From positions 1 through 64,000 of the forward strand of contig PLTZ01000082.1 of the NCBI GenBank assembly GCA_003164715.1: a stretch of 64,000 nucleotides of DNA, in the 5' to 3' direction. The position numbers were made by a program, and so were the translations under genes. Below, in pieces: positions 1 to 64,000 of this stretch (positions are counted from its first letter, which is position 1; each line of letters begins with the position of its first letter). Source of the stretch: Opitutaceae bacterium (GTDB lineage Bacteria; Verrucomicrobiota; Verrucomicrobiia; Opitutales; Opitutaceae). The notes under the pieces are model-generated. The model was not told the origin of the DNA and made no database searches. It saw nothing but the letters and a program-made list of their open reading frames with translations.

Positions 1-1
1 G

Positions 2-24
2 TTCGAATACCCCTCTCTCCGCCA
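2..24 (+). repeat. tRNA-Ser 3'-end-like repeat, copy 1 (att-like core)
   Basis: The first 24 bases read as the end of a tRNA: T-loop TTCGAAT (2-8), five T-stem positions ACCCC (9-13), acceptor strand TCTCTCC (14-20), discriminator G and CCA (22-24). The same segment recurs at 759-781 and 1532-1554. The TCTCTCC-G-CCA end is typical of tRNA-Ser. The base at tRNA position 61 is A where a functional tRNA has C (the invariant G53-C61 pair), so this is more likely a displaced attachment-site copy than the end of a working tRNA. The sequence 5' of it lies outside the window. Confidence 0.6.
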
Positions 25-39
25 TTTTTGGGACTCCCT

Positions 40-321
40 CTAGCCCAGCAACTCGTGAAGATGAGCAGCGAGAAACTCGTAGACTACACTGCGCGGCGCC
101 GCATAGAAGACTTCAATTCGTCTCTCGTTATGGCGAAAAATGATTCGATGCTCGCCAACGCGCAGTCGCGAGAGGCCTTCAAGGCTGCCCTGAAGGGGTT
201 TGGTATCGCCGCGTCCGTCTGCTAAGGCGATTATTGCAGACTTCACCCGCCGGCGGGGCTCCGGGGCAAGCGCCCGATGGTACTCGCGCACCTGGTCCGA
301 AACGGTGACTTTAGTCGACAA
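40..321 (-). CDS. RelE/ParE-family toxin of unit 1
   Basis: A 93-residue protein with the RelE/ParE superfamily pattern. An N-terminal helical half is followed by a beta-sheet core LSRLRVGEHRIIFRH and a C-terminal strand FYAAPRSVVYEFL. Family members are mRNA-cleaving or gyrase-poisoning toxins neutralised by the antitoxin encoded just upstream. The start overlaps the end of the antitoxin gene by 11 bp, as usual in such operons. Its stop codon lies only 15 bases from the tRNA-like core at 2-24, so the gene abuts the repeat. Whether the target is RNA or gyrase cannot be decided by eye. The local sequence is visibly richer in A+T than the housekeeping genes. Confidence 0.8.
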   Translation of the reverse strand: MSTKVTVSDQVREYHRALAPEPRRRVKSAIIALADGRGDTKPLQGSLEGLSRLRVGEHRIIFRHNERRIEVFYAAPRSVVYEFLAAHLHELLG

Positions 322-559
322 GGGAAGATGCAGGACGGAACGCTAGCTTGCCCGAGCGAAGAAGCCTGTATTGGCGTGTAAAATCTGGGTCAGAAAGCAG
401 TTCCATGGTTTCAAGAATTCCGCCTAGGCGGGCCGCAGAAATTACATGAGCAACGGGACGATCATGACGGGTCACGGTAACGAGAATCCCGCCCTCCGCG
501 GCGTCGATGGCCGATGCCGTCTCCCGTTGGAGGTCCTTAATGCTGTATGTATCCTTCAT
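311..559 (-). CDS. Phd/YefM-family antitoxin of unit 1
   Basis: An 82-residue antitoxin. The N-terminus IKDLQRETASAIDAAEGG, followed by VTVTRHDRPVAHVISAARL, is the Phd/YefM DNA-binding fold, in which a short helix is followed by the 'xxxGxPxAVxxs' strand. The C-terminal third (around residues 50-82) would be the flexible toxin-binding tail. It is the first gene of a two-gene operon with the toxin at 40-321 and overlaps it by 11 bp. By analogy with the family it should repress its own promoter. A TTGACA hexamer lies 30-35 bases upstream of the ATG. There is no Shine-Dalgarno sequence. Confidence 0.8.
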   Translation of the reverse strand: MKDTYSIKDLQRETASAIDAAEGGILVTVTRHDRPVAHVISAARLGGILETMELLSDPDFTRQYRLLRSGKLAFRPASSLVD

Positions 560-565
560 AGGGAA

Positions 566-594
566 AAGATGTATTTAAGGGGAAGCCCTGTCAA
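566..594 (-). promoter_or_regulatory. candidate promoter of TA operon 1
   Basis: On the minus strand a perfect -35 hexamer TTGACA (589-594) is followed after 17 bases by CATCTT (566-571), or after 15 bases by TACATC. The ATG of the antitoxin starts at 559, which would give a very short leader. The -35 is strong and the -10 is weak. The assignment is from pattern only. Confidence 0.4.
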
Positions 595-670
595 CTCCGC
601 ACAGTAGCCTAAACCGTGTGCAAGAGAGCTCAGGCGGCCGTCACCCGCGGCGATCCATATTTCTGCAGCA

Positions 671-781
671 AGAAAACGGCCATTCCCCCTCGTGTTAGGC
701 CCTAGCAAAAATGCCCGTTTTCGTTGCCCTTGGCCCGGGAGAGATGCCGGTGGCAGCATTCGAATCCCGCTCTCTCCGCCA
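671..781 (+). repeat. att-like repeat, copy 2, ending in the tRNA-Ser 3' core
   Basis: This 111-base block is similar along its length to 1441-1554. Both begin with a GAAAA-rich segment, share CCCTAGCAAAAA (copy 2: 700-711) and end with the T-loop-to-CCA core (here 759-781). The core contains TTCGAAT, CCCGC, TCTCTCC, G and CCA. The bases 5' of the T-loop (CAGCA) cannot pair with CCCGC, so it is not a complete tRNA. The tRNA identity begins at the T-loop, as expected for an integrase crossover segment. An inverted repeat GAAAACGG / CCGTTTTC brackets its first half. It separates the two TA units. Confidence 0.7.
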
Positions 782-790
782 TTCTCAAGG

Positions 791-1057
791 TCACTGCTGG
801 TTCCTCAGGAAGGCCTGAACCTCACCATGCGTTCCACAAAGATGGAAAACGAGGCCGTCTTTCTCTCGCTGAAAGACTAGCCTCAAATCAAGTCCACATC
901 GGCATTCCATAAATGGCATAATTCGTCGGAGCCCGATGCCTGCGTGAAGATGCGGGTGCCCAAATGCCGTACCAGCGGCTTGCATCGCCAACAATACTTC
1001 TTGTCGGCGAGTTGGAGGGACGCTCCTAAGGAAACGCGGCGTCGCCAATAATTTCAC
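791..1057 (-). CDS. RelE-like toxin of unit 2
   Basis: An 88-residue protein with the layout of RelE-superfamily toxins. A helical N-terminus (RFLRSVPPTRRQEVLLAMQ) is followed by beta strands around GIGLRRIM, ECRCGLDLRLVFQRE and LVFHLCGTHGEVQAFL. Its partner at 1054-1356 is a RelB/DinJ-type antitoxin and the two genes overlap by 4 bp (ATGA), so they are translationally coupled. The stop codon lies 9 bases from the tRNA-like core of copy 2, matching the arrangement in unit 1. Endoribonuclease activity is inferred from the family. No catalytic residue can be assigned with confidence. Confidence 0.7.
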   Translation of the reverse strand: MKLLATPRFLRSVPPTRRQEVLLAMQAAGTAFGHPHLHAGIGLRRIMPFMECRCGLDLRLVFQREKDGLVFHLCGTHGEVQAFLRNQQ

Positions 1058-1356
1058 GGAGCGAGGTCATCCGCAGCGGCAATTTCTCGGAGTTTTCCGG
1101 TTCGGCGAGCCTGCGCAGATTCCGATTTCATGATTGCTCCAGCTTTCACCGTATCGTCGGAGTTCAAACCATACTCGTTCACAAAGTAGGCCGCGTCCGG
1201 CTCCATAACGGCAAACGGGAGGCCGCGACGATTCACAAGCTGGGACAGCGCCATAGAAACGTATGACCCCGCATCGAGGCCGATGCTCTTAAGAACGGCG
1301 TCGCTCTTTTTCTTCAGATTGCGATCTATGCGGGTGCGAATTTGAACGGTGGCCAT
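1054..1356 (-). CDS. RelB/DinJ-family antitoxin of unit 2
   Basis: A 100-residue antitoxin with a ribbon-helix-helix N-terminus. The strand VQIRTRIDRNLKKKSDAVL is followed by GLDAGSYVSMALSQLVNRRGLPF, the classic RelB/DinJ pattern of a basic strand, two helices and the G-L-P-F turn. The remaining ~50 residues would wrap the toxin. It is the first gene of the operon, overlapping the toxin start by 4 bp. Family members bind operators as dimers and autoregulate. A pair of GGCTCA repeats spaced ten bases apart lies just upstream. No ribosome binding site is visible before the ATG at 1356. Confidence 0.8.
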   Translation of the reverse strand: MATVQIRTRIDRNLKKKSDAVLKSIGLDAGSYVSMALSQLVNRRGLPFAVMEPDAAYFVNEYGLNSDDTVKAGAIMKSESAQARRTGKLREIAAADDLAP

Positions 1357-1366
1357 GCCTCAAAAA

Positions 1367-1391
1367 GGCTCAATATGGCTCAGATAGTCAA
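1367..1391 (-). promoter_or_regulatory. candidate operator/promoter of TA operon 2
   Basis: GGCTCA occurs at 1367-1372 and again at 1377-1382 (plus-strand reading), exactly one helical turn apart. A TTGACT hexamer lies on the minus strand at 1386-1391. The pair sits 10-35 bases upstream of the antitoxin ATG, where a ribbon-helix-helix antitoxin would be expected to bind. There is no convincing -10. Confidence 0.35.
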
Positions 1392-1440
1392 GCGTCGTAC
1401 CCCGTCAGACATTGGATTTCAGCGATATCTGTTTCCGAGG

Positions 1441-1554
1441 CGAAAATTCCGTCGTTTCCCCTCATGCTAGTCCCTAGCAAAAAGATCGATTTTAGGTGCT
1501 TCCTAGCCCGGCAAAATCTCTGGTGCAGGCATTCGAATCCCCTTCTCTCCGCCA
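1441..1554 (+). repeat. att-like repeat, copy 3, ending in the tRNA-Ser 3' core
   Basis: This block matches 671-781 along its full length. It shares CCCTAGCAAAAA (from 1472) and GCATTCGAATCCC, and ends with TCTCTCC-G-CCA. The core occupies 1532-1554 (TTCGAAT, CCCCT, TCTCTCC, G, CCA). The 5' flank does not pair to form a T-stem, so this is also not a whole tRNA. It lies between TA unit 2 and a gene fragment whose stop codon begins four bases after the CCA. Confidence 0.7.
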
Positions 1555-1557
1555 CTT

Positions 1558-1719
1558 TCATGCCGCCGTGAGCGGATGGACGGAAGCTTTGACCTTTTCC
1601 CCGACGGTGGTGATCGGCTCACGCAGGTCGCAGGCGAGCTGCACCTGAAGCCAATATCCTGGGTTGGGCTCGGCAACTGAGGTGTTAACGGCGCCATACT
1701 TGCGGCGCTCGGTCCGTGG
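1558..1719 (-). pseudogene. truncated coding remnant, possibly a HigA-like antitoxin
   Basis: An open minus-strand frame without a start reads ...ERRKYGAVNTSVAEPNPGYW, then LQVQLACDLREP, and ends in a TGA at 1558-1560. The stretch PGYWLQVQLACDLRE resembles the C-terminal 'PEFWLNLQ.AYDLR' signature of HigA-type antitoxins. An upstream in-frame stop at 1720-1722 shows the 5' part is missing. The position (stop four bases past the tRNA core) repeats the geometry of units 1 and 2, so it looks like the decayed last member of the array. The HigA match is weak. It could be a remnant of another family. Confidence 0.4.
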
Positions 1720-1769
1720 TCAGGAGCTCACGGCTTGGCACAGGCCTCAAATACTGCGTGGCTTAGGTC

Positions 1770-2813
1770 GTGACGGACCTCTCGGAGCACAGCTTGGCCA
1801 CGCTTGCTGCGGAGCTTTCGGCTGGCGGACTGAGGCCCTCCCATTCGGGTCCGTTGCTGCGGTCCTACTATAGGATGGACGCCGGGTCGGGCTCCAACGA
1901 CCGGCGTTTTCCGGCCGAACTGGAGCGCCTGCTGAGGGAATCGATAGAGCGGCGCCTAGCCTCCCTTGCGGCGCGGCATGTGGCGTCGGATGGGACCGCC
2001 AAGTTCCTGATCCGCATGTCCGATGGCCGGACGGTTGAATCGGTGCTCATGCCCGGCCACCGAACGGACCGGGCGGCAGGGTGCCTTTCGTCGCAGGTCG
2101 GGTGCGCGATGGGCTGCGACTTCTGCGCTACGGCAAAGGCCGGATTCGAGCGGAATCTCACATCCGGGGAGATCGTGGACCAGTTTCTGACGCTCCGCCG
2201 GGAGGCCAGGGCCGGCGGCCGCAGGCTCCAGACCGTCGTCTTCATGGGCATGGGCGAACCGATGCTAAATCTCGGAAATGTGCGCCTGGCGATCGAGCGG
2301 ATGGCCTCGAACGACATGGGGGGTCTCGGCTGCGGGCGGATCACCGTCTCGACCGTGGGCATTGTGCCCGGGATCGAGGAACTCGCCGCCTCCGGGCTGA
2401 ACGTCAACCTCGCGGTCTCGCTTCACGCGCCCGACGACCGGACGCGGGCCCGTTTGCTGCCGACCGGGCGGCGGTTTGGCGTCGTGGAGATTCTTGGGGC
2501 GGCCGATCGTTACCAAGCCGCCACGGGCAGGCCTGTGTCCATCCAGTACTGTCTGCTGAAGGGGGTGAACGACTCCGTGGAGCAGGCCGACGATTTGGCC
2601 AGACTCCTGAAGGGGCGCCGGATGCACGTGAATCTGCTGCGGTACAATCCGATCGGCCCTGGCCTGAGCGGCGAGGTCTACGAGGCCGTCTCGGGTGCCG
2701 CGGCGGACTGCTTCCTCTCCCGCCTGCGCGACAACGGGGTCGTGGCGCACCTCAGGCAATCGCGCGGGCCGGATATTGACGCGGCGTGCGGGCAGTTGAG
2801 GCAGCGGGCGTGA
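1770..2813 (+). CDS. rlmN: dual-specificity 23S rRNA A2503 / tRNA A37 methyltransferase RlmN
   Basis: A radical-SAM methylase of 347 residues, close to the family length, that adds C2-methyl to A2503 of 23S rRNA. The radical-SAM cluster motif CAMGCDFC supplies Cys112, Cys116 and Cys119. Cys105 (AGCLSSQVGC) and Cys340 in RGPDIDAACGQL correspond to the conserved cysteines, the latter being the one that is methylated in the mechanism. The SAM-binding GMGEP motif (VVFMGMGEP) is present. The start is a GTG, and no in-frame ATG near the N-terminus fits better. It lies alone immediately right of the att-like array and converges on the histidine kinase gene with a 12-base gap. Confidence 0.9.
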   Translation: MTDLSEHSLATLAAELSAGGLRPSHSGPLLRSYYRMDAGSGSNDRRFPAELERLLRESIERRLASLAARHVASDGTAKFLIRMSDGRTVESVLMPGHRTDRAAGCLSSQVGCAMGCDFCATAKAGFERNLTSGEIVDQFLTLRREARAGGRRLQTVVFMGMGEPMLNLGNVRLAIERMASNDMGGLGCGRITVSTVGIVPGIEELAASGLNVNLAVSLHAPDDRTRARLLPTGRRFGVVEILGAADRYQAATGRPVSIQYCLLKGVNDSVEQADDLARLLKGRRMHVNLLRYNPIGPGLSGEVYEAVSGAAADCFLSRLRDNGVVAHLRQSRGPDIDAACGQLRQRA

Positions 2814-2825
2814 CGTTGGGGGCGA

Positions 2826-5800
2826 TCAGCTGCGCTGCGAAAGCACGCGCTCGATGACGGCGGCCAGGTGGGCGACGTCGTAGGGTTTTGCTACGACGGC
2901 GCAAAACCCGAAGTTGCGGAAGTTGGCGAGAACGGGGTCCTTTGAGTAGCCGCTCGAGACGATCGCGCGCACGTGCGGATCAAACTTTCGCAGTTCAGCG
3001 ACCGTCTTGATGCCCCCCATGCCGCCTGGAACGGTCAGATCCATAATGACGAGGTCGAAGGGGCGCCCGGCGGCGAGGGCCTCCTGGTAGGCGCGGATGC
3101 ATTCGGTCCCGTCCGCGACCGTGGCCGCTTCGTAGTTGAGGCGCCGCAGCACCCGCGCGCCCACATCGCGGATGGTCTCCTCGTCGTCCATGATCAGTAT
3201 CCGCCTGCTCTGCGTGGGCGACGCGGGCGGCGCGTCGACAGGGGAGGACGGGGCGGTGTCCGCAGCGGGGATCCACATCGCCAAGGAGGTGCCTTGGCCG
3301 GGCTTCGACTCGATCTCGATGATTCCGCCGTGCTTCTTCAAGATGGAGTAGGCCGTGGCCAGTCCAAATTGGTCTTTGCCGAGCATCGCTGCCGAGTAGG
3401 GGTCGAAAATCCCCGAAAGCTGGTCCGCGGGTATCCCGATGCCATGGTCCGCGACCGTCAGGCGCACATAGCGGCCCGGCGCCAGCGGGTGGGCCGAGTC
3501 CGGGCCGACCGTCTCGTTGGAGGCGACGAGCTCGATCAGCCCGCCGTCCGGCATGGCTGCATTCGCATTGGCAACCAGATTCTGCACCGCCCTCCCGAGC
3601 TGCGCCGGATCCGCATTCACGGGCCATAGGTCTGCTTCGGGGCGGAACTGGGCCAGCGATCTTGCGCCGCTCAGCGCGAGGGCGATCGATGCGTCCACCA
3701 CGGCCGGCAGCGACAGCGGGCCTCTAACGGGATCGCCGCCCTTCGCGAAGGTCAGCAGCTGCTGGGTGAGTCCCTGGGCGCGCTTCGCCCCGGCTTCCGC
3801 CTCGCGCAGGCAGTCGCCGACCCTGGCCATGGCCTCGTCATCCAGTTTTGCGAGCGTGATGTTACCCATGATGACCGTCAGGAGGTTGTTGAAGTCGTGG
3901 GCAATGCCCCCCGCCATCATTCCCAGGGAGTTCAGGCGCTCGGCGCGCTCGAGCTCTGCCTCTAGGCGGGCCTTGTCCTCCAGATTCGCGCGGATCTCCG
4001 CCGTTTGCTTGCGCACACGCCGGCGGAGCGAGACCACCCAGAAGACGACGCCAAAGGCGCAGGCGCCGCAGACGACGGCCGCCATGAGCGCCTTTTCGAT
4101 CGTCCACCACGGTGGCGACTTGAGGAGGACGATGTCGGAAGGGGCGCGCAGGAGGAGCTCCGCTCCGGTCACCTTTCGGTGCTCGTCGTAGCGCAGCCGG
4201 TAGATGCCGGTCGCGGAGACGGTGCTGTCCTTGTGCCACGCACTGGGCAGGCCCGGGCTTCTGGAATGGTCGAGGCGGGCGACGACGCTCTCGGCTCCGA
4301 TTCGCATCGTCAGGAGGTACTCGTCGCCAAGGTCCGTCACCTCGGTGACAAGTCCGTCGGCGTGCACCAGGGTGTAGTCATTCTGGGAGCTCCGCGGGAT
4401 CGGTGAGGACAGGCGCCGGGCGTGAGGCTCCGGCTCGTGGCCGGTGCGCCGGATGACGGTCTCCCGGAGAAGGGCGCGGGTGCCGTCCCAGCCGGGGATC
4501 CCGACGACGTCGACGAGGTCTCCCGGGACGACCTCTGTGCGGTCCCTGCTGAGCGCCAGGAGGTGCGCCGTCTCGCTCTGGAGCACGAGGAACCGGCCCG
4601 GAGCCTGATAGGTCACCACCCCGGCCGTGTGAAGCCGATGCGACGTGCCGTGCGTCGACTCAAATCGCCCCAGGTTTTCAAGCGGGGTGAAGGGGGTCGC
4701 AAACAGGTCGGCCGCCGGCGCCTCGTCGACGTCGATGAGCCCGTCGATAGGCACCCAGAGCTGGACCCCGGTGGACCGGTGGAACTCGTTGGCAATCACA
4801 TCGCAAACGCCACGGAGCCGCACGAACGCCCCGATCTTGTCGTCCACCTTGACCGAGGACGGCAGCAGCGCGCTGAATTCGCCGGTGGCCGTCGTGAGGT
4901 CGAGCTGCGTCCACGGGGCGGCGCGCTCTTCGGCTCGGACGTATCCCTCCATCTCCACCCACTGGTTCTCGCTGGCTCCGGTGAGCGCCTGCTCAAGCGA
5001 GATTCGCGGCGGTTCGGGCTGGCTCATTGAGGCTCCGACGGAACCGTCGCGGAAAATCACCTCCGGGGCGTATTCGCCCATCGCGGTCACGCCGGTCACG
5101 ACCGCGGAGACTCCCGGCGGCATTCCGGCGAACTCCACCTTGGGGCCGGCGGTCACGCGAATCCCGCCGCTGCGGTCCTGAAGAAAGAAGAACCGGGCCC
5201 CATCCGCTCCCCATGTGACCACTCCCGAAAGTTTGACCGGCTGCTGGGCGGCGGCCTTTTCGGGGGAGAGCTCCAGGATCTGGGCCGCCAGGTTCAACAC
5301 GGCGTTATTGGCGGGCGCCGCGGTGCTCAGTGCGGCGCCGCTGTGCGGTCGCCACAGCACCTGGTCCAGGTGCGGATCGCTGGCGTCAGCGGAACGGTAT
5401 CCGATCGCGTCTATGTCGGCCCCGACGTGCAGGCCGCGCTCCTGCGGAGTCCGGAGCTCCAGCAGTCCCGATTCGTCCCGGATGGTCGCGGACTGGCCGG
5501 GCGAGAATGAGTCGATTCGGCCCGCGACGTGCAGCTTGGCGCCCGGGAGGGCCTGCGGCACGTCCCCAATCCGTATTGTCGGCAGATCGAACTGAGGATC
5601 CTTGTCGAGCCATCCGCGTACGGACAGGTTGTCCGTCCCCTGCACCAGTAATTCGAGGCCGACAAGGCGCTTGTTGATGTCGACGCGGGGAAGGTAGAGG
5701 CCGACCGCGTGGACGATCGCGCCCGTAAGAAGCGGGGCCTGGCCCGACTCGTTGAGCCACAGGAGCGTGTCGATGCGGTGCCCCTCGGAGATGAGGGAGA

Positions 5801-6332
5801 GGCGCTGATGCTTTGTGTCGACCTGGTCCTGCCAATCCACAAGCCCGTCCAACTCGATCAGGCGGGCGTTGAGCGCGGCAAGGTCCTCGAGCCTGCCACG
5901 GGCCGAGAGTATCGCGCTGGAGCTGGGCTCGGCGAGCACGGTGATCTCCAGGTTCTCGGCCTGGAATCCGTTTGTGGGCACGACCTCGCCGGAGAGCAGG
6001 ACTCTCTGGCCTGGTTTGAACCCAAACCTTCGGTCCGCCGGCGGAACCATGAAGAAGGTGTCCGTGCCGTCCCAGCCGTAGAACATGTGCCACAGGGGGT
6101 CGTAATAGTTCACAATGGCCTCGAAACGGAATCGGTACCGCTTCTCGCGGGCGGCTCCCTCAATGCGGTAGAAGTCCGCCGAGTGGGTCAGCAGGGGCAG
6201 CTCGCGGCCGTCCGGGGCGGGGGCCTGGGCCATCGCTGCGATACCTCCCCAAAGCCCGCAGACCAGCAATCCGAGGAGCGCCCTATTGCAGCGGCAGGCA
6301 CGCCCCATTGCAACGCCGGGGTGATTCATCAT
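2826..6332 (-). CDS. hybrid sensor histidine kinase/response regulator with long extracytoplasmic region
   Basis: A 1168-residue protein. Signal-like N-terminus (around residues 10-35, ending AMAQA). A long extracytoplasmic part to about residue 735 contains several beta-rich segments of OB-fold character (for example VEMEGYVRAEE, VRLRGVCDVIANEF, GDLVDVVGIPGW). One membrane helix (KALMAAVVCGACAFGVVFWVV) leads into a coiled coil. The HisKA domain has GGIAHDFNNLL with the phosphoacceptor His812. The HATPase carries NLVANANAAMPDGG and DHGIGIP. A fused C-terminal receiver has LIMDDEE and LVIMDL, with Asp1098 the likely phosphosite. No cognate output gene lies beside it. The ligand is unknown. Such large beta-rich sensor kinases are frequent in Opitutaceae (family knowledge). 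Confidence 0.88.
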   Translation of the reverse strand: MMNHPGVAMGRACRCNRALLGLLVCGLWGGIAAMAQAPAPDGRELPLLTHSADFYRIEGAAREKRYRFRFEAIVNYYDPLWHMFYGWDGTDTFFMVPPADRRFGFKPGQRVLLSGEVVPTNGFQAENLEITVLAEPSSSAILSARGRLEDLAALNARLIELDGLVDWQDQVDTKHQRLSLISEGHRIDTLLWLNESGQAPLLTGAIVHAVGLYLPRVDINKRLVGLELLVQGTDNLSVRGWLDKDPQFDLPTIRIGDVPQALPGAKLHVAGRIDSFSPGQSATIRDESGLLELRTPQERGLHVGADIDAIGYRSADASDPHLDQVLWRPHSGAALSTAAPANNAVLNLAAQILELSPEKAAAQQPVKLSGVVTWGADGARFFFLQDRSGGIRVTAGPKVEFAGMPPGVSAVVTGVTAMGEYAPEVIFRDGSVGASMSQPEPPRISLEQALTGASENQWVEMEGYVRAEERAAPWTQLDLTTATGEFSALLPSSVKVDDKIGAFVRLRGVCDVIANEFHRSTGVQLWVPIDGLIDVDEAPAADLFATPFTPLENLGRFESTHGTSHRLHTAGVVTYQAPGRFLVLQSETAHLLALSRDRTEVVPGDLVDVVGIPGWDGTRALLRETVIRRTGHEPEPHARRLSSPIPRSSQNDYTLVHADGLVTEVTDLGDEYLLTMRIGAESVVARLDHSRSPGLPSAWHKDSTVSATGIYRLRYDEHRKVTGAELLLRAPSDIVLLKSPPWWTIEKALMAAVVCGACAFGVVFWVVSLRRRVRKQTAEIRANLEDKARLEAELERAERLNSLGMMAGGIAHDFNNLLTVIMGNITLAKLDDEAMARVGDCLREAEAGAKRAQGLTQQLLTFAKGGDPVRGPLSLPAVVDASIALALSGARSLAQFRPEADLWPVNADPAQLGRAVQNLVANANAAMPDGGLIELVASNETVGPDSAHPLAPGRYVRLTVADHGIGIPADQLSGIFDPYSAAMLGKDQFGLATAYSILKKHGGIIEIESKPGQGTSLAMWIPAADTAPSSPVDAPPASPTQSRRILIMDDEETIRDVGARVLRRLNYEAATVADGTECIRAYQEALAAGRPFDLVIMDLTVPGGMGGIKTVAELRKFDPHVRAIVSSGYSKDPVLANFRNFGFCAVVAKPYDVAHLAAVIERVLSQRS

Positions 6333-6588
6333 CTTTTCAGGGGTGAGGCTGTCATCATCACCCTGTGTTCACATCGGCACATTACAATGATACGTTAGCT
6401 GTCCGTGGCGGAAAGTCACGCGCTGGAGCGATAAGCGGAGGCGCGGAGCCCATTAAGGCGAGGGCTCGGGCGGCGGGGCGCGCGGCGGTGGATCGCCCCG
6501 TGGTTCGTTGGCCCTTGCGGGCGCCGCGCCGGTCCCTCACCGTGGGGGGCGAACGCGGGGATCCTCCCGATGTCCACCAACACGTGCC

Positions 6589-7707
6589 GTGAGTGACCCG
6601 GTCATAATGACGCTCGACGCCGGCGGGACGAGCTTTCGCTTTTCCGCGCTCAGCGGGAGCCGGGCGGTGACGCCGGTCGTCACGATGCCCTCGCATGGCG
6701 ACGACCTGGGCCTCTGCCTCGCCAATATCGTGAAGGGCTTTGAGGAGATCCGGGAGGCCTGCCCGGCCAGGCCCGCGGCGATCAGCTTCGCCTTTCCCGC
6801 GCCCGCGGACTACCCGTGCGGCATCATAGGCGACCTTTACAATCTGCCCGGCTTTAGGGGCGGCGTCGCCCTCGGCCCGATGCTGCAGGAGAAATTCCAG
6901 GTTCCCGTCTTCATCAACAATGACGGGGACCTCTTCGCCTACGGCGAGGCGAGCTGCGGATTCCTGCCGTATGTGAACGGCCTCCTCGAGGCGGCGGGCA
7001 GCCCGAAGCGCTACCGAAACCTGCTTGGCGTGACGCTGGGAACCGGATTTGGCGGGGGGATCGTCCGCAACGGCGACCTATTCCTCGGTGACAATTCGAT
7101 GGCCGGGGAGATCTGGCAGCTCCGCAACAAGCTGGATCCGGGCGTCAGTGTCGAGGAGGGGGCGAGCATCCGGGCGGTGCGTCGCGTCTATGCGGAGGAG
7201 GCGGGGATCGCGATGGCGCAGGCTCCCGACCCGCGTGTGATCGCGCAGATCGCGACGGGGGACGCCCCGGGCCACCGGGCGGCGGCGCTGGAGGCGTACC
7301 GGCGCATGGGCGAGGTCGTCGGGGACGCCCTCGCGACCGCGCTTGCGCTGGTCGACGGCCTCGTTGTGGTCGGGGGCGGGCTGTCCAACGCCCACCGGCT
7401 CTTCCTGCCGGCGGTCGTGCGGGAGTTGAACGGCACCTATGCGCCGTCGGAGAGGACCGGGCGCAGGAGGCTTGAGACGGAGGTATTCAACCTCGAGGAC
7501 GCGGACGAGCTTGCGCGGTTTGTGAGCGGGAGCCCCTGCCAGGTCACGGTGCCGCTGAGCGGCGCCACGGTGCGCTACGACCGCCTGTCCCGGCTTGGCG
7601 TGGGCGTCACGCGGCTGGGAACGAGCCAGGCCATCGCGCTCGGCGCGTATGCCTTCGCCGTGAGGGCCATGTCCCAGGGCGGCCATTGCGTCGGACCGGC
7701 CCCTTAG
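6589..7707 (+). CDS. ROK-family sugar kinase
   Basis: A 372-residue ROK protein. The ATP-binding phosphate-1 motif is LDAGGTSFRFSAL near the N-terminus, followed by FINNDGDLFAYGEA and GVTLGTGFGGGIV, and late in the protein VDGLVVVGGGLSNAHRLF. ROK kinases phosphorylate glucose, N-acetylglucosamine, mannose or fructose at C6. Specificity is not readable here. The zinc-binding CxCGxxGCxE signature is absent: the region after NSMAGEIW has no cysteines. GTG 6589 is preferred (ATG 6607 possible). A further-upstream TTG/ATG would add arginine-rich sequence unlike the family. Its 3' neighbour on the other strand is an FHS-type permease, so kinase and importer may act on the same sugar. Confidence 0.8.
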   Translation: MSDPVIMTLDAGGTSFRFSALSGSRAVTPVVTMPSHGDDLGLCLANIVKGFEEIREACPARPAAISFAFPAPADYPCGIIGDLYNLPGFRGGVALGPMLQEKFQVPVFINNDGDLFAYGEASCGFLPYVNGLLEAAGSPKRYRNLLGVTLGTGFGGGIVRNGDLFLGDNSMAGEIWQLRNKLDPGVSVEEGASIRAVRRVYAEEAGIAMAQAPDPRVIAQIATGDAPGHRAAALEAYRRMGEVVGDALATALALVDGLVVVGGGLSNAHRLFLPAVVRELNGTYAPSERTGRRRLETEVFNLEDADELARFVSGSPCQVTVPLSGATVRYDRLSRLGVGVTRLGTSQAIALGAYAFAVRAMSQGGHCVGPAP

Positions 7708-7741
7708 TTCCTCGGATCCGCGCCCCCATTCCGCTCCGCGG

Positions 7742-9160
7742 TCACGCCGCCTCGGGCAGGCGCCGGTTCCCGAACGTGTGCCCCTTCCAGCCGTAGAAGG
7801 CGACGTAGGCGTAGGCCACCAGCGGCACGATGTAGGAGAGCTGCAGGCCGGCGACGTCGGCGATGTGCCCCTGCAGGGGCGGCAGCAGCGCGCCGCCAAG
7901 GATGGCCATGACCAGGAGCGAGGAGACCTGGCTCTTGTAGACCCCCATGCCTTCGAGCGCCAGGGAGAAGATGTTCGGCCAACCGATGGACGTGAAGAGG
8001 CCGACCCCCACGACGCACCACATCGCCAGCCGTCCCCCGAAGACGATGGCGACCACGAGAAGAAGCATGATCGTCGCCGAGAAGATCACGAGCGTGCGCC
8101 CGGCGAGCGCCTTCCCGAACTGGAATAGGAGCCAGCAGACGGCAAGGAACGGAAGGTAGTTCCTGACAATCGCCCAGCCGCGAAGCGCGGCCAGGATGCC
8201 GAAGGCGACGATGGGGATGGCGGCAAGCAGGAGCTGCTTGTTGGCCTTCCTCATCTCGCTCAGCTCGACGGCGCCCATGAACCGGCCGATCAGCATGCCG
8301 CCCCAGAAGAGCGAGACGTACTTGCTCGCCTCGACCGGGTCGAGGCCGGCGACGGACTTCTGCCCGAGGAAATTGATGATGGAGCTGCCGATCGAGACCT
8401 CGCCGCCGACGTACATAAAGATCGCGAGGACGCCGAGGACGACGTGCGGGTGTTTCAGCGCGCCCACGCCCCGCTCGATCTTTCCCTCGCCGGCGATGTC
8501 CGGGAGGTGGGTGAAGAGGAAGACGCCGGCGAGGACCAGGAAGACGACGCAGAAGGCGATGTAGGGCACCTTAACGGACTCCGCCCCGTGGGCGCCGGTC
8601 TTCGCGAAATACTGGAAGATCAGATAGCCGCCGATCAGGGGCCCGATCGTCGTCCCCACCGAGTTGAACGCCTGAGCCAGGTTCAGGCGGCTCGAGGCCG
8701 TGCGCTCGGGGCCGAGGATCGTCACGTAGGGGTTCGCGGCGATCTGCAGCATGGCGAACCCGAGGCCCACGACGAAGAGCGCGACCAGGAACAGGGTGTA
8801 GGAGAGCGCGTCCGCTGCGGGCCAGAAGAGGGCGCTGCCGGCGGCGGAGATCAGCAGCCCGATCACCACGCCGTTCTTGTAGCCGATCCGGGCGATCGGA
8901 TCGCCTGCCACCGCGGAGATCAGGTAATAGAGGAGCGCGCCGATGAAATAGGCGCCGAAAAAGGCGAACTGCACGAGCATCGCCTGAAAGTAGTTCAGCG
9001 TGAAGGCCTCCTTGAAGCGGGGGATCAGGATGTCGTTGAAGACGGTCATGAAGCCCCACAAGAAGAACAGGACCGTCATCACGGTGAAGGGGCCGCGATA
9101 GGTCCGCTCGGGGGAGGGCTGCGTCGACGCTTGTTCGGCTGATGCGCTGGGGTGTTGCAC
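7742..9160 (-). CDS. FHS-family (FucP/GluP/NagP-like) sugar:proton symporter
   Basis: A 472-residue integral membrane protein with about twelve hydrophobic segments. The signature GFMTVFNDILIPRFKEAF in the first helix pair is characteristic of the fucose-galactose-hexose symporter branch of the MFS. Later NPYVTILGPERTASSRLNL is the conserved 'NPY.t.lg.....r.nl.q.fn..g' block. It starts at a GTG (9160). It faces the ROK kinase gene tail-to-tail, a pairing typical of hexose or N-acetylhexosamine uptake. The substrate is not determinable from sequence. Divergent from the AmpG-like permease at 9292. Confidence 0.88.
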   Translation of the reverse strand: MQHPSASAEQASTQPSPERTYRGPFTVMTVLFFLWGFMTVFNDILIPRFKEAFTLNYFQAMLVQFAFFGAYFIGALLYYLISAVAGDPIARIGYKNGVVIGLLISAAGSALFWPAADALSYTLFLVALFVVGLGFAMLQIAANPYVTILGPERTASSRLNLAQAFNSVGTTIGPLIGGYLIFQYFAKTGAHGAESVKVPYIAFCVVFLVLAGVFLFTHLPDIAGEGKIERGVGALKHPHVVLGVLAIFMYVGGEVSIGSSIINFLGQKSVAGLDPVEASKYVSLFWGGMLIGRFMGAVELSEMRKANKQLLLAAIPIVAFGILAALRGWAIVRNYLPFLAVCWLLFQFGKALAGRTLVIFSATIMLLLVVAIVFGGRLAMWCVVGVGLFTSIGWPNIFSLALEGMGVYKSQVSSLLVMAILGGALLPPLQGHIADVAGLQLSYIVPLVAYAYVAFYGWKGHTFGNRRLPEAA

Positions 9161-9172
9161 GGTGTCTGCCTA

Positions 9173-9189
9173 TTGAAACGGATTTCCAA
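9173..9189. promoter_or_regulatory. candidate interrupted-palindrome operator upstream of the FHS permease
   Basis: TTGAAACGGATTTCCAA has mirror half-sites TTGnAA and TTnCAA around a seven-base centre. It sits 13-29 bases upstream of the permease GTG and within the divergent intergenic region. The shape suits a dimeric repressor such as a LacI-family protein. No second copy was found in the window. Confidence 0.3.
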
Positions 9190-9291
9190 TTACGAGGAGC
9201 AACTTGGCGGGCCGCGGGGCGCGGCGGCGCCGCCCCGGGAATCTCGCGCGTTTCCCGGCTTCGCCTTGTCTTTTGACTCGGCGTGGGTGTC

Positions 9292-11016
9292 ATGACAGCG
9301 CCAAGGAATCGGTCGCCCCAACCCCTGATGTCCTCAAAAACCCACTCCGCGCTTCGCTCGTTCCTCTGGGTGCCTTCGCTTTATCTGGCGATGGGCATCC
9401 CCTACAACGTCGTGAACGGAACGGCGGTGCGGATGTACAAGTCGCTCGGCTACGCCGACAGCCAGATCACGGTTGCGGTGGGCAGCATCGGCATCGCGTG
9501 GTCGCTGAAGCCACTCTGGGCGGCCTTCCTTGACATGTACCGCACCAAGAAGTTCTTCGTGCTGTCGATGGAGCTGCTGATCTCGCTGCTCCTGCTGGGA
9601 GTCGCCATGAGCCTGCCGGCGGCCGGGTTCTTCCAGATCAGCATCGCGATCCTCTGGATCGCGGCGTTCGCCTCCTCGAGCCAGGACATCTGCGCCGATG
9701 GCATCTACCTGACCGCGCTCGACAAGCCGACGCAGGCGCGGCTGGCGGGCACCCAGAGCATGTTCTGGATCCTCGGCAAGGTGCTCGCGGCGGGCATCCT
9801 GATCTCGGTCCTCGACCGGATGCGCGCGGCCGAGGGCTGGTCCGCGCAGCACATGTGGCAGGTGGTGATGGCCACGTGCGCGGTCGGGATGGCGGTGCTC
9901 GCGGTTTACCACCTCTTCTTCCTGCCGCCGGGCAGCATCACGGACAGGCCGCAGAGCGTCCGCCAGGTCGTCGGGGACTTTGTGGGCACCGCCACGACGT
10001 TTTTCCACAAGCGGGCGTTCTGGGGCATGATCGCGTTCGTGTTCCTCTACAGGCTGGGCGAGGGCCTCATCCTCCAGGAGGGCCAGCTCTTCCTGCAGAG
10101 CGCCCAGGGCAGGGGGGGGCTCGGCCTGACCGCCGGAGAGGTGAGCAACATCGAGGCGGTCTACGGCACGGTGACCGGGATCATCGGCGGCCTGCTCGGG
10201 GGCTGGTTCGCCGGCCGCATAGGGCTCAGCCGCTCCCTCTGGATCCTCGGGCTCTTCCTCAACATCCCGCACTTCACGTACATCTACTTGAGCCACTTCG
10301 CCGCGGCCGGCCACGGGCTCAGCTACGGCACCATCGTGACGATGGTGAGCATCGAGAAGTTCGGGTACGGCTTCGGCATGGTCGGCAACATGATCTACAT
10401 GATGCAGCAGATCGCGCCCGGCCGCTGCACGATGACCCACTATGCGTTCGCCACGGCGCTGATGAACCTCGTCCTCGTGCCGACGGCGATGGTCTCGGGG
10501 CCGCTTGCCGAATGGCTGGGCTTCTCGACGTTCTTCCTTGTGGTGATGTTCGCGTCCGTTCCCTCCGTGCTCGCCGCGTGGAGGGCTCCGTTCCCGCTGC
10601 CGGACGACGAGGGACAGGGCATCAGCAGCGAGGGCATGGTCATGGTCACGGTCGACGACCCGACCCGGCTGAGCGCGGCGGAGCGGGCGGTGCAGGCCCT
10701 GGCGGGCCGCGCCTCGATCTATGCGATGCTCAGCATCCTCACGATCCTGATCCTCGACGCGAAGATCTTGGGTTCGCTCCAGGGCCAGTCAGCCGGCACC
10801 GGCAAGGTCCAGTTCGCGCTGCTCCTCGGGGTCGTCGTCATCAAGGGCTACTTTGCCTGGAAGACCTTCAGCCTGGCCTCCCAGGCCCGCGCCGCCGCGG
10901 ACTTAGCCGCGGAGAGGAACTACCTCAGCAACGCGCACGGCGCAAAGGTGGCCACGCTGATCTGCGCAGCCGTGACGCTGTGCATCCTGGCGTTCGGCTA
11001 TCGGATGGCGTTCTGA
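9292..11016 (+). CDS. AmpG/PAT-family MFS permease
   Basis: About 574 residues with twelve to fourteen hydrophobic segments. The N-terminal block LWVPSLYLAMGIPYNVVNG followed by IGIAWSLKPLWAAFLDMY matches the AmpG/peptide-acetyl-CoA transporter branch ('slKflWAPllD'). AmpG imports anhydro-muropeptides during cell-wall recycling. Members in this phylum could carry other solutes, so the substrate is left open. It is longer than E. coli AmpG, with a loop around VDDPTRLSAAERAVQ before the last helices. Start choices are ATG 9292 or ATG 9328; the latter begins nearer the conserved core. Convergent with the small membrane protein at 11033. Confidence 0.75.
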   Translation: MTAPRNRSPQPLMSSKTHSALRSFLWVPSLYLAMGIPYNVVNGTAVRMYKSLGYADSQITVAVGSIGIAWSLKPLWAAFLDMYRTKKFFVLSMELLISLLLLGVAMSLPAAGFFQISIAILWIAAFASSSQDICADGIYLTALDKPTQARLAGTQSMFWILGKVLAAGILISVLDRMRAAEGWSAQHMWQVVMATCAVGMAVLAVYHLFFLPPGSITDRPQSVRQVVGDFVGTATTFFHKRAFWGMIAFVFLYRLGEGLILQEGQLFLQSAQGRGGLGLTAGEVSNIEAVYGTVTGIIGGLLGGWFAGRIGLSRSLWILGLFLNIPHFTYIYLSHFAAAGHGLSYGTIVTMVSIEKFGYGFGMVGNMIYMMQQIAPGRCTMTHYAFATALMNLVLVPTAMVSGPLAEWLGFSTFFLVVMFASVPSVLAAWRAPFPLPDDEGQGISSEGMVMVTVDDPTRLSAAERAVQALAGRASIYAMLSILTILILDAKILGSLQGQSAGTGKVQFALLLGVVVIKGYFAWKTFSLASQARAAADLAAERNYLSNAHGAKVATLICAAVTLCILAFGYRMAF

Positions 11017-11032
11017 GCGGGGCGGGGCGGCG

Positions 11033-11317
11033 TCAGTCCCGCAGCCAGTAGTACAGCGAGGTGGCCAGGAACGCGAACCCGACCGTGGGCGCGATCACCC
11101 AGAGCGGGCTAAACGGCATCGCGTAGTGGTGCACGACCCAGACGACGACAAAGCACTTGAGCACGATCAGTCCCCAGCAAAAGAAGATGAGGGTCTCGAT
11201 CCGCCTGCGGTGCCGGAGTTGGCGCTCCTCTTCGGTCAGTCCGGTTTCGCTGTCGAGGCGGAGCCCGCGGCGGATCAGGGCGCGCATCCGCATGTGGGGT
11301 GATTCTTCTGCATTCAT
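11033..11317 (-). CDS. small two-helix membrane protein of unknown function
   Basis: A 94-residue protein. A basic N-terminal half (MRMRALIRRGLRLDSETGL, RHRRRIETL) precedes two hydrophobic helices, FFCWGLIVLKCFVVVWVV and LWVIAPTVGFAFLATSLYYW, with a short positively charged C-terminus. A clean Shine-Dalgarno AGGAGG (11325-11330) lies seven bases upstream of the ATG, unusual in this window and good support for translation. No family was recognised. It is convergent with the AmpG-like permease and separated from it by 16 bases. Confidence 0.65.
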   Translation of the reverse strand: MNAEESPHMRMRALIRRGLRLDSETGLTEEERQLRHRRRIETLIFFCWGLIVLKCFVVVWVVHHYAMPFSPLWVIAPTVGFAFLATSLYYWLRD

Positions 11318-11554
11318 GCTGTGCCTCCTGGGGTTTGGGGTGGTCCGGGCAGCAACCTGCTGCCGTGCACAGTAGGGCGGCGCGGCGCGGCCCGCTGCGC
11401 ATGGGTTGGCAATCCCGGCGCATAAATTGCCCGCGGGCGGCGCCCATTGTTAAGGGGCGCCGGCAACCCCCGCGTCCGCCACAGGATTTCCTTACGGGAG
11501 GGGCCGATTGTGCCGATTGGACGGGGTTAGAGCGGACGGTGCGAACGCGCTCCG

Positions 11555-11926
11555 GTGATCGCCGTGCAGGGAACGCCGGATGACGCCGGCGAAACCGTCT
11601 TCAGGTATGGGTCGTCGGTTGTCTACTTTGACCACGGGCGCGTCACCGGATGGACCAACCGTCTGCCGTGGCTTCGCGTGCGCCCGTGGTCGGAGCCAAG
11701 CCTCGCGTCGCTGGACACGTTCTCGCTCGGCTCGACGCGTGGCGAGGTGATCCGCGCCCAGGGGCTGCCCTCAGCGTTCACGTCAGGCAGCTACCTCTAC
11801 GGCTCGTCGACCGTGTACTTTGAGGATGACGTCGTGGCCGGCTGGTACCGCGGCGACGTGAACCTGCGCAGCTTCGACGTCCCCGTCCTCCCGTTCCGCG
11901 ACCTCGACGGGCTGGCGCTGCGCTAG
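11555..11926 (+). pseudogene. 5'-truncated remnant of a YGSS-repeat protein
   Basis: An open frame of about 123 codons beginning abruptly inside a repeat: VIAVQGTPDD, then VFRYGSSVVYFDHGRVTGW, and a second copy with VIRAQGLPSA and LYGSSTVYFEDDVVAGW. The pattern 'vqGtP...YGSS.VYF..grV.GW' recurs in longer secreted or envelope proteins (BamE/SmpA-like proportions). Only seven codons precede it before an in-frame TAG at 11528, and no proper start or signal peptide is present. It therefore looks like the 3' end of a larger gene whose 5' part was lost. GTG 11555 could still start a short product. Confidence 0.5.
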
Positions 11927-11964
11927 GCCCGAAGACGGCGGCCGTGCGCTGGCCCGGAAGGGAG

Positions 11965-13065
11965 CTACTTTGCGTTGACCCCGAGATAGTTCCCGTAGCC
12001 GACGGTCAGTGTGGAAAGGATCAGGATGGCTATGCCGGCGCCGATGAGGACATGGGTCCTTCGGCTCGCCCCTTTCCATTCGTGCAGGATCCAGCCCCAC
12101 ATCGTGCTGAAGATGATGATGCTGGCCATGTGCAGCGTCCATGACGAGAAACGGAAAGCCCCCATCTGGGTCTCACCCATGGTGTAGAAGAAGAACTGCA
12201 TGTACCAGGTGGTACCGGCCAGGGCGCAGAAGAGCAGGTTTACGAGCACCGGGACCCGCAGGTCGGTGGGCGCCGCCCCCTTCGGGTCCGGCCCTGCCCG
12301 AAGCATCCGGCTCACGTACTGGTATCCCGTCTTGTTCTTCAGGTTGAGGGCGACGCACCAGATCAGATTGGTCGTGAAGCCGCCGAGTAGGACGACGACC
12401 AGCTTGGGAAGCCCCGTCCATATCGCCCTCGTCCCGGCGGCGGCGGAGAGGTCGGAGATGGGGGCGCCCGCGTTCAGCCCGTAGGCGAAGCAGGAGCTCA
12501 TGATCCCGGAAAACACCGCGACGACCATGCCCTTTGAGAAGTTGAACTCCCTGATGGCGGCCCGCTTCTTGTCCTCCGGCATCTCCCGCTCCTTGGAGAG
12601 CCCGGCGAGCGCCGCGATGGCGATGCCGGTGAGGCAGACGCCGACGCCGAGCAGGATGATCTTGCCCGAGGTGCTGGCCGCGATCGCCACCAGCTGGCCC
12701 TTGAAGATCGGTGGCACCAGGGTGCCGAACGCGGCGCAGAACCCGAGGGCCACGCCCATCCCGAGCGACATCCCGAGGTAGCGCATGGTCAGCCCGAAGG
12801 TGAGCCCGCCGACGCCCCAGAGCGCCCCGAAGAGCCACGCGTAGAAGAGCGTCCGGCTGGGCGTGCGGCTGAGCACGCCGAGCAGGTCGTTCGTCATGGT
12901 GAGCCCGAGGACCCACGGCGCGATGATCCAGCTGAAGAACCCGCCGATCAGCCAGTAGGTCTCCCACGCCCAGTTCCTCACCCGCCGGTAGGGCACGTAG
13001 AAGCTGCCCGAGGCGAGGCCGCCCAGCCAATGGAAGAACACGCCGAGGAAGGGATTGGGGGTCAT
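11965..13065 (-). CDS. rhaT: L-rhamnose:proton symporter RhaT
   Basis: A 366-residue membrane protein, slightly longer than E. coli RhaT (344), with about ten hydrophobic helices. N-terminal FFHWLGGLASGSFYVPYRRV and WETYWLIGGFFSWIIAP match the RhaT family, as do GLTMRYLGMSLGMGVALGF and SGIMSSCFAYGLNAG. It imports L-rhamnose with H+. ATG 13065 is chosen because it directly precedes the first helix. The frame stays open upstream, but that sequence is arginine/proline-rich shadow of the neighbouring araC gene. It is downstream of and co-oriented with the AraC-type regulator, 38 bases away, next to the catabolic genes. Confidence 0.92.
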   Translation of the reverse strand: MTPNPFLGVFFHWLGGLASGSFYVPYRRVRNWAWETYWLIGGFFSWIIAPWVLGLTMTNDLLGVLSRTPSRTLFYAWLFGALWGVGGLTFGLTMRYLGMSLGMGVALGFCAAFGTLVPPIFKGQLVAIAASTSGKIILLGVGVCLTGIAIAALAGLSKEREMPEDKKRAAIREFNFSKGMVVAVFSGIMSSCFAYGLNAGAPISDLSAAAGTRAIWTGLPKLVVVLLGGFTTNLIWCVALNLKNKTGYQYVSRMLRAGPDPKGAAPTDLRVPVLVNLLFCALAGTTWYMQFFFYTMGETQMGAFRFSSWTLHMASIIIFSTMWGWILHEWKGASRRTHVLIGAGIAILILSTLTVGYGNYLGVNAK

Positions 13066-13103
13066 GGGAGGAGGGCGGGTGGGGTGCCGGCTTCGGGGTG
13101 GGG

Positions 13104-13985
13104 TCAATTCCGACTTCGGCGCCAGTGGTCGGGGGATTGGCCGTACTGCTTCTTGAACGCTGCGGACAGGTGGTAGGGGGACGCGAATCCCAGGCGCTCG
13201 GCGATCGTCTGGAGGCTCTCCGAGGAGCTGCCGATCATCCGTCGGGCCTTCTCCAGGCGCAGGCGGCGCACGTACTGGTAGGGTGCCAGTCCGGTGTGCC
13301 GCTTGAACTCCCGCCTGAAATAGGAGTAGGCCACCCCGAGCTCGCGCGCCAGGCCGGGGATGGCGGGGGGGTTGTCGACGCTGTCCATGAGCACCTGCTC
13401 GGCCTGGGCGACGAAGCTCGTGATGGGGCGCGGCGGCTCGCTCAGGCGCGGGGCCTCGACCACGAGCGAGAGCGCGTGCAGGGCGAGCGCGGCGGCCTCG
13501 GGGTCGAAGCCCGCGGTCAGCCCTCGCAGGCGCGCCCCGACGGCGTCCATCAGGGCCGCGAGCTCGCGGGCCCTGCACATCGTCACGACCGCGCGGCCGG
13601 CGGAGAGGACACCGCTCTTGTGGAGCGCCTCGGGCGTCGGGCCCTGGACCTCGATCCACTTCTCGACCCAGCCGGTCTTCGGGTCGGGGGCATACCGGTG
13701 CCACACGCCGGGAAGGACGACGAGGGCGCTTCCGGCCGCCACGTCAACCAGGCCCGTCGCGCGCGACTCAAACCGCCCGCGCCCTTCGGCGATCAGGATG
13801 ATCTGGCAGGAGCCGAGCACCCGGCCGTTCTCCCAGCTGAAATGGTGGTCCGGGGGGTGGCCAGGCGGCGGGTAGGGTGAGCCGGCGCCGCACGTCTGCA
13901 TGCCGCACCCGGTGACCGCGATCCCCCATGCCTCGGACTCGGGCGGGAGCACCAGATACCTGCGGTAGTCGGGGCGGGCGCGCAT
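13104..13985 (-). CDS. AraC-family regulator of rhamnose genes (RhaS/RhaR-like role)
   Basis: A 293-residue regulator with an N-terminal cupin-type sugar-binding domain (GRGRFESRATGLVDVAAGSA, VVLPGVWHRYAPD) and a C-terminal AraC/XylS domain. The latter has two helix-turn-helix units: LARELGVAYSYFRREFKR and TIAERLGFASPYHLSAAFKK. It is divergent from rhaA and co-directional with rhaT, the usual position of a rhamnose-responsive activator. The rhamnose effector is inferred from context only. The intergenic 13986-14136 would hold its own and the rhaA promoters. Confidence 0.85.
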   Translation of the reverse strand: MRARPDYRRYLVLPPESEAWGIAVTGCGMQTCGAGSPYPPPGHPPDHHFSWENGRVLGSCQIILIAEGRGRFESRATGLVDVAAGSALVVLPGVWHRYAPDPKTGWVEKWIEVQGPTPEALHKSGVLSAGRAVVTMCRARELAALMDAVGARLRGLTAGFDPEAAALALHALSLVVEAPRLSEPPRPITSFVAQAEQVLMDSVDNPPAIPGLARELGVAYSYFRREFKRHTGLAPYQYVRRLRLEKARRMIGSSSESLQTIAERLGFASPYHLSAAFKKQYGQSPDHWRRSRN

Positions 13986-14136
13986 GCAGGGTCAAATTAT
14001 GCATGCTAAAGGTCAGCCCCGGCATTCCGAGTCAAGTTTCAATAGGGTACACTGAAGCCTCCGCCCCTGCTGGCTGCGTTTCCTAAGTGTCAGAAACTGC
14101 ATTGTGCTTCGCCGGCTAACCCGCCATCGTGCCGCC
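13986..14136. promoter_or_regulatory. divergent araC-type regulator / rhaA control region
   Basis: About 150 bases separate the regulator start (13985) and the rhaA start (14137). The sequence holds an AT-richer patch with ATGCATGC near the regulator end (14000-14007). On the minus strand a TTGACT hexamer at 14031-14036 could be a -35 for the regulator. On the plus strand TACACT (14048-14053) could be a -10 for rhaA. No clear pair of AraC half-sites stands out by eye. Confidence 0.4.
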
Positions 14137-15393
14137 GTGAACCCAACACCCTACCGGTTTGCCGTCGAGGCCTATGGCGCCGCGGGCGTCGATGCGGAGG
14201 CCGCGCTTGCGACCCTCGCCGCCACGCCCCTCTCGCTCCAATGCTGGCAGGGCGACGACGTGGGCGGTTTCGAGCGTCCCGGCGCGACGCTCGGGGGCGG
14301 CGGCATACAGGTCACCGGCCGGTACCCGGGCAAGGCGCGGACGCTTGAGGAACTCCGCCTCGACCTGGACGAGGCGCTCCGGCTGATCCCGGGGCGTCAG
14401 CGGGTGAACCTTCACGCGATCTACGGCGACTTCGGGGGCCGCAAGGTGGAGAGGAACGAGGTCGCTCCGGAGCATTTTGCCGGATGGATTGACTGGGCCA
14501 AGTCCCGTGGGCTCGGCCTCGACTTCAACCCGACCTTCTTCTCGCACCCGCTCGCCGACGACGGCTTCACGCTCTCGCACCGGGACGCCTCGGTGCGGAG
14601 GTTCTGGATCGAGCACGCGGTCGCCTGCCGGCGGGTGGGCGCGGCCATCGGGCTCGCTCTCGGCAAGACCGTGGTGACGAACCTGTGGATTCCGGACGGA
14701 TGCAAGGACCTGCCGGCCGACAGGAAGGGTCCGCGCGAGCGCCTCGCCCAGTCGCTCGACTTAGTCTTCCGCGAGGCGGTCGATCCCCGGCACCAGCTGG
14801 ACGCCCTGGAGAGCAAGCTCTTCGGCATCGGCGCGGAGAGCTACACCGTCGGCTCCCATGAGTTCTACCTGGGCTACGCGGCCCTGCACCAGAAGCTGAT
14901 CTGCCTCGACCTGGGGCATTTCCACCCCACCGAGTCCGTTGCGGACAAGGTCAGCTCGGTGCTGCTGTTCGTGCCCGGGCTGCTGCTCCACCTGAGCCGG
15001 GGCGTCCGCTGGGACAGCGACCATGTCGTCCTCCTTGACGAGCCGACCCGGGCGGTGCTCGAGGAGGTGGTCCGGGGCGGCTTTCTCGGCCGCACCCACA
15101 TCGGCCTCGACTATTTCGACGGCAGCATCAACCGGGTGGCGTCGTGGGTCATCGGCTGCCGCAACGCGCAGAAGGCGCTCCTAGCCGCGCTCCTCGAGCC
15201 GTCGGCCGAGCTCAGGCGCCTCGAGGACGAGGGCGACCTCGCGGCGCGCCTCGCCCTGACCGAGGAGAGCAAGACGCTTCCCCTGGGGTCCGTGTGGGAC
15301 GAGCACTGCCGCCGGCACGGCGCCCCGGCCGACAGGACGTGGTATCCGGAGATCCTCCGGTACGAGAGGGATGTGCTGAAATCCCGGGGCTGA
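14137..15393 (+). CDS. rhaA: L-rhamnose isomerase (RhaI/RhaA type)
   Basis: A 418-residue metal-dependent aldose-ketose isomerase converting L-rhamnose to L-rhamnulose, first step of the pathway. Recognisable blocks are [57 protein letters not shown] and [12 protein letters not shown]. These contain the His/Asp/Glu metal ligands of the xylose-isomerase-like TIM barrel. GTG 14137 is preferred over GTG 14104 because family proteins begin shortly before the [10 protein letters not shown] segment. First gene of rhaA-aldolase/dehydrogenase-rhaB, with eight bases to the next start. Confidence 0.93.
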
Positions 15394-15400
15394 CCTTACG

Positions 15401-17596
<2,196 letters not shown>

Positions 17597-17600
17597 TCAT

Positions 17601-19013
17601 ATGAAACCGGTGCGGTGCGCCGCCGTCGACCTCGGCGCGACCAGCGGGAGGGTGATCGTCGGCACGTGGAGTGGCGCGGGCCTCGAGCTCGACGAGGTCC
17701 ACCGGTTCACGAACGGGTTCCGCCCGATGGCCGGGCACGAGTACTGGGAGCTTCCGCGCCTGTGGGGCGAGGTGTGCGCGGGCCTTGCGAAGGCCCGCCG
17801 CCGCTATCCCCGCCTTGCCTCGGTGGGGGTCGACGCGTGGGCGGTCGACCACGTCCTCGTGAACGACCGGGGGCGGCCGGTCTTCCCCGTCCACGCCTAC
17901 CGCGACACCCGCACCGCCGCCGCGTCTCGCGCGCTCGCGCGCCGGGGGATCGGGAAAGTCTACGCGCTCACGGGCGTTCCGAACTACCCGTACAACACGA
18001 GCCTGCAGCTCCAGGAGACGCTGCGGGCGTGCCCGGCGGTGGCGAAGGCGGCGTCGCGCTGCCTCTTTATCCCGGACTACTTCAACTTCCTCCTCTCAGG
18101 CCGCATGGAGAACGAGTTCTCGATCGCGAGCCACTCGCAGCTCGTCGACGTCCACGGCACGGACTGGTCCCGGGGCGCGCTCGACTTCTTTGGGATTCCG
18201 CGCTCCTGGTTCGCCAAGCCCGCGCTCTCCCCGCGCCGGCTCGGCCCGGTCACGGGAGTCCCCGGGCTTCGCGGCGTCCTGTGCGTCCTCGCCCCGGGCC
18301 ACGACACGGCCTGCGCGTTCGCGGCGATGCCTGCGGCGGCCGACGGCTCGGACCTCTACCTGAGCTCGGGCACGTGGTCCCTCCTGGGTTTCGAGGGCAC
18401 GGCGCCGCTTCTCGGGCCGGGCGCCCTGCGAGCCCGGGTCTCGAACGAGAGGATGGGGGACGGCCGCTACCGGCCGCTCAAGAGCTGCCTTGGCCTCTGG
18501 CTCCTGGAGCGGATCGTGCCGGAATTCAGCTCGAGGCCGCAGACGCCCGCGGCGTGGAGGCGGCTGATCGCCGCCGCGGCCCTCGCTCGGGCGCCGGGGC
18601 GGCTTCTCGACCTTTCGGATTCGAGCCTCTTCAACCCGCAGTCGATGCGCGCGGCGATCGACCGGCAGCTCAGGGGGCGCGGCGGCCGGCCGCCGGGGGA
18701 CCTGGCGGCCTACACGAGGCTCATCTGCGCCTCCCTCGGCCGCGGCCACGCCGACGCCGTAGGGGTGTTCGAGCGCCTCGCCGGCCGCTCCTTCAGGCGG
18801 ATCCTCGTCGTCGGGGGCGGCTCGCAGAACCGCCTGCTCTGCCAGGCGACGGCCGACGCCTCGGGCCTTCCCGTGTCGTCCTTCTCCCTCGAGGGCACGG
18901 CCGTGGGGAACATCGCGGCGCAGCTCGTGGCCCTGGGGGCGGTGGCCGACCACGCGTCGTTCCGGTCGGTCCTCTGTCGCGAGCTCAAGGCGGCGGAATA
19001 CAGCCCAAGATGA
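17601..19013 (+). CDS. rhaB: L-rhamnulokinase (FGGY family)
   Basis: A 470-residue sugar kinase that phosphorylates L-rhamnulose at C1. The N-terminal actin-like phosphate loop is AVDLGATSGRVIVG. VDAWAVDHVLVND and HAYRDTRT are the rhamnulokinase substrate region, PNYPYNTSLQLQE is another family block, and the C-terminal RILVVGGGSQNRLLCQATAD is the FGGY signature. Last gene of the catabolic operon, starting four bases after the aldolase stop. The very GC-rich 3' flank contains a perfect palindrome that could end transcription. Confidence 0.93.
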   Translation: MKPVRCAAVDLGATSGRVIVGTWSGAGLELDEVHRFTNGFRPMAGHEYWELPRLWGEVCAGLAKARRRYPRLASVGVDAWAVDHVLVNDRGRPVFPVHAYRDTRTAAASRALARRGIGKVYALTGVPNYPYNTSLQLQETLRACPAVAKAASRCLFIPDYFNFLLSGRMENEFSIASHSQLVDVHGTDWSRGALDFFGIPRSWFAKPALSPRRLGPVTGVPGLRGVLCVLAPGHDTACAFAAMPAAADGSDLYLSSGTWSLLGFEGTAPLLGPGALRARVSNERMGDGRYRPLKSCLGLWLLERIVPEFSSRPQTPAAWRRLIAAAALARAPGRLLDLSDSSLFNPQSMRAAIDRQLRGRGGRPPGDLAAYTRLICASLGRGHADAVGVFERLAGRSFRRILVVGGGSQNRLLCQATADASGLPVSSFSLEGTAVGNIAAQLVALGAVADHASFRSVLCRELKAAEYSPR

Positions 19014-19069
19014 GTGCGGGCCGGTGAGTCGCACCCCGGGGCGCGGGCCTGTCCGCGCCAGGGGAGCAC

Positions 19070-19087
19070 GGGGCGCCCGGGCGCCCC
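19070..19087 (+). terminator. candidate terminator hairpin of the rha operon
   Basis: GGGGCGCCCGGGCGCCCC is a perfect 18-base palindrome able to form a seven-pair stem with a CCGG loop, 57 bases after the rhaB stop. It is followed by TTCC rather than a T-run, so intrinsic termination would be non-canonical. Confidence 0.4.
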
Positions 19088-19114
19088 TTCCGGGGCTGGC
19101 GGGATCCTTGCGCA

Positions 19115-19125
19115 TACTTGACCGT
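19115..19125 (+). promoter_or_regulatory. shared 11-base element upstream of the LacI-type gene
   Basis: TACTTGACCGT occurs here, 43-53 bases before the LacI-type ATG. The identical 11 bases occur at 21845-21855, about 45-55 bases from the start of the GH51 gene. It includes TTGACC, a plausible -35 on the plus strand, but without an acceptable -10. It could be a common regulatory site. Confidence 0.35.
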
Positions 19126-19167
19126 TAGGTGAAACTGCGAATCCTCGGCCCCGGACCCCGACCGTCC

Positions 19168-20244
19168 ATGTCACGCCCCACCCTGAACGACATCGCGCGG
19201 CAGCTCGGCTACTCGAAGAACACGATCTCCCTCGCGCTCAGGGGAAGCCCGCAGATTCCGCTCGCGACCCGGGAGCGGGTGAAGGCGGCCGCCGACCGCC
19301 TCGGCTACCGGCCCAACGCGGTGGTCTCGCAGCTCATGGCCCAGCTGCGGTCGGCGCGCACGAGCCGGCTGCAGGCGACGCTGGCCCTGGTCAACGCGAA
19401 CCTGGACCGCAACGCCTTCAAGGCCCACCCGACGGTGCCCATCTACGTCGAGGGCTGCGAGAGCCGCGCGGCGAGCCTCGGGTACGATTTTGACCGGTTC
19501 TGGATGCACGACCCGGACCTGACGGCGGAGCGGTGGCTGCGGATCCTCGGCACCCGCGGAATCAAGGGGATCGTGCTGGTGGGCCTGATGGACACGAACC
19601 ACCTGCCGGCCCACCTGCAGCGCGTGTGGGAGAGGCTGCCGTGCGTCATCACGGGCGTGCGCACGCGCGACCCGGCGCTGTCCTACAGTTGCGTCGACCA
19701 TTACAACCTGGCGCTCATTGCCTTCGAGCGGGCGCTTGCGCTCGGCTACCGGCGGCCCGGCCTCGTGCTGGACGACGTGATCGACGCGCTGGTCGAGCGC
19801 AGGTTCTCGGCGGGCTACGTCACGGGCCAGCGCGCGCTGCCGAGGACCCAGCAGGTCCCCGTCTTCGGCGACGTGAATAGCCCGAGGCGGGCCGAGGCGT
19901 TCCGCGCATGGCTCGACCGCCACAGGCCGGACGTCGTGTTCACTCTCTACAACAGCGTCATCGGCTGGCTCAAGGCCGCGGGCCGGCGGATACCCGAGGA
20001 CATCGGGGTCATCCAGCTCGAGTGGAGGGCGTCCCGGCCGGACATCGCGGGCATGAACCAGCACAACCGGGTGACCGGCGAGGCCGCGGTCGACATGGTG
20101 GTGAGCCAGATCCACCGCAACGAGGCCGGCGTTCAGGAGTTCCCGCGGGCGACGCTGATCGGGGCCACGTGGGTCGACGGGCCCTCGGTGCGGCGGCAGG
20201 AGTGGCCGGCGCCGGGGCCCCCGGGGAGACGGGTAGGGGGCTAA
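19168..20244 (+). CDS. LacI-family transcriptional regulator
   Basis: A 358-residue repressor. The N-terminal helix-turn-helix is unmistakable: [20 protein letters not shown], then the hinge region [21 protein letters not shown]. The periplasmic-binding-protein-like effector domain follows ([48 protein letters not shown]) but is divergent from the classical sugar-binding sequences. The ATG at 19168 starts exactly at the HTH. The frame is open 13 codons further up without family support. Its stop overlaps the stop of the convergent GH51 gene by 4 bases. Target genes are not known; the arabinofuranosidase is the natural candidate by position. Confidence 0.88.
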
Positions 20245-21800
20245 AGGTCCAGGACGACCACCGACATCGCCGGCAGGACGACGCTAAGCCCGTTCCCGGA
20301 CGCCGTGGCGCCCGTGAAGGCCCTGGGCTCGACGACGTGGGGCGAGTCGAAGGTGTTGTGGGCGGTCATCGACGGGGCCGATAGCACGCGGCCGGTCACG
20401 CTGCCAGGCGCCGCGCCGACCACCGTGCACGCCACGGTCACGGGGCCGTCCGGATCCGTGTTGACGAGCGAGAGGTGGATGTGGCCCGCCGCATCGCGCG
20501 AGGCGGACGCGCTGACCGCGGGTATCCGCTCGCGGGTCGAGGCCAGGTCGGGGGTCCTCAGCTCGACGGGAATCGAGGTCGCGCCCTGGTGGACCTTCAA
20601 CATCTCGAAGACGTGGTAGGTCGGCGTGAGGACGATCTTGTCGCCCTGGGTCAGGATCATCGCCTGCAGGACGTTCACCATCTGGGCGATGTTGGCCATG
20701 ACGACCCGGTCGGCGTGGGCCTGGAAGATGTGGAGGTTGAGGGCCGCCAGGAGCGCGTCGCGAAGCGAGTTCTGCTGGTAGAGGAAGCCCGGGTTCGTCC
20801 CCGGCTCGACGTCGGTCCAGATGCCCCATTCGTCGACGGCCAGCCCGACCCGCTTCTTTGAATCAAACTTGTCCATGATGGCCGAGTGCCGGCTCACGAG
20901 CTCCTCCATGCGAAGCGTCTGGGCGAGTGTGCTCAGGTAGGCGTCCCGCCCGAACTCCGTGGCCGAGCCCTTGCTCTCCCACCTGCCGCTCGGGATCGTG
21001 TAGTAGTGGAGCGAGAGGCCGTCCATCTGGCTGCCGGCGGTCCGCATGAGGGTCTCGGTCCACTCGTAGTTGAACGCGTCCGGCCCGCACGCGACCCGGT
21101 AGATCCGGTTTTCCGGGCCGGGAACGTAGTCCTTGATGAACGTGTTGAAGCGCCGGAAGTTGTCGGCGTAGAACTCGGGCGACATCGACCCGCCGCACCC
21201 CCAGCTCTCGTTGCCGACGGCGATGTAGCGGACCCTCCAGGGCTTGTCCCGCCCGTTCGCGCGGCGCAGGTTCGCCATGGGCGATTCGGCGTCGGAGGTC
21301 ATGTACTCGACCCACTCCATCGCCTCCTGGACCGAGCCGCTCCCCACGTTCACGCACACGTACGGCTCGATGCCCAGCATCTCGCACAGGTCGAGGAACT
21401 CGTGCGTGCCGAAGTGGTTGTCCTCCACGACGCCGCCCCAGTGCGAGTTGTACATCGACGGCCGCTTCTCGCGCGGGCCGATCCCGTCCTTCCAGTGGTA
21501 CTCGTCGGCGAAGCAGCCGCCCGGCCAGCGCAGGATGGGCACGCGCAGGTTCCTGAGCGCCTCGAGCACCGCGTTGTTGTAGCCGCGGGTGTTCGGGATC
21601 GGGGAATCGGGCCCGACCCATATGCCGCCGTAGATGCAGTGGCCCAGGTGCTCGGAGAACTGGCCGTAGATGTTTCGGTTGATGACGGGGCCGGACTGGT
21701 CCGCGCGCAGGGTGAGCTGCGCCTCGGTGCCCGCCGAGGAGAGGGTCGGCGACGCAAGCAGGGCAAGCACGGCCGCCCAGCGCAGGAGGGGTGGGGTCAT
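20241..21800 (-). CDS. secreted alpha-L-arabinofuranosidase, GH51
   Basis: A 519-residue glycoside hydrolase with a signal peptide ([20 protein letters not shown]) predicting export. The GH51 landmarks are [49 protein letters not shown] with the acid/base glutamate, and AVDEWGIW with the nucleophile glutamate. It removes terminal arabinofuranosyl residues from arabinoxylan, arabinan or similar polymers. ATG 21800 starts the signal peptide. Convergent and stop-overlapping with the LacI-type gene. The imperfect palindrome GGAAACGATTCC lies 28-39 bases upstream. Confidence 0.92.
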
Positions 21801-21827
21801 GAGCGCTGTGATACCCTCAGCCCGCAA

Positions 21828-21839
21828 GGAAACGATTCC
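21828..21839. promoter_or_regulatory. candidate LacI-type operator upstream of the arabinofuranosidase gene
   Basis: GGAAACGATTCC is a 12-base palindrome with one mismatch pair and a central CG, the layout of LacI/GalR operators. It sits 28-39 bases upstream of the GH51 ATG. The LacI-type protein encoded at 19168 is an obvious candidate ligand. Confidence 0.35.
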
Positions 21840-21844
21840 GCCGT

Positions 21845-21855
21845 TACTTGACCGT
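21845..21855 (+). promoter_or_regulatory. second copy of the shared 11-base element
   Basis: Identical to 19115-19125 (TACTTGACCGT). It lies in the 73-base gap between the GH51 start and the end of the dehydrogenase gene, just upstream of the operator-like palindrome. Confidence 0.35.
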
Positions 21856-21873
21856 CATGTCCCCGGGGGCCGG

Positions 21874-22893
21874 TCAGACCTCAATCACCGCCTTCACGAC
21901 GCCGGTGGCGGGAAGGACCCAGGTCGGGAAGGCCTCGAGGGCGCCCCCGAGCGGCGCCCGGTGGGTGATCCACGGCGCCGTGTCGATGCGGCGGGCCTCG
22001 ATGAGCCGGATGATCCGCCCGAAGTCCTCGGGCAGGGCGTTGCGGCTCGCCAGGAGCGTCAGCTCGCGCCGGTGGAAGTTGGGGTCGTTGAACGCCACGT
22101 CGCCCTGGAAGAGGCCGACAAAGACCACGCGGCCCCCGTGGGCCGGATAGTCGAAGGCCGCCGCCATGGACTTCGGGCTGCCCGTGGCGTCGAACACGGC
22201 GGTCGGGAGGTTCCCCGAGGTGATGCGCCGCAGCGCGTCCAGCGGGCTCTCGGCCGCGGCGTTGATCGCGTGCTGCGCGCCCAGCTGCCTCCTGCAGAAG
22301 TCGAGGCGGGCGGCGTTCACGTCGAGGACGATGACCTGCGCCCCGGCCTCCAGCGCGAACTGCACCACCGAGAGGCCAATCGGGCCCGCGCCGGCGACGA
22401 GCGCGAACTCGCCCGGCTTGAGCCGCGCGCGCTCGACGGCGTGGCACCCGATCCCGAGGGTCTCGACGAGGGCGAGCTGGTCAAAGCTGAGCGAGGCGGA
22501 GGGATGGAGCTTGCGGGTCGGCACGAGCATCCGCTCGCGCATCCCCCCGTCCACGTGGACGCCCAGCACGCGCAGCTCGAAGCAGCAGTTCGGCTTCCCG
22601 CTGCGGCACGCGACGCATTTTTGGCAGTTCAAGTACGGCTCGACCGAGCACCGGTCGCCCGGCTTCACGCAGGAGTCTCCCGGTCCCACCTCCAGCACCT
22701 CGACTCCGAGCTCGTGGCCCATGATCCGGGGGTAGGTGAAGAACGGCTGGGTTCCGCCGTACGCGTGGAGGTCGGTCCCGCACACGCCGATCCGGTGGAC
22801 GCGCACGAGCGCCTCGCCGGGCGCGGGCTCTCCCGGCTCGGGGCCGTCCAGATACGCGAGCACGCGCGGCTGCTCCAATCGGAAGATCTTCAT
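21874..22893 (-). CDS. zinc-dependent alcohol dehydrogenase (polyol/sugar dehydrogenase-like)
   Basis: A 339-residue medium-chain dehydrogenase. Catalytic zinc ligands sit in IGVCGTDLHAYGG and GHELGVEV. The structural zinc cluster is NCQKCVACRSGKPNCC, and the NAD-binding turn is ALVAGAGPIGLSVVQFAL. The family oxidises secondary alcohols and polyols such as sorbitol, galactitol or threonine. The substrate here is unknown, but the position upstream of an arabinofuranosidase on the same strand points to a sugar or sugar alcohol. ATG 22893 is chosen. The longer open frame upstream reads through non-family sequence. Confidence 0.87.
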   Translation of the reverse strand: MKIFRLEQPRVLAYLDGPEPGEPAPGEALVRVHRIGVCGTDLHAYGGTQPFFTYPRIMGHELGVEVLEVGPGDSCVKPGDRCSVEPYLNCQKCVACRSGKPNCCFELRVLGVHVDGGMRERMLVPTRKLHPSASLSFDQLALVETLGIGCHAVERARLKPGEFALVAGAGPIGLSVVQFALEAGAQVIVLDVNAARLDFCRRQLGAQHAINAAAESPLDALRRITSGNLPTAVFDATGSPKSMAAAFDYPAHGGRVVFVGLFQGDVAFNDPNFHRRELTLLASRNALPEDFGRIIRLIEARRIDTAPWITHRAPLGGALEAFPTWVLPATGVVKAVIEV

Positions 22894-22972
22894 GGTGTTT
22901 GTGCTGACCCCACCCGCGGCGTGATGGAGGAGGCCGGCGCCCGTTCTTGGGCTCCTATGGGAGCTGGCAGCG

Positions 22973-23368
22973 TCACGGGATGAGCAAGGCCCCGGGGATC
23001 CCCGAATCCAAGGTTGCGAGACGTGCCCCGTGGTGCCGGGCCAACTCCAGAAGGTGCCCATCGGTGAGCTTTGATGGAGTCCGAACAAACCCCGGGAGCC
23101 TCTCCACGCCCACGGCGTCCTCGAGGGTCTCGAATGGATTCGGGGTCGAAGCCTTGAGGGCGGCCAAGGCCTTGCGGGCGGTCAGGACGTCGAGTTGCAG
23201 GCCCGTCTGGACCGAGACGCGGACAAACCCCAGTTCCGTGATGGCGCACGTGTGGAAACGCGCCGTGGGCGCGTTCACCCTGATGTACCAGACCCTTGCC
23301 CGCGGATGCAGGGCGTGCTGTGCATGGGAAAGCGCAACGAGTGCATTGACATCGAGAAGGTAGTTCAC
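22973..23368 (-). CDS. vapC: PIN-domain toxin (VapC family)
   Basis: A 131-residue PIN-domain ribonuclease. LLDVNALVALSHAQHALHPR supplies the first acidic residue of the active site, CAITELGFVRVSV the conserved glutamate, and LTDGHLLELARHHGARLATLD the C-terminal acidic pair. VapC toxins cleave tRNA or rRNA. It begins with a GTG at 23368 that overlaps the antitoxin TGA (GTGA), so it is translated by coupling. The antitoxin is the AbrB-type protein just upstream. Confidence 0.85.
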   Translation of the reverse strand: MNYLLDVNALVALSHAQHALHPRARVWYIRVNAPTARFHTCAITELGFVRVSVQTGLQLDVLTARKALAALKASTPNPFETLEDAVGVERLPGFVRTPSKLTDGHLLELARHHGARLATLDSGIPGALLIP

Positions 23369-23622
23369 GGGAAGCCAGCCAAAGCCGCTCGCACCTGTTC
23401 GCTGGTCACCACAAATGCGGGGTCGGAGCCGCGCGTGATCATCAGGCCTGAGTCCGCATCGCGCACCAGGCGTGTCCTGCCGCGGGCCGGGACTCTCGGC
23501 GTGAACACGAGCGAGCCCTTGGATATCGTGCACATGAGCTTTGCGCCGGCGCGAAGCGCAAGCTTCTGCCGCGCCAACCGGGGGACGACGAGCTGGCCTT
23601 TGGTTGAGAGCGTTGTGTCCAT
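23365..23622 (-). CDS. vapB: AbrB/SpoVT-type antitoxin (VapB family)
   Basis: An 85-residue antitoxin with a swapped-hairpin AbrB DNA-binding domain: TTLSTKGQLVVPRLARQKLA, then LRAGAKLMCTISKGSLVFTPR. The C-terminal half (VTSEQVRAALAGFP at the end) would bind the PIN toxin. ATG 23622 is preferred. Another ATG seven codons upstream (23643) is possible. First gene of the pair, overlapping vapC by 4 bases. Confidence 0.82.
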   Translation of the reverse strand: MDTTLSTKGQLVVPRLARQKLALRAGAKLMCTISKGSLVFTPRVPARGRTRLVRDADSGLMITRGSDPAFVVTSEQVRAALAGFP

Positions 23623-23762
23623 GTGTCTTACCGTCTTACCCATGTGCTCCTGAGGCAAACAGAAAACGCGCGGGGAGGGATGCCTTGAGGGTGAGCCGAG
23701 CGGCGAGCGGCCTCGGCGCCGGGCTGCGGGTGGGCCTGCGCCCTTCTGTGGTTCGAATTTGC

Positions 23763-24047
23763 ATGGACAATCCGGAGGACCCCGCGTTCTCATGTGCGGG
23801 CATGCAACAGCAGGAAAGCAAACTCGTGACACCGGCCAGCCTCGCGCTGGACGCGGTCCTCGTCGTCCTCTTCTTCATCTACATGTACAGCGTGGTCTCC
23901 ACCCACGTGCCCTCGAAGGACCACCGGATGATCCTTCTGTGGGGCGGCCTCGGATCGGCGTGCCTGACGGGGGTCTTCTGGCTCACCGTGCAGATGTTCC
24001 GGGTCGTGGTTCGGGCGCAGCGCGCGGCGGCCCGGGACCCGAGCTGA
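23763..24047 (+). CDS. small two-helix membrane protein of unknown function
   Basis: A 94-residue protein with two hydrophobic segments, LALDAVLVVLFFIYMYSVV and MILLWGGLGSACLTGVFWL, a polar N-terminus and a basic C-terminus (VVVRAQRAAARDPS). ATG 23763 is the most upstream start in frame with protein-like composition; ATG 23802 is an alternative. It is divergent from vapB and convergent with rsmB, eight bases away. No family recognised. Confidence 0.55.
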   Translation: MDNPEDPAFSCAGMQQQESKLVTPASLALDAVLVVLFFIYMYSVVSTHVPSKDHRMILLWGGLGSACLTGVFWLTVQMFRVVVRAQRAAARDPS

Positions 24048-24054
24048 CCGGCGT

Positions 24055-25236
24055 TCAGTCTGGGCGCCTCCTATAGGAGGCGACAAAGAAGCCGTCGCCG
24101 TTGTGCGCCTGGGGCAGGAGCGAGGTACCGGCGAGCTCCGCCTTGAATCCGGAGTCCTCCCCGAGAAACGCGGCCGCGACGGACTCGTTCTCGGAGCCGC
24201 ACAGGGAGCAGGTTGCGTAGACGAGGAGGCCGCCGCGGCGCACCCGGGGCGCGTTCTCCCTTAGCAGGCGAAGCTGGAGCGCCGCCGCCTTGCGGACGTC
24301 GCCGGTCGACGTCGTCCAGCGCAGGTGCGGCGCCCGCCGCCACGTGCCTGAGCCCGTGCAGGGGGCGTCGACCAGCACCCCGTCGAAGCCGCCCTGCGGG
24401 TCGTCCGGGAGCCCGACCTGTATCCGCCCGGCGATGCCGGCGCGCTCGGCCCGCTGCCTAAGCTCCTGGAGGGCGGAGCGCCGGGCGTCGTGGGCCGCAA
24501 CCCGGCCCCCGGGGCCGAGCAGCGCGGCCAGCTGGAGCGTCTTGCCTCCGGATCCTGCGCAGGCGTCGAGCCAATGACCCCCGGGGGCGACGCCCACGGC
24601 CTCCAGGATGAGCTGGGAGCCGATGTCCTGGATCTCGACGGCGCCGGACGCGTAGGCCCGCGTCCGAACGACGTCGGTGCCCGGCGCCAGCTCGACTGCG
24701 CCAGGCAGGAGGGCGCTCCTTCGCCACGTCCATCCGAGGGCGTCGAACTCCGCGAACACCTTGCCGGGGTCGGGCGTCTGCAGCCTGAGCCAGAGGGGGG
24801 CCCTCGAAAGCAGCGCCTCGCGCAGCGGGGGCCGGAGGGCCGCGGGGCACTCGCCTCGCAGCCATTCGGGGCTGAGCGCCTCCGCGTCGGCGCCGAGGAT
24901 CCGGGCCTTCTCGCCCGCGTCCGCGGGGCACGCGGGAAGGTCGCCCGCGATCTCCGCGCGAAAGGCCGCCGCCTCCGGCGAGTCCGCGGCCAGCCACGCG
25001 GCGCGTTTGGCGGCCGCGGGCGGATCCGCGTCGAGCAGCGGCTCGATCCAGGGAAGGTAGCGCACCGCCGTGTAGATGAGCTCCCTGTAGAGGCGCCGGT
25101 CCCGCGAGCCCAGCCGCCGGTCGCCGCCAAGGAGCGCGTCGATCCTGGACGGCAGGCCCGGATCCCTGCGCCAGTGCGGGCGCACGCGCGCGAGGAGCTC
25201 GAGAAGGGTTCGCTGCTGGCTGCCCGCGCGGCTCAC
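24055..25236 (-). CDS. RsmB/NOP2-family rRNA or tRNA (cytosine-5) methyltransferase
   Basis: A 393-residue SAM-dependent m5C methyltransferase. The C-terminal catalytic domain has LDACAGSGGKTLQLAALL (SAM motif I), FDGVLVDAPCTGSGTWRRAP (motif IV, first conserved cysteine) and VYATCSLCGSENE (motif VI, catalytic cysteine). The N-terminal helical part (LLELLARVRP, YTAVRYLPW) is NusB/RsmB-like. RsmB methylates C967 of 16S rRNA, but the exact target is not certain. GTG 25236 is chosen since the frame upstream runs into the lptD coding region. Same strand as lptD, 35 bases downstream, probably co-transcribed. Confidence 0.8.
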   Translation of the reverse strand: MSRAGSQQRTLLELLARVRPHWRRDPGLPSRIDALLGGDRRLGSRDRRLYRELIYTAVRYLPWIEPLLDADPPAAAKRAAWLAADSPEAAAFRAEIAGDLPACPADAGEKARILGADAEALSPEWLRGECPAALRPPLREALLSRAPLWLRLQTPDPGKVFAEFDALGWTWRRSALLPGAVELAPGTDVVRTRAYASGAVEIQDIGSQLILEAVGVAPGGHWLDACAGSGGKTLQLAALLGPGGRVAAHDARRSALQELRQRAERAGIAGRIQVGLPDDPQGGFDGVLVDAPCTGSGTWRRAPHLRWTTSTGDVRKAAALQLRLLRENAPRVRRGGLLVYATCSLCGSENESVAAAFLGEDSGFKAELAGTSLLPQAHNGDGFFVASYRRRPD

Positions 25237-25271
25237 GGCAATGCTGGGGAGCTCTCGGCCGCGGCCCCGGG

Positions 25272-27428
25272 TCAGAACCGCAGGAGGTTCAGGCCCACTT
25301 CCACGCCGAAGTGGCCCTGGTTGTTGTTCGGACCGGACGAGAACACCACGGCAATCTCGAGGTCCCAGGTGTTGGAGATCTTCCGGTCGACCCCGTAGTA
25401 CTGGTCGACAATGAGGTGGTCGCGGGCGTCGTAGTCCCCCCGCGTGAAGAGCTCGTAGAGCTCGCTCACGCGGCCCCGCAGCTCGTAGTGGTACGTGTCC
25501 ACGCCGACGATCGGGTTGTAGCCGAGGCCGGGCACGTAGAAGGTCCCGTATTTGTCGGAGAGGTACCCGACGCCGAAGCGGGCCATCCACACGTCGCCCT
25601 CGTGCAGGGTGACGTCCGTGTCGAGGGCGCGCTGGGAGGCCCTCCTCGTGGAGACCGTGTCCTCGAGGTCGAGCGAGAGCCAGCGGGTGACGGTCGCGGT
25701 CAGGTCCGCGTGGGCGTCCGAGAAGTCCGTCTGGCCGGGAGCCCTCTGGAACCGGAAATCCTCGGCGAGGTTGAGGCTCAGGAGGTCGCGCGAGCCGTAC
25801 GTCTTGTCGCGGGTCTGGAGCGTGTTGTTCAGGCCGAACCGGAGCACGTTCGCCGCCTGAAGCTGGTCCACGGCCCTCATGTCGCCGAGCTCCATGATCG
25901 GCAGGTAGTTGGTGAACGTGCTCCGGTCGATCGGCGGGATCCAGTCGGCGGACTTGTCGGCGTCGGGGATGTACCGGTAGCTCAGGGTCGGCGTCATCAG
26001 GTGGCGCAGCCCGTCGATGTGCCAGAGGGGGTTCTCGTAGTCGAAGATACCGCTCAGCTTCAGGTCCGCGTCGAACCCGAGCTCCCCGAGGGCCCGTCCG
26101 GTGCCGCCGGGTTTCGCGGCGCCCACCGTGTCCCAGTATTCGGTGTACCGGGCGCCGACCACCGGCGTGAAGTCGACGATGCCCCTGTAGGTGAAGGGGC
26201 GCGAGAGGCCGAGGAACGCGTCGAGCCGGTCGCTCGCCAGGTGGGAGCCGCCGAGGGGCGGATCCTCGACGAGGTGGGCGACGCCCGAGTTGAAGCGCAC
26301 GAGGATGCCGCCGCCCAGGGGCGTCGGCAGCACGTCGAAGCGGATCTCGGGGAGGCGCTGCTGGACCGGGTAGAACGAATCGGGCTGGAACCGCGCGAAC
26401 ACCGAGGCGAGGAAATCCGGGCCCGTGTAGACCGACTCGAGGTAGTTGTCCGGCTCCTGGACCGGGATGAACTCCTTGGAGTGGAAGTCGCGGATGACCT
26501 CGGAGTCCGTCGACCAGTTGATGTCGCCGGTGATCGACAGGTCCGGGGTCACCTGCTGGTTGTGGACCCACTCCGCGTAGGCGCGGTTGGGGGGCACCGC
26601 GGCGCCGAGGATGTCCGTGTACCGCTTCCCGTAGTCATAGATGTATCCGGACTTGAGGTAGCCGACGGCCGTGTCGTCCCCGCTCGTGACGTCGTAGGCC
26701 GCCACCGGACCGATCATGACGCCCCGATTCGTGTAGACGCCCAGGTCGGGACCCACGCTGGCGCCTAGTGTGACCGGCAGGTTGAAGGCCGTGTCGACCC
26801 AGAGGCCGAGGTTCTTGCGATAGCCGGCACCGACCGTCACGTCCGTGATCGGCCGGTCGTGCCCCAGGTCCTGGCCCATGTGGGAGATCGGCAGGGGCTG
26901 GAAGCCGCCGAGGCCCATGTTCCCCCCGGCAAGCTTCAGGTAATGGCCCGGGGACCAGATGAGGGTCTTGGCGCGGACGGTCGGCTGCCAGGCTCCGGGC
27001 TCCCGGTAGGTCACGGTGGCGTTGTGGACGGTGACCTCGTTCTTATCCCCCTCGGCGGACTCCCCCGCGATGAAGTAGGGGGACCTGCCGATCCGAATGT
27101 TCCTGGCGGTGAACTTCCCGGTGCCCCGGTTGATGCTGACCGTGTCGGCGAGGAGGCGGTCGCCCAGCCGGTCGAGGACCACCCGCCCGCTCGCCGCGGC
27201 GACCTGGGTCCTCTGGTTGTAGCGGATCTCGTCGGCCGTCAGGAGGAAGTCGGTGCCCGCGAGACGCGCATCGGGCTTGGCGACCAATTCGCCCGTCACG
27301 TAGTCCGTGGAGATGGGCCCGCTGGCCGAAAGGTCCGCCGGGGCTCCGGGGTCGGCGGCCGGGGTCTGGCCGCGGGCGGCCGGGCAGAGCGCGGCGGCAA
27401 GGGCGAGGAGAAGGGCGGTTCGGCGCAT
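25272..27428 (-). CDS. lptD: LPS-assembly protein LptD
   Basis: A 718-residue outer-membrane protein, similar in size to E. coli LptD (784). Signal peptide at 1-20 (ending PAARG). An OstA-like periplasmic beta-jellyroll domain follows (LTADEIRYNQRTQVAAASGR, LLADTVSINRGTGKFTARN). From about residue 200 onward alternating beta strands form the C-terminal barrel, ending in a terminal phenylalanine. It inserts lipopolysaccharide into the outer leaflet. The mature sequence contains no cysteine, so the disulfide switch of the enterobacterial protein is absent. ATG 27428 begins the signal peptide. Confidence 0.85.
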   Translation of the reverse strand: MRRTALLLALAAALCPAARGQTPAADPGAPADLSASGPISTDYVTGELVAKPDARLAGTDFLLTADEIRYNQRTQVAAASGRVVLDRLGDRLLADTVSINRGTGKFTARNIRIGRSPYFIAGESAEGDKNEVTVHNATVTYREPGAWQPTVRAKTLIWSPGHYLKLAGGNMGLGGFQPLPISHMGQDLGHDRPITDVTVGAGYRKNLGLWVDTAFNLPVTLGASVGPDLGVYTNRGVMIGPVAAYDVTSGDDTAVGYLKSGYIYDYGKRYTDILGAAVPPNRAYAEWVHNQQVTPDLSITGDINWSTDSEVIRDFHSKEFIPVQEPDNYLESVYTGPDFLASVFARFQPDSFYPVQQRLPEIRFDVLPTPLGGGILVRFNSGVAHLVEDPPLGGSHLASDRLDAFLGLSRPFTYRGIVDFTPVVGARYTEYWDTVGAAKPGGTGRALGELGFDADLKLSGIFDYENPLWHIDGLRHLMTPTLSYRYIPDADKSADWIPPIDRSTFTNYLPIMELGDMRAVDQLQAANVLRFGLNNTLQTRDKTYGSRDLLSLNLAEDFRFQRAPGQTDFSDAHADLTATVTRWLSLDLEDTVSTRRASQRALDTDVTLHEGDVWMARFGVGYLSDKYGTFYVPGLGYNPIVGVDTYHYELRGRVSELYELFTRGDYDARDHLIVDQYYGVDRKISNTWDLEIAVVFSSGPNNNQGHFGVEVGLNLLRF

Positions 27429-27568
27429 CACTTTCAGGCTGAGCAAATGCACCGGGGCGCGCGCTAGCAAGCCTCTGAGCCGGGGCCTGGGGCCGGGTGC
27501 CAATATGCCGCGGGGGCGCACTTTTGGCTTTTTAGAAGGCCCCGCGGGCCCCATCGTGTGCGGCCGCC

Positions 27569-30334
27569 ATGCCCAGGAAACCACACACCCGCATGTCCAA
27601 GGCCGTGCGCGACATGGCTCCCCTCAGGTCCGAGGTCCGCGAGCTGGGCGCGGCGCTCGGCCGCGTCATCACGCGGATCGAGGGCCGCGGGACGTTCGAC
27701 ACGGTCGAACTCCTGCGCAGGCTCGCCAAGGCCCGCCGGGCGGGCGAGGCCGGGGCGGAGCGCGAGCTGGCGAGGGCGGTCGCGCAGCTCGATCCCGAGG
27801 CGGCCTTCAACCAGGCGATGGCCTTCACGCTCTACTTCGAGCTCGTGAACCTGGCCGAGGAAAACTTCCGGATCACGCTCCTGCGCCGCCGCCGGGTCGC
27901 GCACGCCCGGGGCACCGACGACGGGCGCGCGATCCGGGAGTCGATCGACGCTGCGGTGACGGAGCTCAAGGCGGCCGGCGTCGAGGCGCCCGAGATGCAG
28001 CGCCTCGTGGACCGGCTCGCGATCGAGCTCGTCTTCACCGCGCACCCCACGGAGGCGAAGCGCCGCACGCTCCTGGCGAAGCTGCGGCGCCTCGCGCGGA
28101 TCCTCAGGGCGCGGGCCCTCCCGGAGTCGACGCCGGACACGGCGGTCCTGGAGGCGCAGACGGTCGAGCGCGAGATCGCGGCCCTGTGGCTTACGGACCG
28201 CAGCCGCACGGTGCGCCCGGAGGTGAAGGACGAGGCCCGCACGGGGCTCTGGTACTTCGACAGGACGCTGATCGAGACGATGCCCCGGCTGCAGGCGGAC
28301 ATGGAGCGCGCGCTCGCGCGCCACTATCCGGGGGTGCGCCCGCCGAGGCGGTGGCTCTCGTTCGGCTCGTGGATCGGCGGCGACCGCGACGGCAACCCCG
28401 AGGTCACGGTCTCGACGACGGCCGAGGTGCTGCTGCTCCACCGCCGGCTCGCGATCGAGAAGCTGCGGGTGAGCGCCACCGAGCTCGGGCGCATGCTCAC
28501 CGTGAGCGACCGGCGCGACACGGTCGTTCCCGCGCTCAAGCGCGGCCTGCGCGAGGGGCTCCACCTGTCCAAGCACTTTGAGAAGATCGAGAAGCGCTAT
28601 CCCCACGAGCCGTACCGCCTGCTCCTCGGCGTCCTGCAGGAACGCCTCGAGCAGGCGCGGGACGAGCTCTTCGACCCGCGCATGCTGCTCGGGTGCGGTG
28701 TCGTCGGCTCCTGTCTGTCGCGCGAGACCGTGCGCGAGACCCTTGAGACGATCAAGGCCGGCCTCGAGGCGGGCAGGGCGGGCATGCTGACGGGCGGCGA
28801 CCTCGCCGCGGTCGAGAACCAGTTCGAGGTGTTCGGCCTGCACACGGCGCGCCTCGACCTGAGGCAGCACTCCTCGCTGCACGAGGCGGCGGTCGCGGAG
28901 GTGCTCGGGCGGCCCGACTACCCGGCCTTAGGCGAGGCGCAGAAGGTGCGGGTCCTCACCGAGGCGATCCCCCTGGCGCGCAAGCTCGGGGCGGAGAGTG
29001 TCGCCCGCTTCTCGGAGGCGACCCGCAGCGTGGTCGACCCGCTCGTCCTGGCGGGCGACGCCCGCCAGGTCATCGGCGCCGAGGCGCTGGGCCTCTACAT
29101 CATCAGCATGACCGACGGGGTGTCCGACGTCTTGGAGGTCGAGCTTCTGCAGAAGCTCGCCGGCAGCTCGCTGCCGATCGCACCCCTCTTCGAGACCCTG
29201 GAGGACCTCGAGCGGGCGCCCGCGGTGCTGGGCGAGCTCTTCGGGCTGCCGGGGCGCCGGCAGGCGCACCAGCACGTCATGCTGGGCTACTCGGACAGCA
29301 ACAAGGACTGCGGCTACATCACCGCGAACTGGGCCCTCTACAAGGCCCAGGAGTCCATCGCGCGGGTGTGCGCCGGGGCCGGCGTGGCGCTGACGCTCTT
29401 CCACGGCCGGGGCGGCAGCATCGCGCGCGGCGGCGGGCCCGCGGCGAAGGCCATCCTCGCTCAGCCCGCGGGGCTGCGCGACGGCGGAATCCGGGTGACC
29501 GAGCAGGGCGAGGTGCTCTCGACCCGCTACCACGACCCGGACCTGGCCCACCGCATACTTGAGCAGATGGCGTACGGCGTCATGCTCGGGATCCACGCGG
29601 CGACCCAGGAGGCGGCCGCTCCGCTGGAGTGGCGCGAGCTCATGGAGGACATGAGCCGGGCCGGCTTCGAGGCCTACAAGGCGCTCGTCCACGACGACCC
29701 GGAGTTTCTCGTTTTCTGGCGGCAGGCGACGCCGATCGACGAGATCGGCGACCTAAAGCTCGGATCGCGCCCGAGCTACCGCAGGGCCACGCAGGACGTC
29801 TCGGACCTGAGGGCGATCCCGTGGGTCTTCTCGTGGATGCAGAGCCGGTTCAACTTCCCGGGGTGGTTCGGACTGGGCAGCGCGCTCACGTCGGTGCTGC
29901 GCCGCGGGGCGCGGGAGCGGGCGCGCCTGAGGGCGATGCACGCCGGCTGGCCGTTCTTCCAGACCCTGATCGACAACGCTCAGCTGACGATGCGCAAGGC
30001 GGACATGGGGATCGCCGGGCTCTACGCGGACCTGGTGCAGGACTCGAGGATCCGGCGCCGGGTGCTCGGGATCCTGAGCACCGAGTTCGAGCGCACGGAG
30101 TCGGCGATCCTCGCGGTGACCGGCCAGCGCAGGCTCCTCGGCCGCGAGCCGGTGCTCCTTCGCTCGGTCGAATTGCGCAACCCCTACATCGACCCGCTCA
30201 ACTACATCCAGGTGGACATGATGCGCCGGCTGCGCTCGGGCCCGCCGCTCGCGCCGCGCGAGGCCGAGGCGGTGCGCGCAGTGATCGAGCTGACGATAAA
30301 CGGCATCAGCGGCGGCCTGAAGAACACGGGATAG
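27569..30334 (+). CDS. ppc: phosphoenolpyruvate carboxylase
   Basis: A 921-residue enzyme of the expected family size that carboxylates PEP to oxaloacetate, the anaplerotic entry to the TCA cycle. Key blocks are VFTAHPTEAKRR (catalytic histidine), SWIGGDRDGNPEV, GYSDSNKDCGY (substrate lysine region), HGRGGSIARGGGP (mobile phosphate loop) and the C-terminus LTINGISGGLKNTG. ATG 27569 is used; two further in-frame ATGs lie within the first 16 codons. Followed by glgB after about 75 bases on the same strand. Confidence 0.95.
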   Translation: MPRKPHTRMSKAVRDMAPLRSEVRELGAALGRVITRIEGRGTFDTVELLRRLAKARRAGEAGAERELARAVAQLDPEAAFNQAMAFTLYFELVNLAEENFRITLLRRRRVAHARGTDDGRAIRESIDAAVTELKAAGVEAPEMQRLVDRLAIELVFTAHPTEAKRRTLLAKLRRLARILRARALPESTPDTAVLEAQTVEREIAALWLTDRSRTVRPEVKDEARTGLWYFDRTLIETMPRLQADMERALARHYPGVRPPRRWLSFGSWIGGDRDGNPEVTVSTTAEVLLLHRRLAIEKLRVSATELGRMLTVSDRRDTVVPALKRGLREGLHLSKHFEKIEKRYPHEPYRLLLGVLQERLEQARDELFDPRMLLGCGVVGSCLSRETVRETLETIKAGLEAGRAGMLTGGDLAAVENQFEVFGLHTARLDLRQHSSLHEAAVAEVLGRPDYPALGEAQKVRVLTEAIPLARKLGAESVARFSEATRSVVDPLVLAGDARQVIGAEALGLYIISMTDGVSDVLEVELLQKLAGSSLPIAPLFETLEDLERAPAVLGELFGLPGRRQAHQHVMLGYSDSNKDCGYITANWALYKAQESIARVCAGAGVALTLFHGRGGSIARGGGPAAKAILAQPAGLRDGGIRVTEQGEVLSTRYHDPDLAHRILEQMAYGVMLGIHAATQEAAAPLEWRELMEDMSRAGFEAYKALVHDDPEFLVFWRQATPIDEIGDLKLGSRPSYRRATQDVSDLRAIPWVFSWMQSRFNFPGWFGLGSALTSVLRRGARERARLRAMHAGWPFFQTLIDNAQLTMRKADMGIAGLYADLVQDSRIRRRVLGILSTEFERTESAILAVTGQRRLLGREPVLLRSVELRNPYIDPLNYIQVDMMRRLRSGPPLAPREAEAVRAVIELTINGISGGLKNTG

Positions 30335-30408
30335 GGGGGGCGGCCCCTTTTTAGGTGGCGCGCCGTCCCGAGGGCACCCAAGATGACCGACCCCCAAGAA
30401 TCCACGCA

Positions 30409-32625
30409 GTGATCCTCTCAAAGTCCGACCTCGGGGCGCTACTGAACGCCCGCCACGGCTCCCCCCATTCCGTACTCGGGATGCACGCCTGCACCTACCG
30501 CCGCAGCGCCGGCCTGGTGGTGCGTGCCTTCCTGCGCGACACCGCCTCCTGCGAGGTGGTCCTCACGGGCGAGAGCCCCCCGGCCGTCTTCCCGATGAAG
30601 TCCCTCGCCCCGGAGGGGCTCTTCGAGGCCTTCATCCCGAAGCACCCCGAGGTCTGCGCCTATGAGCTCAGGGCGACGTCGGCCGACGGGCGCGTCCGGC
30701 AGTTCCGCGACCCGTACTGCTTCCTGCCGACGCTCGGGGAGCAGGACGTGTTCCTCTTCAACGAGGGCAACGAGCACCGGATCTACGACAAGCTCGGGGC
30801 GCACCTGCGCGACCTGGGGGGCACCAAGGGAGTGGCCTTCGCCGTGTGGGCGCCGGCTGCGGCCCGCGTGTCGCTCATCGGCGAACTGAATGGCTGGGAC
30901 GGGCGCTACCACCCGATGCGCAGCATCGGCGCCTCGGGGATCTGGGAGCTCTTCATCCCGAGTCTCGAGTCCGGCGCGCTCTACAAGTTCGAGATCCGTG
31001 ACGCCCGCGGCAACATCCGCATCAAGAGCGACCCGTACGGCGCGCGCTTCGAGGGCCCGCCGGGCAACGCCGCGATCGTCTGCGACACCACGGGCTTCAC
31101 GTGGAACGACGGTGCGTGGATCGAGCGCAGGCGCTCAATGGCCGGGAGCCTCGATCAGCCGGTCTCGATCTACGAGGTCCACCTGGGCTCCTGGCGGCGC
31201 AAGCCCGAGGAGGGGAACCGGCCGCTCACCTACCGCGAGATCGCTCCGCTCCTGGCCGACTACGTGACCGAGATGGGCTTCACCCACATCGAGGTGATGC
31301 CGCTGGCCGAGCACCCGTTCGACGGGTCGTGGGGCTACCAGGTGACGGGCTTCTACGCTCCGACGCACCGCTTCGGCGCCCCGGAGGACTTCGCCTGGTT
31401 CGTCGACCACCTGCACCAGCGGGGGATCGGCGTCATCATGGACTGGGTGCCCGCCCACTTTCCGAGGGACGCGTTCGCGCTTGCCGAGTTCGACGGGACG
31501 CACCTCTACGAGCACGCGGACCCGCGGCAGGGCGCCCACATGGACTGGGGGACGCTCATCTTCAACTACGGCCGCAACGAGGTCCGGTGCTTCCTTGTCG
31601 CCAACGCGCTCTCCTGGTTCGAGCGCTACCACGTGGACGGCCTGCGGGTCGACGCGGTCGCGTCCATGCTGTACCTGGACTATTCCCGGGGGGACGGGGA
31701 GTGGGTGCCCAACCGCTACGGCGGCAGGGAGAACCTCGAGGCGATCGACTTCCTGCGCCGCGTGAACGACCTGGTGCACTTCTACAACCCGGGCGGGTTG
31801 ATGATCGCGGAGGAGAGCACGTCGTTTGCGGGGGTGACCCGCGCGACCGCCGAGGGGGGCCTCGGCTTCGACTACAAGTGGAACATGGGCTGGATGCACG
31901 ACTCGCTCCGGTATTTCTCGAAGGAGCCCATCTACCGCCGGTTCCACCAGAACGACCTGACGTTCGGGATGCTCTACCAGTACGCCGAGCGCTTCGTGTC
32001 GGTCTTCTCCCATGACGAGGTCGTCCACGGCAAGGCGTCGATGCTCTACAAGATGGGATGCTGGCACATCCCGGATAAGGCGGCGAACCTGCGCTCGCTC
32101 TACGCGCACATGTGGGCCTACCCCGGCAAGAAGCTGCTGTTCATGGGGGGCGAGTTCGGCCAGGCGCAGGAATGGAACCACAACGCGAGCCTCGACTGGC
32201 ACCTGTGCCAGTACATGGACCACGAGGGCGTGCGCCGGCTGGTGGCGGACCTGAACCGCCTCTACACAAGCGAGCCGGTCCTCGGCGCAAACGACTTCAA
32301 CCCGCACGGGTTCCGGTGGATCAACTGCGTCGACGCCGATGCGAACGTGATCGTCTACCTGAGGACCGATGCGAGCGAGACGGCGCTCTTCGCCGTCGTG
32401 GGGCACTTCGGGGGCGCCAGCCGGACGTACCGCGTCGGCCTGCCGCGTCGCGGCTGGTGGCGCGAGGTGATCAACTCGAACAGCGAGTACTACGGCGGCA
32501 CGGGCCTGGGCAACGACGGCGGCCGCGAGACGTCCGACGTGGCGCATGACGGGTACACGCAGTCCGTCGAGCTCACCCTTCCTCCCTTTACGACACTGAT
32601 TTTCAAATGGACCGCGCCGGCGTAG
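30409..32625 (+). CDS. glgB: 1,4-alpha-glucan branching enzyme
   Basis: About 738 residues. Two beta-rich N-terminal modules (SVLGMHACTYRRSAGLVVRAF; GVAFAVWAPAAARVSLIGE, the CBM48) precede the GH13 barrel. Conserved regions are MDWVPAHFP, GLRVDAVASMLYLDYSR (nucleophile aspartate), IAEESTSF (acid/base glutamate) and FSHDEVVHGK. It creates alpha-1,6 branches in glycogen. GTG 30409 fits the family N-terminus. GTG 30355, 18 codons upstream, is also in frame. The 3' flank to parA holds a weak GC hairpin (32668-32689). Confidence 0.93.
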   Translation: MILSKSDLGALLNARHGSPHSVLGMHACTYRRSAGLVVRAFLRDTASCEVVLTGESPPAVFPMKSLAPEGLFEAFIPKHPEVCAYELRATSADGRVRQFRDPYCFLPTLGEQDVFLFNEGNEHRIYDKLGAHLRDLGGTKGVAFAVWAPAAARVSLIGELNGWDGRYHPMRSIGASGIWELFIPSLESGALYKFEIRDARGNIRIKSDPYGARFEGPPGNAAIVCDTTGFTWNDGAWIERRRSMAGSLDQPVSIYEVHLGSWRRKPEEGNRPLTYREIAPLLADYVTEMGFTHIEVMPLAEHPFDGSWGYQVTGFYAPTHRFGAPEDFAWFVDHLHQRGIGVIMDWVPAHFPRDAFALAEFDGTHLYEHADPRQGAHMDWGTLIFNYGRNEVRCFLVANALSWFERYHVDGLRVDAVASMLYLDYSRGDGEWVPNRYGGRENLEAIDFLRRVNDLVHFYNPGGLMIAEESTSFAGVTRATAEGGLGFDYKWNMGWMHDSLRYFSKEPIYRRFHQNDLTFGMLYQYAERFVSVFSHDEVVHGKASMLYKMGCWHIPDKAANLRSLYAHMWAYPGKKLLFMGGEFGQAQEWNHNASLDWHLCQYMDHEGVRRLVADLNRLYTSEPVLGANDFNPHGFRWINCVDADANVIVYLRTDASETALFAVVGHFGGASRTYRVGLPRRGWWREVINSNSEYYGGTGLGNDGGRETSDVAHDGYTQSVELTLPPFTTLIFKWTAPA

Positions 32626-32728
32626 GCATTCCGGGCGGCAACTACTTATATAGGTCGTTTTTGACTCGCGGCTTGGCGGGCCACGCCGCACATTGTTGTG
32701 TGGTAATAGACTTTTCCGCACGTTAACC

Positions 32729-33622
32729 ATGGCGCGCAAAATCAGCTTCATCAATTACAAGGGAGGCGTTGGGAAGACCTCTTTGATTGTAAACACGGCC
32801 GCCGCTTTGGCGAAAATGGGCAAGCGCGTCCTCCTCTTCGACCTGGACACCCAGTCGAACGCGAGCATCTGGCTGCTCAGGCTCGACCGCTGGAACAAGA
32901 TTAACGCCACGGGCGAGGGCTCGATCTACTCCATATTCGACCCGGGCAAGGCCCACATCCGGGACCTGGTCATCAAGGACGTGGTCGAGGGCAAGGGGGG
33001 CGAGAAGCTTCTGCCCGGCCTCGACCTGGTCCCGACGACCTTCAACCTCGTCGACCTGGAGGCCGAATACACGGGCGACCCGAAGCGGCCGGCGTACCTC
33101 GTGTTCTGCGAGCAGGTCGCGATGCTCGAGCCGAACTACGACTTCATCCTCTTTGACTGCCCGCCCAACATCCTGCGCGCCTCGCAGTGCGGCGTCTTCA
33201 CGTCGAACGAGATCTACGTCCCTTCCAATCCCGACGCGCTTAGCCTGATCGGCTTCACGCTGCTGGTGGACAAGCTCCAGAAGTTCCACGCCATTTCCGG
33301 AAGCTTCCGCAAGGCCTCGATGGGCGCGCCCGCGCAGGTCCAGGGCCTCGTCTTCAACTCGATCCGCACGGGCGTCGACATCGAGGTGCCCAAGATGAGG
33401 ATGCAATTGCGCCTGAACCAATTCCGCTCGGCCAAGCGCGCGGCGCCGACCGCGAAGATCTTCAACACGCAGATCCGCGACGCGATGGTGGTGCGGCGCT
33501 CGGTCGCGCTCGGCCTGCCGGTGATCCTGGTGGGCACCGACACCGCGGAGAACGTCGATTCCGTCACGAACGACTACCGCAAGCTGGCGACGGAGCTTGC
33601 CCAGCACGAGCCGTCGCCCTAA
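32729..33622 (+). CDS. orphan ParA/Soj-type partitioning ATPase
   Basis: A 297-residue P-loop ATPase. The deviant Walker A motif YKGGVGKTS begins at residue 10 with the signature lysine. Walker A' LLFDLDTQSNAS and Walker B FILFDCPPN follow. There is no N-terminal helix-turn-helix, as in chromosomal Soj-type and cargo-positioning ParA proteins. Such ATPases form nucleoid-bound gradients that move DNA or protein cargo. No parB gene or parS-like site is visible nearby. The next two genes on the same strand (11 and 24 bases apart) are unassigned and could encode the partner or cargo adaptor. Confidence 0.85.
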   Translation: MARKISFINYKGGVGKTSLIVNTAAALAKMGKRVLLFDLDTQSNASIWLLRLDRWNKINATGEGSIYSIFDPGKAHIRDLVIKDVVEGKGGEKLLPGLDLVPTTFNLVDLEAEYTGDPKRPAYLVFCEQVAMLEPNYDFILFDCPPNILRASQCGVFTSNEIYVPSNPDALSLIGFTLLVDKLQKFHAISGSFRKASMGAPAQVQGLVFNSIRTGVDIEVPKMRMQLRLNQFRSAKRAAPTAKIFNTQIRDAMVVRRSVALGLPVILVGTDTAENVDSVTNDYRKLATELAQHEPSP

Positions 33623-33633
33623 CGGGAATCAAG

Positions 33634-34485
33634 ATGCCTGAACCGAAATTCACCGAAAAGGACTGGGATGAGGTGCGAACCGCGTTTGCGAGCTCGATCA
33701 TGGTCGACACCCAGATCTCGAGCCTGGCGCAGAACCTGGACGGCCCAACCTGGCCCGTGAAGATGAAGGACGAGACGCCTGCCAAGTACATCGACCTGAC
33801 CTACGGCGAGGCGCTCGAGCTCCTGGCGCTCAAGGGCCAGTCGGCCGAGAAGCTCGACCTGCTGATCTCCATCCTGAAGGAGACGCTGGCCTTCGACAAT
33901 CCGTTCGGTGACATGGTCGAGCAGACCGAGGCCGCGTCGGCCCGGGACAACCCGCTCCTCAAGAACATGGCGCGCAGCAACATCCCCGAGAACTTCCCGA
34001 TCGGGCTTACGGCCCTCGGGGCCGACACGATGGAGTTCTGCAAGCTTGAGAACCTGAAGAGCCTGGGGGAGTTCGCCGTGTTCGCGCAGGGGATGTCGCA
34101 GAACGTGATCATCGGAGGCGATTTCCGGAAGCTCCTCAACGCGCTGTCGAACTTGGACGAGACGACCCTGGCCGAGATCCTGCCCTTCCGCAAGGGGACG
34201 AAGGGCCTGCACCTGATCGAGGCGCTCGGCCACGCCACCAAGCTTCCAAACCCCCTCGCGAAGGCGAAGGAGGCGGCCGCGTGGTTCGCGGATGACTTCG
34301 AGCACCTGAAGAAGGAGTTCACGGACGGCGCGACCCTCACCCGGCACCTGAGCAAGCTCAACAACGAGGAGCTCGAGAAGAAGGTGGCGGACCTCGTGCG
34401 CCAGATGATCAAGCCCGGCTCCGGGAAGGGGGAGGTCAAGGAGGCGGGCAAGCCGGGATTCTTCAGGCGGTTCTTCAGGAAATAG
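33634..34485 (+). CDS. unassigned alpha-helical protein downstream of parA-type gene
   Basis: A 283-residue soluble protein not recognised as any family. It is predominantly helical and rich in Lys, Glu and Leu (EALELLALKGQSAEKLDLLI, LTRHLSKLNNEELEKKVADL), with no signal peptide and no membrane helix. The extreme C-terminus, GFFRRFFRK, is short, amphipathic and basic, the sort of tail that can bind a membrane or a partner. It begins 11 bases after the ParA-type ATPase and is probably co-transcribed. A weak GGGA lies upstream of the ATG. A role as adaptor between ATPase and cargo is a hypothesis from position only. Confidence 0.7.
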   Translation: MPEPKFTEKDWDEVRTAFASSIMVDTQISSLAQNLDGPTWPVKMKDETPAKYIDLTYGEALELLALKGQSAEKLDLLISILKETLAFDNPFGDMVEQTEAASARDNPLLKNMARSNIPENFPIGLTALGADTMEFCKLENLKSLGEFAVFAQGMSQNVIIGGDFRKLLNALSNLDETTLAEILPFRKGTKGLHLIEALGHATKLPNPLAKAKEAAAWFADDFEHLKKEFTDGATLTRHLSKLNNEELEKKVADLVRQMIKPGSGKGEVKEAGKPGFFRRFFRK

Positions 34486-34509
34486 TATATACTGCTGGAT
34501 CCCCCGCGA

Positions 34510-35205
34510 ATGGCCGATCCATCCAATATCCGGTTTCCCGTCAAGAACACCAATTTGATAGGCGGCCTTTCGCTGCGCCGCAACCGGCCCGGGACGGGGG
34601 CACCCTTCACGGTCTCGGAGGCGACGGCCCAGGCGCGCGAGTCCATCCGGGCGATCGTCTCGGCGACCCGGCCTCCGATGGGAGTGAGGGGCACCGGCGC
34701 CGAGGACGCTCGGATCGCCGAGCTGGAGAAGTCGCTGCGGCAGCTCGAGCTCAAGCTCGCCGAGAGGGAGCGGGTCGTCCAGGAGCGGGAGGCGCGCCTC
34801 AGGGATTACGAGCGGGAGCTCGCCGAGTCGGAGGCGCTCCTTGCCGCCCGCGAGCAGCTGGTTGCCGTGGCCAGGAAGGCCCCGCCGTCCATCCACGTTT
34901 CGCCCGAGGAGAAGGCGGCCCTGGAGGCCCTGCGGTCCGAGCTCGAGCGCCAGGAGGCGGCGCTCATGGAAGCGCAGAACTCGCTGCACGAGCGCGAGCA
35001 GTTCATGGAGGAGAGCGAGACCCGGCTTTTTGAGAAGGTGCAGGCCCAGCAGGAGCGGGAGATCGAGCTGGACCAGCGCGAGGAGGACCTGAAGAGCCAT
35101 GTCCGCAAGTTCAGGGAGGCGGAGGCGGCCGAGAACGCCGATGCCGCGGCCATCCTGAAGGCGGAGGATGCGGCCGCCGCCGACTCGGACGAAATGCGGG
35201 CATGA
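34510..35205 (+). CDS. coiled-coil protein, third gene of the ParA cluster
   Basis: A 231-residue protein. A basic, probably disordered N-terminus (SLRRNRPGTGAPF) leads into a long coiled coil from about residue 70 to 205 with heptad-like repeats such as IAELEKSLRQLELKLAERER and VQAQQEREIELDQREEDLKS. The tail is acidic and alanine-rich. No enzymatic motif is visible. It starts 24 bases after the helical protein. A TATACT hexamer at 34488-34493 could be a -10 for a nearly leaderless transcript. It may be a scaffold working with the ParA-type ATPase, which is inference. Confidence 0.75.
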   Translation: MADPSNIRFPVKNTNLIGGLSLRRNRPGTGAPFTVSEATAQARESIRAIVSATRPPMGVRGTGAEDARIAELEKSLRQLELKLAERERVVQEREARLRDYERELAESEALLAAREQLVAVARKAPPSIHVSPEEKAALEALRSELERQEAALMEAQNSLHEREQFMEESETRLFEKVQAQQEREIELDQREEDLKSHVRKFREAEAAENADAAAILKAEDAAAADSDEMRA

Positions 35206-35208
35206 GTC

Positions 35209-35237
35209 TTGACGCCCCCCGCCCCAGGGCGTCTAAA
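35209..35237 (+). promoter_or_regulatory. candidate sigma70-type promoter of the beta-barrel gene
   Basis: TTGACG (35209-35214) and TCTAAA (35232-35237) are separated by 17 bases, 53 bases upstream of the ATG at 35290. Both hexamers match four or more consensus positions. Confidence 0.45.
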
Positions 35238-35289
35238 TTGATGCAACTTTTCCCGTGACCCGGCGTCCAACACACTCGACCCACGTAGC

Positions 35290-36543
35290 ATGAGATACCT
35301 CCGCATTGCCCTTTGCTTTTCCTGCCTGCCCCTTGCAACCCTCGTCCGCGCCGCGGATGACAAGCAGGAGGAGCGGCAGGCCCCGGAGGAGATCCCCAAT
35401 TTCAACCAGCTCGACGAGTACATCTATGTGCCCAAGTCGACCCTGAGCTTGGGCACCCGGCTCTTTCTGAGGGGTCCGAGGGTGACCTACGGCGGCCAGG
35501 GGTCCAATCCGTCGCCCGTCAACCCGGGAGACGCATCGACGGTGGGCATCCCCAACATCTCGCGCACCTACATTGACGGCACGGTGTACCCGGACGGCCG
35601 GACGGTGCCGGTGAGCACCGGGATCGGCGGCAGCATCAACGGGCCGATCGCCTCGGACGGAAGGACGAACACCTGGAGCTACGACACCGCGACGCAGCTG
35701 CTGCCGGACGGGGACATCGCCTTCCACACGTACTCGGCCGAAATCGTCGACACGGGCGTCCAACAGGCGAACGGATCGGCCAACGCAGGGGTCGAGCTGA
35801 TCCTCGACCGGGACATGGGCAAGCTGGGCAAGCACGCCACCTGGAGCATGACCATGGGCTTCTCGATTGCGGACATCCACTCGAGCGTCTATGCGTCGGT
35901 CGCGACCCAGGAGCTGACGCTGGCGGACACCTACGACCTCTTCGGCCAGGTGCCCCCTGCGCCCCCGTTCACCTCCCCCAATTACGTCACCCAGACGGTC
36001 TTCGGAAGCAACGGAACGGTGGTGGCGGGCACGGGCACGGCGAACGCATCGCAGACCGTGCAGCAGTCGATCCTCATCGGCAACGCGCCGCTAAACCGGA
36101 CGTTGTCCACCACGCAGATCGACACCACCAACCGGTACTTCACCGAGGGCTCCTATTACACGCTGCGGGCGGGGCCCACCGTGACGGTGCCCTTTGGACA
36201 GCATTTGAAGCTCAGCCTGAGCGTGGGGCCCGCCCTGCTGTACTCGGGGAGCACCTTCAATGTCCTCGAGGACCTGCAGGTCGCCACCGGGGTCAACTTC
36301 AGCTACCTTTACACGAGGGAAAACAACAGGCTCGTCCCGGGCTACTACGCGGACGTGGACCTGCGGTACCAGGTGACCGAAACCGCGGGCTTCTACGTGG
36401 GCAGCATCTACGAGGGGGCGGGCAGCTATAAGCAGCTTCTTCCGAGCGGCACGGACTCGAGCGGGAACCCCCTCTTCTACACGTCGAAGATCGACTACGG
36501 GAGCCAGGAGGGCGTCAAGGGCGGCATGACCGTCCGGTTCTGA
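35290..36543 (+). CDS. secreted, probably outer-membrane beta-barrel protein of unknown function
   Basis: A 417-residue protein with a signal peptide (ALCFSCLPLATLVRAADD) and a mature part rich in alternating polar/hydrophobic strands. The second half has barrel-like stretches (YYTLRAGPTVTVPFGQHLKL, LSLSVGPALLYSG, YYADVDLRYQVTETAGFYVG). It ends KGGMTVRF, a terminal phenylalanine as in many outer-membrane barrels. The middle is rich in Gly, Ser, Thr and Asn. No specific family recognised. It has its own likely promoter, so it may not belong to the ParA cluster. Convergent with ispH. Confidence 0.7.
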   Translation: MRYLRIALCFSCLPLATLVRAADDKQEERQAPEEIPNFNQLDEYIYVPKSTLSLGTRLFLRGPRVTYGGQGSNPSPVNPGDASTVGIPNISRTYIDGTVYPDGRTVPVSTGIGGSINGPIASDGRTNTWSYDTATQLLPDGDIAFHTYSAEIVDTGVQQANGSANAGVELILDRDMGKLGKHATWSMTMGFSIADIHSSVYASVATQELTLADTYDLFGQVPPAPPFTSPNYVTQTVFGSNGTVVAGTGTANASQTVQQSILIGNAPLNRTLSTTQIDTTNRYFTEGSYYTLRAGPTVTVPFGQHLKLSLSVGPALLYSGSTFNVLEDLQVATGVNFSYLYTRENNRLVPGYYADVDLRYQVTETAGFYVGSIYEGAGSYKQLLPSGTDSSGNPLFYTSKIDYGSQEGVKGGMTVRF

Positions 36544-36550
36544 CGGAGCC

Positions 36551-36566
36551 CGCCGGTCACCCGGCG
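36551..36566. terminator. candidate bidirectional hairpin between the barrel gene and ispH
   Basis: CGCCGG-TCAC-CCGGCG forms a six-pair GC stem with a four-base loop in the short convergent gap. It partly overlaps the end of ispH. No T-run flanks it on either side. Confidence 0.35.
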
Positions 36567-38305
36567 AGGTCGGCAAGCACGGCCTCGATGTCCCTTAGGG
36601 CGTCGGGCGGGTAGAAGCTGTTGATCCTGGAGATGACCTGCTGGATGATGCCATCCGGGCACGAGGCGCCCCCGGTCACCAGGATGCGCCTCGGGGCGGC
36701 ATGGGCCCCGGCGCCCGCCCCGCTCCAGAGCGGCCGGCGCACGAGATGGCCGCCCTGTCCCGCGGCGCCCTTGGCCGGGAACACGTAGTGCTCGGCCTCG
36801 TCCGGGGAGAGGATGTTCGTCTCGCTCTGGATGAAGAAGGCCCTCGGGCCCAGGCGCTGCTCGCAAAGGCGGTAAAGCTGGTAGGAGTTCGAGGAATTCT
36901 TGCCGCCGATGACGAAGGCGGCGTCCAGGGGCTCCGCAAGCGCGCGGGTGAGGGCGTCCTGGTTGACCTGCGTGGCGTAGCAGAGCGTGTCGTTGCGGCC
37001 CTGGCCCCCGACGCGCGGGGCCTCGCCCGGCCCCTCGGGGCCGAACTTCTCGGCGAACACGTCCCTCAGGTAGGCGATGATCTCGCGCGTCTCGTTCATC
37101 AGGAGCGTGGTCTGGTTCACGACGGCGACGCGCCTGAGGTCCCGGTCGACGTCGAAGCCCTCGGTGAACTTCCCGGCGAAGCGCGCGTGCAGGCGCGCGG
37201 CCGCGTCCGGGCCCCCGCCGAGGCCGAGGATGATCTCCCCCAGCTGGCGGGTCTCCTCCATGTTCCTCACGATGATCGCCGGGGCGTAGCGCCGCGTGTT
37301 CGAGAACGTCGCCTTCGTCTCCTCGTGCTCGTATTTGCCGTGGATCACGACCGTGTAGCCTTCGCGCCCGTAGGCCCGCGCGGCCTTCCAGACCTTCTCC
37401 ACCAGCATGCACGTGGCGTCGTACTGGCGGACGGCGATCCCCTTGCGGACGAGGCGCCGCTTGTCCTCGTCGGTGGCCCCGAAGGCCGGAACGATGACGA
37501 TGTCGTCGGGTGTCAGCGTGTCCCAGAGGTCGGGCCCCCCGGGTGACTCCGCGTGGACCACGCCCTTGTCGGTCTGCAGGTAGCGCAGTCCGCGCCGGAT
37601 GAGGTCGTCGTTGACGAAGGGGTTGTGGATCAATTCGGAGAGCATGAACACGCGCCTGCCGGGGTTCTCGGCCAGGGTCTCGTAGGCGCGCTCGATCGCA
37701 TTCTTGACGCCCAGGCAGAATCCGAAGTGGCTCGGGACGAGGTAGCGCACCGCGCCGAAGTCGAGCAGGACGGGGGCCGTGGCCGTGCGCTCGTGACGGC
37801 GGGCGAGGGCCTTGATGGCCGAGCAGAGCCTCGACTGGTAGATCGCGCCCGCCTCGGCGTCCTGGGCGTAGATCGCGGTGTTGCGTTCCTTTTCGGGGCG
37901 GAACTTGTAGATGAAGTCGTTCTCCCCGAGGTTGAGGTAGGGCACCTCGATCAGGTACGGGTCGAGCCGGGCGAGGATCGCGGCCAGGGAGGGGGAGAGC
38001 CCGTCCGGCGCCGCGTCCAGCCGCTCCACGGGCACAAACTCGATCTCGGGGTCCGCCGGTGCGCCCTCGACCTGGGCCAGGTGCACGCGGTAGGAATGTC
38101 CCGGCAGGTCGGCGCCGAAGCGCTCCAGCGGAGGGGTGTGGGCCCTGAACGAGGACTCGAGAAGCCCGAGCGCCTTTGCCAGGCCCGGGCCCGTGAAGGC
38201 GAGGTCCGCCTTCGGGCCCCTCCGGCGCACGGCGAGCCGGTTGTTGCCGTCAAAGGCGAGGATGCAGTCGAGCTGCAAAGCGGCGACCCCTGTCGGCGTG
38301 GACAT
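36557..38305 (-). CDS. ispH: 4-hydroxy-3-methylbut-2-enyl diphosphate reductase with N-terminal extension
   Basis: A 582-residue protein for the last step of the MEP isoprenoid pathway, giving IPP and DMAPP. The core is the plant/cyanobacterial type: HFGFCLGVKNAI (Cys197), ELIHNPFVND, DATCMLVEKVW, VIHGKYEHEETKAT, VVNQTTLLMNETREI, IGGKNSSNS and TGGASCPDGIIQQV. The three cysteines bind the Fe-S cluster. Residues ~130-195 (YQSRLCSAIKAL) resemble the N-terminal conserved domain of plant-type enzymes. Residues 1 to ~115 are an additional segment (LDCILAFDGNNRLAVRRRG, IEFVPVERLD) vaguely Nudix-like but without a Nudix box. ATG 38305 lies 14 bases after alaS in a leuB-alaS-ispH operon. Confidence 0.9.
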   Translation of the reverse strand: MSTPTGVAALQLDCILAFDGNNRLAVRRRGPKADLAFTGPGLAKALGLLESSFRAHTPPLERFGADLPGHSYRVHLAQVEGAPADPEIEFVPVERLDAAPDGLSPSLAAILARLDPYLIEVPYLNLGENDFIYKFRPEKERNTAIYAQDAEAGAIYQSRLCSAIKALARRHERTATAPVLLDFGAVRYLVPSHFGFCLGVKNAIERAYETLAENPGRRVFMLSELIHNPFVNDDLIRRGLRYLQTDKGVVHAESPGGPDLWDTLTPDDIVIVPAFGATDEDKRRLVRKGIAVRQYDATCMLVEKVWKAARAYGREGYTVVIHGKYEHEETKATFSNTRRYAPAIIVRNMEETRQLGEIILGLGGGPDAAARLHARFAGKFTEGFDVDRDLRRVAVVNQTTLLMNETREIIAYLRDVFAEKFGPEGPGEAPRVGGQGRNDTLCYATQVNQDALTRALAEPLDAAFVIGGKNSSNSYQLYRLCEQRLGPRAFFIQSETNILSPDEAEHYVFPAKGAAGQGGHLVRRPLWSGAGAGAHAAPRRILVTGGASCPDGIIQQVISRINSFYPPDALRDIEAVLADLAG

Positions 38306-38319
38306 CAGGCCAATCTGCC

Positions 38320-42853
<4,534 letters not shown>

Positions 42854-42867
<14 letters not shown>

Positions 42868-44014
42868 GCACGAGCCGTTCATGCGCCGGGCGATCGCGCT
42901 GGCGCTGCGCGCCTGGGGCGACACGCACCCTGACCCGATGGGGGGGTGCGTCCTCGTCGAGGACGGCGAGGTGACGGCCGAGGGGTTCCACGAGAGGGCC
43001 GGGGCCCCCCACGCCGAGCGGGTGGCCATCGCCTCGCTCATGCGCAACCCGAGGCCGGGCGCCGCGCTCTACGTCACGATGGAGCCCTGCTCCAGCCCGG
43101 GGAGCACCGGGGCCTGCACGGACGCCATCATCGCCGCCGGCCTCAGGCGGGTGGTCGTCGGGACCTCGGACCCCAATCCCGCGCACGCGGGCAGGGGCCT
43201 CGGCGTGCTGCGGGCCGCGGGCGTCGAGGTCACCACCGGCGTCCTCGAATCCGAGTGCCGGGACCTGAACCTCATCTTCAACCACTGGATCACGCGCGGC
43301 GGGCCCCTGCTGGCGGGCAAGCTCGCCGCGACGCTCGACGGGAGAATCGCCACCCGCGGCGGGGAGTCCAAGTGGATCACGGGCCTGGCGGCGCGCGCGG
43401 ACGTCCACCGGTGGCGCAGGCTCTTCCCGGCGATCGCGGTGGGGGCGGGAACGGTCATGGCCGACAACCCGAGCCTGACCGCGCGGGTCGAGGGGGCGCC
43501 GGTCGTGGGCCCCGTGCGCTTCGTGTTCGACGGCCGCCTGAGGAGCGTTGACGAGCGCAACATGCCCAGGGTCTACACCGACGAGTTCGTGGCCAGGACG
43601 ATCGTCGTGACGACCGAGCACGGGGGCCAGGGCTACGTCCGCAAGCTGCGCGAGCGCGGCGTCGGGGTGTGGGTCTTCCCGTCCGGGACCGGCCGGGTGC
43701 CCCTCGCGCTGTTCCGGGCGCGCTGCGCCGAGGAGGGGATCTGCGGCGTCCTTTTCGAGGGGGGCGCCCAGCTCTTGAGCCGCGCGCTGATCGAGCGCCA
43801 GCTCGACTACCTGCTCATGTACCACGCGCCCGTGATCTTCGCCGACGAGCGGGCCAAGTCGGTCCTAAGCGGCCTCAGGGCCGATCACCTGAGCCAGGCG
43901 ATACGCCTCGAGGACACCCGGCACCACACCCTGGGCGACGACTCCCTCGTGCGCGGCAGGATCGCCTACCCGCAGAAGGTCCAGATCGATGAGACTCTTT
44001 TTAGCCTCGGGTAA
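42854..44014 (+). CDS. ribD: bifunctional riboflavin biosynthesis deaminase/reductase RibD
   Basis: A 386-residue enzyme of riboflavin synthesis. The N-terminal cytidine-deaminase-like domain has the zinc ligands in GAPHAERVA and MEPCSSPGSTGACTDA. The canonical PCSHxGxTPPC is modified but both cysteines are kept. The C-terminal reductase domain starts near residue 150: LLAGKLAATLDGRIATRGGESKWITG, VGAGTVMADNPSLTARV and GVLFEGGAQLLSRAL. It deaminates the pyrimidine and reduces the ribose. It overlaps the MBL gene at the front and rdgB by 26 bases at the back. Other rib genes are not nearby. Confidence 0.92.
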
Positions 44015-44606
44015 CCCGAACAAGGCGGCCGAGCTTCAGGCGATGGCCGACGCGCTGGGCGGGGCCGGCGCCGGGGGACGCCTCGAGGTCGTGTCCGCGG
44101 CCAAGGCCGGCGGCATGCCCCCGGTCGATGAGGACACCGGCACGTTCGCCGGGAACGCACGCAAGAAGGCGCTCGCGCTCAAGGGCGCGTTGCCCGAAGG
44201 CGCATGGTCGCTCGCCGACGACAGCGGGCTCTGCGTCGAGGCCCTCGGCGGGGCCCCCGGTGTGGAGAGCGCGTACTATGCGGGGCGGGCGGGCGACCCG
44301 GCGGCCAATCTGGCGAAGCTGGTCGCCTCCATGCGCGGCGTGCCCGAGGGGCGGCGCGGCGCCGAGTTCGTGTGCGTCCTCTACCTGGCGGGTCCCGGGG
44401 GGCAGGAGCAGAGCTTCGAGGGCCGCTGCCGGGGCCGACTCGTGGAGGATCCCCGCGGGGCGGGCGGGTTCGGCTACGACCCCCTCTTTGCCCCCGAGGG
44501 CCTCGACCTGACCCTGGCGCAGCTGCCCCGCCAGGAGAAGAACGCCCTCAGCCACCGCAGCCGGGCCTTCGCGCTCCTCGTCGGCTGGCTTGCCGCCCGG
44601 GGCTAA
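43989..44606 (+). CDS. rdgB: XTP/dITP pyrophosphatase (HAM1/RdgB)
   Basis: A 205-residue house-cleaning nucleotidase that hydrolyses non-canonical purine triphosphates. The start LFLASGNPNKAAELQAM holds the phosphate-binding SxNxxK motif. FAGNARKKALAL, LADDSGLCVEALGGAPGVES and GGFGYDPLFAPEG are family hallmarks, followed by KNALSHRSRAF. Overlaps ribD by 26 bases. metG begins 22 bases after its stop, so it may be part of one run from the MBL gene to menB. Confidence 0.94.
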   Translation: MRLFLASGNPNKAAELQAMADALGGAGAGGRLEVVSAAKAGGMPPVDEDTGTFAGNARKKALALKGALPEGAWSLADDSGLCVEALGGAPGVESAYYAGRAGDPAANLAKLVASMRGVPEGRRGAEFVCVLYLAGPGGQEQSFEGRCRGRLVEDPRGAGGFGYDPLFAPEGLDLTLAQLPRQEKNALSHRSRAFALLVGWLAARG

Positions 44607-44628
44607 ACCGTGCTTGGATCGACCCTCC

Positions 44629-46167
44629 ATGGCCGACTTCTACATCACCACGGCGATCTCGTACGTGAACGGCTCACCGCACATCGGCCACGCCTACGAG
44701 CTGATCCTCACGGACGTGATCGCGCGCTTCCACCGGCTGATGGGCGACCGGGTGTATTTCCTTACGGGGACCGACGAGCACGGCCAGAAGGTCCAGCAGA
44801 GCGCGCGCGCCCGGGGCATCCCGGCGCAGCAGATCGCCGACGAGATCAGCGCGCAGTTCAAGGCGATGGGCCCGCGGCTCGGCGCCACGAACGACGACTT
44901 CATCCGGACCACCGAGGAGCGGCACAAGGCGGTGGTGCGCGAGCTCTTGCAGCGCCTCTTCGACAAGGGGGACATCTACCTGGGCGAGTACCGCGGCTTC
45001 TACAGCACGCGCCAGGAGCAGTTCCTGCAGGAGAAGGACCGTAATCCCGACGGCTCGTGGCCCGAGCTCTACGGCGAGGTGTCGGAGATCATCGAGCCGA
45101 ACTACTTCTTCAGGCTGAAGGCCTACCAGCCGTGGCTGGTCGAATTCCTCGCGAAGAACGAGGACTTCGTCTTCCCCAAGTTCCGCCAGAAGCAGGTCGT
45201 CGAGTTTCTGAAGGAGCCGCTCAACGACCTGTGCATCTCGCGGCCCAGGGAGCGGCTCGAGTGGGGGATCCCGCTGCCCTTCGACCCCGGGTACGTCACG
45301 TACGTCTGGTTTGACGCCCTGGTCAACTACTACTCGGCCGTGGCCGCGAAGCCCGGGGTGTGGCCCGCGGCGCTCCACGTGATCGGCAAGGACATCCTCG
45401 TGCCGCCGCACGCCGTCTACTGGCCCATCATGCTGCACGCCGCGGGCATCGAGCTGCCGCGGGGCATCCTCGCCCACGGCTGGTGGCTGAGGGGCGGCTC
45501 GAAGATGTCCAAGAGCGCCGGCAACGTGCAGGACCCCCTTGCGCTCGCCGACGAGTTCAGCGCGGATTCCCTGAGGTATTTCCTGATCCGCGAGATGAAC
45601 GTGGGGCAGGACGGGGACTTCTCGCGGGAGCTCTTCCTCGCGCGCTACAACAGCGACCTGGCGAACGACCTCGGCAACCTGGTGAACCGCGTCCTCAACA
45701 TGACCGGCCGGTTCGCGGGCGGCGCCGTGCCGGCCGCCGGGGTCGGCGGGGACGCCGAGGCCGAGCTGCGCGCGCTCTGGGGGGCGACGGCGGGGGAGTA
45801 CGTGGCCCTCTTCGGCAGGCACCAGTTCCACACCGGCCTCGAGCGCCTGTTCGCGTTCGTGAAGTCCATAAACGGGTACGTCGAGAGGCGCGCCCCGTGG
45901 AAGCTCGGCAAGTCCGCGGAACCCGCGGACAAGGCGCTCCTGGAGACCTCGCTGGCGACGATGGCCGAGTCGCTCAGGCTCGCGTCCGTGGCGCTTCGCC
46001 CGGTGATGCCGGCGGCCTCGGAGCGGATCGCCGGCGTGCTGGGCTACGCGCCGGCCGGCAGGTGGACGGACGAACTCGTCTGGGGCGGCGCGCTGGCGGG
46101 CGCGAGGGTCGCCCCCTCGCTCGTCCTCTTCCCGAGGCCGCAGCCCGCGGCGGGCAAGGCCCCGTGA
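44629..46167 (+). CDS. metG: methionyl-tRNA synthetase
   Basis: A 512-residue class I synthetase. HIGH at residues 18-21 (GSPHIGHAYE) and KMSKS at 292-296 define the active site. GTDEHGQK and FDALVNYYSA are typical MetRS blocks. The connective peptide reads EYRGFYSTRQEQFL and has no cysteine pair, so the zinc knuckle is absent. The protein also lacks a C-terminal tRNA-binding domain, matching the short MetRS class. ATG 44629 is used because it begins directly with the family N-terminus; the longer frame overlaps rdgB. menF starts inside its stop codon region (GTGA). Confidence 0.93.
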   Translation: MADFYITTAISYVNGSPHIGHAYELILTDVIARFHRLMGDRVYFLTGTDEHGQKVQQSARARGIPAQQIADEISAQFKAMGPRLGATNDDFIRTTEERHKAVVRELLQRLFDKGDIYLGEYRGFYSTRQEQFLQEKDRNPDGSWPELYGEVSEIIEPNYFFRLKAYQPWLVEFLAKNEDFVFPKFRQKQVVEFLKEPLNDLCISRPRERLEWGIPLPFDPGYVTYVWFDALVNYYSAVAAKPGVWPAALHVIGKDILVPPHAVYWPIMLHAAGIELPRGILAHGWWLRGGSKMSKSAGNVQDPLALADEFSADSLRYFLIREMNVGQDGDFSRELFLARYNSDLANDLGNLVNRVLNMTGRFAGGAVPAAGVGGDAEAELRALWGATAGEYVALFGRHQFHTGLERLFAFVKSINGYVERRAPWKLGKSAEPADKALLETSLATMAESLRLASVALRPVMPAASERIAGVLGYAPAGRWTDELVWGGALAGARVAPSLVLFPRPQPAAGKAP

Positions 46168-47588
46168 CGATCCTTCCCCTAGATCCCGTCTCGAACGCGT
46201 CCCCCGAGGCGCTGACCGCGTTCCTCTCGGAGTGCCGGGACACGGCCGCGCAGGCGGGCCGCCCGCTCCTGGTGAGCATCACGATCCAGGTCGACAGCCT
46301 GGACCCCCTGGCGGTCCTGGAGTCCATCTTTGAGTCGAAGGAGAGGCACTTCTACGCGGAGCGCCCCTCGGAGGGGTGGGCCATCGCGGGGGCGGAGTCG
46401 GTCATGACCTTCTCGGCCTCGGGGCCCGACCGGTTCGCCGAGTGCCAGTGGTTCATCGACCGCACGCTCGAGGACGCGATCGCGGTCGGGGAGCAGGCCG
46501 CGCCCTTCGGCGGGCCGCACTTCTTCGCGGCGTTCTCGTTCCTCGACACGGTGGGCGAGGCGGAGCCGTTCGAGGCCGCGTGCGTCTTCGTCCCGCGCTG
46601 GCAGGTCGCGCACCGGGACGGGGGGACGACGGCGGTTGCGAACCTGGTCCTCGACGGGGACTCCCCGGTCGAGGCCCTGGCCGCGAGGGTGTGGAACGCC
46701 CACGCCAAGTTCCGCTCCTTCGACTTCCAGGCGCCCGAGCCCCCCCGCGAGCGGTCGACCCCGCCGTCGATCAAGGACGTCGGGGGGCGCAGGAGCTACG
46801 AGAGCGCTGTCAGCCGCGCGCTAGAGGGGATCGCGAAGGGCGAACTCGAGAAGATCGTGCTCGCCCGGGCGAAGGACGTGCGGGCCTCGGCGCCCCTGCA
46901 CCCGCTCGGCGTCCTCAATGCGCTCCGGCAGCGCTTTCCCGACTGCAACGCCTTCTCGGTGGCCAACGGGAGGGGCCAGAGCTTCATCGGCGCGAGCCCC
47001 GAGCGGCTGCTGCGGGTCAACGACGGCGTGGTCCTCACTGAGGCGCTCGCGGGGTCGACGGAGCGCGGGGCGACGGCGAGCGAGGACGCCTCGCTCGGCC
47101 GGCGCCTGCTCCAGAGCGAGAAGGACCTGCGGGAGCAGCGGATCGTCCTCGAGTCCATCGTCCGCAGGCTCGCCCCGCTCGGGCTCGAGCTGAGGTACTC
47201 GGCGCGGCCGTCCCTGAAGCGCCTCTCGAACGTCCAGCACCTGCACACCCCGGTGGAGGCCCGCCTCCCGAGGAACGTGCGCCTGCTGGAGATGCTCGGA
47301 AGGCTCCACCCGACGCCCGCCGTCGGGGGCACGCCGCGCGAGCAGGCCGTTCCGCTGATCGCGAAGCTCGAGGCGTTCCCGAGGGGGCTCTACGGGGGCG
47401 CGGTCGGCTGGATCGACTCCCGGGGGGGAGGGGAGTTCATCGTGGCCCTGCGCTCCGCGCTCGTGGACGGGCCGCGCGCCAGGATCTACGCGGGCGCCGG
47501 AATCGTCGAGGGGTCGACCCCCGAGGACGAGCTGGCCGAGACGGAGCTCAAGTTCCGGGCGATGCAGGATGCCCTGCGCGGCGTATGA
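46164..47588 (+). CDS. menF: isochorismate synthase (MenF/EntC family)
   Basis: A 474-residue chorismate-utilising enzyme that makes isochorismate, first committed step of menaquinone synthesis. The conserved C-terminal catalytic half has FIGASPERLLRVNDGVV, LTEALAGSTERG, SEKDLREQRIVLESI, HLHTPVEARL, LHPTPAVGGTP and RIYAGAGIVEGSTPEDEL. The N-terminal part is more variable, as usual. GTG 46164 overlaps the metG TGA, and the stop overlaps the menD ATG (ATGA). Both junctions indicate translational coupling. Confidence 0.92.
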   Translation: MTILPLDPVSNASPEALTAFLSECRDTAAQAGRPLLVSITIQVDSLDPLAVLESIFESKERHFYAERPSEGWAIAGAESVMTFSASGPDRFAECQWFIDRTLEDAIAVGEQAAPFGGPHFFAAFSFLDTVGEAEPFEAACVFVPRWQVAHRDGGTTAVANLVLDGDSPVEALAARVWNAHAKFRSFDFQAPEPPRERSTPPSIKDVGGRRSYESAVSRALEGIAKGELEKIVLARAKDVRASAPLHPLGVLNALRQRFPDCNAFSVANGRGQSFIGASPERLLRVNDGVVLTEALAGSTERGATASEDASLGRRLLQSEKDLREQRIVLESIVRRLAPLGLELRYSARPSLKRLSNVQHLHTPVEARLPRNVRLLEMLGRLHPTPAVGGTPREQAVPLIAKLEAFPRGLYGGAVGWIDSRGGGEFIVALRSALVDGPRARIYAGAGIVEGSTPEDELAETELKFRAMQDALRGV

Positions 47589-49336
47589 GGCCCATGTTCG
47601 TCAACCCGCTCAGCCTCGATCCGCGAAACGCCAACTCCCTGTGGGGAAGCGTCCTGGCGGAGACCCTTGCGCGGTCGGGGGTGCGCGCCGCGGTCGTCTC
47701 TCCGGGGTCGCGCTCGACGCCGCTCGCCTTCGCCTTCGCGCGGCACGGCGGGATCGAGGCCATCCCCGTCCTCGACGAGCGCTCGGCCGCCTTCTACGCG
47801 CTCGGCATGGCGAAGCGCGAGCTCCGGCCGGTCGCGCTCCTCTGCACGAGCGGAACCGCGGGGGCTAACTACTTCCCGGCCGTCATCGAGGCGCAGGAGT
47901 CCGGCGTGCCGCTGATCGTGATCACGGCGGACCGGCCGCCCGAGATGCGCGGCTGCGCCTCCGGCCAGACCATCGACCAAGAGCGCCTCTACGGAAGCCA
48001 CGTGAACCTCTACCACGAGCTCGCGGTGCCGGAGGCGAACCTCCCCCTGCTGCGCTACCTGCGCCAGAGCGTGGCCCACGCGGTCGAGCGGTCGCTGGCA
48101 CCGTTCGCGGGCCCGGTGCACCTGAACGCCCCGTTCCGCGACCCCCTGGTCCCGGCGCAGGACGCAGGCCTGACGGAGGCCTTCGCGGCGGGCGTCGACT
48201 GGGAGGGGTTCTTCGCGCACGTGGCGCCCCCGCGCCCCGTGGCCGCCGTCTCGCAGGTCCCGGTTCTGCCCCATGCGGTGAGGGGCGTTCTCGTGGCGGG
48301 CCCCTCGCTCGCGCCCGAGCCCCAGGCGCTCGCGGCCGCGGTCGGGGAGCTCTCGAGAAGGCTCGGTTGGCCGGTGCTTGCGGACGGGCTCTCGCCGGTG
48401 CGCAACCACGCCGCGGCGGTGCCCCATCTGGTGACGCGCTATGACGCAATCCTGCGCACGGCCGCCGCCGCAGACTCGCTCAGGCCCGAGGTGGTCGTCT
48501 GCCTCGGGGAGTGGCCGACCAGCAAGGTCCTGCGCGGCTGGGTCGAGGCGAGCGGGGCGCCCGTGTTCATGGTCACCGATAGGCCCGACAACCGGGACGC
48601 CCTCCACGGGCCCACCCGGCGGGTCGTCGTGCCGCTTCAGGCGTTCGCCGAGGGGATGGCGAGGGCCGAGGCGCCGAACGGCTACGAGCGGCTCTGGGCG
48701 GGGCATGAGGCGCAAGCCGGCGCGGCGCTCGACGCGCGGCTCGAGGCCGAGGAGGCGCTCGTTGAGCCCAAGGCGGCCTGGATCCTCGGCCGGCGCCTGC
48801 CGGTCGGGACGGCCGTGTCGGTGGCGAACAGCATGCCGGTGCGCGACATGGAGTTCGTCTGGCCCGCGAACGACCGGGGGTACCGGGTGTTCTCGAGCCG
48901 CGGGGCGAACGGGATCGACGGCACGCTCTCGACGGCCCTCGGGGTCGCCTACGGCGCGGGCCCCGCCGTCCTCCTGACGGGCGACCTGGCCTTCCTGCAC
49001 GACGCAAACGGGCTCCTTTCGGCACCGAGGTTCAAGGGCAGCCTCACGGTCGTCCTCGTCAACAATCGTGGGGGCGGGATCTTCGAGCACCTGCCGGTCG
49101 CGCAGTTCGGCGCCGTCTTCGAGGAGTTCTTCGCGACGCCCCAGGAGGTGGACTTTGCCGGGCTCTGCGCGGCCCACGGGGTCGCGCACGTCCACGTCGA
49201 GGACTGGGCGCATTTCGAGGGGCTCGTCTCGAGCCTTCCGGCGCGGGGCATCCGCGTCCTGGAGATCGCCGCCGACCGCAAGAGGGACGCCGCCTGGCGC
49301 AAGGAGGCGTTTGCCTCCGCGGGCCGGCAGTCCTAG
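47585..49336 (+). CDS. menD: SEPHCHC synthase MenD
   Basis: A 583-residue thiamine-diphosphate enzyme that couples 2-oxoglutarate to isochorismate. The N-terminus NSLWGSVLAETLARSGVR and VVSPGSRSTPLAFAFARH are diagnostic for MenD, and LCTSGTAGANYFPAVIEA and ITADRPPEMRGCASGQTIDQ follow. The diphosphate-binding region is LTGDLAFLHDANGLL with VVLVNNRGGGIFEHLPV. The ATG overlaps the menF stop by 4 bases. menB follows 18 bases downstream. menH, menC and menE are not in this cluster. Confidence 0.95.
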   Translation: MRPMFVNPLSLDPRNANSLWGSVLAETLARSGVRAAVVSPGSRSTPLAFAFARHGGIEAIPVLDERSAAFYALGMAKRELRPVALLCTSGTAGANYFPAVIEAQESGVPLIVITADRPPEMRGCASGQTIDQERLYGSHVNLYHELAVPEANLPLLRYLRQSVAHAVERSLAPFAGPVHLNAPFRDPLVPAQDAGLTEAFAAGVDWEGFFAHVAPPRPVAAVSQVPVLPHAVRGVLVAGPSLAPEPQALAAAVGELSRRLGWPVLADGLSPVRNHAAAVPHLVTRYDAILRTAAAADSLRPEVVVCLGEWPTSKVLRGWVEASGAPVFMVTDRPDNRDALHGPTRRVVVPLQAFAEGMARAEAPNGYERLWAGHEAQAGAALDARLEAEEALVEPKAAWILGRRLPVGTAVSVANSMPVRDMEFVWPANDRGYRVFSSRGANGIDGTLSTALGVAYGAGPAVLLTGDLAFLHDANGLLSAPRFKGSLTVVLVNNRGGGIFEHLPVAQFGAVFEEFFATPQEVDFAGLCAAHGVAHVHVEDWAHFEGLVSSLPARGIRVLEIAADRKRDAAWRKEAFASAGRQS

Positions 49337-49354
49337 TCCCTTTTCCCCCTTGCC

Positions 49355-50188
49355 ATGAGCCCGAAATGGAAAACGTCAAAGGTCTACTCGGACATCCTCT
49401 ACCACAAGGCGGACGGAATCGCCCGGATCACGATAAACCGGCCGCACAAGCGAAACGCCTTCAGGCCCGAGACGATCGCCCAGTTGATGGACGCCTTCAC
49501 CGACGCCCGCGACGACCAGCGGGTGGGGGTCGTGCTGCTGACGGGCGCGGGCCCCCACACGGACGGCAAGTACGCGTTCTGCGCGGGGGGCGACCAGAGC
49601 GTCCGGGGAAGCGCGGGCTACGTCGGGAGCGACGGGGTGCCGCGGCTCAACGTCCTTGACCTGCAGAAGCTCATCCGCTCGATGCCGAAGGTCGTGATTG
49701 CGCTCGTCGCCGGCTACGCGATCGGCGGCGGCCACGTGCTCCACGTCGTGTGCGACCTGGCGATCGCGGCCGACAACGCCGTCTTCGGGCAGGTGGGGCC
49801 GTCCATGGGCAGCTTCGACGGCGGGTTCGGCGCGAGCTACCTGGCACGCATCGTCGGCCAGAGGAAGGCGCGCGAGATCTGGTTCCTCTGCCGCAAGTAC
49901 ACGGCCGCCGAGGCGCTCGGGATGGGGCTTGTGAACGCGGTCGTCCCCGTGGCCTCCCTCGAGAGCGAGGGCGTCAAGTGGGCGGGGGAGATCCTGCAGA
50001 AGAGCCCGCTCGCGATCCGGCTCCTGAAGAGCGCGTTCAATGCCGAACTCGATGGGCAGGCCGGCATCCAGGAGCTCTCGGGAAACGCGACGCTCCTCTA
50101 CTACATGAGCGAGGAGGCCAAGGAGTTCCACGCGGCCCAGCGCGACAAGCGCAAGCCCGACTCGCGCCGGTTCCCCTGGCTGCCCTGA
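49355..50188 (+). CDS. menB: 1,4-dihydroxy-2-naphthoyl-CoA synthase MenB
   Basis: A 277-residue crotonase-fold enzyme that cyclises O-succinylbenzoyl-CoA. Very close to characterised Men[73 protein letters not shown] and the long block [20 protein letters not shown]. The glycine at QVGP and the conserved aspartate in GSFDGG distinguish it from ordinary enoyl-CoA hydratases. Last gene of the metG-menF-menD-menB run. Two palindromic segments follow in the 114-base gap to the next gene. Confidence 0.96.
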
Positions 50189-50219
50189 CGGCGGGATTCG
50201 CGGCCTAAGGGGCTGCATT

Positions 50220-50291
50220 CTTGGCCAAGGGATTGCAGCGCAGGCGATTCCATTGGCCGCTTCGGGGTTGCAAGCGCGGCGCCGCTCGCAA
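50220..50291. repeat. two palindromic segments downstream of menB
   Basis: CTTGGCCAAG (50220-50229) is a perfect 10-base palindrome. At 50268-50291 a 24-base near-palindrome begins TTGCAAGCGC and ends CCGCTCGCAA, with arms TTGC/GCAA and GCG/CGC. Either could be a stem-loop ending the men operon. They precede the prolyl oligopeptidase ATG by 12-80 bases. Confidence 0.35.
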
Positions 50292-50302
50292 GCATTGGGG
50301 CC

Positions 50303-52486
50303 ATGAAACCCTGCTCCCTGCGCCTGCGCTCGCTCTGCCTCCTGTCGGGTGTCGTCCTCGCCGCCTCGGTCCGAGCGCTCGCCGCCCTGCCTGCCGCGCC
50401 CGAGGCAAAGACCCTCCCGGTCGAGGACACCTATTTCGGAACCAAGGTGACCGACCCCTACCGCTGGATGGAGGATTCGAAGAGCCCCGAATTTCAGGCC
50501 TATCTGAAGGCGCAGAGCGGGCGCACGCGCGCGATCCTCGATTCGATCCCGGGGCGAAAGGCCATGGAGAGCCGGGTGGAGGCGCTGATGGAGACCATCA
50601 CCTCGTCCGCCAACGTCAACCGGCGCCGCAGCCTCTTCTTCTACGAGAAGCTCCAGCCCGGCTCCAATCTTTCCCGGCTCTACGTGCGCGATGGGCTCGG
50701 CGGCGCCGAGCGGCTCCTCCTCGACCCGGCCACGCTGTCCCACGACGGCCATCACCAGGCCATTTCCTATTACCTGCCCTCGGACGACGGAGCCACCGTG
50801 GCCGTCGGGCTGTCGGCGGGGGGCTCCGAGAACGCCGTGATGCACTTCCTGGACGCGGCGAGCGGCAAGGAGCTCAAGGAGACGATCGATCGAACCGACT
50901 TCGGAGCAACCGCGTGGCGCGCGGACGGCCGCGCGCTCTACTACATGCGGCGCCAGGCCCTGGCGGCCGGCGCTGCGCCCACGGCAAAGTACGAGAACAT
51001 CCGGACCTACCTTCACGTGCTCGGCACCAACCCCGAGAAGGACGTCGCGGTGTTCGGGATCGGCATCTCGGCCAACGTCACCGTCGGAAAGGACGATTTT
51101 GCCGCGGCCGGCGTCAGCCCCGACTCCGACTACGCCCTGGGCGTCGTCATCCACGGGGTGCGCAACGAGCAGACCATCTACGTTGCGCGCAAGGCCGAGC
51201 TCGACTCGGGCGCTGCCGCCTGGAAGAAGGTCGCCGACGTGGACGACGAGGTCACGGACGTCGAGAACCACGGGAACGAGCTCTACCTGCTCTGCCACAA
51301 GGACGCCCTGCGCTACAAGGTATTGGAAACGAGCGCCGAGAACCCGGACGTCGCCCACGCGCGCGTGGTGATCGCCCCGAGCGCGCGCGTCATAGAGCAC
51401 ATGGGAGCCGCGAAAGACGCGCTCTACGTCCAGTCGACCGAGGACGGCCTCGGCCGCGTGACGCGCGTCGACTGGTCCGGCAACCGCACGGAGATCAGGC
51501 TTCCGCTCGACGGGACGGTCGGCAGCCTCACGACCGCGTTCGACGACCCCGGCTTTCTGGCGAAGATCGAGAGCTGGACGGTGTCGCCCCTTTGGTACGC
51601 GTACGATCCCGCCGCGGGGGCCGTCTCGGACACCCGGCTCGATCCCCCGTCGGCGGTCGACTACTCGGGCGTCGTCGCGGAGGAGGTCAAGGTGCCCGCG
51701 TCCGACGGGGCGCTGGTACCCCTCTCAATCGTGCACCGCAAGGACATGGCGAAGGACGGATCGCACCCGACGCTCCTCTACGCCTACGGCTCCTACGGGA
51801 TCACCTCCAACGCGTCGTTCTCGCCGGTGCGCCTCGCCTGGCTCGAGCGCGGAGGCGTCTTCGCCGTCGCCCACGTGCGCGGGGGCGGGGAGTACGGCGA
51901 GGAGTGGCACCTCGCGGGCAAGGACGCGAACAAGGTGAAGACGGTTTCGGACTACATCGCCTGCGGCCGGTGGCTTGTCGCCAAGGGGTACACGTCGCCC
52001 GAAAAGCTCGGCGGCCGCGGCGGCAGCGCGGGCGGGATCACGATGGGCGGGGCGATCACGCAGGCGCCCGAGCTCTTCGCCGCCATATTGGACGAGGTCC
52101 CCGTCTCCGACCAGTTGAGGATTGAGACCTCGCCCAACGGGCCGCCCAACATTCCTGAGTTCGGGTCCGTCACGACCGAGCAGGGCTTCAGGAACCTTTA
52201 CGCCACAAGTGCGTTCCACCACGTGAAGGCCGGCGCCAGGTACCCGGCGGTCATGTTGACTACGGGGGCGAACGACCCCCGCGTCGACCCGTGGCAGGCG
52301 GCAAAGATGGCCGCTACGCTGCAGGCCGCCACCTCCAGCGGAAAGCCGATCCTTCTGCGGGTCGACTACGAGGGGGGCCACGGCGGCATCGGCGGGACAA
52401 AGCACCAGGCGGCGATCATGGCCGCCGACGAGTACACGTTCCTGCTGTGGAACACGGGCGACCCGGCGTTCCAGCCCGCGCTCTGA
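50303..52486 (+). CDS. secreted prolyl oligopeptidase (peptidase S9A)
   Basis: A 727-residue serine peptidase with a signal peptide (LCLLSGVVLAASVRALAALP), so it acts in the periplasm or outside. After TYFGTKVTDPYRWMEDSKSP, typical of S9A, a beta-propeller occupies roughly residues 70-430. The alpha/beta-hydrolase domain carries the catalytic triad: Ser575 in GGRGGSAGGITM, Asp in GANDPRVDPWQA and His in YEGGHGGIGG. It cleaves short peptides after proline. Free-standing on the plus strand. Convergent with the yoeB toxin gene. Confidence 0.93.
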   Translation: MKPCSLRLRSLCLLSGVVLAASVRALAALPAAPEAKTLPVEDTYFGTKVTDPYRWMEDSKSPEFQAYLKAQSGRTRAILDSIPGRKAMESRVEALMETITSSANVNRRRSLFFYEKLQPGSNLSRLYVRDGLGGAERLLLDPATLSHDGHHQAISYYLPSDDGATVAVGLSAGGSENAVMHFLDAASGKELKETIDRTDFGATAWRADGRALYYMRRQALAAGAAPTAKYENIRTYLHVLGTNPEKDVAVFGIGISANVTVGKDDFAAAGVSPDSDYALGVVIHGVRNEQTIYVARKAELDSGAAAWKKVADVDDEVTDVENHGNELYLLCHKDALRYKVLETSAENPDVAHARVVIAPSARVIEHMGAAKDALYVQSTEDGLGRVTRVDWSGNRTEIRLPLDGTVGSLTTAFDDPGFLAKIESWTVSPLWYAYDPAAGAVSDTRLDPPSAVDYSGVVAEEVKVPASDGALVPLSIVHRKDMAKDGSHPTLLYAYGSYGITSNASFSPVRLAWLERGGVFAVAHVRGGGEYGEEWHLAGKDANKVKTVSDYIACGRWLVAKGYTSPEKLGGRGGSAGGITMGGAITQAPELFAAILDEVPVSDQLRIETSPNGPPNIPEFGSVTTEQGFRNLYATSAFHHVKAGARYPAVMLTTGANDPRVDPWQAAKMAATLQAATSSGKPILLRVDYEGGHGGIGGTKHQAAIMAADEYTFLLWNTGDPAFQPAL

Positions 52487-52521
52487 CGCGACCGAGGGGC
52501 GGCTGCGTGGGGAATCCGGCC

Positions 52522-52776
52522 TCAGTAATGGTACCGCAGCTGAGCGATCAGGAGATCACCGGACTCGATCTTGTAGACCATCCTGTGCTCCCCGGTGATC
52601 CTGCGCGACCAATACCCGGAGAACGCGTAGCGAAGCGGCTCGGGCTTGCCGATGCCCGAATATGGATTCCGGCTCGCATCCTTGATGAGGGCATGGATGC
52701 GCCTCAAGACAGCCGGGTCGGCACCCTGCCAATGCTGGTAGTCCTCCCAGGCTGAAGGTGCGAAGACGATCCTCAT
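52522..52776 (-). CDS. yoeB: toxin YoeB (Txe family)
   Basis: An 84-residue ribosome-dependent mRNA interferase. The sequence is canonical: FAPSAWEDYQHWQGADPAVL, RRIHALIKDASRNPYSGIGK, PEPLRYAFSGYWSRRITGEH and RMVYKIESGDLLIAQLRYHY. It includes the C-terminal H-Y pair and the Glu/Arg/His catalytic residues of E. coli YoeB (84 residues). Overlaps the yefM gene by 4 bases. Confidence 0.96.
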   Translation of the reverse strand: MRIVFAPSAWEDYQHWQGADPAVLRRIHALIKDASRNPYSGIGKPEPLRYAFSGYWSRRITGEHRMVYKIESGDLLIAQLRYHY

Positions 52777-53030
52777 TTTGACGAAATCCTGTGCTCCCTG
52801 CCCTTGCCCCTGGAGAGGTCATCGATCGCCTGCAGGAGCCTGCGCGCATTGGCCGGGCTGCGCATGAGGTGGGCCGTCTCCTCGAGCCGGTCGTACTCCG
52901 CCATTGAAAGCAGCACGACGGCCTGCTGCTTGCCGGTTCGGGTGATCATGACCGGGGTGCCGTCCTCGCAGACCCAGTCCATCGTGGATGCCAGCTTCTG
53001 GCGCGCGGCGGTGTAGGTGATTGCCTTCAT
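52773..53030 (-). CDS. yefM: antitoxin YefM (Phd family)
   Basis: An 85-residue antitoxin. MKAITYTAARQKLASTMDWV followed by DGTPVMITRTGKQQAVVLLS and MAEYDRLEETAHLMRSPANA is the standard YefM N-terminal DNA-binding domain. The C-terminus LLQAIDDLSRGKGREHRI binds YoeB. ATG 53030 matches the family start; the frame is open six codons further up. TGTACA and GGTAC/GTACC palindromes immediately upstream resemble the known YefM operator. Confidence 0.96.
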   Translation of the reverse strand: MKAITYTAARQKLASTMDWVCEDGTPVMITRTGKQQAVVLLSMAEYDRLEETAHLMRSPANARRLLQAIDDLSRGKGREHRISSK

Positions 53031-53065
53031 GTACAGAAACAGGTACACGTACCGGATATTGTCAA
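53030..53065 (-). promoter_or_regulatory. yefM-yoeB promoter and palindromic operator
   Basis: A perfect -35 TTGACA lies on the minus strand (53060-53065). Between it and the ATG are GGTAC-AC-GTACC (53042-53053) and TGTACA (53030-53035), the latter overlapping the start codon. E. coli YefM binds palindromes with TGTACA cores, so these are probable autoregulation sites. The -10 is not convincing. Confidence 0.6.
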
Positions 53066-53168
53066 TCCGAAGGAGGAGCGCCCGCCGGTTTGGGCCGCCA
53101 CGGCCCGGCGGACGGTCGGCTTACCGACCGCGATTCTGCCGCAGAGGTACAACGGTTTCGTGGCATGA

Positions 53169-53201
53169 GAAAGCCGGCGGGCGTCACGCCGGCCGGCTTT
53201 C
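53169..53201 (-). terminator. hairpin terminator downstream of fba
   Basis: GAAAGCCGGC (53169-53178) and GCCGGCTTTC (53192-53201) form a perfect ten-pair stem, with an inner GGCGT/ACGCC stem inside the loop. It starts 24 bases past the fba stop. No T-run follows on the minus strand. Confidence 0.6.
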
Positions 53202-53224
53202 GGGGGAGGGAGTTATCCCGTGGC

Positions 53225-54175
53225 TTACTTGCCGAGCGACTTGCGCAGGTCGGCGAGCTGGCCCGACGAGCCGAGCTTGTCGTTTCGGCTCGCGATAAAC
53301 TTCGCGTACTCGTCCATGAAGATCTTGCCCGGCGGGCGGAAGTCGAACTCGCTCGGCTTGTCGCGGAAGAACTCCCGGTGGACGCGCGTCCAGACAAGGC
53401 GTCCGTCGGTGTCGATGTTCACCTTGGTGACGCCCAGCTTGGCGGCCGGCAGGTACTCGTTCGGGTCGACGCCCACGGCGCCGGGCATCTTGCCGCCGGC
53501 GGCGTTGATCCGGTCGACCTCCTCCTTCGGGACCGACGAGGACCCGTGCATGACCAGCGGGAAGCCGGGGAGGAGAGCCTTGATCTTCTGCAGGACGTCG
53601 AAGTGCAGCGACTGGCGGCCCTTAAACTTGTAGGCGCCGTGGCTTGTCCCGATCGCGCATGCGAGGGAGTCGCATCCCGTCCGCTTCACGAACTGCTCGG
53701 CCTCGACCGGGTTGGTGAGGGTCGCGTGGCCGTCCTCGACCTTGATGTCCTCCTCGACGCCCCCGAGCATGCCGAGCTCGGCCTCGACCGAGATCCCCTT
53801 GGCGTGGGCGGCCTCGACGACGCGCTTGGTGATCGCGATGTTCTTCTCGAACGGCTCGTGGGAGGCGTCGATCATCACGCTGCTGTAGAAGCCCGACTTG
53901 ATGCAGTCGTAGCAGGTCTCCTCGTCACCGTGGTCGAGGTGGACGGCGAAGATGGCGTCGGGAAAGATCTCCGCCGCGGCGCGGATGATGGCCTCGAGCA
54001 TCCGCTTGTCGGTGTATTTCCGGGCGCCCTTGGAGATCTGGATGATGAAGGGGGCCTGCGACTGGATGCAGCCGCGGAACAGGCCCATGGCCTGCTCGGC
54101 GTTGTTAATGTTGTACGCACCCACGGCATACTTGCCATAGGCGTGCTTGAAAAGCTGCGCGGTGGTGACGATCAT
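53225..54175 (-). CDS. fba: class II fructose-bisphosphate aldolase
   Basis: A 316-residue zinc aldolase of glycolysis and gluconeogenesis. The first metal histidine lies in AVHLDHGDEETC, ISVEAELGMLGGVEED gives the conserved glutamates, SLACAIGTSHGAYK and LVMHGSSSVP the other histidines, and GVTKVNIDTDGRL the phosphate site. ATG 54175 starts MIVTTAQLFKHAYGKYAVGA, the family N-terminus. The upstream open frame is not conserved-looking. The strong hairpin 53169-53201 ends the transcript. Confidence 0.95.
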   Translation of the reverse strand: MIVTTAQLFKHAYGKYAVGAYNINNAEQAMGLFRGCIQSQAPFIIQISKGARKYTDKRMLEAIIRAAAEIFPDAIFAVHLDHGDEETCYDCIKSGFYSSVMIDASHEPFEKNIAITKRVVEAAHAKGISVEAELGMLGGVEEDIKVEDGHATLTNPVEAEQFVKRTGCDSLACAIGTSHGAYKFKGRQSLHFDVLQKIKALLPGFPLVMHGSSSVPKEEVDRINAAGGKMPGAVGVDPNEYLPAAKLGVTKVNIDTDGRLVWTRVHREFFRDKPSEFDFRPPGKIFMDEYAKFIASRNDKLGSSGQLADLRKSLGK

Positions 54176-54248
54176 AGAGGGGACAAGGGTACGCTTCGGG
54201 CGCAGGACCGACAAGCGTATTGTGGGGCGCCGCGCCCCCATGTTGGGG

Positions 54249-55256
54249 TCAGCCCCTGCCGCCGCCCGGAGCCGGGGCCGCGGGCGCGGACCCGCCGGTG
54301 CCCTGGTTCGCCGCGCGCATCATCTGCTGCATCTGCTGCTGGGCCTGCTGCTGCTGCTGGATCTGCTGGAGGGCGCTCACCTGCTGTGACGAAAGGATGC
54401 CCGACGCCTGGCTGAGCGCATCGTTGGTGACGCGCGCGGTGCCGCCCCCGTTCATGAGGCTAAAGATGTTGGGGCCGCCGTCGGCGCCGTTGCTGGTGCC
54501 GGCCGTCCCGTTGCCGGCCCGCTGGGGCTGGTACTGGGCGAGGAGCGCGATCAGCTGGTTCTCCTGGTCGTCGGTCAGCGGCGTCTGGGTGTAGGCGAGC
54601 GACTGCTGCAGGCTATTGACCGTGTTGCGCTCGGGAAGCGTCTGCTGGTACTGCTGGTACTGCTGGAAGGCGGCGTCGCCCAGGGTCTGCTGGATGTTCT
54701 GGTCGACCTGCGCCACCGCCTGGTTGACGAGCGTCTTGAACCCGTCGGGGTCGGCCCTCGGATTGAGCCCCTGCTCGCGGGCGGCCTGCATGACGTCCAT
54801 GAGGGCCTGCTGCTTGTCGCCCAGGAGCGACTGGAACTGGGCGAGCTGCTCCGGGCTCAGGTTGAGCGCCTTGAAGAGGGGGCCATAGGTCTGGCTGATC
54901 CGGCCCTTCATCTGGATGGCCATGAGCTTCTGGAACTCGGCGTTGCCCGCCAGGCTCCCAAAGGCGCCGAAGCGGCCGCCGGGACGGCGCCCTTCGCTGT
55001 CGGGTCTGGGTCCCTCCTCGCCGTCGGCCAAATCCCCGTTGGCGCCCCTGCGGCCCCGGATGGCCGCGAGCCTGTCCTGAAGCGCCCGGATGGTCTTCTG
55101 GGCGTCGGCCAGCTGCTTCTTAAGGGCAGCCGTGTCCCCATCAACGAGTTGCGCGCGCAGGACAATGAGGTCGCGGTACTGGTGCCAAGCCAACGCGCCG
55201 AGGGCGGCAACGGCGAGGGCCAGGATGCCGATGATGAGGTTCTTAGGTGATTTCAC
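54249..55256 (-). CDS. membrane-anchored LTxxQ-type (Spy/CpxP-like) protein with Q-rich tail
   Basis: A 335-residue protein. An N-terminal anchor (NLIIGILALAVAALGALAW) precedes a short coiled coil (LKKQLADAQKTIRALQDRLA), and most of the protein should face the periplasm. Two segments resemble LTxxQ motifs of Spy/CpxP-like proteins: LFKALNLSPEQLAQFQSLLG and TPLTDDQENQLIALLAQ. The C-terminus is very rich in glutamine (SALQQIQQQQQAQQQMQQMM) and then Pro/Gly/Ala. A chaperone-like periplasmic role is inferred only. It sits between fba and topB, all on the minus strand. Confidence 0.7.
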   Translation of the reverse strand: MKSPKNLIIGILALAVAALGALAWHQYRDLIVLRAQLVDGDTAALKKQLADAQKTIRALQDRLAAIRGRRGANGDLADGEEGPRPDSEGRRPGGRFGAFGSLAGNAEFQKLMAIQMKGRISQTYGPLFKALNLSPEQLAQFQSLLGDKQQALMDVMQAAREQGLNPRADPDGFKTLVNQAVAQVDQNIQQTLGDAAFQQYQQYQQTLPERNTVNSLQQSLAYTQTPLTDDQENQLIALLAQYQPQRAGNGTAGTSNGADGGPNIFSLMNGGGTARVTNDALSQASGILSSQQVSALQQIQQQQQAQQQMQQMMRAANQGTGGSAPAAPAPGGGRG

Positions 55257-55320
55257 GGCCGGTGGTTATGCAGCAAGACGTCGCCCTCGGGTCAAGGTTG
55301 CTCTCGCCGGGCAGATAAGC

Positions 55321-57861
55321 TCAAGCCTGCGCCTCGGGCGGCTTCCTTCGCTGCCTGCGTCCGCGCGGCGGGGCGTTCGGGTCCTTGGGTGCTCGGGGGG
55401 CGAACTCGAACCCGGTGCTCCCGTCCTCCTTGAGGGCAAGGAACGCGCTGAACGGGCGCCTCGTGCGCTGGCTCCAGAACTTCTCGAGAAGGTCGGTCTT
55501 TCCGGTCTGAAGCATCCTCATGAACTGCTCCAGGGGGATGTCCCGCGAGAGGATCCGCTTCGAGCACCGGGCCAGGATCTTCTCCTCGGCGCCGACCATC
55601 GCGCGCACGACGAAGCTCTGGGGCGTCTCAAAGACCTGGGAGCCCACGGGGAACCTCGGGGCGGGGGCTTCGGCCACGGGCTTGAGCCCGGTGAAGTCGA
55701 TCTTGATCGCCCCGTTCGAGTCGCGCTGCCCGTCGAAGACGAACTCCGCCTTCTTCTCCTCCTTATTGTAGCGCAGGACCGCGCTGAACGCCTTGCCCGC
55801 CTTCGAGCGAAACCCGTCGATCGGGCCGATCTGGCCGTTCACGAGGAGGTCCCGCACCTCGGCCTCGGACATCTTCCGGTTGCCGATGACCTTATAGATC
55901 ATGAGCTCGCCGTCCTTCGACTTGTAGCCCCGCAGGGTCTCGATGAGGGGCTTGCCGTCTGTCGGGGAGAGGATGTCGGTGACGCGCGCGGCGGAGTCGT
56001 CCTCCTCGAAGGTCTTCACGCGGTCGACGATCCCCTTGGTCGTGTCGACGACCTCCGCCATGAACTTCTCGCGCGGGAACTTCCCGTGCTCCATCTGCCG
56101 GAGCTTGAATTCCCACTCGCCGGTCATCGCCGGGCTCGTGATGGCCTCGGCCTTGACCGCGGTCAGGAACTGAAGGATCTGCTCGGCCTTCGGCGTCGGC
56201 ACGAGTTCCCGCTGCTGCCGCTCGACGTAGCGGGTGTTGATGAGGCCGTCGATCGTGTCGGCGCGCGTCGCCGGCGTGCCGAGCCCGCGCTCCTTCATGG
56301 CCTCGGCCAGCTCCTCGTCCTCGACCAGCTTGCCGGCGCCCTCCATGGCCGACAGGAGCGTGGCCTCCGTGTAGCGGGGCGGGGGACGGGTCGCCTCCTC
56401 GTGGAGCATCGGGTCCACGGTCTTGGCGCGGGGCGGGCTGCCGTCGGCCGGGTCAAGGGCCGGCAGGTTCTTCGCGTCCTGCTGGCCGTCGTCGATGGCG
56501 GTCTTCCCGTAGACGGCGAGCCAGCCCGGGAACGTGAGGACCTTGCCCTCGGTCTTGAATGCGTGGCCGGCCACGGTGCTCATCCGGGTCGTGGTGTCGA
56601 ATTCCGCGGAGGGGTAGAAGACCGCCACGAAGCGCCGGGCGATCATGTCGTAGACCTTCGCCTCCATGTCCTCGAGGGGCTTTGGCGCCTCCACGGTCGG
56701 GATGATCGCGAAGTGGTCGGAGATCTGCGCGTTGTTGAAGATCCTCTTGTTGGGCCCGAGCCACTGCTCCTCGAGGACCTTGTTTGCGTGGACGGCCAGG
56801 TCCCCCTGGAGGTTAAGGAGGGCCTGCCTGCAGGTCGGGATGTAGTCCTCGGGGAGGGCGCGCGAGTCCGTGCGCGGGTACGTGATCATCTTGTGGCGCT
56901 CGTAGAGCGCCTGCGCGATCTGCGAGGTGCGCCGGGCCGACAGCCCGAAGCGGTTGTTCACCTCGCGCTGGAGCGTCGTCAGGTCGTAGAGGCGGGGCGA
57001 GGCCTGCGTGCTCGCCTTCCTTTCCTCGGTGACGAAGGCGTCGGGGTGGCCCTTGCAGGCCTCGAAGACCGCCTCGGCCGCCGCCTTTTCCCAGATCCGG
57101 TCGACGCGGTCCAGGTCGTCGCCGTCGGTCCTCTTGAAGTCGGGCCTCTGGTAGACGCCCTCGTACGTCCCGTTGGAGACGTGGAACTCGGCCGTGACCT
57201 GCCAGTAGGCGCGCGGCTTGAAGTTGCGGATCTCCAGCTCGCGCGCGTAGACGATCGCGAGGGTGGGGGTCTGCACGCGGCCCACCGAGGCCACGTTGCC
57301 CGCCCTCGACCCGAACATGCGTTTCGTGAGCGCGCGCGTGCCGTTGATGCCGATCAGCCAGTCGCTCTCGCTGCGGCAGCGGGCGGCCTCGGCCAGGCCG
57401 CGCATCTTCTCGCCGTCCCGAAGGCTGCGGAACGCCTCGCGGATGCCCTCCTGGGTCATCGTCTGCATCCAGGCCCGCTTCACGGGCAGCTTGGACTTCG
57501 CGAGCTGGTAGATGTACGTGAAGATGAGCTCCCCCTCGCGGCCCGCGTCACAGGCGTTGATCACCAGGTCGACGTCCTTGCGCGCGAGGAGCTTCTTCAG
57601 CAGGTCGAAGCGCTCCTTCGACTCCGCGATCGGCTTCAGCTGGAACTTCTCGGGGATGATCGGCAGGGCGTCCAGCCTCCAGAAGCCGTATTTCTTCTTG
57701 TCGATGTCCTCCGGCATCTGGAGCTCGACGATGTGCCCGACGGCCGACGAGATGACGTAGTCGTCGTTCTCAAAGTGGTCGCCTTTCTTGGGGACCTTGC
57801 CGAGGGCGCGCGCGAGGTCCGCCGCGACCGACGGCTTCTCCGCGATGATGAGTGACTTCAT
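55321..57861 (-). CDS. topB: type IA DNA topoisomerase (TopB/topoisomerase III-like)
   Basis: An 846-residue enzyme. Toprim domain: LIIAEKPSVAADLARALG and INACDAGREGELIF. The catalytic tyrosine is Tyr328 in MITYPRTDSRALP. SVGRVQTPTLAIV and GLGTPATRADTIDGLI are further family blocks. The C-terminal part (GQIGPIDGFRSKAGKAFSAV) matches the repeated C-terminal domain found in many TopB-like proteins. A basic tail RGRRQRRKPPE ends the protein. It decatenates and relaxes negatively supercoiled DNA. ATG 57861. Confidence 0.92.
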   Translation of the reverse strand: MKSLIIAEKPSVAADLARALGKVPKKGDHFENDDYVISSAVGHIVELQMPEDIDKKKYGFWRLDALPIIPEKFQLKPIAESKERFDLLKKLLARKDVDLVINACDAGREGELIFTYIYQLAKSKLPVKRAWMQTMTQEGIREAFRSLRDGEKMRGLAEAARCRSESDWLIGINGTRALTKRMFGSRAGNVASVGRVQTPTLAIVYARELEIRNFKPRAYWQVTAEFHVSNGTYEGVYQRPDFKRTDGDDLDRVDRIWEKAAAEAVFEACKGHPDAFVTEERKASTQASPRLYDLTTLQREVNNRFGLSARRTSQIAQALYERHKMITYPRTDSRALPEDYIPTCRQALLNLQGDLAVHANKVLEEQWLGPNKRIFNNAQISDHFAIIPTVEAPKPLEDMEAKVYDMIARRFVAVFYPSAEFDTTTRMSTVAGHAFKTEGKVLTFPGWLAVYGKTAIDDGQQDAKNLPALDPADGSPPRAKTVDPMLHEEATRPPPRYTEATLLSAMEGAGKLVEDEELAEAMKERGLGTPATRADTIDGLINTRYVERQQRELVPTPKAEQILQFLTAVKAEAITSPAMTGEWEFKLRQMEHGKFPREKFMAEVVDTTKGIVDRVKTFEEDDSAARVTDILSPTDGKPLIETLRGYKSKDGELMIYKVIGNRKMSEAEVRDLLVNGQIGPIDGFRSKAGKAFSAVLRYNKEEKKAEFVFDGQRDSNGAIKIDFTGLKPVAEAPAPRFPVGSQVFETPQSFVVRAMVGAEEKILARCSKRILSRDIPLEQFMRMLQTGKTDLLEKFWSQRTRRPFSAFLALKEDGSTGFEFAPRAPKDPNAPPRGRRQRRKPPEAQA

Positions 57862-57925
57862 GAGGTCGCGAGCCGATAGGCCCCGCAGGCGGGGATTTCA
57901 AGTATAAGTTTTCGGAATCGGTTCC

Positions 57926-59014
57926 TCAAGATGCCGTTCTCGGGGTTTCGGCGAGGGCGCTTTCGAGCGCCGCGACGAGCGCAGCGATCGACGCGTCGGT
58001 CTCGTCGCCCATGTTGGAAATGCGGCACGTCTTGCCCTTGAGCTTCCCGTAACCCCCGTCGATCACGAGCTGGTGCTTCGACTTGAGGACCTTGTTGAGG
58101 GCCGGCAGATCGTAGCCCGGGCTGTTCGCGAAGCAGTTGAGGGTCACCGAGCCGTAGCCTTCCTTCGGGAAGAGCCTGAAACCCCGGGAAAACCCCCAGG
58201 CGCCGACCGCCTTGTTGAGCCGCGCGTGCCGCGCGTAGCGGGCCTCCAGGCCCTCGGCCCTGATGTCCTCGAGCTTCGACTTGAGCGCGTAGATCAGCGG
58301 GATGACGGGCGTGCTCGGCGTCATCCCGTTCTCGTGGTTCTTCTGGAACTCGAGGAGGTCGAAGTAGTAGCCGCGCTCTGGGACGGAGGCCGCGCGCTCG
58401 AGGGCGCGCCTCGAGACCGAGGCAAGCGACAGGCCGGGCGGCAGCGCGAGCGCCTTCTGGGAGCCGGTGATCATGATGTCGATCCCCAGGCTGTCCTTCG
58501 GGATCGCCAGCGCGCTGAAGGAACTGACGACGTCGACGATCGAGATGACCTCGGGGAACTGGCGCAGGACCGCCATGATCGCGGGCAGGTCGCTCATGCA
58601 GCCGGTCGAGGTCTCGTTGTGGATGAGCGTGACCGAGTCGTAGCCGCCCTTCTCGAGCTCCCGGCGCACCGCCTCCGGGTCGACGGGCTGGCCCCATTCG
58701 AACCGCAGGGCGGTCGCCTGCTTGCCGCACCGGATCGCGACGTCGTTCCACTTGTCGGAGAAGGCCCCGTTCATGCAGTTGAGCACTTTCGACTTCGTGA
58801 CGTTGCGGATCGCCCCCTCCATGGCGCCCCAGGCGCTGCTGGTCGAAAGGTAGACGGCGTCCTTCGTGCCGAACAGGGCCTGCAGGTCGGGCTGCAGCCC
58901 CTGGTAAAGGGCGACGAAGTCCGCGCTGCGGTGGCCGATCATAGGCTGCGCCATCGCTCGGAGGGTCTTCTCTGAGACCGCAATTGGGCCGGGAATGAAG
59001 AGTTTGTAGGCCAT
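57926..59014 (-). CDS. class V PLP aminotransferase (alanine/serine-glyoxylate type)
   Basis: A 362-residue fold-type I aminotransferase. The N-terminal [20 protein letters not shown] and [20 protein letters not shown] are the alanine-glyoxylate/phosphoserine-type signature. [17 protein letters not shown] and [11 protein letters not shown] hold cofactor-binding residues. The PLP lysine is Lys187 in [14 protein letters not shown]. The substrate could be serine-glyoxylate, alanine-glyoxylate or phosphoserine (SerC-like use) and cannot be settled here. ATG 59014; the longer frame upstream is antisense to lpxK. Divergent from lpxK. Confidence 0.88.
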
Positions 59015-59104
59015 GAGGGGGTCGGTGAACCGTTGAAAACAGTTTACGCGGAGCGCGGCGTCAACCTTCATTCCCCACGGGGGCCCCAAGACGGCCGCCG
59101 CGCG

Positions 59105-60343
59105 ATGCTGCTTTCCTGGCTCAATCGAAAACTCCAATCGTTCGAACTCTACACGGTCGACGTCGTGCTGGGCCGGCGGGTCGACACGGGGGCGGTCATC
59201 TACGGGGCGCTCCTCCAGGCGATGTCGGTCCTGTTCAGCAGCGCGGTCCAGCTGAGGCTCTGGCTCTACCGCAACAGGATCCTGCGCGACCAGCCCCTCG
59301 GCTGCCTGGTCGTCGTCGTCGGGAACCTGACGGTCGGGGGCACGGGCAAGACCCCCGTCGTCGAGAAGTTCGCGAGGGCGCTCAGGGACCGGGGCCGCAA
59401 GGTCGCGATCCTGAGCCGCGGCTACAAGAGCAAGGCCTCCCCGTTCTGGAAGAAGGCCTGGTACGCGATCACCCACACCGACGAGCCGCCGCCGCGCGTG
59501 GTGAGCGACGGGCAGAACGTCTTCCTCGACAGCGAGCAGGCGGGCGACGAGCCGTTCATGCTCGCGCGCAACCTGCCGGGCGTCGTCGTCCTCGTCGACA
59601 AGAACCGGGTCAAGGCGGGTGCGTACGCGATCAAGAAGTACGGGTGCGACACGCTGGTCCTCGATGACGGGTTCCAGTACCTTCCGCTCAAGGGCCAGCT
59701 GAACCTCCTGCTCGTGGACAAGACCAACCCGTTCGGCAACGGCTACATGCTGCCCCGGGGGATCCTGCGCGAGCCCGTGAAGCACCTGCGCCGGGCCAGC
59801 TACATCTTCCTGACCAAGTCGAACGGGAGGCGCGACCCCGACCTCGAGGCCCTGATCGCCAAGTACAAGCCCGACGCCGACATCATCGAGTGCGTGCACA
59901 AGCCCCAGTACCTGCAGCGGCTCGACGTGAGGCCCGGCGGGGCCGAGGGCCGCGAGCCCCTCGAGTGGCTCAAGGGCCGCAGGATCTTCGCCTTCTGCGG
60001 GATCGCCACCCCGGAGAGCTTCGAGAAGTTCCTGAGGGACCTGGGCGCGCTCCTCGTCGGCCGGGAGCGCTTCCTCGACCACTACCGCTACGAGCCCGAG
60101 GACCTGCAGGAGCTCTACGACGACGCCGAGCGCGAGCGCGCGGAGTGCCTCATCACGACCGAGAAGGACGCGGTGCGCATCCCCGACGCTGGCGGCAGCC
60201 CGCTGCCGGTGTACTACCTGCGCCTCGAAATCGAGATCATCCGGGGGGCCGCGGACTTCGACGAGGCCGTGGGGCGGATCTGCTTCCCCCAGAACGCGCT
60301 TGCGGCACGCAATTTCCCGGGCGTTACTGGCGAGACGCCATGA
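59105..60343 (+). CDS. lpxK: tetraacyldisaccharide 4'-kinase LpxK
   Basis: A 412-residue inner-membrane kinase that phosphorylates the lipid A disaccharide. The P-loop is [18 protein letters not shown], preceded by an N-terminal hydrophobic region ([20 protein letters not shown]). [30 protein letters not shown] and [12 protein letters not shown] are family blocks. It is longer than the E. coli protein (328), with an extended N-terminus and a long loop after RGYKSK. ATG 59105 is taken because the frame upstream lacks family character. Its TGA overlaps the next ATG. Confidence 0.93.
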
Positions 60344-61461
60344 TCATCGACCCCAGATTCGAGAAGCTTGCCGAGGGACTGACGGGATTCTCCACCACCC
60401 TGAAGAAGGGCGAGCGGGTCCTCATCGACGCGTTTGACGTTCCCGACGCGATGGTGATTGCGCTCATCCGCTCGGCGAGGGCCCGCGGCGCGATGCCCTA
60501 CGTCCAGATCCACCGGGCGCGCGTCACCCGCGAGCTCGCGCTCGGCGCGGAGGAGGCCCAGTTCAACGCGGCGGTCGAGATCGAGCTCGCGCGCATGAAG
60601 CAGATGAACGCGTACATCGCCCTGCGCGGCTCCGAGAACATCTTCGAGGCGGCGGACGTCCCCTCCGCGCGGGTGCAGCTGGTGAGCCGGATCATGAAGC
60701 CGGTGATCGACCAGCGGGTCAACAAGACCAAGTGGGTGGTCCTGCGGTGGCCGACCTCGGCCATGGCCCAGCAGGCCACCCTGAGCACGGAGGCGTTCGA
60801 GGACTTCTATTTCAAGGTGTGCACGCTCGACTACGCGCGGATGAAGCCCGGCATGAGGGCCCTCGCCGAGCTGATGCAGAAGACCGACCGGGTGCACATC
60901 ACCGGGCCGGGAACGGACCTGCGGTTCTCGATTAAGGGGATTGGGGCGAAGGAGTGCGGGGGCCAGTTCAATATTCCGGACGGCGAGGTCTTCTCCTGCC
61001 CCGTCAGGGAGTCGGTCGAGGGCGTCGTGCAGTACAACGCGCCCACGGTCTATCTCGGGGCGTCCTTCGACAGCATCCGCCTCGCCTTCAAGAAGGGTAA
61101 GATCGTCGAGGCGACCTCGAACAACACGCCCAAGCTCAACCAGATCCTGGACAGCGACCCCGGGGCGAGGTACATCGGGGAGTTCGCCCTCGGCTTCAAC
61201 CCGCACATCCTGGAGCCCATGCGCGACATCCTCTTCGACGAGAAGATCGCGGGGTCGTTCCACTTCACGCCGGGCCAGGCCTATGAGGACTGTGGCAACG
61301 GGAACAAGTCCCAGGTGCACTGGGACATGGTCTGCATCCAGCGCCCGGAGTACGGCGGCGGCGAGATCCGCTTCGACGGCAAGCTCGTCCGCAAGGATGG
61401 CCTCTTCCTGCCCAAGGCGCTCCAGAAGCTGAATCCCGACTATCTCCTGGCGGCGGGTTGA
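60340..61461 (+). CDS. M29-family metallo-aminopeptidase
   Basis: A 373-residue peptidase of the thermophilic aminopeptidase (AmpS/AmpT) family. The metal ligands are recognisable: [16 protein letters not shown] (glutamate), [11 protein letters not shown] (glutamate), [16 protein letters not shown] and [10 protein letters not shown] (histidine, aspartate). It removes N-terminal residues from peptides with broad specificity. ATG 60340 overlaps the lpxK TGA by 4 bases (ATGA), which indicates coupling. The next gene starts a few bases around its stop. Confidence 0.88.
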
Positions 61462-61493
61462 GCTTGAACATATCGACGAATACGGATTCGTTG

Positions 61494-62501
61494 ATGTATA
61501 TGGCTATCACCCCCCCAGACGGCCTGGACGCGTTTATCCGGGCGCTTCCCAAGACGGAGACCCACCTGCATCTCGAGGGGGCGCTTCCCTATGACGAGCT
61601 CCTGAGGCCGATGGCCCCGTCGGACTACCCGGCTGAGCCCGCGTTCCGGCGCCGGTCGTACCGGTATCCGACCTTCCCCGAGTTCGAGCAGACGCTCCTA
61701 AGGCACGCGCTCCCCTGGTTCACGAGCGCAGAGCGCTACTACGAGGCGGCGCGGGTCATCTTCGCCGGGCACGTGAGCCAGAACGTCCGGTACGTCGAGA
61801 CGAGCTTCCATCTCCACGTGACGGAGTTCATCCACGTCCCCGGCACCGAGATCGTGGACGCCATCCGCTCCGCCGCGCCTCCGGGCCTCGAGGTGCGCGT
61901 CTTCGCGGGCATGCTGCGCAGCGCCTACGACGGGCCGCTGCGCGAGACGATCGACAGCCTGGAGCGCTGGGACGGGCTCGCCGGGGTGGACCTGCACGGG
62001 TTCGAGCAGATGCCCACGCAGCCCTGGTCCTTCCGGGTGTGGGAGCGCCTCAGGAAGGCCGGCAAGGTCACCAAGTGCCACGCCGGCGAGTTCGACGGGC
62101 CGGCGCGCGTCCGGGAGGCGGTCCAGCAGCTGGGCGTGAGGCGCGTGCAGCACGGCGTGCGCGCCGTCGAGGATCCCGCAGTGGTCCGGCTGGCCGCCGA
62201 AGAGGGCGTCACCTTCGACACCTGCCCGCTCAGCAACGTCGGCCTCGGGGTCTTCCCGGACATCGCCTCGCACCCGCTCCGGGCGCTCATGCAGGCCGGG
62301 GTCAACTGCACCGTCAGCACCGACGACCCGCTCTGCTTTGCAAACACGCTCTGCGAGGAGTACGCGGCGCTCGCCCTGCAGGGCGGCTTCACGCGGGCCG
62401 AGCTCGCTCAGGTGGCCCGCAACGGCTGGAGGGTTGCGGACGTGCCCGCGGACGAGCGCCGCAGGCGGCTTTCCGAGATCGACAGGATCGCCGGCGCGTG
62501 A
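61494..62501 (+). CDS. adenosine deaminase-family hydrolase
   Basis: About 335 residues with all zinc-site motifs of the adenosine deaminase superfamily: [14 protein letters not shown] (HxH), KCHAGEFDG (histidine and catalytic glutamate), [11 protein letters not shown] (histidine) and [14 protein letters not shown] (aspartates). Candidate substrates are adenosine, adenine or a related 6-aminopurine. ATG 61494 is preferred, ATG 61500 is close by, and TTG 61458 would overlap the peptidase gene. The stop overlaps the rluD-type GTG (GTGA). Confidence 0.87.
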
Positions 62502-63436
62502 GCACTCCGCAGAGGCACACGGTCCCCGAGGACGCGCGCCCCATGCGCGCGGACAAGGCGCTCGCGGCGGCTTACCCGGAGCATAGCCGGGTCGCGTTCC
62601 AGCGGTCCTTCGACGCGGGCCTGGTCACGCGCCAGGGCAAGCCGCTCGAGCGCTCCTCGACCTTCCGGGGCGGCGACGTGATCGAGTTCTCTTTTCCGGA
62701 CGTCGTTGCGGCGGTGCTCCGGGCCGTGGATATCCCGCTCGCGATCCTCTTCGAGGACAAGAGCCTCCTGGCGATCGACAAGCCGGCGGGGATGGTCGTC
62801 CACCCGGGCGCGGGCACGCGCGAGGACACGCTTGTCCACGCGCTCCTCGCCCACTGCGCGGGGAGCCTGAGCGGGGTGGGCGGGGTCGAGCGTCCCGGGA
62901 TCGTCCACCGGCTGGACCGGGAGACCTCCGGGGTCATCGTCGTCGCGAAGACGGACGCCGCGCACCGGGCGCTCGCCAAGCAGTTTGCCGAGCGCACGGT
63001 CGTCAAGGAGTACTTGGCGCTCGTCTCGGGCGTCCCGCGACTTATGAGCGGGACAATCCACAAGGCGATCGGCCGCAATGTGCGCCAGCGCCACAAGATG
63101 GCTGTGGTGGAGGAGGGTCACGGCGGCCGCGCTTCGTGGACCGACTGGGAGCTCGTCGAGCGCTACGGGGACCTGGCGGCGCTCGTGACCTGCACGCTCC
63201 ACACGGGCCGCACGCACCAGATCCGCGTCCACATGGCTTCGCTCGGCCACCCGCTGCTCGGCGACTCGGCCTACGGCTGGAAGGAGACGACCCGGATGAG
63301 GCGCAGCCCCGGGCGGGTGATGCTCCACGCCGCGCGGCTTTCGCTGGCGCACCCGATGACGGGCAAGGCGCTCGATTTCAGGGCGCCGCTGCCGGCGGAT
63401 TTCAGGGCGCAGATCAGGAGTCTGAAGGGGGGCTGA
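62498..63436 (+). CDS. RluD-type rRNA/tRNA pseudouridine synthase
   Basis: A 312-residue RluA/RluD-family enzyme. An N-terminal S4-like part ([38 protein letters not shown]) precedes the catalytic domain: [35 protein letters not shown] with the catalytic aspartate in HRLDRETSG, and [13 protein letters not shown]. It isomerises uridines in rRNA or tRNA. The exact site (RluD, RluC or RluA) is not resolved. GTG 62498 overlaps the preceding TGA. Final gene of the run from lpxK. Confidence 0.9.
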
Positions 63437-63478
63437 GCCGCCCTCGGGTGGGGGTGCCGGGATTCTGGCGCTGGATGA

Positions 63479-63507
63479 TTGACTCTAATAGGGGTCATTA
63501 ATATGGC
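63479..63507 (+). promoter_or_regulatory. candidate promoter of the last gene
   Basis: TTGACT (63479-63484) and TATGGC (63502-63507) are 17 bases apart in an AT-richer patch, about 70 bases before the ATG at 63578. The -35 is good and the -10 is weak. Confidence 0.35.
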
Positions 63508-63577
63508 TTATTGATCGGCAGAGGGCATACCGCCCGCTGCACCCGCTACCCCCGAAGACACGAAACCCCGTTATCCC

Positions 63578-64000
63578 ATGAAGAGATCCCTGCTTACACT
63601 GCCCGCCCTCCTGGCGCTCGCCGCCGGAACGCTGCTCGCCGACCCCGTCCCCGTCCTGACCGTCCAGCAGGTGGACGCAAAGGACACGGCCGGCTACGTC
63701 GCCATGATCGCGAAGATCAACGCCCTGGTGAAGGCCCGCGTCGGCATCGAGCACTACCGGCACGTGTGGGAGGGGGACTTCGCCGGCGAAAGCTCGCATG
63801 CGATCTTCGTGGTGACCTCCTACCCATCCGCCGCCGACATCTACAAGATCGATGACAAGCTCAAGAACTACCCGGAGATGGACGTCGTGCTCGAGCAGCT
63901 GAAGGACATGCGCCACCTGGGGCCGAGCGAACTCTACAAGGCGGTCCGCAACGACGGCGTCTACGAGGGCGGTGCGGTGTTCAACACAAGCGTTGCGGTC
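63578..64000 (+). CDS. secreted protein of unknown function, cut by window end
   Basis: The first 141 codons of a gene that continues past the window. A clear signal peptide (LLTLPALLALAAGTLLADP) leads to a mature part with a ferredoxin-like, Dabb/ABM-like alternation: VPVLTVQQVDAKDTAGYVAM, IEHYRHVWEGDFAGESSHAI, FVVTSYPSAADIYKIDDKLK. No active-site signature is visible. Own promoter likely. Confidence 0.7.
   Translation, partial: MKRSLLTLPALLALAAGTLLADPVPVLTVQQVDAKDTAGYVAMIAKINALVKARVGIEHYRHVWEGDFAGESSHAIFVVTSYPSAADIYKIDDKLKNYPEMDVVLEQLKDMRHLGPSELYKAVRNDGVYEGGAVFNTSVAV

What the first reader, a model, noticed from the sequence alone, without database searches (positions are those of the whole stretch)
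1..1719. Tandem TA cassettes delimited by copies of a tRNA-Ser 3' end
Seen: three copies of the T-loop-to-CCA segment at 2-24, 759-781 and 1532-1554, all on the plus strand. The intervals are 757 and 773 bases. Each interval carries exactly one toxin-antitoxin operon, always on the minus strand, with the toxin stop 9-15 bases after the core and about 90-110 bases of further repeat sequence before the next core (671-781 resembles 1441-1554). No integrase is present. Known: tyrosine-recombinase islands use tRNA 3' ends as att sites. Inference: these are minimal single-TA mobile units, moved in trans and stacked at one tRNA-Ser, in effect an integron-like cassette array whose recombination site is a tRNA end. 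That arrangement is not a standard annotated element class.
Basis: partly seen in the sequence, partly recalled or inferred. Interest (0 to 1): 0.75.

Follow-up and report, generated by a model that had tools for sequence, protein, structure and literature searches.

The report
Stacked single toxin-antitoxin units at tRNA-Ser
In a genus of peatland bacteria, tiny DNA units that each carry little more than one toxin-antitoxin gene pair are stacked behind the serine tRNA gene, each ending in a copy of the tRNA's tail and the same 110-base attachment site but with no enzyme of their own to move them, which shows how small a tRNA-targeted mobile unit can get.

Summary
Three copies of a tRNA-Ser 3' end (2-24, 759-781, 1532-1554) delimit two intact toxin-antitoxin (TA) units and a truncated third (3' end of a HigA gene, about 1557-1690). 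The window is the start of a contig, so the tRNA itself is missing. Same-genus genomes supply it: intact tRNA-Ser(GCT) is directly followed by the same units in other orders, with the same site of about 110 bases (11 copies in 6 of 13 genomes; none in 239 other genomes of the family). Conservation is confined to -85..+25 around the core. Some species have the tRNA site empty. One TA unit is 98-99% identical between two species whose core genes are only 66-77% identical, so it moved horizontally. TA genes are under purifying selection (dN/dS about 0.1). No unit has an integrase. Integrase islands use the same tRNA in relatives but with different arms. True integrons exist in the genus but are unrelated to this site. 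Best reading: minimal integrase-less integrative units, inserted by a tRNA-Ser-specific recombinase supplied in trans. Such stacking is known (Dehalococcoides ssrA islands, CIMEs); units of one TA operon plus one att site are the new variant. The recombinase is not identified.

The parts
2..24 (+). core 1: tRNA-Ser(GCT) 3' end, one substitution; cut off by the contig start
40..321 (-). toxin 1, RelE/ParE-like, 93 aa (TTG start); homologs 78-80% aa in G004 and G006
   Evidence: RelE PDB E 0.003; ParE Pfam E 0.013, below cut-off
311..559 (-). antitoxin 1, PhdYefM family, 82 aa
   Evidence: E 7e-7; dN/dS about 0.07
682..786 (+). ATT copy W1: about 80-base arm plus core 2 (759-781)
759..781 (+). 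core 2: tRNA-Ser 3' end
791..1057 (-). toxin 2, probable RelE-superfamily, 88 aa (GTG start)
   Evidence: position in operon with RelB; sequence and fold matches inconclusive; dN/dS about 0.11
1054..1356 (-). antitoxin 2, RelB family, 100 aa; same unit is first behind tRNA-Ser in G008
1453..1559 (+). ATT copy W2: arm plus core 3 (1532-1554)
1532..1554 (+). core 3: tRNA-Ser 3' end
1557..1690 (-). truncated third unit: C-terminal about 40 codons of a HigA antitoxin (full HigBA unit in G004, G005, G010)
1770..2813 (+). RlmN-like radical SAM gene; right flank of the array, also next to an att core in G002

Best explanation
The region is a stack of small integrative units at the 3' end of tRNA-Ser(GCT). 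Each unit is one TA operon plus one attachment site (ATT): an arm of about 80 bases followed by the last 23 bases of the tRNA. A tyrosine recombinase supplied in trans, by another element in the cell or earlier in the lineage, recombines the unit's core with the tRNA 3' end. The insertion restores the tRNA and leaves a displaced 3' end behind, so the next unit can enter the same site and push older ones away from the tRNA. Distal units then decay, as the HigA remnant shows. The TA operons keep their own promoter side next to ATT, read toward the tRNA, stay under selection, and probably protect the stack from deletion. Shown: anatomy, site conservation, tRNA identity in relatives, changed order, empty sites, horizontal spread of one unit, purifying selection. 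Inferred: the recombinase, circular intermediates, mobility of single units, and the stabilising role.
For: Same cores directly behind intact tRNA-Ser(GCT) in G006, G008 and G010, and further downstream in G002, G004 and G005. Same TA units in other positions: RelBE first behind the tRNA in G008 but second in the window; PhdYefM/RelE first in G006, after HigBA in G004; HigBA first in G010 and a remnant in third place here. ATT: 11 copies in 6 of 13 genus genomes, 0 of 239 others in the family; pairwise identity 0.57-0.60 in the arm and 0.87 in the core, against 0.28 outside -85..+25. Empty sites: G003 and G012 have the same gene 85-103 bases behind the tRNA; G003 shares its upstream flank with occupied G006, and G011/G012 share theirs with occupied G010. 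Horizontal spread: PhdYefM/RelE in G004 and G006 has dS 0.03-0.07, against 0.81 (xer) and 1.43 (rlmN). dN/dS about 0.07-0.11. Constant geometry: antitoxin start to ATT 91-134 bases; all eight cargo types read toward the tRNA. The same tRNA is used by integrase islands in G002 and G005. Yardstick: at tRNA-Ser(GGA) an integrase island (G005) has a comparable conserved arm left of its core, and one integrase-less unit of about 0.75 kb in G008 shares part of it.
Against: No recombinase with this ATT arm was found in any of the 13 genomes; the home genome has only Xer-type, RIT-type and integron integrases by Pfam and no relative of the tRNA-Ser island integrase. ATT arms do not group by cargo, and PhdYefM/RelE carries ATT here but an anticodon-type att in G004 and G006, so unit and site are not permanently linked. 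Other units diverge about as much as core genes (RelBE G000-G008 dS 0.5-0.7), so most insertions may be old. Excision was not tested. The tRNA of this genome is not assembled.
Confidence: 0.6

Rival explanations
1. The units are not mobile by themselves. They are what remains of larger integrase-bearing islands that inserted one after another at tRNA-Ser and then lost everything except the TA operon, which resists deletion, and the right-hand att site (CIMEs by decay and accretion).
For: Full integrase islands sit at the same tRNA in G002 and G005. In another genus a RelBE homolog lies in a 2.3-kb unit delimited by tRNA-Cys 3' ends, flanked by a 188-base repeat that reads like an integrase gene 3' end. 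The literature describes decay to CIMEs as the usual route (PMC5704250).
Against: The same minimal unit with the same spacing recurs in several species and array positions. One unit spread recently at minimal size between G004 and G006. No intermediate or full-size island with the ATT arm and an integrase was found.
Confidence: 0.27
2. Units are exchanged by homologous recombination between tRNA ends, ATT repeats and flanks after DNA uptake, without any site-specific recombinase.
For: ATT arms do not track cargo; the same TA operon is found with two att types; no integrase for this site in the home genome.
Against: Identity between ATT copies is low (arms 51-81%) and the exact shared stretch is about 20 bases, short for homologous exchange; conservation has sharp edges; units enter sites that are empty in relatives, always in one orientation.
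Confidence: 0.09
3. The array is an integron or an integrase-less attC cluster whose sites happen to include tRNA sequence.
For: The genus has integron integrases (E 1e-71 to 1e-77) and cassette arrays with TA genes.
Against: No IntI near the array; real attC repeats in G008 and G000 are about 90-101 bases and unlike ATT; ATT lacks paired R boxes and a long stem; it lies on the promoter side of the operon.
Confidence: 0.02

Closest known systems
Dehalococcoides ssrA genomic islands (PMC3146451)
   Same: Tandem islands delimited by 20-base repeats of an RNA-gene 3' end, conserved motif next to the repeat, insertion in the T-loop, 15 islands without integration module, suggested to be CIMEs
   Different: tmRNA not tRNA-Ser; serine recombinase in half of the islands; cargo kilobases of dehalogenase genes, not one TA operon
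CIMEs and tandem accretion (PMC5704250)
   Same: Elements with attL and attR but no integration or transfer genes, stacked at one target
   Different: CIMEs are defined as decayed ICEs or IMEs; here no parent element with this att arm is known, and units are under 1 kb with one operon
Additive flexible islands with recurring tRNA-Lys ends in Methylophilaceae (PMC10872708) and at a tRNA in Alteromonas (PMC4119200)
   Same: Repeats of the last 20 bases of a tRNA separate inserts of 330 bases to 42 kb; cassettes are added at one tRNA
   Different: Cargo is mostly unknown or metabolic genes; no shared 110-base att arm or uniform TA cargo described in the text read
Integron gene cassettes with TA operons
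   Same: Tandem small units, one operon each, one orientation, shared recombination site
   Different: No IntI, no attC; site is a tRNA end and lies upstream of the operon
Tycheposons
   Same: tRNA-flanked elements
   Different: 4-200 kb with tyrosine recombinase as summarised in PMC10872708

Membership tests
tRNA-targeted integrative element | Insert bounded by the tRNA 3' end and a direct repeat of it, tRNA left intact | tested here: met
   G006, G008, G010: intact tRNA-Ser(GCT) then unit then repeat; the tRNA itself is not assembled in the window's genome
tRNA-targeted integrative element | Empty sites in relatives | tested here: met
   G003, G011, G012 against G006, G010
tRNA-targeted integrative element | Own integrase next to the att site | tested here: not met
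   No unit encodes one
CIME | attL and attR present, no integration or transfer genes | tested here: met
CIME | Derived by decay from an ICE or IME with the same att sites | tested here: inconclusive
   No such parent found; integrase islands at the same tRNA have other arms
CIME | Mobilised in cis with an adjacent element | not testable with these tools
   needs excision and transfer assays
integron cassette array | IntI gene adjacent or controlling | tested here: not met
   IntI lies on other contigs with its own attC array
integron cassette array | attC site with paired R boxes and long imperfect stem, behind the gene | tested here: not met
   ATT is on the promoter side
type II toxin-antitoxin operon | Antitoxin of a known family | tested here: met
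   PhdYefM (just under Pfam's cut-off, 29.4 against 29.8 bits) and RelB
type II toxin-antitoxin operon | Toxin of a known family | tested here: inconclusive
   Toxin 1 weak RelE/ParE matches, toxin 2 none above threshold; models low confidence
tycheposon | Large element (4-200 kb) with tyrosine recombinase | tested here: not met
   units 757 and 773 bases, no recombinase; size range as given in PMC10872708

The most novel reading that the evidence does not exclude
A dedicated helper-dependent cassette system: one recombinase, encoded elsewhere and possibly not recognised by Pfam, moves sub-kilobase TA units as single circles in and out of tRNA-Ser(GCT) in this genus, with the tRNA in the role that attI has in integrons and the 110-base ATT in the role of attC.
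Probability: 0.15. Interest if true: 0.8.

Novelty: new variant of a known kind. Interest (0 to 1): 0.55.

Why it matters
It gives a natural lower limit for a site-specifically integrating unit: one addiction operon plus one att site. It also links two known facts, that TA operons stabilise islands and that islands stack at tRNA genes, in units where the TA operon is all the cargo. If single units move, TA operons would travel as parasites of other elements' integrases, which would help explain why TA operons are so often found alone in chromosomes. The arrays leave an ordered record at one tRNA, so the insertion order can be read and tested.

Tried and rejected
Integron or attC cluster: rejected. 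ATT as a promoter, terminator or known RNA: no consensus promoter or terminator in 1-1800 above chance, no credible Rfam match. ATT as a single-strand hairpin site: no compensatory pairs. Autonomous partner with the ATT arm: none in viral contigs, phages, plasmids, 252 family genomes or the species-level genome collection. Linking ATT copies to cargo by a tree: no supported branch. Toxin identity by fold: AlphaFold models of pLDDT 70-74 gave no usable match. A first dN/dS comparison of xer and one rlmN set picked antisense frames and was discarded, then repeated correctly. Joining contig C12's right end (a degraded tRNA-Ser 5' part) to C30's left end is possible but only an 8-base overlap supports it; left open.

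Full report
What was reported and what is there. The finding describes three copies of a tRNA-Ser 3' end with one TA operon between each pair. All coordinates hold. The antitoxins belong to the PhdYefM and RelB families; the toxins are only weakly recognisable, and structure prediction did not settle them. The window begins at base 1 of a 125,580-base contig of a 92-contig assembly, so whatever lies left of core 1 is not assembled there. Core 1 has one substitution (TTCGAATACCCC) against the tRNA of relatives, so it may be another orphan core.

The tRNA. No tRNA lies in the window. In the same genus the 23 bases are the end of an intact tRNA-Ser(GCT) in G002, G003, G005, G006, G008 and G010, where this tRNA is 98-100% identical.

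The site. Eleven copies of the repeat were found in six of 13 genus genomes, and none in 239 other genomes of the family. Anchored at the core, mean pairwise identity is 0.28 outside, 0.57-0.60 from -80 to -1 and 0.87 in the core. This is a discrete site of about 110 bases, called ATT here. It contains a conserved near-palindrome TGCTAG-SCC-CTAGCA and a CCGGGAGA block complementary to the tRNA end, as expected for protein-binding arms, though without compensatory changes. Its size and place match the arm left of the core of a true integrase island at tRNA-Ser(GGA) in G005, which an integrase-less unit of 745 bases in G008 shares in part.

The arrays. Reading from the tRNA: G008, RelBE - ATT - acyltransferase - ATT. 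G010, HigBA - ATT - PemK. G006, PhdYefM/RelE - anticodon-type att. G004, AbiE-like genes, HigBA - ATT - PhdYefM/RelE - anticodon-type att - Phd-HicB antitoxin - ATT. G005, integrase island - 8-kb island - ATT - HigB unit - core-like - VapBC-like - core-like. G002, integrase island - rlmN - HicA/Phd-HicB - ATT. Window: core - PhdYefM/RelE - ATT - RelBE - ATT - HigA remnant - rlmN. Contig C12 of the same genome: RelBE - ATT - shorter HigA remnant. Eight different cargo types all read toward the tRNA (two-sided sign probability 0.008 if orientation were free; my calculation). Antitoxin (or cargo) start to ATT is 91-134 bases.

Empty sites and movement. G003 and G012 have the same 402-aa gene 85-103 bases behind the tRNA. 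G003 shares its upstream flank with occupied G006, and G011/G012 share theirs with occupied G010. The PhdYefM/RelE pair of G004 and G006 differs by dS 0.03-0.07, while xer and rlmN differ by 0.81 and 1.43, so this unit moved between lineages. RelBE and HigBA differ about as much as core genes, so those insertions are older or vertically inherited. Between-species comparisons of the TA genes give dN/dS of about 0.04-0.16.

Recombinase. By Pfam the home genome has two Xer genes, a trio of adjacent tyrosine recombinases and an integron integrase, and no relative of the 401-aa integrase found at tRNA-Ser in G002 and G005. That family scores below Pfam's cut-off, so a divergent recombinase could be missed. 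The integron is separate: its attC repeats are 90-101 bases and unlike ATT.

Mechanism. Site-specific insertion at the tRNA 3' end with a recombinase in trans explains core, arm, stacking, order changes, empty sites and decay away from the tRNA. Decay of larger islands to a TA remnant is the main rival: a RelBE homolog in another genus sits in a 2.3-kb tRNA-Cys-delimited unit between copies of what reads like an integrase 3' end. The two views can both be true, decay first and spread of the minimal unit later. Against a strict unit, arms do not follow cargo and one TA operon occurs with two att types.

Known context. Tandem RNA-gene-end islands, about half of them without integrase, are described in Dehalococcoides (PMC3146451); CIMEs and accretion in PMC5704250; inserts of 330 bases to 42 kb behind tRNA-Lys ends in PMC10872708; cassettes at a tRNA in Alteromonas (PMC4119200). 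The arrangement is therefore a variant of a known kind. New, as far as searched, are units of one TA operon with one shared att arm, in fixed orientation, across a genus. The paper library holds open-licence papers only.

Noticed in passing
L177 (G000:C51) 1339-2364 and 4624-5131; L179 (G008:C101) 1400-8052: Chromosomal integron: integron integrase (TIGR02249, E 1e-73 to 1e-76) with attC-like repeats; in G008 seven repeats of 101 bases and a Phd/ParE-like TA cassette.
   Followed up: partly
L178 (G000:C58:8000-18268) 6974-10164: Three adjacent tyrosine recombinase genes (316-418 aa), resembling a recombinase-in-trio element, next to a VapBC-like pair.
   Followed up: no
L091 (G004:C56), positions 8830-8870, 8714-8803 and 4509-4569 of the contig: The native tRNA-Ser(GCT) is split at the anticodon into a 5' half and a 3' half 4.3 kb apart; directly behind the 5' half sits a different complete tRNA-Ser(GCT), as if the insert brought its own replacement tRNA.
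   Followed up: partly
G002:C11:388611-388653 and G005:C5:33829-33864: Orphan 5' halves of tRNA-Ser(GCT) 2.3 and 3.7 kb upstream of the intact gene, pointing to insertion on the other side too.
   Followed up: partly
G000, 33 tRNAs with known contig length: 11 of 33 tRNAs lie within 100 bases of a contig end (0.16 expected), 8 of them with the 3' end facing the end; tRNA 3' ends seem to break this assembly.
   Followed up: partly
L240 (G008:C45:36000-47576): A second tandem array of small units (745 and 777 bases) behind tRNA-Ser(GGA), no integrase; one holds a 181-aa gene.
   Followed up: partly
L291 (G201:C24): RelBE homolog in a 2.3-kb unit delimited by tRNA-Cys 3' ends, flanked by a 188-base repeat (86%) that reads like an integrase C-terminus.
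   Followed up: partly
L087, L091, L083: Antitoxin with a Phd-like N-terminus and HicB-like C-terminus (Pfam in L091; homologs in L087 and L083), paired with HicA in G002 but lying next to a PemK-like toxin in G010.
   Followed up: no
L005 (G000:C24) 1240-1262; L008 (G000:C42) 1501-1523: Further orphan tRNA 3' ends in the home genome, one behind an AbiEii-like gene.
   Followed up: partly
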